Below, piece by piece: positions 1-64,000 of a stretch of 64,000 bases of DNA. This DNA comes from Allacma fusca (Eukaryota > Arthropoda > Collembola > Symphypleona > Sminthuridae): assembly GCA_947179485.1 (NCBI GenBank), contig OX359250.1, forward strand, positions 3,493,661-3,557,660, given 5' to 3'. Made by a program: the position numbers and the translations under genes. The first letter of the stretch is position 1, and every line of letters begins with the position of its first letter. Under the pieces are notes generated by a model, which saw only the letters and a program-made list of their open reading frames with translations, was not told the DNA's origin and did no database searches.

Positions 1-412
1 CAAACTCCGGCTATATATACACTATAGGATGAGGATAGGATTATTTTGCAAGGTTATGACTTAAAAAGATTTTTTTTTTACGGAAGTATCGGAAGCCAAC
101 TCATACGTGGGAATAGTTCCATTTCCCTCTCTATCCATTTACCTTTGTGTCATTGGGTCCTTTCGTACATACAGACTCCGTCATGATGCAAAAGAGTAGT
201 CATAAATGTCATACAGTCGAAATGTTTTGCACTTGTGAGTAATTATGACGTTATATAGATACTCTGATACTTATATTCTTGTTTAGAATCTAAATCACGT
301 TCTGGCTTGAGGTACTGGGAGAGACAAACAGGCCAGAAAAGCGAAATGTGTACGTGATGGACTGGGGAGCCGTAATGTTAAAGTGACTGACTGCGTCTGT
401 GAGAGGAGCGAC

Positions 413-434
413 GTGTGTGTGTGTGTGTGTGTGT
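413..434. repeat. (GT)11 microsatellite
   Basis: Uninterrupted GT dinucleotide run read directly, in the cabut upstream region. Confidence 0.95.
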
Positions 435-538
435 TTGTACGTTTGTAGTGACTATGTGGTGGTGAGTGTTTGGAGCACGCATGAAGCAGGCAGTGAACAC
501 GAGGATCTCACGTGAACATCAACATAAAAACATGGACC

Positions 539-560
539 AGAGAGAGAGAGAGAGAGAGAG
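539..560. repeat. (AG)11 microsatellite
   Basis: Uninterrupted AG dinucleotide run read directly. It generates a spurious RERERE translation in an overlapping open frame. Confidence 0.95.
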
Positions 561-899
561 CTCCGTTATTGTGTATATCCCAAGTGAGTACATGCACATG
601 GACGCATTGCACTTCCACACACACAGCTATTCAGCTATCCCTTGGGATTCCACCAAAAGTTTTCCACTATTTTTAAGATAAATGTTATACATTGGGACAC
701 TGTCGAGTTAAAGGACCAATGTCGACGAGCCTTTCCTGACGCCTATATCCCCTCCTTATATATACATATATATCTACGTGTTGGGATATTAATTACAAAA
801 TTAATAACATCTAGGTCTAGGAGCTCTCTCTCTCACTCACTCACTCTGCCCATATGTACGTGCATTGGGACATAACGTTAGGTTAGACTTACACTTATA

Positions 900-1430
900 T
901 TGTACCTCTATAATTTGGAGCCCAGCCCTCGGTTTTGATTGGACGGGAGGCCCGACCGCCAACTGAAAGCACCATTGAAACTGCCTCTTGCTGGTGGGGT
1001 TGAATATATAGTTAAGTAACTATCTGTTAACTTCTGACTAATATTCACATTGGGAGCTTGTTCATATCGGACGTTCAAATAGTTCGGAGGACTGTCAGTC
1101 AGTGTTTCATACATTCTCGAAATCGCAACAACATTTCAATCCTTCCGTGGATACAAGTCTCTGTGTCAGTCGTATACTTACTTATACTTATTACAGTTCT
1201 ACTCAATGTTCATCAACATTGGATTTTTTTTAACACATTGTTAAACCCTGGGTGCTTTCTATCAAATCTCACTCTTCGGTTTCCTTTCAGTGATCCACTT
1301 TCTATATATACTCAAGCTACGACCACGAACTGTTGTTCACTCTTACCCCAATATTTTTGTCCCCCCTATTTTCAATATCACAGACGTCAATATTTTTTGT
1401 TCTGTGTCAAGGAACCAGTCAGAGACAACA
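900..1430 (+). promoter_or_regulatory. Candidate promoter and 5' leader of the cabut-like gene
   Basis: A locally G+C-rich patch at 918-960 carries an inverted CCAAT (ATTGG at 938-942), and a TATA-like AATATATA lies at 1003-1010. Initiator-like TCAGT words follow near 1095-1103. The first coding ATG of the zinc-finger gene is at 1431, so a leader of about 300-400 bases is implied. Assignment rests on position and these weak motifs only. Confidence 0.28.
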
Positions 1431-4400
1431 ATGGCTTTGGATTTATCAACTTCTCTCAGTTTGTCACCCCCCTGCACTCCACAAATGAACGTAAGTCGGC
1501 TTGTCAAATTTTAATGTGTCCAGTTAGTTTATTTTTATTTTTTGTTTTGTTGGTATTATTTGTAGTGGATTTTTACAAAATATAATCGGAGTTTAGAGTA
1601 TGGAGTTTAGAAATATTATTATTAGAGTTACATTTGTGTAGACTGGAAGTTAGTGTACTTACATTTACAGGGGAGGTTGACAGGTAGTTTGTTCACGTGC
1701 TATTTCCTTGACTCATGATATGTGTGTACATTGTGACATGGTCATGGCATTGTTGCTCGTAATAATATTGGGGGCGTGATGTAAAGTTTTGTGTTTCTCT
1801 AGTAGTTATAGTTGGCATCACTTATTACTCACGCAATTAGACAGTCTCATGTCTAATGGTTCCGAGGAGTATTATTAAAGGAGAAGCATGTGCGAATCAC
1901 GTTCTTCTCATTGTAAATCATATGACAGAGCGTGTACTTTGCCTTTGACAACAATTGGTGGTATGTACAAATGCATGTACGTACGGAACTTGGAATTGAC
2001 ACTCACTCCTGACAAACATATGAGACTAGTGACGGTTGTAAATATTCCTTCATTCCTTGTGTCCCCTGTGTTGAAACCTTTGGGCTCAAACTTGGAGGCT
2101 CAGGTTTCATGTTTGTAAACCCAAGTTGTGTGTGTGTGTGTGTGTATAATGTATATAGGGAAGGTCAGAAGTGTTGATGAAGGTATGTATAGGTTCATGA
2201 ATACGGCAGGGTCAAAAGTCTAACCCTTCCAGTTGAATCAGTGGGAGCAGTATGATTTTCGTAAGCGAATATTCAAGGTATTTTCTATATTAGGAGCAGG
2301 AGAAGGTTAGTACGTCAAGTCCAAAGGTCAGTTTACAAAACTATAGGTACGCCAACACATACATTTTACATGCAGGCAAATAGTTCCAAAGTCTAACCCC
2401 GTATACACTACTCCGTCTGAATGATAGCGGATCGGTACGTTAGGGAAAATGTATTTGTCTCAAGTTTCTCAAAATATATGGTTCAGATTCAAAGTTTTAT
2501 TTTCAATTACATTTTGTGAGTCCGGCTCGAAAATTATTAATTAATCGGTTTAAAGGCAGATGATGATAGAATAATTGTATGTATGTATATGTAGCTAAGG
2601 AGTCGTTAGACTGATAAGATTGTATGAGATTTTGGAGCTTCAGCTCCTCCTGACTCAAGACTTAAGGTTAAAGTTTGGTGAAGAGTAAGTACATATCCCG
2701 TGATATGTGCATCTATCTACATGTTTTGATTCGGTGTATGAATGTGTACAAAAATCCTAGCACTAGCAGTAGCAGGGTTAAATCCGTGCATATCACAATC
2801 ACGTGCACATCACCTCACTCATTGGGTTTAATATTATGACCCGCATCTCCTTTAATACGGGCTTATTAACTACACCTGGATATGAAATGTTGAAGAAATT
2901 TGTTAAACTATATATAATGGGACAATTAGGGAGAGTCTTGAAGAAGGATTTTGGATTGCAACGGAGGCTTACAGTATACATAGTACAGTATAGTACAGTA
3001 CACTCTGTGTGCTTAGGAGTGGAATTCAGTGCTATGATATAATGTGATCTGATCACGACACCATTGCGTGGTAGGATGTAGATACAGATAGGATGTGATG
3101 GTGCAAAGTCTAACCTAAGAACAACGGCGGGATTGCTCTTTGCGTATACTTAATTATAAATTATACGGAGAACCTGTTGACTGATAAGAGTAGAGACCCT
3201 GCCTGTCTTCATGTTTTTAAAGGCTACCAGCTTTGTTTTCTGATGAACTGTAGCACTGACCAAAATTGCATCATCTTCGCTCAGACCAGAATCTCATCTC
3301 ATAGAGTCCTGTGTATCATCATGAACGTTTGTGTCCACTCAAATCCAATCTTTCCCTGCCCTTGAGTCCATCATAAAAATTTGTGTATATGTTGATAAAT
3401 AATTATTTAATCCCCAAATTAATATCAAGTCTTCTGCACTATAAGTCACAATTCACAATATAGTTATTTCAGCAATTGACACAAGAATTTGTTAGTGGGA
3501 TGCAATTTTCCTGCTATTTCCAGGTACATATGTAAAATATAAATATCCTATGCGGATCAAAAGTTGTTTTGTCGTATCAGATCATCCGGTGGTGCCATTA
3601 CTTCTCCCAATCAGTCAGTTCCTACAGGAGAAACTCGTGTATCATGTTTGTAGTCTGGGTCAGAATGAATGAAAGATGTTCAATTTCTTTTGACATTGCA
3701 TCAGAAGGAAATAGAAGACCTCATCAAAATATCTTTGCCACATATACATATTCCAGGGTGACCAGAATCATTTCCTACCCCCTCCAAACCCCAGTAAGGG
3801 AGTGACACAAAATATTCGATTCCCCTGACCTAGGTCAGTATTTGGGATCACAGGTGTCACGAATGTGAAACCAAGTTGCTCTATTTTTGTATTCTCGCCC
3901 ACAATTTCTTTCAACTTGTATGCTTTCACGCTCCAGTTTGTAGGGAATTTTAGGGGTTTTCCAGTCAGCTATCTGACCCCTCCCTACGTTTGGAATTATT
4001 CTTGGCATGTCATCAAAATATGGAGCAGGTTGGGGTCGTACTTTTATTTCGGAACATATCTGACCATTGTAGAAATTTGTAAGGGCTAAAATATAAATAA
4101 ATAATAAGGATACAGGGCTCTTTGAAAATTTCATAGGGATTCAGATGCATCTTAACTCATCCCAAGTCAAATATCGAGACAACATGGAGTTCAAAATGTA
4201 ACCCAAGGTTTAAAATAAAATAATTAGTAAACCATGCGTCACATTTTGGGCTCCCGTAACCGCAATTTTTATTACTTGGGCTTGGGGTTTTGGTGTTAAA
4301 TTGTAAAAAACAAACAAAAATCCCCGTGAAATTTGCAATCAGCTCAGCGTTTTAAAATATTTTTAGAACCGGCAGATCTTCTCTGATAAAATTCCTACTT

Positions 4401-7400
4401 CTTCACGTTTTCCTCACGTTGTAGTCTATCGAATCCCATCGTTATGAAGGTATGAAGTTAGTCAGTGTGACCCATTCCTTTTCAATAAGGGGTAGCAAAA
4501 GTAATTACTCAAAATCCAGTTGACTAGGCACATTACATTACAAATAATAAGGATTCCTTAGACTGATTCCTCCCAACGTCCCAACCTCACTTCCTATTTT
4601 GACGGGTCATGCATCATGCCCAGGGTTAATATAGGTCATTCCATAAATTCTAAACATAGGGACTGATCAGATAGCTCTCTCAAAATCCCACCATAAATTT
4701 CAAGAGTGTCATAACATTTTCAGAAATAATGTGGGTATAAAATGTAATTTGTACACAATCTTTGTACTTTTAACTGGACGATTATGAGGTTGTCCTCATA
4801 CATATATCACCTCTCCGACGTATCAAACGGAAGTGAATGTTGCTTCTGCTTTTAAGTTGAGTGAAAACATTTTCACGCAATAAAAATACACTCACATTCC
4901 ACCCCGTTTTATTGTGACATTGTGACTTACAATTAGCATCAGAGTGTTAATCACGCTTACAAGTCTCGATTGTCGATGTCTTAGTTTTCTGCCTTTTCGT
5001 ATCCACAACTACCGAATCATTGTCAACATCCAAATTTTTTTTTACAATGGGAAATTGCTTTAGGATAAGAACAGACACCTTCCATTTGATTTCAATTTTT
5101 TTCTTGAAACATACGTGGACATATACATATTTACATACACATACTGGAGCTTTCAATAAATAGATACTTAAACGAAAGTAATAATAATTTCTCCAACTTT
5201 CATTAATGAGTAAATTGAAAGCATACTAATACTACTATCCTGTTGTTATGTATCATGTGTCATCCAAATTGGATACTTTCCTGTGCGCTGGGACTTTATA
5301 ATAATTAAACTTTATATTTGTACGGAGTGTGATGGTCGGAGGTCCAAGTAGTAAAGCCCCAAACAAATCTATTTGATTTTATCAGAAGTGACATACTTAG
5401 TTCCCAAAATTAAAAAGGCACAGCCCGTGAATTTCCATGCCAAGTTCATCCCAAATGATGACATCGATGGAGGATTGCAAGATGTTTGTTGGGAGTAGTA
5501 CGTTGTGTGGATGCGTTTAAGTAAAGTCAGTCACCTTGCACGGCGTGTGCACGTGAAAGAAGGACTGCACGAAGTCGGCACGTGGGTTTGTGTGAGTGTA
5601 CGTCTGTGCCTATGCTCCGTGCTATTTCTCTCTCTCGCAACAAACTTTTTCCTCTAACGGCGTAGTTTCTGCCTCTAAAGAAGTTTTTTTAATGTTGTTG
5701 TTTATCGGCGGTGCACACTCACTGTATACACAGTACTTCATAGACAATCATGCTCCGAGGGAATGATTCCTCTGGGTGGTGGTATATTTGCAAGTAGTCA
5801 ATATATATAGGTATAAGTACTTCTAAATGGAAAAAATCTTCTCAAAATCTCAATCCTTCTCTCTATCCCTTCATCCTCATATGAAGTTTCGTCATGTACC
5901 TTGTTACGGAGAGTATGTACTTATTCTCCAATACAGCTTTCGGTTGAATCCCAACGGTATTATTGACTGGGAAGTAGGGTAGGGAAAAGTAACCTTATTC
6001 CCGTGCCACAATACATACAGAGTATGAAACCGGGAACAAGAGACAACAAATTATTTTCAGAGATGTCAACAATTAATGAATCCTAATTTTAACAATTACA
6101 CAATCAACATTCCAAAATTATTGGAGCTACCCAATGAGGAAGAAATAATTATTAATTATGAATATTATTTTTTTAAAATAATTAATAATAATTATAATAA
6201 TAATTTGTTGTGGGTTTAATACTTTCAAAAAAAAATTTGTAATATATTTATTATTATTCTTTTTAATTTTTTAAAAGTTAGTTGCAATCGACACTTATGT
6301 ACATATGTGTTGTCTTCACTAATCCTTATTTTAATAAGTTAGTTTTCTAAAAATTAATCGCTCATAATTTATTAATCACCAGTTCTTACTCTTCCAGAAA
6401 TTATTGATTTTAATCTTTAATAATTATGTAATCCATGAACATTAAACACACAGCCAAGGGTAGTACCTCATTCGGACCGTCATGATAACTCCGAATCGAA
6501 TTTTTAAAGCTAGTACGCTCAGGGTTTACACGGAATTTCTACGAAGTATATATAATAAGGAACACAGTAAGCAAACTACCTACTAGAAACATATTTCTGG
6601 ATTGTAAAAAAGCATGCGGGGGTTCATAATTTCGAAAAACCGATTTTGGGGCCTCTTGAGACTCTCATAAAGCCGCAATAAATTTTGACTCGGATGTGAC
6701 ATCTCGGTAATGAAGAGCTCATTCGAAAGTAATTGAACTGCTTTACACACAAAATTCATCCGGACTTCCCGATCAAGATTTCAAAATCGTAGCCACAAGT
6801 TTTGCGGTGTATTTAAAAAAAAATTCTCCAACAAGGATGCTGAAATACTAAATAAAACCTAACATAATAATACCACCTAAAACGGTTTCTGCTATGTGAT
6901 CATGTCTAGGTCAAGGAATCAAATTGTAGAAAATATGATCTGCGAATGGGAAGAGTTGAATATGATTATGTTATAGTTATGATGGCCTATGTCCATTATG
7001 GTGGGGTAGCCTGTATGAGCCGCATTTGTGGTTTTTGAAACTATATGCCTCCACCCAATATTTTAGACGTTATTTTTGACCTGTTGTTTGTAGTTAAGTT
7101 CAAAATGTTTACATGTGGTAGTTTAGGGTTTATGTATGAATAACGATTGTAATTGAAATATAAGAGCGTTAATTTACACATGCTCTCTCTTTTGGCTCAG
7201 CAGGAGGATTCCAATTCGCAAGAAGCAGCTCTGGAGGCTGTGAAGACTTTGCTATTAATTTCGAGCCTAGGGTCGCCTGGACCAAAGAAAGGCTGGAAGA
7301 GTTCGGGAATTCGCGGAATTTCCCATGGTTTGTTGACTCCTCAGTCTTCAGATGTGGACTCGGAGGAGGAAGAGAAAGAGTTGAGGGATTCGGGAATCCC

Positions 7401-8697
7401 TATGGATTTGGCAATGAGAAAGAAAGGGCATTCACTGTCGTCTGTGTTAAACAAGCCTCCTCCGGCACCCATGTGTCAGCCGAGGGCATCAGTCATTATG
7501 TTGGCTCACAGCGATGGGACTTTCGAACCGGCGAAATTGTTTTCGGAAAGTAAGCAGAGAAGTACAGAGCAGAGGCCAACTGCTGAACCCGTCAAAGAGC
7601 AGCCGCCAGCAGAAGATCTGCCTAGCCGCAAGACTTCGGGTTCGGAGATGACTAGTGGACACAGAGACAAGAATATTCCTTTGACGAGGGGCGTGGTGGC
7701 TATGAGTGGCGATGATACATTCGGCTCCTGCATCGCCACCTCCACACGCGCCCCAGTATTTGTTTCGGGATCTCCCAATCTCCCTAACATAGCCAGTAAG
7801 TAGTTTAGCTACTATATTGCATAATTATACTGATGTGAACATTTGGAAAGTAATATTTTTTTTGTAGTTTAAGGAAATGGAATGTAAGTTATATATTTCT
7901 TTCGCGTTTGTAGGTCAAAATAGTATTCGCCCTATTGCTATTGCCCCAAAAATGCTTCCGATCATGACACTTCTTCCCGTTGGGCAACAAAATCCGAATG
8001 GGACGATTTTGTACGTACCTTCGGTGTTCAAATCAAGAGTCGGAGGACAAGATCCTCAGCAGACTTTCATTATGCCTCAACTTCTCTTCCCTGCTGGAAC
8101 AGCTGTGGTTGGTAATAATTCTGTGGTCAACGTCAAAGGCCAGAATCAGGATCGTCGCCGTACCTATTGTTGTACACGGGAAGGTTGCAGCAAAACTTAC
8201 TATAAATCGTCACATCTGAAGGCTCATGAACGAACTCATACCGGTAAGCATGAGATGATAAATTTCGAATCTTTCCAATTAAAAAATTTAAAAAAAATGT
8301 GAACTCTTAATTGATTTAGTGGTTTTATTTTGTAGGTGAGAAACCTTTCGCATGTACCTGGGAAAATTGTGGTCGAAAATTCTCTCGTTCCGACGAACTC
8401 TCTCGTCATCGCCGTACGCACACTGGAGAAAAGCGCTTTCAATGTACTGCCTGCGGGCGCCGTTTCCTTCGTTCGGACCATTTAGCGAAGCACAACAAGC
8501 GTCACTTGAAGGAGCAGAAAAAACCCAACTTAAAGTAAGTGTAAGATGTAACTTGAATGCGTGTTCGCTATTTATAAATTGTATTTTGGATCATTACAAA
8601 GGAAAGTACTCATCTTGGATTTTGAAATTGTAGGGAAACTCAAATAGCACCTGCGTTCAGCTTCTACATATCTCAGGCAACGCCAAGAGCTCCGTAA
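1431..8697 (+). CDS. cbt: cabut/TIEG (KLF10/11-type) zinc-finger transcription factor
   Basis: Nuclear C2H2 regulator of the KLF10/11 (TIEG; Drosophila cabut) class, which binds GC/CACCC boxes and mostly represses. Coding exons by splice borders and phase: 1431-1490, 7201-7795, 7914-8243, 8336-8534, 8634-8697 (TAA at 8695), giving 415 codons. Exon 1 encodes [20 protein letters not shown] and ends at GTAAGT. Residues ~27-40 ([14 protein letters not shown]) resemble the amphipathic Sin3-interaction helix of TIEG proteins. An S/E-rich stretch ([14 protein letters not shown]) and [16 protein letters not shown] match repression segments of the family. The C-terminus has three contiguous fingers: ~303-327 (C-x4-C), 333-357 (C-x4-[14 protein letters not shown]) and 363-385 (C-x2-[10 protein letters not shown]), joined by TGEKP/TGEKR linkers; this is the KLF signature. 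The KLF class is secure and the TIEG subgroup very likely. Intron 1 is 5.7 kb, so an alternative promoter/first exon cannot be excluded. Confidence 0.93.
2127..2145. repeat. (TG)n microsatellite in cabut intron 1
   Basis: Short uninterrupted TG run inside the first intron. Confidence 0.9.
3750..3838. repeat. Dispersed repeat (GGGTGACC…CGATTCCCC family), copy 1, ending in a palindrome
   Basis: Shares the ordered motifs with 47900-48060 and 54800-54870. It ends in the perfect palindrome CTGACCTAGGTCAG (3825-3838), related to those at 27054 and 41290. Confidence 0.55.
3835..4134 (-). CDS. Putative small secreted protein nested in cabut intron 1
   Basis: A 99-codon open frame starting at a true ATG (4134-4132), antisense to the host gene. 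Residues 1-24 form a textbook signal peptide: basic n-region KFSK, hydrophobic [11 protein letters not shown] core, and a likely cleavage after NFYNG leaving an N-terminal Gln. The predicted mature part (~75 aa) has three cysteines (27, 78, 95), a [20 protein letters not shown] segment containing Gly-Arg, and ends CDPKY. The Gly-Arg could be an amidation/cleavage site, but only one such site is seen. No family is recognised. The ORF abuts a dispersed repeat (about 3750-3838), so it could be repeat-borne or chance. Spliced additional exons are possible. Confidence 0.35.
   Translation of the reverse strand: MKFSKSPVSLLFIYILALTNFYNGQICSEIKVRPQPAPYFDDMPRIIPNVGRGQIADWKTPKIPYKLERESIQVERNCGREYKNRATWFHIRDTCDPKY
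6060..6440. repeat. A+T-rich ATTAATTA-type degenerate repeat
   Basis: A dense run of AATTATTAATTA/TAATAATTATAATAA words and TTAATCTTTAATAATTATGTAATCC. It is similar in style to the larger block at 53860-54780, in an intron of the bab-like gene. Possibly a decayed element; boundaries are uncertain. Confidence 0.4.
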
Positions 8698-10016
8698 ACT
8701 GTCTGAGGAAAGAACCACGTCAAACGATCAACGCTTGTGTTCACAAATAGTTTGGACAATTTGCGTTTCCCACCACAAGAGTCAACTTACTGTGAAGCAT
8801 ACTTGGGACAAAGCTGTGGCTTTAGCGGAATAAGGATGAGAGTAGAATTGGAATTCAAGAGTTGAAATAGTCGAAGTGCATCACTGAATGTGTTTTTGTC
8901 GTGCAAGATACTTAAGCAATATTTTTCTACCTAGTTTCTGATTTTATTCCATATTTTGTTATCCGGTACCACTGGATTTGATAGTTTTTTTTATCCAACA
9001 GCTATATGTTGCAATTTAGGTGTAATTTTTATTTTACAAAGCTTGATTTTACACTATATGAGGTTTGTGGAGGGCATTTGTATCTCACGTATCGTGAGCT
9101 GTTTGTACGACGAAGAGTTAACTTTTAAGACTTCCAAAGTCTTAGTGGGTTGGGTACGTAGCCGATTTATATACTGACCGTACAATGAAGAATGGAGGTC
9201 CTAGTCATATTTAATTTTTCCCTTATAAAAGTAGTTGAAATAAGGTTGATGATACTTGAAGATCCTTTTAGATTACAATAATAAATTGTAATTGATTATG
9301 ATGAATGGTAGAAAAATTGGGTTTCAAACCATCTGTCGTTCGGATTTGGATCAAGCAACAATTCTAGGAGCGCTAACGTATTTACTGTGTCTGTACGCAA
9401 GTATAGTACCTGTCGTAAACCTTAAGACTATTTGAATTTTCGTTTGTTGTCTTATACTTATAATTTCTCCTATGATACATTTTTGTACATTGTTTCCCCA
9501 ATCGGTAGTTTCACATTGTTACTGGATTGTAACTAGCTCTAAAGCGCAGCATATTTAGTTGATATTTACTTGGTGTTGATAGTAGTAACAAACCCAACAT
9601 CTTTTGCTCACCAAACCTCAGAGTTGTAGAATATCTGAATGCAGTTTAGATCTAATTATTTTAAATGGGATTGGTACATAATATTTACAGAAGCAAATTT
9701 CGAATGTAAGCATTGGGATGCGACAAGAGTATTTGCACATCAACAATATAATACTAATTGTAAGTTATACTGTAAGTACGTAGTCCTAGCTCCAACTATT
9801 TATAGTTGCTTGTATAGAACGCAAGTTTAAGCAGCCCCACACATATGTACTCAACTTGCCTGACTGATTAGTTAGTACTACGCAAAAATAAAAGCTGCAT
9901 GTTTTGTATCTTGCGTATGATTTATAAAATGGATGCCATTAACTTTACAATCATTCATATCTTTCTATTAGTGAACACATATATATCCGTAACTATCTTT
10001 ATATAAATACAATAAA
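8698..10016 (+). other. cbt: 3' UTR of the cabut-like gene with AU-rich pentamers
   Basis: About 1.3 kb between the TAA and the poly(A) signal. ATTTA pentamers are scattered through it (near 9210, 9372, 9550, 9565, 9682 and 9799). Such elements often shorten mRNA half-life, which would suit an immediate-early type regulator; this role is inferred. Short open frames here look like chance. Confidence 0.6.
10011..10016 (+). terminator. Poly(A) signal AATAAA of the cabut-like gene
   Basis: Canonical AATAAA followed within 5-25 bases by a T/GT-rich tract (CTTTGTGTCTGTGTTTGC), the usual downstream element. A weaker AATAAA occurs near 9886. Confidence 0.75.
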
Positions 10017-10269
10017 GTCATCCTTTGTGTCTGTGTTTGCAAACGGTCCTAGCTCCAGTCTCTTAACTAAACCATAAACCTGCATATCATCATTGATTTG
10101 GTGCATCTGTACTTGACTTGACTTTTTACACTTACAATTAGCTGAAGAATATTGCAACTGAAAATACCTATGAAGTTGAGAAACACCACCTAACTGACAA
10201 CTTAGTTGGTGGACTCATAACGTTTGGCTAACATAAACTCGATATAAATCCAGAAGCATTAAGGATGAA

Positions 10270-10340
10270 TCAAGTGCAATACCTCGTTCGAACCGTCGTA
10301 GTGTGGTAACCCGGAATCAAATTTTGATTTCAGTTTTTGG
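10270..10340. repeat. Dispersed repeat fragment (copy 2)
   Basis: The CTCGTTCGAACCGTCGTAG region and the following AACCCGGAATC resemble ACCTCATTCGGACCGTCATG and ACTCCGAATC near 6465-6505. Two diverged copies in one window indicate an interspersed family. Confidence 0.45.
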
Positions 10341-12207
10341 GTTTTCAAAATTTCCCATGGAATTATTTGAGTATAAAAATACTTTGACCGATGGATTCGC
10401 ACTGTCCAGGATTTTTAGTTTTTGAAATTTCAGACGGGAAAAAGAAACTTTATGCTTTTACTCCACCCTCCAAAAAAGATATTTTTGAATTTCTTCCAAC
10501 CCTTGACCCGCCGTCAATTATCAATGGCTTTCGGTAATTTTCAGAACCGCATACATTTAAGTAAATATTTGCGGCCCTTAAGTTTCCTTGTTCTGTGAAA
10601 TATTCTTAATTTTCATGCCATTTTTGTTTGTCAGCTTCGTAGCTACCAATTACATTTCATCACAAGGGTCTTTAACCAGCCAGATTTTGATAAAATTTCT
10701 ATTTAAAAAAATGTGCAGTGTTGTTCGTCAATTTTGGTGAGGTACGCTTAGAAAACAGGACCCTCAAATCTAATATTTCTGCAATATTTGAATCAACCAG
10801 TACAAAAGATAGAAAATGATGACGCTGATAAAAGCTTTCAAAAAAGACACCATGCTAAGTTCAACATTTTCATACCGAATAAAAAAATTTCAAGCATAAA
10901 ATGCAGTCTATATTGTTTTTCCTAAATTCTTACTTCCTTGCATAATTACTTGCAAACAATTTTAGAGATCAAGCTTTACTTGGATTTACGTTATACGTCC
11001 TTCGTGGGTCCCTTCAAATCTTCCATAGTTTCGTTCCTGTGGCTAAATATATCCCTAATTGTACCCGTATTTCCGAAACTTCTTAGCAATGAAAATAATG
11101 ATTTAGGTCTAAGCTAGATTTCTTTTAACTTTGTAGCAATACGCGTAAAAAATTGAGCAAGTTTTCCACTTTGAAATTTAAACAAAATTCCGAGCAAATC
11201 ATCTACCTTAAATATTGTCTTTACCTTGCTACAAAAACACTTGTACAATATTCATTTATTCCCCATTGTTAAGGAAATTCCTTTCCAGATTTTCAGAAAT
11301 TTGTTTGTTTCATTGTTAACTGGCGTGCCCCTTCGTTGACAATTGTTGTCATGAAAGGTAAAAATAGTGAGAACGCTTCGAGAAATTCAAGAGCAAAGGG
11401 AAAGAAGACATGGGAAAGGAGGAATTTCTAACGTTGGCATTTTTACTTGGACGCTCCGGGTGCACAGAAGCATTTGAAGAAATTTTGCCTAGTAGCGAAT
11501 TTATAGGGGAATCTTTAGTTGTTTATTTATTTCGCCACGTGTGCACAATACCGTGTCAGCAAGAATGATTTCAAAGAACGTAACCGTAAATTAAATCTTG
11601 GAGGAGGTACAAACTTGTGTTCAATCTATTTGCAACATCCAAGCGCAGTAAAAATTTAAAAAATCCTAAACGCAGGTAGCATCTTATCATAAGCAAAATA
11701 ATACTGAAATTGTGAATTTGGTGTGAGTGTCTGTATATCTAGAGGAGAAGTTCTGTTGATTAAATTTACATTTTATGGAAATTGGGGCCATATATGGTAT
11801 TCTAGTGCCGTTATGTTGCTAAACCAAACAAGGTTAACGAGAACTTGCACATATGTAAATGTATAGAAAATTGACAGGCTAGAATGTCTCTTAGGTCAGT
11901 CACATCTTTGGCAAGTGTCCTCGAGGAAAATTATCTTTACTATTATAAAGTCCTGCTTGAGGGTGTCCGACATGCTTTCACCTTTTCAATTGGAGAAAAA
12001 TATTTGGATTATGGAAAGGGCAGTTTCTTAGGTTGCAAATATGGACAGAGTTTTTGGGATATAGTCAACTTAAGTAAATTAGGAATACAGTAAGATCGAA
12101 ATGATATACAGCGGGGATCTTATGCGTTAGGTATACGGGGAATTTACATGTACGATAGGGATGCGGGCTTTATTTTTTAAGGATAAGAGAACTTTAAGCG
12201 TCAGGTG

Positions 12208-12824
12208 CAAAGGTGTCCAAAAGGTTCAGCCTACCTAAAATACTACATTTTTTTAGCAGCTTTGCCTTCCCTACATATTAACCTACATTATTTATCAAAA
12301 ATAAATAGCCTACCTATTTGCCTACATATATACTCCTGTAATGTTTCTGCCTATATTTTAGCCTATAAAGGCATATTTTTTAGCCTATAAAGACCTATTT
12401 TTTAGCCTATAAAGACCTATTTTTTAGCTTATAAAGACCTATTTTTAGCCTATAAAGGCTTATTTTTTCAACTAAAAATCATCTATGTACATATGTACGT
12501 GCAATCGTAACACATGAAAAAAATCAAACTACTAAAATGTCACGTATTTGAAGAATATTTTTGAGATTTATTTTAAGGTTAAATCAAATAATTGCTTGAC
12601 AAATTTGTCAATAGATTATTAAATATGCCTATTTTTACCTTTGCAAACTGCCTACCTTGTTCCTAAATAAAAAGTGAACTCTTGCAGCTCCTACATATAA
12701 TATAGGATTAATTTTAGCGGTAATTACTGCACCCTATTTTACTACCTATAATTACTTGGATTTTGCATCCTGCCTATTTTTATCCTATATATAGGCCTAT
12801 AAATAGGATAGGTGGACACCTTTG
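12208..12824. mobile_element. hAT-like MITE, 617 bp, with 8-bp target duplication
   Basis: The ends are perfect 12-bp inverted repeats, CAAAGGTGTCCA at 12208-12219 and its complement at 12813-12824. They are flanked exactly by the 8-bp direct repeat GTCAGGTG (12200-12207 and 12825-12832). An 8-bp duplication plus a CA(A/G)(A/G)GGTGTCC end is characteristic of hAT transposons. There is no transposase ORF, so it is non-autonomous. The interior is rich in CCTA/CCTAT words and holds five copies of a 22-bp unit at about 12361-12470. A sequence homologous to both flanks, but without the insert, lies at 36120-36310. Confidence 0.88.
12361..12470. repeat. 22-bp tandem repeat inside the hAT MITE
   Basis: Five tandem copies beginning GCCTATAAAG at 12361, 12383, 12405, 12427 and 12448 (period 22, last step 21), each followed by a T-run. 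Internal satellites of this kind are common in non-autonomous hAT elements. Confidence 0.9.
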
Positions 12825-13845
12825 GTCAGGTGTAAGGGAGTTGAGCATTTTCCGTGAGGAATTTTTAGGCTACGGTTAGTGGAAACTTTTTAAGAGTTAC
12901 TGGTACAGGTTCATCTTGAGATTATGGAGCCCAAATATTAAGGTTAATCGTATTTGTGAATTATTTTAAATACCAGTGAGGTCCACCCCTACGTCAACGA
13001 ACGGCCGTAACAACAGGCCAACAAAAATCACGCCCTTAATTTTCGCTTATCGGCTTATCTGGATACAAGGTTGAGAAAATTCACTAACTGAGGAATTGGG
13101 TAGCTGCTGCCCTTTAGCAGGTGCCCCATTCTGTGGTTTAGTAAATCGTTTTTTTAAGGCTGCGTAGGGGCCATCTAGTGATTGTACTTGTCCGTACTTC
13201 CATGGACATGAATGACACAATTAAAGAAAAATTACTGCACTGATTTCACCCAAACTTTGCACACGTATTCTTCAAATCAAAATATCGGATCAGCTCGATT
13301 TTAGTTGAAATGGGTGGAGTAATGAATAGAATAATAATTGTTTATTTCCAAAGATGCTGTTGAAAGGCAGCAAAGAAATATCCGGGGTGAAGTGATGCAC
13401 TAATAACTACTCTCATTGCCATCTTGCCATTGAAAAATTTACAGACAAGGATAATTTATCAATAAGTACAAAGAATGACACAGACGTAATCTACATGTTA
13501 GCGCAAACAAAATTATTCTGAAAATCTCCACTATCAAAAATATAAAAACCAAACCTAACAAAGGCCTTTTACAAATTCTAAAAAATGTTTAAATAGTTCT
13601 GAAAAATATTTTTAAAATTTTGACGTTGCTTCTTAAATTCGGGGAAACATTTCAAAATTTCCAATAGGTGCCATAAAAATGGAAAACAATTTACGTGTTA
13701 CTTCAAGTATCACTTAGATCAAAGGTCATAAACCATAGGGGTGGGTCCAAAATCGTTGTGAAGTGCCAATTTTTATATGCTATGTCAATGATGGGTAAAA
13801 CGCTTATATGTGCTGGTAATAATTCTGACTTACAAATTCACAGAA

Positions 13846-13851
13846 TTTATT
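13846..13851 (-). terminator. Possible poly(A) signal of RanBP9
   Basis: AATAAA on the minus strand about 330 bases after the stop codon. It is the nearest canonical hexamer noticed; assignment is by position only. Confidence 0.35.
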
Positions 13852-14180
13852 AACATAACCAAACTGTTACCAGTACTCACGACAAAAGAAGTTTCTTATG
13901 TCTGTACACGTAATTATTATTGATTATTTTAGTTCGTTAAGTCTAAACCGATTGTAGAAATATTCGCAATCGACGATGTACCGCAATTAAAACTAAGTAC
14001 TTATACGATTACATACCGCACCACGTAATGATAGCAGTCACACAGTTAAGTTTAATATAAACTATACATCTTCCAGCTAATTTTGCAATACTTACACCAA
14101 AATTCAATACATCGACTCCTATTCAGTAGGTATGTAAATTAGAATAAAATTAATATTAGCTTTCTTAAAAAACAAGGCCA

Positions 14181-17100
14181 TCATTTTTTAAAGTCTGCTT
14201 GAAAACCGACATCAATGAAAGCACAAGCACCAAGCCCTGAGCGCGCTTGTTGAGATAGAAGTAGGTGTGCATGATGAAGAGCCACTTGTAGTGGTGGTGT
14301 TCTTGGGAGCTGAATAGACTGCAGAATCGCTGAATTTAAGGCAGCACATACGGGTTCTCGCTGCCTTGGGGATAATTGCCAACCAACTGGAGAATCCCAT
14401 GGATCCGCATATGCCAGTAAACTAAAAGCATTCTCTAATAATTTCTTATTATTTTCATTGAAACCGTATATCCGACGCATGGTCACGCTTAATGCTTGCA
14501 ACTCCCTCCCGACTTGTAACAACTGCTCAACGGCGCTCAAACTGGTCACTGTAATATTTACAATAGCATTATGAATTATCTGTTTTGTAGGAGCACAATT
14601 TAATACGCATGGTACATAACAACTCGAGTCAGAATCTAAGCCAAATACCTATTTTATTGAAAGCAGTGGACTCAAGATTAGAGCATTTCCCCGAAGTTCC
14701 AACCAATAAGCTATCGTTAGTGTTAGGATTCAGCAGATCGTATTGACAGTTTTCCGTTTCTGCGTGAGAAAGAACGGACGAATTCGTACAACTGTTAGAC
14801 TTTTTTAATGAAGGAGACGATGAAATGTCAACATCTAGAGATGAAAATTTTGTGTAGCTAATGGCACACAATACAGTCGTCGTATTTGGTTGTTGATGAT
14901 TAAATAGTAATGCAATGCGACTTACCCATGTTTTCATCACCAACATTGCTTCCATTCAGAAAACCGTTTGTGTAAGTTATTTCCATATCATCGCAACTTA
15001 TCATTTTAGGAGATGATTTTTCGAAATTGAACACCTTTACTGCGTTGCCGTTGCAGATATTATTTTCATGAACTTCTGTAATATTTATTGGTTTACACTT
15101 GCGATTCATGGACTGCCCGACCAACTCAACAAAATGGCGACAACGTAGAGCGAAAAGTAAATCAGGATTTGATTCGAGTAAATTTGGATATAAATCTTTT
15201 GTCTCCCTTTCAGCTTCAGGTATATTCCCATCCAGTACCAAGCGCTGTATTTCTACAACAACAATAAACAGTTACACACTCACTATAATAGTAGGTTTAC
15301 TCCAATCGAGTTGCCTCTGCAAAAGAGATAACAGCTAAATTCAGTGCACTGAAATGACACGAAATCATGCAAGGGTGAGTGTAAATCTTCCTAACTTTGT
15401 CGATTTTGCATAGAAACCAAATCTTCTGCAACCGCTTGCCCACACGTTTTGGCAAAAGCTTCCGCTGTTGAGCAATATCCATGGTGCACTAAATAGGACA
15501 TCACCATTCTGCGCAAAAATAAATAAATTATAGCACATTATTTTATACCTCCTAAATCACTGCCTGCGTGCCACATCCACAGATTTAAGAAATGTTTTTA
15601 GTCCTATGAATAAACCAAATCGGTACAAGACCAGTTTACTACCTATGTATCACTTGGTGCATACAGCTTTGGTTTGTAGATTACGAAAATGAAACAATTT
15701 TGATTCCGCATGAAAATTGAGAGAAGTGAACAAAGAGTTTTACTGTCTCGGAATTTCAAGAATCGCATAAAAATCTTGTTGCAGAAAAATCAGCTGTTTC
15801 CAGCCCCTACCCTGAAAAACAAGATTTTTGAATAACTCCTGTGAACCCTTGAAACGAATTAGGTACTCAAAGTCGATTTCATGCCAGACTGCATTTACCC
15901 AAATTTGTAAACTCGTTGATCACTAGTTGTAATAATTCGCATTTTCTTTAAATTTTTGAAAGATGTATGACTACAGCTACTCTTTAAAATTCGTGCAAAT
16001 AAACCACTTCACAGCATAAAAACAGCACTCTTGATTTTCATGAAAAATTGCACTGGATTTTAAAATCTTGAAATTTTTACTAAATTTTGTTTACATAAAT
16101 GTATATAGGACTGAAAGTGACAAAAGTCTGTGATAATTGATACAATGTCAATAACGGTCGGGAATTAATTCAAAAAAGGGTCGAGTAAACGCATAGAAAA
16201 ATTGATGTTTCCGCAACCGGAATGTTCAAAAAATGAGATCTCCTGACGCCCGTCGTTCAAACGATCTTTACAAATAGCATGGGCTATAAAACCAAATTAT
16301 CATTACTTGGTTTTAACTTTTGCATACTTTTAAAAAGTATTTTCCTTATTTTTTAAACCTATTTTTTTACTATACCTTAATTGGAAACCAATTATTGTAG
16401 CTAATAAAGTTTCACGTAAACCAAGATATGACCCAAACCAGATATGCGTGAGCATACATTTATAAAAGTTGATACACATTTAAATTATGGAACATGCTAC
16501 GTGGTGCCAGAAAGCTTTTCCTCATATTAGCTCATTATAGACGGAACAACTGTAAGTATATACAGCTCCTGTTTTCTAGCAAATTTTCTTCCAGATTTAA
16601 CAAAATTTGTTGCATACACCTAGGCCAAAACTGTGGATAGAACGGTCAAGGAAGTGAAACAAATCAGTATTTTTCGGAAAAAGTTTAATTCTCAAAGTTC
16701 TTAATTTTTTACTCAGTTTGTTTATTTTGTGGAAAATATTATAAAATGTTCGTTTGTAGAAAACGTGAATCTTTCAATGAGCAATTAAACAGTAAATCCA
16801 ACAAAAACAAAATTGGCTTTTAGGCAGAATGAAGAATACTGCAATTGGATGTGCTTCAATGCAGAACCGCATCAAATCCCACCCGTTTACGTACCTACAG
16901 ATAGACCCTTTCATTTCCGAGGTCTGTCCGACCAAAATAATAGCGCGCGATTACGGTCAAATAATTAAGTAAACGCAAACAAGCAAAAGTAAATTCTTGT
17001 TGCGTGTATGTATAGGCTGGACTTTTGAAACAAAACCGCCCATCACCCTACTTCGTGGCTACACTTCGTACAGTTTATTGTCTTAATCCTACTTATTTAA

Positions 17101-20083
17101 TTCCAGGAAATCCTATCATTCATAATAATAAATAATCTTACAGTTCGCGAGTAAGTATCAGGAAGTAAATGAAACACCGTTGGCAAAGTTTAAGTTCAAG
17201 ATCAAAAAAGAGAACAAAAATTAATTTTCAGAACGGGAAATGCATTATCGTGTACTTTAATTAATGGTATGCTTATTTTCAACTATAGACTTCTGTGAAG
17301 GTGTTCATGTCATTACGGAGAGACAAAACAAGACATTATGCTGTTCAGATAATCAGCATCGCATAGCCCCTGTTCGAACATTACTGGTCGGTAATGAAAT
17401 AATTAATTACGCAATAACTACAATTGAATTATTTAGCACTAATTCATGTTCAATAAAATAAGTTGAAGCGTTTTGTACTTCCTATCAATCTACTCGAAGC
17501 TCATACTATTTTTTGCAACATACACAAAAGATAAACTTGGTTTTTAGTCTGCCTGGTGGAACTTTAGTACTAAGTCTACTGACAGTGAGTCCAAAATGGA
17601 AATAAACCAGTTTACAAGTTTCGAAATTTCAGAGACCGCAATGATGGAAGACAAGTACTGGGAATTTCAACAATGTGTTATATTTATAAATATACTGTTA
17701 TTTCCCCGTTTACTTCATCCATGAATGCTCCTTATAGGTACATCTAAATTACAAAGGTATATTTTGTGAGTAACTATTAAAAACTTATTAATAATATATA
17801 TCGAGAATTAATGAGTGCACATGAATGCAACCATACCATAATTTGACTGTAAGAGGATATGTTCCGTGCACTGTGCAGGTGTTAAATGTGTTATGGTGTT
17901 GGTGTCGTATATTCACAATATTTAGTAAACGGAGTGAGTGGCACTTCTGGCAGAATAGTGTCAGTATTTTTTCGAGACCCATTAGATATCCCCAGAAGGA
18001 AAAGTAATGGATTGAAAATTCAAACATAGATCAAACTCGTATTCGATTCTGTTTGAACAGGCACAAATGAAACCCCACACGAATTACATTACTTCAATGC
18101 CAGTGTTTTGATTTTTAAATACGCCCAGACCGTTTCTGTGAAATGGCAACATTGGAAATTCCTCCTTTTTCTTACTTTCTTCGCACTTTCAATCTTGAAA
18201 CTGAATTTCCCTAACCGAGCTCCCTGTTTACCAACTATGGTCACAATTCTAAACCAAGGAACAACCCCGATAGCTCCTTGATAAGCCCAAAAACTTACTA
18301 CAATTTTTCGTAGTTCCGACTGTTGTTTCGCTGGAACTGCAGATTTTCCAATAAGCACTTCTACTATCTTCAAGAAAAATTCTTAATACTACGGCGCTGA
18401 TTAATTTTTTTCCATGAAAAAAGTTCAAAATCCTTATTACACTCAAAAAATTTAGAAAAGAATTTGCTTGAAACTAGGAGATCATATTCTTTGCATGAAT
18501 GTCCCTTACATAGGCTCGGGGGAGTCAAGACCATGCAACATGGTGAACAGCAGGAGCACGCAACCGTTCGTTCTTCGAGACTACTTATTTCCGTAACCAA
18601 AATTTTTTAGATTCGTAATCCATTAATCAAATTTACCCTTTGCACCAAGTTTCATATAAAACAGAATATAGATGGTAAACTGGACATGCCACCAAATCAT
18701 TCACAAATTCATAGCAAGACTTGCAACGAAAGTTTACTTGTTCATGATTCCTTCCCAGTTCCTGTAAGTATCGGGAATTGGATATCTTTGTATCGTGATT
18801 CTGGTTCTCACTTTTAACTCCTTAATCATATCTTCGATGTCGAATTTAAATGGATGCTGACCAAAATTTGCTTCTACAACTTCTCCCGGAGTTTGCAAAC
18901 CAACCGTGGGGTACAAGCTAGGCTGTAAACAGAATTTCTATTAACAGTTACGAAATACAACTGTACAGCGAATCTCGATAAAACGGACACTGGGAATTTT
19001 CCATACGCTACACAAATCATCCGTTGTATACACTATCCTTAAGCTTGTGTATACAGTGCTTGGTTTATTCTAAACAGTTCGTTAAATGCAAATATTCTTC
19101 CAGAATTGAACTCACAGGTAGGTTCCGTGAAAGCTATAAAAATTATCCGTTGTATACACTATCCTTAAGCTTGTGTATACAGGGCCTGGTTTATTCTAAA
19201 CAGTCCGTTATATGCAAATATTCTCCCAGAATTCAACTCACAGGTAGGTCAGTGAAAGCGATGCCCAGGTGATGACCATTTTTGGTGTAAAAACATGTGT
19301 TATCGAGAAGGTTGACCCCGCAGCCAATAATGTCATCTGTGGTAAAGGTTGGTCCGTAAGGTTGACCAGTGCCCGAGGAACAAAAACTATGACCATCATC
19401 TCCATGGTAGCCATATGAATGTTTATCCCAACCTGGAAGCCTATTCATATTCACTCCAGACGCAGACAGGCCGATGCCCATGTACCTGTCCATTCAAATA
19501 CAATATATTTCATAAACAACTCGAACATAACCCAGCATCACACCATTCCAGAAACGACTAGTTTCATACCCATCCCGTCCTTTTGAGATGATCTTAACTT
19601 CGAAGTAATAGAGTCCACACGCAGCAGGGATGGAGTGCGTCGCACGGACACTTGCTGCATCCTTGTGGCCTTTCCCGTGACCTAAGATTGACAAAACTCA
19701 TTCGTAAACAAAACAAATAGATGTGACTTCCCCATCCACCAACTTACCCACCTCAATTAGACCTCGAAGTATTGGCAGTATTGCCAACCCCATAAGTAAC
19801 TCCATGTCATCTCAGACACAAAGAGACCAAAGTCCGAAGGGAAGACACACATATATACATATATATATATGAACTAGAGTTGAGTAGAGTATTTATAAAT
19901 AAGCAAGTCGTTGATACCCTTACCTTTGTAATGCACTTTCAGATTGTTTTGCGATAGTCCAATAAAATTGAATTTATCTTTGGGGCTCCATGATCGGGGT
20001 AGCGGAGTTTCGGACTCATTGACCAAAGGGTAAAGCTCTTTAATTTTGTCTATACTGTGATCCGTACCTTTGGGTACACTCAT
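14181..20083 (-). CDS. RANBP9: RanBP9/RanBPM, CTLH (GID) complex scaffold
   Basis: Scaffold subunit of the CTLH/GID ubiquitin-ligase complex. Coding exons (- strand): 20083-19924, 19681-19570, 19485-19242, 18922-18738, 15508-15396, 15252-14926, 14834-14649, 14548-14181. All phases join, giving 564 aa. Residues ~15-172 are the SPRY domain ([60 protein letters not shown]), followed by [19 protein letters not shown]. LisH is at ~234-254 ([20 protein letters not shown]) and CTLH from ~272 ([20 protein letters not shown]). Then come a Ser/Asn-rich linker and the CRA domain at ~443-555 ([33 protein letters not shown]). The start is the ATG at 20083; another in-frame ATG lies at 20098 (MAVRKM), but a plausible acceptor (CTTCATGGCAG) falls between them. 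The long Pro/Gln N-terminus of vertebrate RanBP9 is absent, more like RanBP10. Confidence 0.96.
15509..18737 (-). other. RanBP9 intron between SPRY-tail and LisH exons
   Basis: A 3.2 kb intron, with donor AA|GTAAAC at 18737 and acceptor GCGCAG at 15509-15510. I see no conserved coding exon in it; scattered open frames have no domain signature. Confidence 0.7.
19021..19260. repeat. Tandem duplication (126-bp period) spanning a RanBP9 exon end and 5' splice site
   Basis: Copy 1 starts at 19021 and copy 2 at 19147, each beginning CCGTTGTATACACTATCC and running to GTGAAAGC (19135 / 19259), with only a few substitutions and small indels. Copy 2 contains the last ~18 bases of SPRY exon 3 and its donor (GT at 19241-19240, minus strand). 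Copy 1 carries the matching pseudo-donor at 19115-19114. Each copy also contains an inverted repeat TGTATACAC...GTGTATACA that can form a hairpin. Confidence 0.93.
19850..19872. repeat. (AT)n-rich microsatellite in RanBP9 intron 1
   Basis: A run of alternating A/T with one C interruption (ATATATACATATATATATATG), between the first two coding exons. Confidence 0.75.
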
Positions 20084-23000
20084 TTTACGAACTGCCATGA
20101 AGAAATTGTGAGTTTTTTTCCTACGTATGTGTAAGTAATCCTTCACATGAGAAATAATGACGAGAGTCAAATACAGAGAACGTACGTAATGTACAGCGTG
20201 ACCATTCAGAAACTACACTTGGAGTCGATGGGCCTTCCTGAGCAATGATTTCTCTCCCGTGACTCGTATGAGACTGACAAAATATCACTACACACACAAT
20301 ACGAACCAAGTCAATGAATTTGACTTTGTCTCTACAAAGCAAACTTATCCACATTCAGTCCTTTCAGTACTTTCAGTAGCTCGTCATCTGTCTGCACTAT
20401 CTCTGTAACTCTACACACTTCATGTACAAATGTACACTTCATCATGTACACACACTACTGCATATGACCCAATCTATGTCCTCTACTATCTACTTCTACT
20501 ACTCTCTTCTGTCTCTATATATATAATTATAGTGTCCCAGGCCCCAGCACAGCATATATAGCCCAGCACTACCACATCCATACTTCCATCTCATACCTTC
20601 AAATAGGCTTAACACCAGCCATCCCACGAGCCCGCAGACACCAACACCAAAAACTGACGACACTCTTTCAATACAGTCCAAGGCTCGTCTTGTTTTCAAA
20701 CTATCCCACAAGATGACTCTCCTCAATCCCTGCAAACAAAACTATTGAACTTCATCTCAAAAGAACAGATCAGGCTTCCTTCCCTTCGTACGTGATCGGA
20801 CAGGAAGGAGGGGTCTCTCAGGAGAAAGCTACATACTTATCTCCTCACTTTGCCCTCATTTTGGATTTCTGTCTTGAATTGGTACATTGGTTAAATTCTC
20901 GCATCTGAAATTATTTGGTCTCTGTCGGGCGTAGATTTGGAAAATCCATAGGTCATAGGTCACCTGTGTAATGTATATAGCACTATGGGGCGGAGACGCT
21001 TATGTACGTATACACTCCTGCTATGTATTCCTTTGACTCGATAGTGATTACTACAGGAGTAGCCTCGAAACCCGGGATTTTTAAAGAAGGGACTTTACAC
21101 TATGAATGCAAAAAACTGGGAAGCCTATTGTCAGCAATTAAAAATGATATTAACTTAAAAATTATTGGTTTCATATGTATATGAGATCCGGGAAAAATTG
21201 TAGCTTTATATGTTTTCATATTTTATAAATTGTCAAAATGGAAGTCGGTGGTGTTCACAGTCTCCTTCGTTTCCGCTTCTTCGTTAAGAATTCTAAGAAT
21301 AAGTGGAACATGCAAAATTTTTCCAGTTTTACTTTGAGCACTGTTTGGACGCAAATAATAATAATTATTACTCTTTTTGGGTCTAATTTCAGAAAAATTC
21401 TTTTGGAACCGTCTTTTGAAAGTGCAATGGCGTTTTGGAAGTTCTGGTTTTATGATGCTAGAGGTCACATCATGGATTGTGCGCATGGGCATATTCACCC
21501 TGCTCTTTTCTTTTTGTAAAACCCCAGCAACCTAAAAAAATGGCTTACACAGTCGTGAAAAAGACATTGATAGATGTTCAAATGCCCTACATTTTTTAAA
21601 AAATATCAACATTTGTAGTTCCCAAAGGAAGTAAACTCTGCAGAAAATGGAACCCCAACCCTTGTAGTGTATGTATATGTGACGCAAGTTATATATGAAT
21701 TGTTTCAAAATAGTGGTTTGATAGCAGAACATGTATATTTTGTGATTTATTTGATTTCCCTCTGCTGACGCAATTTTGTCTCGGCCTGAGGAAATACAAT
21801 TTTGACAATTTACAAAAATAGAATTTTTCCTATATGCACCAAATTGTGAAATGGGAGCATTCAAAAATATCATCTCTTTACATTTTCCTTACTTCCGCTC
21901 ATGTGGTAAATTCCATTGGCTGGATATTACTTAGTATTACTGTTTTTTTGTCAATTTTCAATTCCTTCAAAACATTTTTAAGAATTTACCCACTAGAAGT
22001 TATCTTTCCCTGGAGCATTATTCCGTAAATATCCTTTGAATCTCTTTTGTAGCAAATTTTATGGGCTTTTACCAATGAGCCATGACAGATGTCCCCAGGT
22101 TGAGAATTTTGACAGAAAGGAGGATTTAAGGATGAAGGTTATAGCATCCATACAACTGTTTTCAAAACTTTTGCTTTCATGGGAATTACACAGGGAATCA
22201 TTATAAATTTATTCCATTACCTATGTCAAATAATATCGTCATAGGATTCAAAAATGTGAAGCATCTTGTGATTTTATTCGAACAGGTGAGATTAATATAA
22301 ATAAATTCGTATTATTATAATCCTGTCTCACGATTTTGGTTCATGTGGCCACAGTATTTTTTCTACCAAGGTTTGGTGCCCATAACTCTTGACGTGTGTC
22401 AATCAAACAAATTTTGGAAATTCAGGGGAAAAATCTCCTGTACGTGGGCTACTGTGGAAGACAACTATTTTGTTACACCCAGTAGCTTGTAACTTTTAAC
22501 TTCACGGATTGTTTCAAAGAAGGAACTTTAAATGAAATCTTGGAAGAGTCAAAGAATTCCAAACGTCCATGCTCATTTCTTAATACTGTAGAACTGGAAG
22601 ACGCTTTAAAAATACTTGATTCCCTGTAAACTTCAAATAAGAAATTACAATATGTAGCTTCAGATTTCAAATACTCGGGTTGATTTTCTCATTATTATGC
22701 AGTATGTGTAGTAATTTCCAGTCATTCTTGTCACATCCTTCAGCAATACACACATTTGACAATAGCCACATTATTTGGAAATATCTCCTTGTTGAAGACA
22801 AATGGAACAATTTGTTAGTCTTCACGAACTTCTATCTATCATCCACTCCGGTGACTTAAATTCTATTATATACTATTGTGCTTTTAGGGTTCTTAAAAAA
22901 CAAATGTTGGCAAATACTATGGATTGTGGATTGTACTTACATACAGTGGTCAATGTAAATTTCATCTTTTGAATTTCTTCAAGAAAACATTATTTACAAC

Positions 23001-24304
23001 TTACAACACAGAAAACTTTTATCCTTTTAGGCTTCCCTTCCTTTAGTGACAGTGTTATTTTAGGATTTTCAATCCATAATTTAATTATTATGTTATTTTC
23101 CTACCACACTTCAAGCAACAAATTTTCAATAACAAATCCTACGTTATCTGGAAAGTAAATAACAGAGTCCAGAGCTTCTCGAGCCTTTCCCTCCAGAACT
23201 TCATTAAGATATTCCTTTAGATGACGTGGAAAATAATTTGACAAGCGTTATTTATTTAGGGACGGCTAACCTGACAAACATATCTTTCTGAATATTAATC
23301 CAAACACTTACTTATTATATGATTTTACAGTACAGTAATAGTGTACGTCGAATTAGCAAGTCAATGTGTAAGTAAAATTTAAACCGTCGCAGTTGCATTT
23401 GGACCACGACACAAATGGATATGCTGATAATGAGCATTTTATCATGTCCGAGCACAAAGCATATAAAGTGACTACACAATATGTACAGAACATAATCCTT
23501 GTGAATAAGCATCTTAGTCAATCTAGCGGAATGACTACCTGGACTGCTTTCTTGAATTTTACTCTGATACTCTTTACTAAATGTTTACATGCAACTAAAT
23601 TTCCAAGTACTTTTTACTACTGAAACTCTTTGTAGCACAATTACTTGTAATTACATCTGTTGGAACATCAATTTCAATTAACAGGTAATTGTAAGTATTT
23701 TATCTGTTTTTTGCAAAATTACAATTAAAGTGGACCAAAATGCACCTACGCTACCATAGCAATTAATTGTCTTGTGTAAAATATCTTGTTCCGAAAATAC
23801 GAACTACAGAATACAAAAAGACATATTTAATACTGAATTCTATATTTCAATTTTGGATAGCTCCAGTTTCGTGTTATGCGATAATGAAAGTTTGAATTCT
23901 TTGAGAGAGGAAAAAGCGTTAGTTCCCGTAAAATTACAAAATTGAAGGATCATGTAATAGGGATCATGGGATGCCAGCGGTGTGGTCTGATCCACAATTT
24001 ATGAAACTTGTCTGGTCCAGAGGTTCGAACCAGACCAGACCAAAGACTATTATCCAGAAAAAGTTTGGTTTCAGTAAACAACGACGTTATATTCAGTTTC
24101 AATATTTTATCACAAAAAGGAAATTTTTAACAGGTCTCCCCGCACGTTTTATCATTTTCCATGTTAAAACCCTTTGAAATTCTCAATTTATAATGATTTT
24201 GTTCCCGTGTGATCAGGCTATGTCAGGGGTAACGAGCGCACCCCTACGACAAAGCCTGTGATGCACCAGAAACGAATTTTACTTTTATATACTATACCTA
24301 CTTG

Positions 24305-24385
24305 TCGAAATGGAACAACAATCCGACATCTTGTGATAGATGTCACCCCGTTTAACCCTATGTTTAAGCAATTATCTTTCAGTGG
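24305..24385. repeat. Dispersed repeat fragment (copy 1 of 2)
   Basis: CAATCCGACATCTTGT followed by ATGTCACCCCGTTTA closely matches CAATCCGACGTATTGT and ATGTCGCCCAGTTTA at about 40988-41030. The similarity continues weakly downstream. This indicates an interspersed family of unknown type. Confidence 0.5.
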
Positions 24386-26149
24386 TAGTAATTATTTTAT
24401 TATAATTTCTTATAACTCTCGGATTTTCTGTCCCGAAAACATATATTGTTTTATTTCGTTCGGAACCAGTGCTGTCAGATGTCCAGGGTTGACCCAGACT
24501 GTTCCGGACTCGACACGTTTGTCCCGAAGCAAGGAAAAGAGCATTCATTCACACTAGCTCTTTGGGTAATGCATATACAAAATTCCAGGACAGGCTTTTG
24601 AATACTTTGAGACTCATTTTCCCAAAACAGTGTATGTTCCATTTTTTTTTAAATAAATACCGGAGTGGATTGTAAAGTTAGTTCTTTCTTGAATGATCTT
24701 CGGTAATCACTTCATTGTATTTAAATGTTAATGGAGACATGCTTGGACTACTTCTCGCTGCAGGCAATCAAGAGCTATATTATTGCAGCTAAAATTGTAA
24801 TAAAAAGGCTGCACAAGTACACAGCAAGACTATCTGTATCTTCCACGTAATGTCAGGCTTGCTTAATTCCCTGAAAGATCAGAAGGATCGTTTTACCTCC
24901 TAATCAGGAAATTATATTTTTAATTTTGAAGTTTCTGCAAAAGTCAATTGAGTTCCAAAAGACTCATTTTGTCATAGACAGGAGAATTCTCTCCAGAATG
25001 ATACTTTTATCACCATATACGACTGAATTTGATGCAAGTTTCTCACATTTCCCAATATAGAAACTGCGCTGCAAATTAATGATTCAATTCAATCAAGATT
25101 TTTGTAATCTACGATCCAATTATATAAATGCTGCTGTGGAAGATGAACTGAACAAGTGTTCTGTATTTTCCTTCAAAATACAGATGCTGGAACTTCTTCA
25201 TTTGTCCTTTCGAATCATGTCAGTGGACAGAGTTTTTACTCTCCTAAAATATTGTTTTCGACCTACACGTAATTCTTAGTTTTATCAAAGATGAATTGCA
25301 AGATACACTACATTTTGAAATCACACAATTTTTGGAATATATACATATCCAAGGCCGAAAATAAAGTAAATACTTTTAATTAAGACAAATCGCCTGCGAA
25401 GTACTGCGGTAATGCTGGACTGTGAAATTGTGGGTTAAAATTGTGATATGAATAATAATCCAATAAAACTCCAATAAAAGTGGATTATTTCCGGTAATAA
25501 AGATGATAATATTAAAGCCATATTTTTCCCTTGATGTTGAGAGCTTTTCAACATAAAATTTGTCCATTTTAAAGCTTGAAATAAAATGTCCGGGGTTTCC
25601 TGGATTTCCAAATATGGTAGGACTGTTCGGAACACAAGAACAGAACAAAAGTATAGAGCTAAATGTGAACCATGTTACAGTCCTAGGAATTACATGAGAG
25701 ACAGGTACTGCACAGTGCATACGGACAGTTTACAAGAACAAGGTCAATGTTTTATTTGGAAATAAGTTGTGAATGGCAGCCTCCCTTCCGAGATCACATC
25801 TGTAGATTTGGGACTCTGTGAGTGAAGACGAGTAAGAAAACTACGCATAATACGTAAGTAAGTAAATGGCAAATGGATCTCCGTCTCACCGTCTCCGTCT
25901 CTCCAACCCCATAACACACTCAAAACATGAATGAATTCCTATCATTGAAGTATTTAACCGCGGAAGTTCAAGTTGAACTTAAAAATACGAACTAAGTAAG
26001 TACTACTTAATATGTAAGTATGTACATAAGTACTTACAGTGGGGCTGGAGCACTTGGGCAATCGTCCAAGTTTCATTGCGAAACTTCGAATTTACAGTTT
26101 GGACCTAAAATAAATGTACACACTTGAATTTATTGTTCCTTGAGTGCGG

Positions 26150-26324
26150 GTGCTCTGGTGATTTGCTCTACTCTCAAATTCAACCATTGAACAAACTCTG
26201 GAGTGAATTTAATTACTAGTTCTTTGTCATTTAGTGTTGAGTGAGTGTCCGGGGGATTTTATTCGAGTGAGGAACAGGTCACGTCCCCAACAATTAATTC
26301 CCAACAAAATCAAAATCCAACAAG
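26150..26324 (+). other. Possible untranslated first exon upstream of the ABHD gene
   Basis: The segment ends in CAACAAG|GTAATA, a reasonable donor, and has the A/C-rich character of a leader, but no coding frame. It lies 5.7 kb upstream of the ABHD coding start on the same strand. Weak evidence: it could equally belong to nothing. Confidence 0.2.
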
Positions 26325-27048
26325 GTAATATTAAATATGAGGATTAATTAGGACAAGTCTTCCCGAGTCCAGGAGGAAACATTACAATAATATTCGACTA
26401 GCATATTAGATTTTTCAGCCAAATTGGTGTACTTGGTTGGGGATGTTGGGTCATCATTTCAGGATCACGAGGAATTATTTTCTCTGTTAGGGTATACTTT
26501 CGGTTCTGTATGAGAGGTCAAAGGTCGTGGTCATGGATGACGATAGTTGAAGTAGTAGCCACTCTACAGTTGGAAACTTTCTAAGTGATTAGATCCGTCC
26601 TAAAAACAGACCCGAAAAAGAACTGGTGTAATTAGTATTTTCCGCTCTCGAACCAAACCTCATCACTTGTAGGAGGATTTCGAAGGGATGTACTCAGCCC
26701 AAACAGTGTCAATTAGTAATAAATGGACGGTGTGAGTGATTTTGTTAATTTTCTCATCTTACCTAACCAAAGATAAGGAAATCAAACCCTATCATTTGCA
26801 ACAATTCCAATTGTGTCCAACCAGGGTTGGACGCAATTGAAAATGCAATTCGATGTCAGCCTGCCCCCTGAAAATACCCAAAAAGCCTTGTGCGGAATAT
26901 GTTGCTGATTTTGTGCAGAATATGTATGTACGAGTGTATATTATACCCTTTTTCTTCCCTCCCTAGTACAATTCAGAGACAACGACGCAAAATTTGTGAA
27001 TCATCTCCCGTTGCCAAGGAAATTCTTTACCAGATTCTTCAAGATTTG

Positions 27049-27693
27049 TTTCATTGACCTAGGTCAAGAATTAGTTCGGTCACAGACTTCGAAAGCGGGA
27101 TGCCAAGTTGAGACTTTTTGAGGATTTTCGGTGCTTTGGGGGATTTTGTGCAAAGCTGTACCTTTTTCCGAAAATCGTTAAAATCTTTGAAAAATATGAG
27201 GGAAAGTTTAAGGATTTGTGTAAAAAGTTTGGAAACTAGACTTGTTCTCTGTTTCAATCGTGAGTCACATTTTTATGTCCTGAGGACGGAATTTTCTAGT
27301 ACCTAAGACCATGAGATTAGTCTCCAATGAATCCCCATGGAATTTGCTGTAACTAGAGGGTTTTGAAATATTTTATTGAAGGACAGACCGTCCATGAAAA
27401 AAATTACAGGGTCAGAAACACTCCTTGTACGTATCTTTGCTCCTAAAGATGAACTTCCCCATCCTTTTTCGTGTTCTTACAGGTCATACGCACAATTCTC
27501 AATGTAGGGGGACCTGTTGGATAGCTCCTCGGAAAGCACAGAAAATTTCTTACATCATCAATGTCAAAAGACATTTCAGAAATTATTTTGGCTGTGAGCA
27601 AAAATTTGCATTGCCAAAAACCCTAAACAAATCTCGACGGCTTGTCACATTTTTGATGACTGTGACTGCATTTCTTGACCTATGTCAATGAAA
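27049..27693. repeat. Putative repeat element with palindromic, inverted ends
   Basis: The left (27049-27070) and right (27672-27693) ends are 22-bp inverted copies with one mismatch, each containing a near-palindrome: TTGACCTAGGTCAA at 27054 and TTGACCTATGTCAA at 27675. Similarity extends further inside (GGTCACAG / CAGTCACAG). Related palindromes occur at 3825-3838 and 41290-41303. No clean target-site duplication was identified, so the class is unknown. Confidence 0.55.
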
Positions 27694-28678
27694 CCGATTT
27701 TGAAAAAGCTGGAAAGGAATGTCCTTAAAAATGGGGGAATCATAAACTGTGCTCCTTACATGGGTTAGGGGGAGAAAAATGATATGATGGTACAGGGTGG
27801 CACTAAACAATTCTTGTCTCCCTAGTGCATTGTAGAGTAACTCGTCAAATATTAAATTAAGAAAGAAAATTATTATTTGTGAGGAAAACATTTTGAAATT
27901 ATAAATATTGACATTTTTGGGCACTGCAGCCTCATTTTTGGACTGGAAAAAGACGCATTTAGAAATTCTTCTTTTTTTGGCTCTTCCGAGTTTAAAAGAA
28001 TACATCTGCTAGAAGCTCAGGGAATAGATCGACACAGAATTTTTAGACGTTATTTTCTATGAGAAATTCGGAAACAAAATTTCAGATTCATGTTTCAACA
28101 TTACTAATAATATAGGTAGCAGCACTTGACTTTTCTGTAGGAAGGTAGGAACACATCATGGGAATTTTTCTTGGTGTTCATAAAAATTAGCAAACTGTCC
28201 TTGACCATCAATAAAAAATAATGGTCTGTATTCCCACAGTATCTACAGTAAGAACATTAATTTTTGAAAGTCAAGCAGCATAATTCAAACTTCTTCAATT
28301 CAGTTCAAGGACACAATTCGGTTTCGCATGCGAATGTGAGCATTAATCTCAAGAACAAACTCCATTGTGAATCCCGACAAAAACAAAACTTGAGCCTCCA
28401 GTTGAATTTATTTTGTGCCCAACCTAGGAACTTAACTAAACAAATAAAACTCGACAACTTGAAACTCGAGTGTAGTCTTGTTGCATTCAAAGTAAGATTC
28501 AAATATTATAATACCAATTCGCTCACCATATTGTAGGGAGATAAATGAAATTCAAGCCTAGGATTATTTTAACCTATATGATTATGGCCGTTCGTTGAGG
28601 CTCCACTGATATATCAGTATATAGAGATATCAGATGTCAAGTCAAAACAATATCCTGCCTGTTAAACGCCTCCCATTA

Positions 28679-28902
28679 GGGTGTACTCACATAAAACATG
28701 TTCCTTCCGTAACCGTAAATATTTTTGTCGGCATCACGGAAGGAACTGAACGGAAACAACATTCCAACCGCTTACGAACAGACATGTCACATTCACACTT
28801 CGGTAAGTAATTACATACGGTCTGAACCTATGTGAGAGGCCTGTCCGTAACGGAGAAAAAATTTACGTGTACGGACAAAACATACTTTATGTGAGTACAC
28901 CC
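28679..28902. mobile_element. PIF/Harbinger-like MITE, 224 bp, TTA target duplication
   Basis: The terminal inverted repeats are perfect for 17 bp (GGGTGTACTCACATAAA at 28679 and its complement ending at 28902). They continue imperfectly for some 30 more bases (…CCGTA…CGTAAAT…). The element is flanked by TTA on both sides (28676-28678 and 28903-28905). A 3-bp TWA duplication with GGG-starting ends is diagnostic of PIF/Harbinger. No ORF is present, so it is non-autonomous. Confidence 0.88.
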
Positions 28903-31900
28903 TTAGCCGTAACTGCTGATGGCAACTTTTCGAAATCCATAACATGGTTACACATTTTAAATTTAGTCGTGTCGCAATTTTGAGACATTTGCTTCCAATC
29001 ATGCATTCATAAAAGTATTCGCTTCAATTCAATTTTTAATATATTGCTGTGTTTTGTATGCAAAATTATAGCAGGTGACATTGATGCTGCATATTGAAAA
29101 AATCGGGTTGAATAGATACGCAGAACATACTTGGCTTAGGTTGAAAATCTCTAAAGTGACACAGAGTGCCCAAAATATCTTAGAATGAAATTGCCCAATT
29201 GAAATTGTTATGATAGTGATGTCAACAATTCCCATGGCATTTTCCATTGGGCAACCCTTGGATAATTGCACGTGCGTTATCATTCCCATTTGAGAGACTG
29301 GCGTTTTATGAGTGGTACTTTTGACCTCCCATTGTATCTCCGATAGTTACAAAAGCATTCTTTCACATTCCTGATCGGAGCATCGAACTAACCCAGTACA
29401 CCAATTTTCATAGAAATGTAAGAATAGCTATAGTAAAATAGAATAAGCATACCACTATAAATGTATACAACTTCAAGCACGCTTCCCAGCTTATCAGCTT
29501 TTGAATTGGACGTTGTAGTGATTAGTTTTTTGGATGCTTCCAGTCTTAAAGTATGTACCGCCGTGTTGCTTGGTCTAATTGCTACTTAAGCTTAAGTATC
29601 AAATAAGTTGAGCAAATGGATCGATAACCGACCGTGCTTATAACAACATAACAAGTATCTTGTGCCCATGTTATACGCATTTAGAAGATTTGGAGTGTGT
29701 ATTTGATTCAAGATTCAAACTGTAGACGCTTGCATCTCTTATTGATTTTGAGCTAGGCGTTGTGTAAGTCCCGACTTTAAATTACACGCGAGCTCCAGTT
29801 ATACTACCTTGATGCTTCATTGCATGTGTATGGAATGTAATCACACCTATATGTACTCATTTAGCCAGCCATGCATAGCCGTAATCCCCAAATTGCAAGC
29901 CGTTCCATGCTCTGATTGATATGAAGCATGCCCATAAATTGTGGTAGCATCAATGCTAATTTTTTTAATGACAAATTGGAAAAGACGTTTTCCGGGAAAT
30001 ATCCCACGCTTTAGATTGTATCAAGTGGTATTATGCCCGTAATTTCTTTAACTAACAATAAGTATCAAGTAGTAGCACTCTAACCGAGTGTTGGGAATGC
30101 ACCATTACCGGTTACCTTGTGTAGTTCTCCGCTCAACCCTTCTCTCCTCTCTCCCTACGTGTGTTCTATTCAGCGTCAAATCACACGATCAGTCCTGGCT
30201 CTGGTCTGGGTTAAATATATATTGCATGAAAGAGTAAATGATTGGATGTCAGTAAGTAGAGCAATTACAATTTTCGTAGTCTGTAGGGCCTTTCCCACAT
30301 AGCTTACAAGGGAATCAACATTTTGTTTACTTAAAAAAATAATTTCAAAAAATGGAGAGCCAGGACGTCCTCTGGCAGTCAGAATTAATGCACACAAGAC
30401 GCATGTAGAACAGAACAATCACAATCACAAGAAATGTGCTGTAGCTAATCATATATGTACATACATAAGACGAAATTGAATCATCGGATTAAATGTTCAC
30501 ATTCTAAATTTAAGAACCTATGCAATTTTTACGAGAAATGAAAGAATGATTAATAATTCAGCAAAGTTAACATCCCTTGATGAACGTCAATAAGGGTTAC
30601 ATACTAAGTGATGCTTGGAAACTAATTAGTACAAAAATGAATCTGATTCTTTAACAAAGTTCTTTGTAAAAAATTTATTACGATGTAAAAGAAAGTTAGT
30701 TTTAGCAGTTAGTTGTTGATAGCCCGAAGATGAACACAGTTGTTGTTCCCAAGATTGCTATTTATAATAAAGAATGGATTCCACTGAAACCAATTTCAAA
30801 GGATTTTTTTTACTTAATTTGTTTGAATGTTAAATTGTGACAGGGTTCCGCTTAAGTAGTGTTGGCCATTTGAAAGTACCAACGCATTTTGATGCTTTAG
30901 CCATTTTCAGTGCATTGTGGTTGTGTGCACATATATACTATAAAATTTGCACATGTTGTCACTTGTTTGTGTGTATTTCCAATTACGTGAATTCCAATGT
31001 CTATACATTGTCGGAACTTAACTTCATACCTTGGCAAGTCATGTTTGAGTCGTAGTATTTTTTTTTGGTAGTATCAACCTTCGTTTCTAAATCCAAATGC
31101 ACGGGATTTTGACCAGGATATTTTCAAATGACCAACCTTACGAAACTTAATTATTATTTTTCCAGCCGTTTCATCTGTCTCCACCTCATCCCAAATACCG
31201 CAGTATACTTCCAATTAGATGAAACCGCCAAGCCACTGCGAACCTCCCTACAATCCAATCAAACGGCAAAGTAAACTGTTTTACGCCAATACTGTACTAT
31301 GGACATGGACCTATGACCCTTTGTATTTACTTCTCAAGCTCTGTTATATTGACTTCATGCAAGAGATGGTTTCTTCCCTCGTGAATTTTTGAGAGGACAA
31401 GTTAGAATAGAATAAAGGCCTTCATTTAAATGAGGGTGAGGCATAGCAATGTCAATTGACTAAAATGAGGGCCAGGGCGAGTATTCACAACGAGCCATTA
31501 GTACAAATCCAAAACGGATCTAGACGGGAAATTTATCTACCTACTGCCAACTACTGAGTGACCAATCAGTAAGATCCATCCGTCCCGCTTTTCCCAGAGT
31601 TATATTCTTGAAGTATCTTGTATTTTCCTCTATCCATTCCTTTGAGTTTTTGCATGCCTTCTAGATTGGGAAAAATTCTGTGGTCTGTTCTCTGTCATGT
31701 GAGCGTACTTTTTAACTGGCTACATTGTTTTTTGCTAGACTTATTCCATTGCCATTACTATAGTATTCATCAGACATCCAATGCTTGGGGATTCTTGCTT
31801 TGAAAACGAAGTAGTGACCGCATGTTGGGTGTACACGTCTACATAGATTTCTGGTGGAACTATTACAACGTATAAAATTGACGCCGCAGTAACTTTTACT

Positions 31901-31991
31901 TAGACTACGTTACTTGAGCGTCAAGAGTAATGCTTAGGTTTACAGTATCTCGAGTCGCTGTTTAATACCATTCTCTTTAATCTATTCAAAC

Positions 31992-32042
31992 ATGAAATAC
32001 AGGCAGAAACTTCCAGGCCCGTGTCCATGGGAAAAAATATGA
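31992..32042 (+). promoter_or_regulatory. uORF overlapping the ABHD start codons
   Basis: An out-of-frame ATG at 31992 opens a 16-codon reading frame. Its TGA (32040-32042) overlaps the second in-frame main-ORF ATG (32039-32041) as ATGA. If the leader includes 31992, translation of the main ORF from 32027 would be inhibited, and reinitiation at 32039 favoured. A possible acceptor AG at 31999-32000 might exclude the uORF from the mRNA. Confidence 0.45.
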
Positions 32043-35000
32043 AAACTGCCGAAACTGAAGCGGATTGTCAAGAAACAGAAGGGTAAGTTTTTAGTTTTGA
32101 AAGAGTAGCCGTTCCCAAAACGTGAAAATAGCTTGAATACTTAGATCTTCTGTAGTTCCAGGAATACGACAGGTCAAGTTTCACTAATGTAATGTATTGT
32201 ACTAGCAATCAAATATGATCGTTTTTCGTTGAATTTTCAGTCATCAGTTTTTGAATGCATGGCTTTCCACCTAGAATATATTTACTAATACCACAAATTC
32301 AGATGTTCTCAGAATTATCCTGTTTTGGATTTGCATGCCAACGAGTAGCACAGCCCAATATACTCCCGCTTATCATTTTACCGTTTTGTTGTAATTTTTG
32401 AGCAAAATAATGTTTTGTAAAATCTCCAGGAGACGGAGTTTTAACTTTAATCTGATCGTTTGATTGTGTTGAAAAGTGTAGGATACGTAGGAAATGGCAT
32501 GTCAGTTTTGATATTCATCATCTTCTTGGGTGAACCTTTCCTGTCAAAACTTTCCTTTCTCTTATTTATATCCATTTTCGCCTTTTGGACAACTTACTTA
32601 GACTCCCTAAAATTGACCACAAAGGAATATAAAAGGAAGTAAAAATAATCTGGAAGATTTTTTGCAAAAGAGCGATGAAAAAAGAAATGTCTTGCAATCT
32701 ACTATACTTAAGCATGTTGTATACCTACATAGGGGTGACAACAACTGTCATCATCATCAGTGCCTTCACTACTACTCCTCGCCTGTAGAGGTAGATAAAA
32801 GTTAGGAGAAATAAAGTTAATACATAAAGTTTAAAAAAGTCTTGCAACTTGACAGAACATATGAACAATATGACTGATAAAATTCGAGGGTTCTGAAAAT
32901 TTTCAAAAATTTTAGTCTCAAGCATATATGCAGTAAGTTTCCATTTACGCAGGACAAATGTTTAATAAAAAATGAGACTCGTAGAAAATTATTTTATGCA
33001 ATTGTTATTATCCACCCACAAATAATTCTTAAGGGCCCAAGCTCGTTGTCTATAGGATTTGTTGGCACACTAGTTTACAATAATTCTTTAGACATTGTGC
33101 GAATTTTTATCAAAGTTCTTGGGTGGAGCCTTTAAACAAATCCAATGCATTAGAATAACCAATTCCGTCGTACTCAAGAGAAAAATTCGGTGTTTGTAAA
33201 AACAGCTTCGTATTTCGTAAACTATTCTCGTGTTGTAGATTTGAGAAAAGTTTGGTATGCATTCTGAACATTCAGTGATTGAAAAGAATCTTGTCGCGGA
33301 CATTAGCGTATGTACCTAGTTCAGTTCCGCGGAGTTACAGCAAATCCTTTTCCATTTGGGACGACACATACTTGGACGAACGGACTTGGTAGTCATTGTA
33401 TCAGTGACTCTTAAATAACAAAGTAATTTCTTACAGTATTACGACACTACGAGTACGGTGACTTCTCATTCGTACATTGACTAACGTCTCTCCTTGCACT
33501 GAGGTTCCCTATAACTACATTCTGAGATCGGCCCGTATATATATATATATATATATAAGTATATATGTAATCACACTAGGGATCAAGGGAATTCTTAGAC
33601 TGTGACTATTTGATGTAACCTAACTTTAACTTCCCCAACCTGACTCTAGAGGAAGAAAGTTTCAACGGCGTAAATAATTAATGTAGTAATCATATTTATT
33701 TTTTTAAAGAAGCTTTGAAAATGTTACCTTTGCTGTTCAAATGGGGGTTTGCTTGGATCATTCAGCTATCTCACGTTGAAGCAGTCTTAAACATTTATGT
33801 AATTTAAGTTCCTTTTCCTAACCACTAACTATGTATTTTGAATTAATGTTTCTGTCTGGCTTTTTAGGTGGTTGCGAAGTTGGTTGAAGTGGTGTCCAAC
33901 ATCTATGAGTCTGTTAGCGGCCGCGGAGAAGCAAATTCTTGCCTGTAAGTCTCTCATTGGATATTACTGTAGTTTTGATTGACAGTTTTATGACTTACTG
34001 GTGGATCAAATTTCCGAACGAATTAATTATACAAGAGTAATTAAACAGACCATCCTCACGAAAATACCACAGGATTTATTAACATCCTAAAATTTTGAGC
34101 GATTTTTACGATTCGGCCGTTTTTCGACCTGCCGTCAAAAAATGGCAACTAAAGGAAGTCTTCATTAATCGAGCTTTGTTCCTGAAACTTAATTTCTCCC
34201 ATCCTGATCCTTACTCTCGCTATGTAACACGCCCATGTATACAATATTCAGTGTAGAGACAGAGACCTGTCAGATGTTCCCTGAAAAGGTCAGTGAATGT
34301 AAATATGAGCGTCAAGATTTATATTGTTTAAAAATTTGGGTGGGAATTTAATTACAAATCCTTAAAAAATTTAAACTTTCCTTCGCGTTTGTATCCCCAT
34401 GTGACCTAGAATATTAACCTCAGCCATGAAAGAAATGTTTGCATGTCTGGAAAATCCGTCGAATTGGGGGAATCAAATATTGTGGTCTAGGGGGCAGAAA
34501 ATTTACTACGTTGGAATTGAATGTCACTTAATAATAAGGAAGGCAAATTTTATGGCCGACGGTCTCCTTGCTCACAGCAGTTTAACCTTAGCTTACAATC
34601 AGTATGTAAATAATATTGTTTTATCATGATGCTTTATTCTGGTTCTTTACAGATGTTAGAACTCCTTTCCTAAATAAATATGTCAACATTGGCCCCATTG
34701 TTGGAGGTGAGGAATGTAAGATATGGACGTTAGCTATGAATGAGACCTCCAAAAAAACACCGTTAGTTTTACTTCACGGCCTGGGCTCCGGAATTGCTCT
34801 ATGGTCCTTAAATTTTGACAGCTTTGCTCATGCAAGACCCGTATACGCATTTGATTTTCTTGGTAAGTTTTTAATTAATCGTACAGTGTGTATGGATGAA
34901 TAAATTTTCATGCTAGTCGTATTGGCAACGTGCCCTCCCATCCCCCCACCAACGACCAACTGCCCCATGACCAATTCCGAATCTACGTACGGCCATCTGA

Positions 35001-38000
35001 CCTACAGCAACCAAAATGATTGTGCCACCTTCTGCAATATATTCCATGTATCTTGTGATCACCATACCTGAATTTAACCCGGCACCTTAACAAGTATCTT
35101 CTTCAAGAAGCATCAGTGATCAGATGTTCTGCTAGAATTTGAGACAATTGGCTGGAAGTTAAACGTATTTACTGAAATTCAGTTTTTCCTATAAATCGTT
35201 CACTAGAACATTAATAATTACTGCCCATATAAAAATACAAAAAGGAGATAGCGGTTGGCAATCGGAAAAAACTGTCGCCTCATAGGGCTAATATAAAGCA
35301 ATTTACCTTTTTACACGGCACTCCTTGACGTATGCTATTGTAAACCACAGATTGCAGATACGCTTGGATGCATATCACGAATAAATTACGAGTTTAGTAG
35401 ATTATAGAGAAGTGTATAGGCGTAAAGGCATCATGCCATTGTTGTTAGGATTAACTAAAGCTGTCGGATCCCCGGAAAGCAAAATTTTAGATTCCCTAAT
35501 TTTAATTCAAAATATTTTCGGGTATGTAAAAAACATTATCTCAAAAGTTTTTTTGCATCACATCATGCTTTCATGTGGATTCATTTGAGTCTGATATTGA
35601 CTTAACTGAAAGGTTGCGGTATCAGGTCCTAAATACATACGTGAGTGAGAATTATTTAAAGAGTTGCAGTAATTTTGTTTCTTGATTCAGTCTTCATGCT
35701 TGTCAGGATTGAATGTTATCCAATTCTTCCCAGATAAGTCCTTGAACCTTTAACATTTTTATTTTTAGGATTTGGAAGAAGTTCTCGGCCCGGATTTAGT
35801 TCTGATGCACTTGAAGCAGAACGGGAATTAGTGGCTTCAATTGAAGAATGGAGGAAAGAAATGAAACTGGACAATTTCGTTCTTCTAGGACACAGTATGG
35901 GGGGATTTTTAGCGACGTCTTATGCTATTCGATATCCAGAAAGGTATGGAGCTACTACAACCATCGCCTTTAGTCTTTATACCGGTCCCTTAGGTCTTAG
36001 GGATGTATACCTACAACCCATCACCCACATCGTAATCGTTATCTTTTCACATTTATGAAATGTGTGTGTCACACTATTTTTTCCTGTCTTTTCAGGACTG
36101 TCCAGGACTTTTCATGTTAGGGGTAGGGAAACTTGATGTATACCAGAGATAAGGGCGAATTTATGAGTTAAGGATAAGAGGAACTTTGTGCGTTAGGTGT
36201 AGGGATGACTGTATGTGTACCTTAAGGGTAGGGAAAGTTTTATACGTTAGGAATTTTTAGGTTACGGATTTTTAAACTATGGATAGTGGACGCTTTTTGG
36301 TTTACGTAAAGATTTGTTCAATATATTTCTGCCCCGAGAAAGTGGACCACGTACTTTCTACTAAATCGTTGAGGACCTTTCTCGGATCTCCTTGGAATTA
36401 ACGATATTGGAGGATATTGAATTATGTATTTTTTCTTATGTTTCAGGGTTTCTCATCTAATTTTGGCTGATCCATGGGGATTTCCTGAAAAACCAGCCGA
36501 TCTGAGCCAGCGGTACCCTATACCATTATGGGTCAAAGCAATCGCTTATGTTCTACAACCTTTAAATCCTCTTTGGGGCATCCGAGTTGCAGGACCTATG
36601 GGTATGCGTAGTTTTTTTTTCCACCTATATAAGTTTATGGTAAGTTTATTGCAAGTTGTGTGTATTTGTTTATGACTTACAAAATTAAAATCATATCAAA
36701 TTGAGCCAGCCTTTCTTCATTCGTGTGACGTGTGACCACGTGCACCACGTCAATCCAAAAGCTTTAAATGTAATTTATTATTACTAGCTTAGCGTTTTGT
36801 GAAGTCTCGGAGCTTTCTTGGGCTTGTCATTGACAAACAAACCACGTGCAGTCATGTGAGCATTCCATTCCTGGTGTCGTATATAAATTGAGGGGCCATG
36901 TAGTGTTGACAATTTTAAGCTCCTTTACTGGCTGTAGCCGGGTCTAGGGAAATTCGCACCTTTACCACCAAGTATATTCTATAACAGTGATTTTCTAAAG
37001 CTTGGTTTACTAGGTAAACTCATTAAAATTCTGAAACAATCTGGGCCGGGAGACTTGTAGCTTCGGAGGTATGAGAGGTCAAAGTTCGTGTAGGTAATGT
37101 AAATGTATCGCACACAGATGTTTATCCCACACATGTCGCTGCCGTATAGCCATCTTTTGATTTTATTTTTGTTGGCAAAGAATCGTAATAAAGTTTGGAT
37201 GACTCCGGCAAGATATATTTTTTTGTGTGGCACGAATTGGACACTATCTAATAGACCTTATGTTGTCTTATATTAGTGTAGAGATGTTCAAATGAAATGT
37301 CCTTAAAAAAGGTCAACTTAAAAAATGCCTTGCTACATTACATGTCACTTTTGGCCTCTAATATCTTCAAAATAATAAATCTCCCAGTCAAAATCCTTTC
37401 ATATTCTTAACCAGCACACCGAATTTGCCTCGTACGTAAGCTTTTATAAAAATCTAAAATTAGCATGTAAAATAAACCTGTTCCCAGTTATCCCATTTTA
37501 TATATTGTAACGCACCAGACTGGCCATTTTGTCAGGTAGGTGTGTTTACACATGGACATTTAAAATGTTCCAGAATTGTCTATCGCATCTCAGGATCTTT
37601 CTTGATACCGTATATTATAATACCCAGATCCAATGTACAGATCCAGTTACGTCAGGATTATCTGGAAATGTATTTTGTTTAATCAACTTACGGAAAAGTA
37701 TGGTTAAAGTCTGGTTCCGTGCAATGACCGGGTATCTTGTTATCCGGTTGGTTGAAAACTTTAATATAACCCTGGATTGGGACTTACAATGGGATTTATT
37801 CAAGTCTTCGTACAAATTTAATAGGGCAAATTTACAATGTCTCTCAGTACACTCTCAATTTACAAATTTTCTCTCGGGGCGTCATTATAGAAAATCTGGA
37901 GGCAGTTACTCATACCTGATTTTGGAGTTTATTTGAAGCTCAAGGGTACTGCTACCGATAAAATATTATCACACAAAGTTTGTCATGCTGGAGTCTCATA

Positions 38001-38868
38001 TCTATTTTTAAGGGCTTTGGGTCTGAGTAAATTTTTATGAATCTACCACTTGACACAATTATATTTGCTAAATGTTTGTAGGACCGAAATTGATTGAAAA
38101 AGTTAGACCCGACCTAGTCAATAAGTTTTCCTCTCTAACCGAAAACGGAGATGTAAAAATTGCTGATTACATTTTCCACTGTAACGCACAAAACCCAACG
38201 TAAGTGCTAATTTCTGCATGTTTTGATAGTGCTATTATTTTAAAAAGTGATCTTTAATACTGGTATTTCTGTTAAAGACTATATTATTGATGTGTAGGGG
38301 AGAGGCGGCATTCCATTCAATGATGTCTTCATTTGGCTGGGCTAAATTTCCTATGAGCAAACGTATCCCTGAGCTTCGAAAGGAAATAGGTTTAACAATG
38401 ATTTATGGGTCACGTTCTTGGGTGGATCATTCTCCGGGAAATATTATACAACAAATGAGAACTGGATCGTATGTAAACGTTCAGGTAAGACTTCAAATCT
38501 ATTGTAGTTTTCAATTTCAACCTTATTATGTTACCAACAAAGTGAGGTAATACTATCATTACACATCTGTCCTCGTGTTTCTCGTGGTTGAGTTTTGAAT
38601 ATTTAATTAGATCATTCAAGGAGCTGGTCACCATGTTTACGCTGACAAAAAGGACAACTTTAATGAAATTGTTCTTAAAGCTTGTGAGAAAGCTGATGAG
38701 GACAGGCAGTTTAAAGATGAAGGAGAAAAAAGGACGCCCAATGTTGAAAATCATGAAGTTTTACAGTCCGCAGTAGCGTCTTACCCCACACACAAGTCTA
38801 AAGATAAAGTCGAATCCAAACTGTCCACACATTCGACAAGTGAATCCAATCAAGTAATACAAGATTGA
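32027..38868 (+). CDS. ABHD4: ABHD4/ABHD5-family alpha/beta hydrolase (pummelig-like)
   Basis: Lipid-metabolic alpha/beta-hydrolase of the ABHD4/ABHD5 (CGI-58) clade, acting on (N-acyl/lyso)phospholipids and at lipid droplets. Coding exons: 32027-32082, 33868-33944, 34653-34862, 35769-35943, 36447-36601, 38082-38199, 38298-38484, 38611-38868; phases match, 411 aa. Residues 20-31 ([12 protein letters not shown]) match the Trp-rich droplet anchor of CGI-58. Next come [10 protein letters not shown] (oxyanion region), [11 protein letters not shown] and GHSMGG with nucleophile Ser157, where ABHD5 has Asn. Then [10 protein letters not shown], Asp307 (SRSWVDH) and His333 in GAGHHVYAD, which also forms the HX4D motif (His333/Asp338). 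The Ser favours ABHD4 or the arthropod orthologue pummelig. The C-terminal ~60 residues are low-complexity and charged. Two in-frame ATGs lie in exon 1 (32027, 32039). Confidence 0.95.
33536..33557. repeat. (TA)11 microsatellite in ABHD intron 1
   Basis: Uninterrupted TA dinucleotide run between coding exons 1 and 2. Confidence 0.92.
36120..36310. repeat. Dispersed repeat, copy lacking the hAT MITE (related empty site)
   Basis: Lies in the intron between ABHD coding exons 4 and 5. AAGGATAAGAG-GAACTTT-GCGTTAGGTG (to 36199) matches the left flank of the MITE at 12178-12207. AGGAATTTTTAGGTTACGG (36249-36267) matches the right flank at ~12858-12876. The target word appears once, as GTTAGGTG (36192-36199). 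Confidence 0.7.
36602..38081 (+). other. ABHD intron 5, with an unconvincing open frame
   Basis: A 1.5 kb intron between exons at phase 1. It includes an open frame of 135 codons (37529-37936) without recognisable domain. I see no repeat with definable ends. Confidence 0.6.
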
Positions 38869-41735
38869 ATAGTATTAGGTTGAAGTCATCAGTCATTCAT
38901 GACAAATGTGTTTGGATAAATAACTTTGTGTACAAAATTAAACAGTCGCATGATACATTTGTTTTATATATTTACTCGCAAGTTGAATTAAACATCAGAT
39001 GTTATGATTAACTAAGACGTATTTCCAAGGAGTATACTTATACTTCAATTCACTGCATCATGATACTGGTATGCAGAAAGTCATTCTTCTATGCATTGTA
39101 ATAGAAGAACTAGGACTGTAAACGACGCAGTTTATTTTACGTGTATGCTTTACATTTCTAATAATTTGTTCTAGCGTCATGAGAGTGTGAAATGAATTTA
39201 TTCACCCAATTGATGTTGATCAAAGATGTCCTTCACGAGAAAAAATGGATGTTGAAAGTATTGTTTTTAGTTATTGTTCTAATTATATTATACTCTAGGT
39301 CCACTGCATTGTCCAACATATTTTTGTTTAGTTGTATTCCACAATCCACAACAACGTTTCTAACAACTGACCTTATATGTATGAAGTTTCCGGCTTTCAG
39401 TTCTATCATTACCATCACAGCACTGGTATGTACATACATACCTACGTCTGGGTAGTATCAGCGTTTTTATTTTGATTCGAGCCCGGGACTAACACTAAAC
39501 CAGAGGAGGCTGAACAACGACCCCCAAAGTGGGATAAACAAAGTTACAAAAGTTGTGTACACTCATATTTATATTTGTATAGTTTGAATATAGATACCTA
39601 TATACAAAGACTGATTGTGAGACACCTCTTCTCGCTATCCCTCTTAAGTGAAAAACCTTTGACATTTCCGACTCCCCTTGGCTGCAATGTTTTCAGATTT
39701 CCTAATACAAGCTTCCTTGAAATAGTAGACATTGGTCAGAACCTTCAAGGTGGGGTTTTATTTCGGAACTAAAAATGTTTCAGTGCTGAACCAGACTTTA
39801 TTCCTGCTGTTTTATAGAACGTTGTATCTGGCTCGTCCATGGTCCTTTAGGCGATAATTGTGGACGTGGCCGGTAAAATAAATACTAGGCAAGGTGGGGG
39901 TTCCGTTATTGTTTATATCTTTTTACTCAAAGAGGGGAATGGAAGACATTGATAATAAAAACCAATGTTACAATCTTAATAACGTTGATTTGTTCTACTG
40001 TCTGAAATCATACATTTAAAAGGAACAAACGAGTGATACACTCTGTTGTGTATTGGTATGTATACTAAACATGCAAAAGTATCTTGTCGTGGGGAGTGAT
40101 ATTAATAACTATGTGGGACATCTTGGCCTCACGTCAGTCTCCAATTTACCTATTTACAAAACATATTTTTTCTCCGTCTTTACCAAAACTATGGACCATT
40201 AGATGATATTAAAATAATGACAAGGGCTAACTGTGGGGTTACACACTATGAATACAGTTTTTGGACTTAGTTTTTCCGGACAACGGAGGAAAGTATGATA
40301 TCAAATGATACAAAGACCAACTATATATAGCGTTACAATACCAACCATCGATAATACGTTTTAGCATCTCTGGTAGATTCATCGGTATTGTGGCAAAACA
40401 TACAAACAATATTTACAGAGGGTGTTCAATAGCTTAAAAGAAACCTAGCCTTCAAGATCTAATAATGCCTGACGTCTTAATCATTGTAGAAGAAATTTTT
40501 GCAGATTTTTATTGCGGATGGGAAAAAATGAATCAAAGCAGTCGGTCAACAATCAGAGAATTTATGACAAGGAAACAAAAAGGGCTTCCTTCAATATTCC
40601 AAACTTCGTCCCATCACCGCAGATAAGATTGCAGATTGAATCCATTAGTGTTACGATTCATGTGCCCAGCACCTGAGTTATCGCTTCGTGCAAGCCACTT
40701 ATTTTGACATCGTTGATGGGTTTCTGAGTCAGGAGATCGTCGACGTCGCATTTCAGTTGAAAAAATCATAAAATTCAGAAAAACTTAATTGGATTTTTAC
40801 ATGTCAATTTTCCAGTAACACGTTCTGAGGAAAATTCAATATTCTTCAGACAGTGGTATAACTTTTTTAAAAATTCATTGTTACATGGTAATCCACAATT
40901 TTTATGAGATACCTAAGCTGAATGTGATATTTCATGGGTAAAAGCCTGTACGTTTTGCACTGTTTTCTTCAAATCAAAACGAAAAAACAATCCGACGTAT
41001 TGTAGAGAAATGTCGCCCAGTTTACATTTATCCCGTGCTTAAGGAATTTATGTTTAGTAGAACTGTATGTACACAATTGGTTAGAGCTGGACCAAAAATA
41101 TTTTACAAGAAGCTATGTTTCAGCATGACTTTTCATGAAATGAGTTTAAGAGAAATGTATTTTGAGTATTCATTTTTAGCTGAAAAACGAACTCGTGATT
41201 TTTCGGCTTCGGTGACAGGTGTTTACTGTAAATACTTAATTAAGTAGCCTGCATTTCTTCACACATTTGAACTCGGTGGCCTGAAATAATTGACCCAGGT
41301 CAAAGGAAATTTTGGAAAACGTAAAAGTAAATTTGCTTGTATTCGGAATCACATTTTTTGAGTCAATCCCTTATGAAGGCTAGGAGAAGCACAGGTGATT
41401 ATGGTTACCCTGTTTAGCAAACAAGATCATAATGGTAGCCGAAGGAAAAACTACCTAAGTGTGACAACCTAATAAAAGAATCGAATATATATGTAGTTGT
41501 TCTTGGTCCTAATAAAGTGAGACATGCCACTAACAATGAACGCAGATCAAACATCTTTACATTTCGGCAGGGCTAGCAACGCGCCTTTTAGTTTTTAATT
41601 TTGTACACGTGCACACCCCCGTCCGAAAGGAACCAATATCAAGACAAAGTTTCTGTTATACAGAAATAGTAAAAATCATCATTTGGTACAAGAAACATAA
41701 AAAATATATAATGAGAAAATGATAGACCACGATAA
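38869..41735. other. Gap between convergent ABHD and SPP genes
   Basis: Contains the ABHD 3' UTR (ATTAAA variants near 38939 and 38988; no AATAAA seen close by). It also holds a repeat fragment at ~40985-41060 and a TTGACCCAGGTCAA palindrome at 41290-41303. No gene is recognised; the short open frames lack domains. Confidence 0.55.
40985..41060. repeat. Dispersed repeat fragment (copy 2 of 2)
   Basis: Matches the fragment at ~24305-24385: CAATCCGACGTATTGT followed by ATGTCGCCCAGTTTA. Same orientation, diverged. Confidence 0.5.
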
Positions 41736-41741
41736 TTTATT
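41736..41741 (-). terminator. Poly(A) signal AATAAA of SPP
   Basis: AATAAA begins 11 bases after the SPP stop codon on the minus strand, followed by a GT/T-rich stretch (GTGGTCTATCATTTTCTC). This would give an unusually short 3' UTR; a further downstream site could also be used. Confidence 0.5.
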
Positions 41742-41752
41742 CAAGATCAATT

Positions 41753-44700
41753 TCAATTTTCCTTTTTTAATTCTTTTTTGGTTTTATGCCCTTCCTTCGG
41801 ACCTTGGAATGATTCAGGTTGGTTGGATTGTGCTGGAGTGTCTTGTGCTGGGTGATCTTCATATCTACGAATACAATTTGGATGTTAAGTTTATTCTTAA
41901 TAATTGTAATGGTTGGAAATTAAATAGCTTGTTTAAATGACTGGTTCTTACTGAAACAATGCCTTCAGGTCTCCCTTGATAAGAGCAACTAAGAGAGGAG
42001 CACCAATACAAGCAGGAACAAGGTACAAAAGAGCTGGTTGTGCATGACGATAAACGTGCATCACGAACATGGTTGTCAGCAGTCCAATGATGTAGGCAAT
42101 GAAAGAAGTATTGAAGTACGTTCTTGAATTGCGGCTCAGGCTAGAGTACAATTAATTACAGTTAGCAGAATCAGTATTTTGTTATTTTAGCTCATACGAG
42201 TCAAGATCATCATGCTTTCAGAAAAATCAAGTAAAATGTAAATTGCGTCAACACTAATTTTAAGTGAATTGACTTTCGCGCAAATATTCAGAAAAGCAAA
42301 ACTAGAAATAAAAATTAGTTTCAAAGCAAATAGTGTTTGTAATGCAATGTTACACTACAGTATTATTTACGCTTTGAAAATGAATTATGTGAGGGTAAAA
42401 TACTTACTGATTGTCGAATCTCAAGAGAAGGGCAATAAAGATACCAGGTAAAACTATGTCTCCAAGACCAAGCATGGCGAAATTGTTGGCATGTAAGCCT
42501 TTCTCTAGCAGATCTTGAGGGAAAACCACTAAAATACATAGACACAACAAAATGTAACATTTCTCTGCAAAGCACCTTGGAACCAATGCATCATCTTAGA
42601 CATCTCATTGCAGTGGTTTAAAAAATGTCTTCATTCCACTCCTTATTCAAACAGGCTGTCAATGAGGTGGAAAACTAATTTCACTTCAATAAGGTTAAGC
42701 ACAATTTGAGAATTTGAGACATATAATTCAGGAAATTCTAAAATAATACTTGAACTGTTATATCTGTGAAGATTTAATTTAGTTGATCTACAAAGCAAAT
42801 TTTTATTACTTGTAATTAATATAAACAAATAACATATAATTACCAGAAACATGCACATAAAGGAAACAAACTAAACAAAGCCAGAACAATAAAACCAGTA
42901 CAAAGAAAGACAAAGCGCAACTATAAATGTTTAAGGGAACAATCTAAAAATGAGCAGAACAAAACAAAACATGTTGAAACAAAAGGAAAATCTTTTCTTA
43001 AACATTAAATCTATATCTATTAGAAGAAATGCTTACGTTTGATTGGCGCCTCAAATGACTTGGCAACAGTGACCATTACGTCGGTTCCGAATACCCAAAA
43101 TATGTCGTAGAAGAACAATCCTCCCAGAAGAATACAACCAGTTACAACATTGTTCAAATGTAGCAACTCGACTCCATTGATAGCGAATGCCATTCCAAAC
43201 ATATTGTTGGCCAACCAATGCTACAAATAAATCGTAATGTTTATTTCTTGGTCAACTTCCAGTAGTTTTCGAATCTATGCAAAATGCAACTAACCTTTTG
43301 AAGAATGTACCAAATTCCAATGAGAGTACATACACTCACACATACTATGTCATGAGAGGAGAACTTGTAATCAATTAAGCTGGTGTGCTTTTCGCTGTCA
43401 GCTGAGTCTTTTTGTGTAAACAAAATGTGGTATTGAATCAATGGAATTCCAGATGGGACCAGCTTAGTTATCACAGGACTGAAAATTAGTTTAAAGAATT
43501 AGCAATATTAGTATGTTACAGAATCATCACAGTAATCATTTCTTCCATGAATCAAAGAACACTGAAGCAACTCCATAATCACATTTTGCAATTATTTCTG
43601 CTAGTTGATCAAAACATCCTGCCAAGTAAGCAAACTATGATGTTTATACTTATACCCACGTGCTTACCTCAATAAATGGGATAAAGCCAGAACACCTAAG
43701 AAAAAGAAGTACACCGTCAACAACAGATTGATGTGGTCTTTGGAAAACACCTGCAAACAAGCAACATCATCATTAAGAAAGGTTTTTTCATCCAGTTTCA
43801 AATCCAGTGTTCAGAAGTTCTAAATTCCACCACTTCATCTTAGAATCACCGAATCAGGTGTAATGGACGTAAGTTTCCTCTACTAGCTTTTCTTTTAATC
43901 ATTACTCATAAAAGTAACCTTTGATCTCTCATCCAAACTATCAAATACATTAATCTACCGTTTGCCCAACACTAAAAATTGTATCTCGGATTACTTCAAC
44001 TTTCACCAACTGTTGACACCAATACATGTCTCCTGTCTGGAAGCCCCCGACAAACAATCCCTAATCTTCTGATCCTTCATCAATTGCTCAAATAGTCTCT
44101 CTGTACCAGTTTCCATAAGCTCCGTCAAGTAACCGTCTTCCTTGAACTGTTATCAGGACGATGAAGCAATACGACTAACGACAAATACAATACTGCTTAC
44201 AAGCTGTCTGACAGCGGACACTTTTCCTTCATTGATTAGCTTTACCGAAATACAATCCCTTTTTCTTCCTCCGCATAGGGAATGTTTAAGCGAGAGATAA
44301 ACGCTCCTTTAAAACCCCACCTTCATAAAAAAGGACCTACCCTGAACAAATCAATTCAATGTCTAACAAAAGGTCAAAAGTACTATCTTTCCTGGGATTA
44401 ATTTGTTCAAAACTATAAATTCCTTCCGACTTGATCCCTCCGTAAAAATTCCAAATTAGGCTTGACACATATATCTACCCATTTAATATAATTCCTACAA
44501 GGTCACGAGCTGGTTGCCCGAGACAACCTCATACCTTGAAAAATAAGTACAGGCCAAAAAGGGCAGCACTCGCAATAAGGGGGAACATTGCTGCATCTTT
44601 ATGAGACATAGTATCCGGCTTCTCTCCAGATTTCTATTTAAAAAAAAAAATAAAACATAAATCCATTATAGTAATTTAAAATCCAACCCAATCGGACACA

Positions 44701-45026
44701 TTCGAATGAAATTGTTGGATTTGCCAGCTGTGAGAATGTATTTGACTAGTCTACGTAATTCCTGAAACATGCGGGACATTTCATTTTGAAGATTGACTGG
44801 AAAAATAAAATAAAAGCATATGGTGTGGTGTGTGTACCTCATAAGCAACTTTCTGCTCACTGTGGTGCTTAACGGAACGAAAAGCTCCGAAGAAAATAGG
44901 GAAAAGAGCCATGATGACTAGACTTCCATATGCCACGGCCATTCCTTCAGGTGTTGCTAAAATCTTCGTCCCATTTGTAATATTTTGCTGACCTAGGACT
45001 TCTCCCACTTTTTCCACGTCCGCCAT
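41753..45026 (-). CDS. HM13: Signal peptide peptidase (HM13/SPP), GxGD intramembrane aspartyl protease
   Basis: ER membrane protease that cleaves signal-peptide remnants within the bilayer. Coding exons (- strand): 45026-44838, 44633-44535, 43750-43668, 43478-43295, 43220-43037, 42528-42408, 42140-41952, 41864-41753; phases match, 386 aa (human ~377). The start ATG has a strong context (GAAATGG). The N-terminus carries lumenal glycosylation sequons NIT and NGT. Catalytic Asp224 lies in FFYD and Asp270 in MLGLGD; the PAL signature is QPALLYLVP (321-329). The TAA that closes the frame after KALFQ is actually part of donor GTAAGA. The true last exon encodes a polar tail ending KKEN, a KKXX ER-retrieval signal as in vertebrate SPP (KKEK). 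The order of domains and all key residues are intact. Confidence 0.97.
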
Positions 45027-46365
45027 TTCTACAGATATTAATTCACAACTGTACAATGTATTATAAGTAGGGATGAAATGAAGAGCGGATTCTATTGTTG
45101 ATTGACTATAAGTTGACTGACGTTGATCAGACCCTCAGACCCACAGTATTTGAATTACCCGACACGAATGTGTAGTTTTGACAGTCAGCGCTTTCCTACG
45201 ATAGTTTCACCTGAGCTCGTATGTGATACACAAGCTCAAGTCACAGTCACAGTCACAGATATAGCCTCTGGGGTGTAAGTAAAAGTTCCGATTGGGGAAA
45301 CAAGTTCCCCGATCAAAGACAGGAGTCGAGCCAAGCTAGCCCTCAGTTGTAACTAACCCTCACAATAGCCGACAAGTGACTAGTGTTTCTGAATGGTACC
45401 AAAACTTGGACAGGACCCGACTCGTTTTCCCGAGCCGAAAAAATCTAATTTCTGTTCAGAAGCATGTTCATGTTTAGAACGTACTGTGTTTATGCTGATT
45501 ATTTACATATTTCTAACTATACGTAACATTCCTCTTCTGGTCTATTGATGCCCTCGTCAATGTAAAATTTAACAGCAAGTTTAAGTTAATGTTTACATAA
45601 TGAATACCCTTGATAAATAAATTGTAATCACGTGTTGCATTTTTCATTTGGACAATACAATTGTATAATAAACCATGTGCAATGGACACCTTAACAAGCT
45701 CTGCTCTGTAGATGTCAGTGCTACTGCGAAGGTAGAATAGTGTGCGTCCTGTTATCATTTCTTGCTGAATACTTCATCTAAAGACTGACACCTAGACTCG
45801 AATGCAGGAGTCGGACAAAATATTGTGAGCCCTACGAATTTTTTGAAAATAAATTACAGTCCTGTATTGCTCTAGTCTTTAACGAAGAGTAACGATGACT
45901 GTGACGGATTTCAAAGTCCTAGTTGTAATTTGGGGGCTGCAAAAACATGCTGAATGTCGCACATGAGAAGAGGCATTAAGGTTCTCCACGGGAACATTAT
46001 TTCACAACTTTCTCCTCATTCAGAAAGGATAATAAAGAAGCGGGCAAGCTAGCCAAACTTGGGCGTCACACTTCTTCTAGACGAAATTCCGAATCGAAAC
46101 GAAAAATAACTTGTGGTTTGATGAAAATATGTTCGAACTGGTTGAATCACGTAACTCTTTATTAAGCTTCTGCAAAAGATACTCTACCTAGCTGTATGGC
46201 TCCATCCTTTACTGTTTTAAATGCAAACTGCTTCTACAACTTAATTCGGAATTAATAAGTTGCGAAAATTCATGTTTTCAACCCAAATATTTTATTCGAG
46301 TAAATTCGCGTGTAGTTAACAGCTGTAATATCGGAGATATCCTTTCAGAACTTATAGTAGGTATT

Positions 46366-46566
46366 CTAATGACAAAGTATCTTTAATGATTTTACCTTGT
46401 TCGGAAGTGTACCTTCCACTAAAACATCCAACATATGCAGGTTCCACTCGGACGGAGTGGACCCTACACGCCTTTCTAATACTGGTAATATGTTGTTAGG
46501 TGGAATAAGTCCAGAATCGTACTTACAATTATTACGCTGTAATGAAAGCTTCTTACGTGGTTTCAT
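46366..46566 (-). CDS. Small ORF of unknown function
   Basis: A 66-codon frame with a real ATG in good context (ACAATGA) and AATAAA 70 bases past its stop (46296-46291). The composition looks protein-like (MKPRKKLSLQRNN; LIPPNN; LERRVGSTPSEWNLHMLDV; LVEGTLPNK). After LPNK there is a possible donor (GTAAAA). A plausible acceptor at 46323 would add a 14-residue exon ending at 46278, so the final residues are uncertain. No family is recognised; it could be a short gene, a fragment or chance. Confidence 0.33.
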   Translation of the reverse strand: MKPRKKLSLQRNNCKYDSGLIPPNNILPVLERRVGSTPSEWNLHMLDVLVEGTLPNKVKSLKILCH

Positions 46567-47899
46567 TGTTTACAAATCATTTGACGTTGGTGTTGACAAT
46601 GATGAAATCATCAGCTGGAAATGCTGATGAGCATCAGTTTGTTTTAATTAATGTGCCTTACTCAGTGCTGACATATTGTACCTGAGTTCACGTAGACTTT
46701 TGTTTACATTGTAATTTAGAATGTACATGAAATGATCTTCTGGTACCTTGTTGTCATCATCAGGTTCACTACAAAAATAGTCAGTTTTATACCCTGACCT
46801 TGTCTAATGGCTAAAAGCGTATACAGTTGGTTATAGCGTTGGTCTGGAAATACAATTTATTGTTACCTACACCCTACACGCACAAAAATTATGTGTCCTA
46901 CGATATCTCATTCAAAAAATTCGTATATTGAGGGTTGAATGGTAGTGTCTTACCTACAGTGCATAAGAGCTACATAAATGATGTAATGGCAGACAAGGTC
47001 TACGCAATTCAAAAATCAGTAGGGTTATTAATTTAATGAATGCATCTGAGATACCCAAGACGAAGCCTACCGGTTAGACCCAGCACAGTCGCTTGTTCAT
47101 ACATTGAGATCCTTAAACAGCAGCTCTTCTTCATACTACGTATTCACGGAGGAGTGTTACACCCTCAAAAACTACCAACAGGTTTAATGCTTATTGTTTT
47201 ATGCTTGAGTTGTAATGCAACTAAACCTACTATTATAGTTAAAGACCGTTCATTGGCTTTAACGTCGTTTGTACGCGGGCCCAACTCACACCAATCAATT
47301 ACTGTATGCTTTAGTACGAAAATACAACAATCGGGTCCACAAATCTCTAGCGTCTTCTAGATCCGCAAATAAAACAATTCGGGATGTAAAACAAAACTTG
47401 TTCTAGTTTTGCTCATTTTCGAAGAGAACAAAACAAATGAGGAAATTACAGCACTAGAGGATGGGGGCAAGTCAATACTTGTGCCCCTGTGGGGTTTGGG
47501 CAGGGAGTGGAGTGCGTCCCATTTACCCCCTGGGGTGTAGCTGTTGTGTACTCCAAAGATAAATATCATTACTATCAATTTAAAACGAATTGACACGTCA
47601 GTAGAAACAATATTGTCATAATGGCTTCAAAGTATCTAGAAATCAAGTTCATTGAAAACAGTTCTTCCACAAGTAATGACTTGCCATTAGCAATGCCAGA
47701 TGGGAATCTTTGGTAGCTGAGACACAATTTGCTGGACACAAGGGATGGAAACAGAAAGAACTATTTGGTGTAGCGTAAATATCATTTGTGCTCCTGTCGC
47801 TGCTCATTGTTCTTTCCCGTTCTCTGTCAACACTATACTGCCTCGCCTCCCACTCTTCCAAGCCTGCAAAGTGTTTCCCACGCTTTGATAACATCCGGT

Positions 47900-48060
47900 T
47901 CGTCAACAGGGTGACCGTACTCATTTGACCCCCTCTAGCCCACATAAGGAAGTGATTGATAAAATATTTGATTCCCCTAATTTGTAGCAAATTTAGTTCC
48001 AGATTTTCCAGAACTTGTTTGACCTCTGTCAACATCTGAGGTCACAGGGTCAAGATACGT
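47900..48060. repeat. Dispersed repeat (GGGTGACC…CGATTCCCC family), copy 2
   Basis: The order GGGTGACC, CCCCCTC, CCC-ATAAGG, AAAATATTTGATTCCCCT is shared with 3755-3830 (GGGTGACC, CCCCCTCC, AGTAAGG, AAAATATTCGATTCCCCT). It is partly shared with 54800-54870 (CCCCCC, GTATAAGG, ACATTCGATTCCCC). Three diverged copies imply an interspersed family. Confidence 0.6.
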
Positions 48061-49258
48061 CAAGGAAAGTCGTATTTTTCAGAATGTCATTTTTTTCCTG
48101 TTTTGATTGTCGAAGAAAATTTGTCCCAGAAAATGTTGGGAAAAAGACAAAGGCTCGTTCAAATTAGGAAAGGGGATGCTATTCCTAATCTCCATAAGGG
48201 AAACAAATTGGCGTTGGAATGTTTAAAACTCGTGATTAATCTCGTGAGAAAGCCCGGGTTTTAGGATTTCCGTTAGGAACTTTTTCAATGTTACGAGCGC
48301 ATTTTCAAAAAATGGCCTACATCAAATATCTTAAGTAGTTTTAGGAAATGTGTGGTAAATTTAAAGCAAAAAAACCCCGATACCTCAAGAAAACCAACTT
48401 CCCTATTATAACCCGGGAAACTTTATGAATGTTTTCCGGTGCAGGCGGAGGCTATTTCCAACATTATTGTTATCAATGATTTTTAAAACTATTACATAGA
48501 AGATTCAAATACGAAAAAGTTCCCATGGAAATACCCTGCTCCTCCCTGAAAATTAATTAAAACCGATTGCGGTTTTCCTTGTGTACTTACACGCGGTTAT
48601 GTTAAAAAAAAGAAAGTTGCCGAAGCGTGCAGAGCACTCGTGTAGCATACAGCAGTGGGAGAAAGTAAAAGGCTGTGAGAGGACGGCAACCAAGCAGGGA
48701 CTGTAGCACGCATAGTATTACTAACGCTAATTGTAAGTCCAAGAGTTCCTTCGGTAATTGGGTACAAATATTCATTAAAATGAGCCCCTTGTAGGACTTC
48801 CTGGCCACTCATATTCTGTATTACTGGGAAAAATCACTTGAGATTAAGAATTGTTACCACTTATAAAACCCCTTTCTGCACATATGTATTTGTATGTGTT
48901 TGTGTTATATGACCTCATTTAATTTTTTGAGGTCAAACGGATGACCCGATGCCCTTCAAAAACAATAAGCTACTTTGTAATTAAAATCTGCCCCAACAAA
49001 AAATGTGAGTTGTCTGGTGTCCTTGGTTCGGCAGCTATCGTCCTGACAGACAACGAGGCAACCAGACAATCGTAATAAGGTTTTTTAGTTTCGCTTCGCC
49101 CCTAAATATGGTCAAATGTAAAAGTTCTATGAAATCATTTATACCTAATTACATCGATGGGTTGAGTCCTTGGGTGTGCTTTTATGATGGTAGGAGGAGG
49201 AACTTGGATTCAAACTTGAATTTAGATCCGTTTAAGAGATTCGAATCAAACTTGCACC

Positions 49259-49439
49259 CAGGGGTGGATTAATAAAATAATTTGTACCCTGGCCCTTTAA
49301 CCGTCAAAATAGATTTGTGGGCCTTTACACATGATATTTGCAATCTGAGGAGGGCCTTAGTCAACATTTATTTTTACCCTGGCCCTAAATTTTTTATCCT
49401 GGCCGGGCCAGGGTGGGTCATCCCGTAAATCCAACCCTG
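49259..49439. mobile_element. hAT-like MITE, 181 bp, with 8-bp target duplication
   Basis: Inverted ends CAGGGGTGGATT (49259-49270) and the complement of CAGGGTTGGATT (49428-49439) match at 11 of 12 positions. They are flanked by perfect 8-bp direct repeats CTTGCACC (49251-49258 and 49440-49447). CAGGG ends with an 8-bp duplication fit hAT. The interior has no ORF and carries repeated CCTGGCC/GGCCAGG words. Confidence 0.85.
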
Positions 49440-51724
49440 CTTGCACCTGAATACAAACTTGAGTCCAAATTAAAACTTTATTACATCCCTTAAAGAAGTT
49501 ACTACTTATGGTAGCAGTTGTTTGTTGTAACTTACGACCACAAACCACATCCACAATAATAGAGGAAAAATGATAGATGTGTACGTAGATTTTGTGCACA
49601 CAAATTTTAATGCACAGCAGTATGTATTTGTATAAACTTTGTAATGCACTAGAGACACTGCTTGCTAGAGAAAAGTATTATTTACAGAATTATTATTGTT
49701 ACTAGCTCATGCTGTTTTAAGTCACACAAGTAGTTGCGCTTCGCCCCATACTGTTATAGCGACTTACAATTAGCGCGTAGATATTGCTGATCAGAGATGA
49801 TATTTTAATGTACCAACTCACTACAAAAATCGTAAATCTATTACGCTGACGATCTTAGAAAGGTACGTATGCCAGGTCAGGCGACCGGATTATTAAATGT
49901 CATGCAAGCCTAAATAAGCGGATCAGGGTACTCGCACAGTGCGGGGCCTTTCTCTTTATGATTCTCTCTGTAAAAGAAATAGGTTATAAATACCCAGGTC
50001 AGTTTAGTACTTGGTTTGAAAGACGGAAAAACAATAACTTTACAGTTACAATGTAAATTATTTCATCTCAAAACTGTACATTTAAAGTGAAAGTTTACAT
50101 CATTTTAGAAATTTTGGTCATTCAAAACGAGGACAAAAACTGACCAGGGCATTAAAATCCAAAAGTTATTATTTCGGGATGTGTCCATGTTCATGTTCAT
50201 TAAAAAAAATATTTAAAAATGTCCGATATCTCCCACTGCAAAGAACGGATCTTCAAGAATCAAGTTTAGACTGTACACTACGTAGCGTAACAAACCCCCA
50301 ACCATCCATGTACTTAATAAGGATTTCATATTACTTTTACATTTGGTAACTTTTACCATTCCGATAGCAGGAATTTTCATTCATAAAGGAAGTTATGAGA
50401 TTAAAATAATTATTTATGAAATAATATGCAATATGAAACAATATGAAAAAAATGAAAATACATAGAAACTCTCTGGAAGAACCAGTTGCGTGCGTAAAAT
50501 TACAAAGTCGCAAAGCTTTATTTGGCGAATTGGTGATACTGGCACATGAAATTAAGGAAATCATTTGGACAGTAAGTGATTACATTATGCTGTCAAAGTA
50601 GAAAAATCCAGTAGTTTATTGGATCTGAACAAAAATTATTTATTGAATGTTCAAGTCACTAGTGCTACACATATGCCTACAGTAAACCCCAGTCATCCTG
50701 CTCATTGTAAGAAATTACACAAGGGAAGAATCCGCAACTGTTACTACAAAGGCAGTGTTGGGATTATCATTTCAGTATGATGTGGCTACAGACTACAGAC
50801 ATGTCTTTAAGCATATCTAACCATCTGATTAACTGTGATACATATAAATAATAATAATTATTGCAATTATTGTGAAGACAGACTCGATTAGAGGATAATC
50901 GAAGTATCAAGCAACCTAACAGTTTCATCTCAATCATTTTACTTTTACATTCATTAAAAGTAGCTAAGTAGCTACACAAGTTTGATTACCGATTACCGTA
51001 GCATATGATAAACATATTAATATGGAACATAGCAAAATAAAGACACGCAACGTAGCTACTCCGCTGAGGAAATCTTGAGCAACGAAGTAACTGAAATGAC
51101 CACCACACGAAGTGTATATTCCTACGTTTCACCGTGTAAGTAAGTACGCATACAGATATACGCTTTACTTGATTACAAGCTTATCCAACTTGTAACGTCC
51201 GGGAACTAAAAGAAATAGGTTTCGAATTTGTTACATGCAATTCAATATAGCTAAATTGTACGGTTCGTCTTCATACGGAAATTTGGAACTCACAGACAGC
51301 TACTAAACTGCTAACAATAAGTTGATTGATACTCAGTTGATGAATACATTCTGATATGGATGACAGTATTTTTTTAAAAAAATGTTTGTTCCGGTGTCCG
51401 TAATGAAAGAAGGTTGACAGATATCGAGAGATGTCTGTCACACTTGATATTTACGTATATAAGAATTTTTAAACAATACATGCAAACCCATGAAACTGAC
51501 TGCACTAAGTAAGATTGTACTTTGTTTGAAAATGTGTACTAATTGTAAGAAAATTGAAACTATTCACAATCACTGACAAAGTGAAGTATAACAATGTTAT
51601 ATAGAGTAGTCTAGGTTGTATGTATTGATAGCAAATAAGTGATTAACACGAAAATCTGTTGCAATCATATTTTGTTTCCAATGGTTAATCATAACACATA
51701 GTTGTATGAAGACACAGAACTTCG

Positions 51725-54700
51725 TTAGCTACTCTGGAAATGTGGAGGTGGTGTGTTAATTTCATTATCCGGGAGGTAGTTGTTCCCTTCGGAATGAACC
51801 ATCAAATTTGCACTGCTTGAACTTCTTCTATCTATGGGTGTTGGTGAAATTGTGAGATTAGAAACTGATGATGGTGAAGACACTACGACAGTGGTGGCAG
51901 TAGCTGCAGCTACAGCTGAAGCAATTACTCGAACAGCCCGGTCCTCCATCTCATCGTCATCGGTATTACTCCCATCATCTGGAACATCCTCATCATCCAT
52001 GTCATCAAAAGGAATTTCTGCTTTGATCTGAATAATTTCAGGGTTGCTTTTGAGAACCACATCGTCCGAGTCAGAAACCCGATCCTTAAAGTTCAGATGA
52101 GGAATTACTGATGGCGAGGAGGAAGATTCGTTCAGCTGCTGTAGTTGTATCTGTTGCTGCTGAAGACTGGATCGCAGCGTCGATGATGGTGAGACGAGTG
52201 CATCAGAAATATTTTGCAATGGAGAATTTGTTCGTGAAGAATGCTGCCTGGACGACACATGAGAGGCCTGTTGTTGTTCCTCCGCCAACTGCTGTAGTTG
52301 GGCTGGTGTCAGTACAGTGGAACTTGTTGGTGAACTTGTTCCTCTCTGGATTTGAAGACCATCAGTAGTTGCGACAGAGCTGCACGCAACAGAAGGATTT
52401 AAAAGTTGTGAATGATGCTGGTGTTGCGATGACTGAGGGTTTATAAATAACACGCCATTCCCATTTCCACCCCCACTGCCACCGAAGGATTGATGTAAAG
52501 ACATGTCCAAACCATTATGTGAGGATCCAGCTTGACTTGGCACACACACCCCTGCATCCTATATTCATATAGCGACAATTACAGCATATGCACACTCATA
52601 CTCATTTACAGAGGAACCTTCCCAATAAAATAAACATGATAAGCTTTATTTTGTATTCAATTATAAGTAGTTATGTTGTCATATAAATGAGCCTCAAAAA
52701 TGGTCCAATAATTTGATCGTCCCTGCCGTCATACAAATACATAGGCATCATATTTTTATATGTATCGGGGGATAGATAGCAACACGCGAATTTCATATCA
52801 GATTGTAGTCCTGTCCCTGTCAGAAACTCCCCTGCAAGTCTTGGGAAAATAACAGCTAAATAAATTGATCTATAAATTAATAATTGGAATTGTTATCGAT
52901 TGGCTCAACATGATACAGAAAGAGTGTCTGTTCGAAGTCAGTTATTCATTATTACAGTAGTTGGGTACAGTACTGTAGGGATAGGATTTTAATGACCGTC
53001 ACTCGGGTTACTTATGCATTGGACAAGCTAATATCCAATGATTTCCCATCTCACAACTCACAGGTAAACAAATGAATAAATGACAAAAACAATTACGAAT
53101 CATTCATTAATATGCAATACAACCCTCATTTGTTGTTAATTTTTTTTTATCGGCAGTCAGTCCAAGTCCAGACCTGCTGCATATTCTTGGTTTGTATCTG
53201 CACACGAGGATGAGAACTAGGACACAAATTATTTACGGGTTGGCAACCGCAGATACAGTTGTGCAGGATAATGTATAATACATCGATATATGCAGCATCT
53301 TTTAGTGCAATCAGCACTGCAATTAATTGTAAGTACAGATCACAATCTCTTCTCCAGTATAAATCAAGTATATTTTACATAGGTGCCTAATAAAAACGGC
53401 CGAAAGGATGGCACCACTAGCATAATCCCGGCAATAATTCCACTGATCTGTAACTTTAGGCATCCGTTGATAACCACGTCATTAATGCTACCAATAATGT
53501 AATGAAATTCATTTAACAAAGTGCATTTCCGTCAAAATGTTGTATAAATCTAGGTAAATTGGAATCTTAAAGTCGATGGTATTAATTCAAATATTCACTA
53601 TTTTTTGTAGGTAAGTATGACGACGGGATATAATTTTTTGAGGCTCGTTTATCACATCTAATTTGATTTAGCCACGTACTCTGTTGTATAAAAATGGCAC
53701 TTCATCTTTCCCCCCAGTTTCCCTGAAAACGACGGCACGAATCACTCCACGGATATGGTCTTCAGGCCACGTACCCAATAATATTCGTTGCGGTCTGCCT
53801 CTTCCTTTAGGTCGCATGTCCGTTATGAGATCTAGAACCAGAGAGATGTCAGCGATTAATAATTGCAATTATTAACGAGTCCGTAAACAGTTATTTTTTT
53901 AAACCATAATAATTAATTGTAATCCTGGAATGATGGTATTCAAAAATAATAATAATAAATTGTAATCTATATTTCAATATAATAATTTTTTAAATGCTAA
54001 CTGTACTCAGTTATCTTTCGTTTAATAGGGTAGTTTTTCAAAAGTAATCACTAAATTGTAGTCATTACTTCTTACGTTTCCTGAAAATATTCAGACTTTG
54101 GTTATTCAAATTGTCATTCGCACTCGTTAGCTATACCCGTTAAATCGTCTGACTTCAAAAGTAATCATTTGTCTCAAACTGAGAAACTAACATTTCCTAT
54201 GCTCACAAAGTTTTAGTTCGAAACAACAAAAAATCCATTTAGAGTACCATAAAGGACAACATATCAAAGTCCACAAGCCCGATTGACTTTCAGAATGGAA
54301 TTACAACGTTAATACGCTATGCCTTAATGCATTATCTAAAATCGTTCTAATAACGTTGATTAATTACAATTACTAATGATTATTTAGCAGGTATTCAAAA
54401 ATTCGCGTTTTAGTTCAATCGATGTTTAATAACTGTAATATTAATAATAATTATTTTTAAATATCCGATTCGTAATTGTAATAATAAAAATTCCTTTCGA
54501 AAATAATCACCATTTAAAATCATTATTTTTTAGTTTTTAATCATACTCATTTTCCCCATTAACCAATCATAAATGTGCCTTTTATAAAATCTTTGATTGT
54601 GGGTTTCTAAATTTTCGCTGATAATTATTAGTCCTAAATCGTAATCGTTAATAATTATTATATAATTAAATATCAATATTAATAACTGTAATCAATTAAT

Positions 54701-57700
54701 GTCCTGGATTCTGAAAGTAGTCATTATTCCTAATAATTAATCACAGAATTGGAAATTAACATCTGTTTGGAACAGCGGTAATCCTTGACCATGTGTAGGA
54801 GGCCAAGACCCCCTTTATACCCCCCCCCCCTGGCCCGTATAAGGAAAAAACATTCGATTCCCCATGTTTTAGTAAATCTTTTTTCGGCATTTAAAAGTTC
54901 TACCCTGCTAGTTCAAAAATAGCATATGCATTTTTTGATTAAAATAAAAATATTATCAGAGTTACTCCTGTAACAATTCCCATCGGGATTCAATTGAAAT
55001 TTGTTTCTTTACCCCAAATCAAAAATAATTAGAACCAAATCAAGAGCTCAAACAGTGGGGCAAAGGTAGGAGTTTTTTCAAAGAGTAAGAATAATTAAAA
55101 TAAGTAAAAAAATGTTTTTGCCTTCTTTTGTCACTCTACACATAATTAGTATTTTTCAATAAGGATCTTAAATTACTCGGATTTCAATGAAGTTTACTTT
55201 CATAACATAACATTCACAGTAGATTACCTGTGCCAGAACAACCATCAGCCGATGGACCTAGCATATTATGCACCCGGTTAGCATACAGGACAAACGTAGG
55301 GTACGGAATATCGTATTTTCTTGCTGCCTGAGAGAGGGACAAGCCTTCACGGAGAACGGCGAAAATGGCTTCCGCCATTGTTTCTGGCCTCCATGATTTC
55401 AGAGGACCCCGCTCACGGAACCGTAGGGCATGAACCATTCCTGTCTGATTTGTATTCCAACATTTCTGCCACAGGGACTGGATTTGGTATTGGTAGCTCT
55501 CTGAAAGATAAAAATATAATAAGGATATTAGCATTAAATGTGAGGAAATCTAATGGAAATCAATGATATATGGCATTGTCACTGTCACCGCTACATCTCA
55601 AACATTTATTAGAGCAGATAAGCACAACGCATATTTAAACAACATCATACATGTATATACATAATTACACATAGTAGCTACATATAAGTACCTACGTAGA
55701 AATTTCTATTCCCTTTTCCCTCATTCAAGACTTTTTTCCCTGAGTTGGAGCTAGGAGCAATTATTATTCCAGAATAAACTCCACCTTTCTACCTAACAAC
55801 TATCAACCATGACATGACACAGTGTCAAACATACAATTCACTTCAATCTGTATAATAATTATTCACCTTTTATTACGACAGTCCCGGCAGATTGTATCGT
55901 ATCTACTATGTACGTATATGTATGTCAGAACCGTCCTCAACTCATATTGTAAGCAAACATAGAAAAAAAAATCCAACATAAAAAACTCGAGACTTCCTTC
56001 ACATATGGATGTAATACGAAATAAAATTCCTCAAATAGACACGCTACTGCCAATTTTGTAGCCATATTGGGGGAGAAGAAGGATATCTGTGTAGAGTCCT
56101 GATATCGAACAACTGTATAGTCAGTTAATATTATTAATTCACACAATATCCCCCAAGCAATGCCAATAGCAAAACAAAGCCAAGGGTCAAAACCAAATTA
56201 CAACCTTCAAAATATTTTTAAACAAAGCTTTTAAGTCTTGAGGATAACTACACGCACTGGTACATTGTCATTCTCAGTATCGTGTAGTAGTTCTGGAAAT
56301 CAACACTGGCTCACTCCCGTAAAAATACATCACTTGATCCGAAAGGACATTACAATTTAGAAAGGATTGTCAAAGCAAAATACTGTATCATGTTGTGATT
56401 CCGAAGGCTCCAGGAGCACTTCCAAATTGATTCAAGAGGGCCTTTTCCTATAAAATTCCGAATTGCTCCCTATCTTGACTTATTTACTACAAACATACGT
56501 TTACTGTAGAGCAGGGAAGGGCATTTCCTTTATTGAGGAGTAAACTGTTCCCTGCCTCCGAATAGAATAGTTTGGTTTTGAAATTCTTGGGATTAAAAGG
56601 GAATAGAATTAATTACTTATAGAGAAAACAGAAGGAATATAAGCATCTCCTTGATTTGACAGAGCCCGGAGATTACAAGGGTGACAGTACAGACGCTCGT
56701 AAAATGTCCTTGTTGAAAGCTCCGAGGGAAATTTTACGATCTGAAATGTTTCCTCACAGCACATTACGAGGTTTGAAAAAGTGCTTCTCCAACATCCCCA
56801 ACACAATTTGAACCCCGGCCCCATGCGGTGATAAAGCCCATCCAAAGTAAAAGGAGTCATTCGGTGAAATAGTGACGGTCGGGAGTGACCAGAATGCAAT
56901 TGGTCATGAAAGAGAACTCTGTGCAGGAGGATTTGAGTGCGCAAGAGAAATATGAGTATGCATCCATTCCAGACGTAGAAAGCATACTGTATGACAAATG
57001 AGCGTCACTTCCAACCTTCCAACCCACACAGAACTCACTCACTCATTGTAAGATCCTACGGAAATTATTGACTACTTCGTCACAGCTCACTGACATCGTC
57101 AAATCGTTCTCCTCTCTCCTCATTCTCTTCCTCAAAATCCACTTCACGATACCTGTATACAGCAGACAGGTCCCTACCACATTATCTGAACATGCTTTAC
57201 CCGGGCACTACGAGCAAAGGCGCGAATCGGACAATGCTAATTCTTTTTACCTGTCGTTAACTTAAGGGTATACTGAAGAGATGTGTCTATTTTTTTTCGT
57301 CATTCAAGTTCGTCCACAAAAAAAAAGAAAGCCAAAGTTGTAACCTCTACCTAAGGGATTTCCAAAGAAGAATGCCCGCATAAACAAATTTGGGATAACA
57401 TCTTTGAGCATATGCATTTAACATTATCTACTCGCCAGGGATGCATACCTTTCATTATTTTAAGCTGATATTTCCAGAAAACCGAACATTCAATACCAAA
57501 AAACTAAGTTTGACATTTCTTACAAAATCCGGGTAACTTTGGGAAAAATTTAAAATTGAGCTTCCGCTGATAATTAAATTTCCCAATGAGCCATGGCAAA
57601 GGTAGTACATACATATATTCGCTATTGTATAGATATTAGACATCAAATCCTACATAAATAATTACTTGTACTATCTTTGTCGCATTCAAATGTGTTCAAA

Positions 57701-58738
57701 ATATGTATGTCCGAAGGAAATCACATTCCTTCAAGCCTTCAAAGATCAATTTAAAATAAAATGTCTTCGTCCCTCCACCTACCTACATACAATTACAATG
57801 AATGAAGCCTTTAAAAAATATTTGCCTTCCCTGAGCCTTCCCTCAATTTTTAAAATGAATCCAAAATCCACCCTTCCTCCAAAAACAGCCTTCATACATT
57901 AGAAAATTTTATGGATTCCGTCAAAACCTGCATGAATCTTGAAATCAAAGTAGTTTTGATCTACGCAGTGTCGAGGTATGTAATTATATGAAAACAAAAA
58001 GAATGACCATTTATTTTACAAATATTTAATAAAATTCACACTTGTGCCTTGTATTTTATGCATAACGCACCCCCACGCCCCTTTAGTGCAACCCCCCCCC
58101 CAAGGCAACTCCGAATAGACCCTTATTTCGCCTAGCATTTTTGGCAAATTTTATGAAGCCTTCCCTCAACCTTTGCGAATAAATTTAGCCTACCTTCCAT
58201 ACTCCTTCATCCGTCTGCCGCCTTCAATAAAGACTTCGAAGGCTGGACATGTCTAGCTGGACACATTTGCAACAATAGAATGCATTCCATCCATTGGGAC
58301 AAAACCAAGGCTGTAGCAAAAGAACCCAACCAAGTATTAAGAAAAATAAAAAGGATTGATAGTTTCACAATCCGACGAGAATTTTATCAAAATCAACAAA
58401 GATATTTTATTAGATTTGTCCTGGGAACCTTTGGTTCGGAAAATTCGGAATTTAAAAAAAAATATTCAGAAGAAAAAAAAACATTTTTTTATAAAAACTA
58501 TTTTTTTTCCCTATTGTGCAATCACTACTTCCTTCCTATAGTGCCTGATGATGACAGACTGTTAGTTGACGAAAGCTTATTGAGCAAAATATAAAAGCAT
58601 ATTAATTAGCTTGTTTAATACACTTAACCAAAGATAGGAAATCAAATTTGTCCTTCCCTTTTGAAAGCACATTAGCTTACCAGATAACGATGAGGCCGAT
58701 GGACCTAGCCAACCATGGGAGGACTCCAGCATCTTCGC
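51725..58738 (-). CDS. bab: bric-a-brac-like BTB-pipsqueak regulator, 3' part (BTB exons outside)
   Basis: DNA-binding nuclear regulator of the bab1/bab2 class (limb and abdominal patterning in insects). Exons (- strand): 58738-58681 (predicted), 55500-55228, 53831-53680, 52558-51725 (stop); phases join, 438 residues in the window. The second exon holds SYQYQIQSLWQKCWNTNQ and the pipsqueak HTH (RERGPLKSWRPETMAEAIF; LSLSQAARKYDIPYPTFVLY). The third holds the AT-hook block RPKGRGRPQRILLG and WPEDHIRGVIRAVVF. Together these form the bab conserved domain. The last exon is low-complexity (Gln-, Ser-, Asp/Glu- and Ala-rich) with SNPEIIQIKAEIPFDDMDDE, and ends PPPHFQSS. No BTB exon is visible up to 64000, so the gene is 5'-truncated by the window. 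Paralogue identity (bab1 or bab2) is not resolvable. Confidence 0.92.
53881..54780. repeat. A+T-rich TAATTA/GTAATC degenerate repeat in a bab intron
   Basis: Recurrent TAATAATTGTAATC, GTAATCATT and AAAAGTAATCA words, with C-poor composition throughout. Reminiscent of decayed MITE-like sequence, but no paired ends with target duplication were found. Confidence 0.45.
54800..54870. repeat. Dispersed repeat (GGGTGACC…CGATTCCCC family), copy 3
   Basis: A poly-C run followed by TGGCCCGTATAAGG and CATTCGATTCCCC aligns with the copies at 3750 and 47900. It lies in the intron between the pipsqueak and AT-hook exons of the bab-like gene. Confidence 0.5.
55501..58680 (-). other. bab intron upstream of the pipsqueak exon
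   Basis: 3.2 kb between the predicted small exon and the pipsqueak exon. It contains a CCTTCC-rich stretch at ~57730-58250 and poly-C near 58086. No other coding exon was recognised. Confidence 0.5.
57734..58244. repeat. CCTTCC-rich interspersed sequence with weak inverted ends
   Basis: AGCCTTCAAAG at 57734-57744 is an inverted near-copy (10/11) of CTTCGAAGGCT at 58234-58244. In between, GCCTTCCCTCAA-type words recur (57828-57850, 58160-58175). No target-site duplication was recognised, so the boundaries are tentative. Confidence 0.35.
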
Positions 58739-59319
58739 CTGGAATTCATCACAAGATTCTTACAATTAGCATTTCCTCATCATGACTCAACTTTAATATT
58801 TAAACAAGCTCAGCAGTACAAGAACTCACACAGTGGAACCGTATTCTATATTTATAAACACACACCACCGGCCTTGCCGTGTGCGAATGTCTGTCCTAAA
58901 ATGTCAATATGAATTTATTCGAGGCTCATAACACATCCCTTACATAAGAGCTTTACGTTCGAGGGGTAAGTCTAAATAACACGTACATGTAATTGTGTAT
59001 ATAAATAAGTTGTTTTTTACTAGGTTAGAGTTTTAATCACACGACACTATATTTTCCATTGAGGCCATTGGCTTTCATGCTTGTCACCATAGATGTATAT
59101 AAAACAGTCATGATGATGAAATAACGTTTTTAAAACTTCGCTCCCTCCCCTTTAAAAAAGTGTATATATATGAATTAAAACATGGCTTATGATCTATTCA
59201 AATCCCACCTGATGCTTGGTGCATCCATCATCAAGAAGCAGCTTTCCGCAATGCTAATTTTAAGAATTCATTTCACCATATCCAGAGCACGGTTTAAAAC
59301 CTCGATTACAGGACATTTT

Positions 59320-59940
59320 CTGAAAGAGTAATCCTAAATCGTAATCCCTTTGGGACAATTGTACAATTTAATCCTTAACCGTAATCCTGTGTGCAAATAT
59401 TTGTCAACATAATCTGTAATCACTTATCCCACAGCAGGATATATTTTAGTGTAATTTATAATCCGTAATCCTGCTGCATAACACGTGATTCCCTTTCAAA
59501 ATTTAAATGCAAGAATCCCAAAAAAATTAATTCACCACCGGTTTACAAAGGCACGTGGACTGTGAAGTCATGCGCTAAAACTTGAGACTGCAATATCAGA
59601 AACCCTAGACCCGCACTTAAAGATTTCGGAGAGAATCCTGTGCCATATTAATCTAAATGCTCAATATTAGAACCATATAATCCTAGATGAGTCCTACCAC
59701 TGTTACATACAATGTTTCAAAAAAGCAGTCTGAGAAATTTGACATTTAGGGATGTCAGGTTAGATAAACATTCGGAACTTTATCCACAACCGCAATACGT
59801 AATCTCGTGTGTGAAATTTTAAGACAATATTCTGTAATCCGGAATCACCACCCCCTATAATTTACATGTAATCATGTAAAATGTAATTTTGAAACACAAT
59901 CCAATGCTTGTGATCCCACATTTGTTACATATGTAATCTG
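59320..59940. repeat. Degenerate TAATCC/GTAATCC repeat region
   Basis: CGTAATCC, CTGTAATCAC, CCGTAATCCTG, CGTAATCTCG, CTGTAATCCGG and TGTAATCTG recur at irregular spacing. Resembles the block at 53881-54780 but less A+T-rich. Confidence 0.5.
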
Positions 59941-61065
59941 CCCATCATTATTCCACACACACCCCATGTCAATTTTTAGCTCGAGTAGGTGTACTAGTCA
60001 AATATATAGAATATCATGTTGCCATGTCACAATTGGCGTCCTTGCTGGTCATACACAAATTGACACACTAGTGTCCAATGTCCACACAATTTCCCGTAAT
60101 AGCGCGCGCTCAACTTATCACGAGCTATAGCGTTGTCTAGAATTTCCTATCTTTAAATTTGGTACGATCCTCTTTTAATAGTAATACTAACACGTGCAGC
60201 TATGGGGAGCCTCCCGGGCCCCGCGAAGCAGGGCCTTTGATGTTCAGTGTTCACACATAATATAATAAACAAGATGTGTATGTATGTCCGTCCGTTCGTC
60301 ATACTTTTTTTTTGGTTATTTGCTAATTATTTGCAAAAGCTTTAATGGTGACTTTATCAACTACGTGTGAAATTTTAGGTCAGCGAAAAGGGAGCTTTAT
60401 ACGTTGTTACTGGATAGGTATTTAATTAGGCTGGGGCCGATAGGGAAGGGATGTCGCTTGAGTTACTGCTACTGGAGCTATTACATGTGGGGAGTAGATT
60501 GAGCCTTTAGAGTTTACTACATTATTTTGTTAACAACGTTGAATGTCTCTAAGTGATTATGTACCACTGGAACTCAACCATTCTATGGCCGGTCGTAGCG
60601 GTAGGCAAATATAATCACAAGATTTTCATTCATTCCGCTACAATAGTAAAATTCTGACAGCAATCACTAACTTTGGGGATGATGACCTAGAACGCAAAAA
60701 GAAAACTACTCATTTAAAAATTCCAAGGTCATCTCCCAAAAATATTAAAAAATGTTGTCAAAAAAGGTGGATCCATGAAAATCAAGTTTATAATAATTAT
60801 TATTTTAGACAACTGTTACGGCCGTTCACAGAACGGGCTGGCTCCACTGGTGGCAGGTTCGGGAAGGTAATATAAAATTGAATTGCTCCAAGTCGAGCTT
60901 CGTCGGCACGATTCGTATATACGGAGTAGTTCAGCTAATGAGCCAAATACCGGGGAAAGGCAACAATTCCGCAGTGTATACACAGGGATGCGCTAATAAA
61001 TGGAAATGGTCTACAGCAAACAATCTGATTAGCTTTCCAGCTGATGACAACGGCTTGCCCGAGAG

Positions 61066-61112
61066 AGACAGGGAGAGGGAGAGGGAGAGAGAGAGAGAAA
61101 GAGAGAGAGAGT
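61066..61112. repeat. (GA)n microsatellite
   Basis: A GAGAGA run with GGGAGAG interruptions. It is translated as a spurious RERERE tail in an overlapping open frame. Confidence 0.92.
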
Positions 61113-63283
61113 GACGAAGTTATACTGCATTACCTTCCGTGAATTACTTTTCATACAAAACTAGATATACTGGATGGGAAACAAAACAAAAGCCTTTAAT
61201 GATCTTTACTAAAAGACAGGAATCGGAAGACACATGTATATTTGACCCTTCACTCCATTCAAAGTTTCAACCCCAGTTTATCCCTATTCTGGGAGTTAAT
61301 AATGTAAAGAGTTGATTTTGATATTATTAATAGCCCCACATATGCTTTAAAAACAAGGAACTCCCTGTGTTTTCCCCCACCAACCAAAAACATACTCTTC
61401 CTCGACTATCGAAAGCCTACTTTTCCCAGTACCGCTTCAACTAACGTAGTTTCACGGTCAATGCACAGAGATGACAACTTTCTTCGTGCATATTGGCTTG
61501 TTTTAACGCCTTTACGCTGTAAAACAAATGCAATCCTATATATATACACACATGTTTACACTCACCTATCAACAACACATACTGATCCCACTTTAAATTA
61601 AACAATTTGGCCAATTTTAATGCTCAATGACTTATTGTTAGAATCAAGGCTCTATCCATGAATTTTCTTCTTAAGGAGTACCCCACCACAAGTTCATCAA
61701 ATCCTTGGAATAATTATAAATACTTTTTTGAGACTGTTCCCTGGGTGTACATATTTTTCCAACAGTGATTTCAGACTTGGGAATAATAATTATTATTGTT
61801 AATCTGAGTAACTAGTATTATTTCACCATTACGAAGTATTATATCAAATAAAAGCAAAAAAAAAAAGCTTACATTACGGTTGCATTCGTGTGCCTATATA
61901 AATCAGCGCTCGTACCAGCATTTTGAACGAGGTAGTTAATTTCCCAGGAAATTTTAAATCCCTTAATGATAATACTAATAATTTTCTATTACTACTATAA
62001 ATTTTACAATTAGAAGCAAGAGCAACGCTCTCATTCCCTGTGCCTCATTGTAAGTGGGAAAGTGCTTCTCCTTTTATTTTTTCTCAGTCAGCAGAGGAAG
62101 AAGCACGCCCTTAGAATATTTTAGTAGTGTTGCAATATCTATAAATTATATCTTTTATATATATTATTATCTACAAAAGCCCAGCTGAGAGTCTCTTACT
62201 AATCACACCATTACTACAACTATTATCAATGAGTCATTTCAAAATTCAGAATTTAATTTTTTTTATTATCTATTATCTAGAAGCCCGTCAAAATGTTCAA
62301 TAAGTACAAGAGCACGTCATTGATTGTAAAAAAAAAAAAGGGAGCTGTGTGTATGGCTAATGAATGAAAATGCATTATCAACTAATTAAATGGAAATCTG
62401 AACTAGTACAGTAGTAGCATGTATTTTGGACAGAGCTCTGTAAAAAAAACACATCCGACTTCAAATGCTCGTATCTGAAACATAGGCATAGGTAAAAGTG
62501 TAGGATTCGGAAATTATCCGTAAATCCGCATTTTTGAGAGTCCAGAAAACAATAGAGCTTTCAATATTTAATATCATCCCTGCTCCCAGCCCCCTCATTA
62601 AACTTGACTGACCTTCGTGGAAAATTGTATCAAAATAGTATGTATTGGGGGACGATCTATCCGATGCAGATCATCTCTGCAATGCTTTTTAAATGGTAGT
62701 GAAGCACATCCGTATCTACTTGTTTCTCAAGAGTTTCAAACAGTGTTGGTAGAGAGAGAGCATGAAATATGGCTGCTTTTTGGAATGAGTAATAATATTA
62801 TTGAGATAAGTTGCCACAGAACTACCTCACGCTGGACGATCATAATGTGATTCTTAGACAAATCTTCCTGTAATAAAGACGTCCTTTCCTTATATGTATA
62901 TAAATAATTACACGTATGCTAAGACTTTAAAAAAGACTTATTTACAATAAGACTAACAATAAGAAAGGTGTACAGGAATGACACCCGGCACTTTCCAAGA
63001 TCTGCATGTCTCCATGCATATGCATTAAAATGTGAGCATGGAAATATGCAGGAGGTTTGGGACATGAATTCATTATCCTGTACCCATCTTTTCGTATTTT
63101 TTTTTGTCTTCCTCTTAAATTGGCTCTCGTGGTTATTTGCATTCTCGGTAATTCCATGAAATAACATGGAGGTTTTAGACAGACCAATAATGTTTTGATA
63201 ATTTCAGGCGGAAATTTATTCCGTTTCTCTCCCCCTCGCCACACATTACATGTAGATTTTGGAAAGGTAAGGATAGAGGAGGA

Positions 63284-63313
63284 CGAGTGAGTGAGTGACT
63301 GAGTGAGTGAGTG
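63284..63313. repeat. (GAGT)n microsatellite
   Basis: A tetranucleotide run GAGTGAGTGAGTGACTGAGT continuing to GTGG, read directly. Confidence 0.92.
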
Positions 63314-64000
63314 GTAGCGTTATCCCGGGGAGTAAATTGCAGGGCCTATGTAACTATTACTATATGTACTATGTGCACCTATGCTTACAAGTCCGAGTAG
63401 TGTAACAACTACATGGTATAAAATATGGATTTTTTTTTACACTAGGGGGTCTCCTCTTAGTCCTCTTCTTGTACAGGAAATCGTTTCATATACCGAAATT
63501 GAACAGGAATAATTTCCTTATGAGTGGAGATAAAGTGCAGGCTTTAATTATGCTTTGAAGTAAGTACATAACTCTTTGGATGGGGATTCAATTAGTATCT
63601 GGTCCTGGATCTTTTAACACAGTCTGCATTACCTCTCACGAATTGAACATCAATAATTATTATTATAGAGACAGTCACCAAGTGTCTCTAGTCTCTAGGT
63701 ATCCTGCTCCTCCGTCCCGTTCTTCTTGACATATAACAAGGTCTGCATTTTAGAAAATTACGCCATAGAAATAACAATGTCTGTAAATGGGGGAATTATC
63801 CATCTATTTTCACAAAACTAGGCCTTACATGAAATGTTAAGCACCAAATATTCTACATGTCTAATCACCATTTAAAAATAAACGCTGTAGTTGAGAAGCG
63901 CATTCCGAGTGAGAGAGTGGGCCTGTCCAAGTGAAACAAAACATTTAAGATAATTATTCAGGGTAATATTACATGGAGCCAAACACACTCCTCAGCTCCT

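What the first reader, a model, noticed from the sequence alone, without database searches (positions are those of the whole stretch)
12200..12832. Complete hAT-like MITE with an internal 22-bp satellite and a related empty site in the same window
Perfect 12-bp inverted ends, a perfect 8-bp target duplication and a five-copy internal tandem repeat make this an unusually clean, probably young element. The CCTA-dense interior is distinctive. The sequence at 36120-36310 shares both flanks but not the insert, which shows that the element jumped into an older interspersed repeat.
Basis: partly seen in the sequence, partly recalled or inferred. Interest (0 to 1): 0.72.

Follow-up and report, generated by a model that had tools for sequence, protein, structure and literature searches.

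The report
Springtail jumping-DNA family with partner
A short piece of parasitic DNA sits in hundreds of places in a springtail genome; a longer relative that probably moves it lies in the same genome, and both carry the same repeated four-letter signal near their ends.

Summary
Window 12208-12824 is a complete 617-bp element with perfect 12-bp inverted ends and a perfect 8-bp target duplication. The genome holds 324 left ends. Of the 40 scored copies, 36 have perfect 8-bp duplications; of 40 further places, 32 are complete and 26 have perfect duplications. The 59 distinct targets fit the hAT pattern nTnnnnAn.

I found the likely source type: two 3.9-kb elements (L098, L099) with matching ends, 8-bp duplications and a multi-exon gene with a hAT dimerisation domain. 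The MITE is such an element minus about 3.3 kb.

CCTA motifs cluster at both ends of the large element (20 of 25), and several keep their position in a second, diverged MITE. They are probably transposase-binding subterminal repeats; binding was not tested. The 22-bp array is a variable minisatellite of about 2 to 10 units.

A relative of the empty site at 36116-36265 is real. A known kind, unusually well resolved.

The parts
12200..12207 (.). left target site duplication GTCAGGTG
12825..12832 (.). right target site duplication GTCAGGTG
12208..12824 (+). complete 617-bp hAT MITE
12208..12219 (+). left terminal inverted repeat CAAAGGTGTCCA
12813..12824 (-). right terminal inverted repeat
12230..12349 (+). 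left cluster of CCTA motifs (7 outside the array), putative subterminal repeats
12350..12468 (+). 22-bp tandem array, 5.5 copies, CCTA-bearing; varies in unit number between copies
12621..12623 (.). overlap of the two alignments to the large element: approximate place where about 3.3 kb is missing
12628..12799 (+). right cluster of CCTA motifs (9), same strand as the left cluster
12781..12810 (.). palindrome TATCCTATATATAGG/CCTATAAATAGGATA just inside the right inverted repeat
36116..36265 (+). diverged relative of the target sequence without the insert

Best explanation
It is a miniature inverted-repeat element of the hAT superfamily, moved in trans by a hAT transposase. Shown: it has the structure of an internally deleted form of a 3.9-kb element that carries a hAT-type gene and still exists in two near-identical copies with both ends; its own copies sit in different 8-bp targets with hAT preference. 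Inferred: the transposase binds the many CCTA motifs that crowd both ends as subterminal repeats, cuts at the 12-bp inverted ends and inserts at nTnnnnAn targets. The deletion brought the two CCTA clusters onto one 0.6-kb piece. The CCTA-bearing 22-bp unit in the left part gains and loses copies as a minisatellite, which changes the number of putative binding sites on that side.
For: Copies: 324 left ends (35-mer, up to 3 mismatches) against 0 for the reversed control; 40 scored copies on all six chromosome-size contigs. Perfect 8-bp duplications in 36 of 40 and in 26 of 32 complete copies from 40 further places. Targets: 59 distinct, T at position 2 in 40 (p 2e-8), A at position 7 in 30 (p 0.003). 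Source type: L098 56-3920 with CTCCTGAT and L099 124-4011 with CATAAAAC on both sides, 7 substitutions and one 23-bp gap apart; the MITE aligns to both ends. The last exon has the hAT dimerisation domain PF05699, E 3.3e-12, and matches Hermes transposase chains at E 0.007. CCTA: 20 of 25 in the outer 410 of 3888 bp of L099 (p 9e-16). In the second MITE type L141 CCTA sites are unchanged in 42 of 48, other sites in 111 of 161 (p 0.007). Recent activity: L034 and L035 are identical with different duplications.
Against: No transposition was observed; mobilisation by this very transposase is inferred. Neither large copy is certainly intact: L098 has a 23-bp gap in a coding exon, and L099 lacks one intron acceptor that L098 has, although another acceptor upstream keeps the frame open. 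No BED zinc finger was detected; the middle and N-terminal parts gave no relevant solved structure. The MITE differs from L099 by about 4.5% (right) to 8% (left) ungapped, so its direct parent was a relative. Within the MITE family the CCTA constraint is weak: with 66 copies, shared substitutions 16 against 55 expected (p 0.006), singletons 33 against 36 (p 0.28), CCTA 11th of 33 tetramers; in the 36-copy test singletons gave p 0.08 and a circular-shift control 1.3% (all) and 20% (singletons). CCTA inside the array varies more than the rest of the array. A at position 7 is weaker than T at position 2, and T at position 4 (27 of 59) is also frequent.
Confidence: 0.92

Rival explanations
1. The MITE is moved by a different hAT transposase of this genome that recognises similar ends; L098/L099 are only relatives.
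For: Many hAT genes: 150 scored hits from 860 candidates, of which I examined 50 for the ends. L098 and L099 each have a defect or possible defect, and the MITE differs from L099 by about 4.5-8%. A second MITE type has the same ends.
Against: Among the 50 hAT loci examined, L095 (part of L098) is the only one where the MITE's end lies downstream of the domain in the right orientation; ends, subterminal parts and CCTA positions all match L099.
Confidence: 0.2
2. The 22-bp array and its unit changes are neutral slippage in a repeat-prone stretch and have no bearing on transposition.
For: Unit number changes often, at least once after insertion (L138/L139); CCTA inside the array is not conserved more than the rest of the array; copies with about 2 to 10 units all exist, so no unit number is required.
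Against: The unit is built of the motif that clusters at the ends of the large element and keeps register in L141.
Confidence: 0.6
3. A non-hAT superfamily with 8-bp duplications (for example P or Merlin) moved the element.
For: 8-bp duplications alone do not decide it (recalled).
Against: hAT dimerisation domain between matching ends and duplications; nTnnnnAn targets.
Confidence: 0.02
4. The copies arose mainly by duplication of larger segments, not by transposition.
For: L014, L016, L018 and L019 share flanks; L138-L140 share a target.
Against: 59 distinct perfect duplications among 72 copies.
Confidence: 0.02

Closest known systems
Hermes, Ac group of hAT (PMC10368747, passages read)
   Same: 8-bp targets of type nTnnnnAn; many 4-bp subterminal repeats (17 and 14 per end in Hermes), arranged differently at the two ends; the C-terminal part of the L099 protein matches Hermes chains.
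   Different: Motif here is CCTA and lies on the same strand at both ends; 12-bp inverted ends; multi-exon gene; no BED finger detected.
Herves of Anopheles gambiae (PMC3143072, passages read)
   Same: hAT element with tandem repeats in its left end starting 146 bp from the tip (here the array starts at element position 143) and a short transposase-binding motif in both subterminal regions.
   Different: Herves has three imperfect 100-bp repeats; here a 22-bp unit in about 2 to 10 copies, carried by a MITE with 324 left ends.
BuT2 and its MITEs in Drosophila (PMC3942097, passages read)
   Same: 12-bp ends, 8-bp duplications, multi-exon transposase gene, short derivatives that keep both ends.
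   Different: 24 short copies in D. willistoni against 324 left ends here; the passages read mention no internal minisatellite.
mar, a hAT MITE family of Drosophila (PMC3517528, search listing only)
   Same: hAT-derived MITE.
   Different: Not compared in sequence.
MITE-borne satellites such as miDNA4 of Xenopus (PMC9659126, passages read)
   Same: A tandem repeat rides inside a MITE.
   Different: miDNA4 is listed there under Tc1-mariner; here hAT, with a unit made of putative subterminal repeats. Long free arrays of the 22-bp unit were not looked for.

Membership tests
hAT superfamily | 8-bp target site duplication | tested here: met
   36 of 40 copies; 26 of 32 complete copies from 40 places; both large copies
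hAT superfamily | target preference nTnnnnAn (Ac group) | tested here: met
   59 distinct targets: T2 40 (p 2e-8), A7 30 (p 0.003). For the first 33, an nnnTAnnn preference was not significant: T4 14 (p 0.14), A5 8 (p 0.89); pooled T4 27, A5 20 of 59, not tested
hAT superfamily | short terminal inverted repeats | tested here: met
   12 bp, perfect in the window; at most 1 of 36 copies differs at any end position
hAT superfamily | transposase with C-terminal hAT dimerisation domain between matching ends | tested here: met
   L099 last exon PF05699 E 3.3e-12; ends and duplications
hAT superfamily | catalytic residues D, D, E | tested here: inconclusive
   Segments FDLWS, MADNA and SSMERVFS are present in the predicted L099 exons; that these hold the catalytic residues is recalled, no structure was aligned
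hAT superfamily | N-terminal BED zinc finger | tested here: not met
   No zf-BED match for the spliced N-terminal 414 aa. Recalled: not every hAT transposase shows one by sequence, so I do not treat it as decisive
MITE | short, non-coding, many copies, both ends shared with a transposase-bearing element | tested here: met
   617 bp; none of the 7 ORFs of 120 aa or more listed for the window lies in it; 324 left ends; ends shared with L098/L099
autonomous partner | intact gene that moves the MITE | tested here: inconclusive
   L099 exons can be joined in frame by GT-AG introns, one of them through an alternative acceptor; L098 has a 23-bp gap. Activity is not testable with these tools

The most novel reading that the evidence does not exclude
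The 22-bp array is a tunable recruiting platform: by adding CCTA-bearing units near one end the MITE changes how strongly it captures transposase, so that unit number sets jumping success and lets the miniature element outcompete its own full-length source.
Probability: 0.15. Interest if true: 0.65.

Novelty: new member of a known kind. Interest (0 to 1): 0.38.

Why it matters
hAT MITEs are common. Here a young family, its probable source type, a second diverged MITE with the same ends, a relative of the empty site and a variable minisatellite made of putative binding motifs lie in one chromosome-scale genome. That would let one test directly whether the number of subterminal repeats sets the success of a MITE. 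Paper searches on springtail hAT MITEs and on Allacma fusca transposable elements listed 5, 11 (10 shown) and 3 papers; none of the titles and abstract starts shown describes this family. I did not read those papers.

Tried and rejected
Array as a fixed trait: the arrays of the first 40 copies all measured 115-123 bp. This was an ascertainment effect of a 5.5-unit query; 40 further places showed a 22-bp ladder.

CCTA as a telomere repeat: CCTAA occurs twice and TTAGG never in the element; rejected.

L099's left end as a chimaera: the BLAST identity of 78% includes 62 gap positions; mismatches alone are 29; rejected.

End-like sequences at L054 and L073-L076 lie upstream of the dimerisation domain; judged chance. 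L076 also holds a shortened MITE further downstream. The end at L088 belongs to a second MITE type, not to a third large copy.

Strong selection on CCTA inside the family: only partly borne out.

Full report
WHERE IT IS. The window is G000:C9:3493661-3557660 of a genome of 392,743,791 bases in 91 contigs. Six large contigs have 81.89, 75.61, 66.08, 58.81, 55.59 and 48.06 Mb. These lengths match chromosomes 1-4, X1 and X2 of the springtail Allacma fusca, assembly GCA_947179485.1; C9 matches X2 (48.07 Mb). I saw this in passages of PMC10427803. The paper counts 95 scaffolds, here 91. The species is inferred from lengths.

THE OBSERVATION. 12208-12824 has perfect 12-bp inverted ends and GTCAGGTG on both sides. 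No other such arrangement exists in the window, and none arose in 40 simulated windows. The 22-bp array is at 12350-12468, 5.5 copies. CCTA occurs 24 times, against a mean of 5.5 and a maximum of 15 in 2000 simulations; 16 of the 24 lie outside the array, 7 to its left and 9 to its right. TAGG occurs 4 times. The motif thus lies on one strand at both ends.

THE FAMILY. The genome search gave 421 candidates, of which the tool scored 40; all 40 match at E 8e-277 or less, and 39 of 40 span positions 1-617. They lie on all six large contigs. The left-end 35-mer with up to 3 mismatches occurs 159 times forward and 165 times reverse, against 0 for the reversed control. Of the 40 copies, the window's included, 36 have perfect 8-bp duplications; the exceptions are L010 (a shifted 7-bp repeat), L031, L033 and the left-truncated L045. 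L014, L016, L018 and L019 share flanks and one duplication, so they are one insertion multiplied by duplication. The window copy differs by two positions from L009 and from L010, and L034 and L035 are identical at different targets.

FURTHER COPIES. The first 40 were picked by similarity to the query. I therefore took 40 further places from the 100 listed, leaving out those among the first 40. They are not a random sample: all have an exact left-end 35-mer and all lie on C1, C5 or C8. Of these 40, 32 have the right end within reach (about 740 bp), 26 have perfect duplications and 4 have one mismatch, three of the four (L138-L140) sharing one target sequence; L109 and L119 have 7 and 3 mismatches. 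Eight have no right end in reach. Four of these were looked at: L110 and L111 carry inserts of roughly 320 bp, L106 keeps only positions 1-72, L120 leaves the family after position 503. L122, L129, L132 and L136 were not examined further.

TARGETS. Pooling both sets gives 72 copies and 59 distinct perfect duplications: T at position 2 in 40 (p 2e-8), A at position 7 in 30 (p 0.003), G or C frequent at positions 1 and 8, T at position 4 in 27. This fits nTnnnnAn, given for Hermes in PMC10368747 (passages).

THE ARRAY IS A MINISATELLITE. In the 40 further places the array could be measured in 36: 56-57 bp five times, 76-79 nine times, 97-101 fourteen times, 118-122 four times, 143-144 twice, 160 once and 225 once. 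The steps are 22 bp, so units run from about 2 to 10. On a tree of 71 MITE copies and L099, built without the array, unit number changes at least 26 times among the 71; 52 of 66 inner branches are drawn open, so this figure is soft. Firmer cases are L138 and L139, identical outside the array and with the same target sequence but 97 against 76 bp, and L124/L131 (95% support) with 100 against 78 bp. The first pair suggests change after insertion.

THE LARGE ELEMENT. A genome search with the hAT dimerisation domain scored 150 hits of 860 candidates, all above the curated cut-off. I examined 50 of these loci for the ends: 30 with flanks on both sides and 20 with about 1.2 kb of 3' flank. In one, L095, the MITE's left 416 bp lie just downstream of the domain with the inverted end outermost. 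Longer stretches showed two elements with both ends: L098 56-3920 with CTCCTGAT on both sides and L099 124-4011 with CATAAAAC on both sides. They differ by 7 substitutions and one 23-bp gap. MITE 1-416 aligns to L099 element 1-354 (29 mismatches, 62 gap positions), and MITE 414-617 to its last 201 bp at 94%. The MITE thus has the structure of a relative of this element that lost about 3.3 kb. In L099 the array is 69 bp and irregular. How many more large copies exist is unknown, because that search did not complete.

THE TRANSPOSASE. The gene runs on the strand opposite to the MITE orientation used here. Of 7 exon pieces given to Pfam, the last has PF05699 at E 3.3e-12; one other has only a weak match below its cut-off (FliG_C) and five have none. 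The last exon matches four Hermes-type sequences in the PDB at E 0.007 and one unrelated at E 0.99; a middle exon matches none. Exons of L099 can be joined in frame by GT-AG introns. The predicted protein is 41% identical with many gaps to that of a relative in L100; both models are rough. L098 has the 23-bp gap in a coding exon. L099 lacks one acceptor that L098 has, though another upstream keeps the frame open. I do not claim that either copy is active. The spliced N-terminal 414 aa gave no zinc-finger match, only a weak one to Rua1_C below cut-off, and no relevant structure.

WHAT THE CCTA MOTIFS ARE. In L099, 20 of 25 CCTA lie in the outer 210 and 200 of 3888 bp (p 9e-16); without the array it is 15 of 20 (p 2e-12). 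L141 is a 639-bp MITE with duplication GTCTATAC on both sides that BLAST aligns to this family only at its ends (73-83%). It has 19 CCTA and 4 TAGG. Its CCTA motifs share with the MITE positions 23, 63 and 75 from the left and 92, 52, 41 and 29 from the right; others do not coincide. In the compared ends, CCTA sites are unchanged in 42 of 48 and other sites in 111 of 161 (Fisher p 0.007; left end alone 0.10, right end alone 0.02). Neighbouring sites are not independent, so these p values are optimistic.

Within the MITE family the signal is weaker. With 66 copies, shared substitutions avoid CCTA (16 against 55 expected, p 0.006), but singletons do not (33 against 36, p 0.28), and CCTA ranks 11th of 33 tetramers in constancy. 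With 36 copies, all mismatches gave p 0.001, singletons 0.08, and circular shifts 1.3% and 20%. Inside the array CCTA is not conserved. I read the difference between shared and single changes as sites that matter when an element jumps and not afterwards; this is inference. Hermes has 17 and 14 copies of a 4-bp BED-bound motif in its ends (PMC10368747). Herves has a short motif bound in both subterminal regions and tandem repeats in its left end (PMC3143072). These are analogies.

THE EMPTY SITE. The flanks joined without the insert align to 36116-36265 with score 61; 500 simulated targets reached at most 38 and no other tile of the window more than 29. The 45-bp core, 82% identical, runs across the junction. 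So the element landed in a sequence that has a paralogue 24 kb away.

VERDICT. The finding is right, and ordinary in kind: a young hAT MITE family, newly described as far as three paper searches show (listings only, subscription journals and repeat databases not covered). What raises it is the near-complete set of parts in one genome and the variable array of putative binding motifs.

Noticed in passing
L141:23-661 (G000:C9:25318562-25319200): A second MITE type, 639 bp, with CAAAGGTGTCC ends and duplication GTCTATAC, alignable to this family only at its ends, with several CCTA motifs at the same distances from the ends.
   Followed up: partly
L110 and L111, inside MITE copies: Both MITE copies carry an unrelated insert of roughly 320 bp that begins TGTCATG after ATAT; perhaps one kind of small inserted element (by eye).
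   Followed up: no
L014, L016, L018, L019: Four MITE copies on two contigs share 300 bp of both flanks at 98.7-100% identity: the MITE has been carried along by another recently multiplied sequence.
   Followed up: no
genome G000: Rich in hAT genes: 150 scored dimerisation-domain hits, all above cut-off; two hits on C1 of equal score lie in open frames of 632 aa each.
   Followed up: no
window 19007-19259: Tandem duplication of a 126-bp unit, 2.0 copies, 91% matches.
   Followed up: no
window 7877-8302: An ORF that by eye ends in a Krueppel-like zinc finger; no family search was run.
   Followed up: no
window 36445-36600: Sequence just downstream of the empty-site relative reads by eye like an exon of an alpha/beta-hydrolase, so that relative may lie in an intron; not tested.
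   Followed up: no
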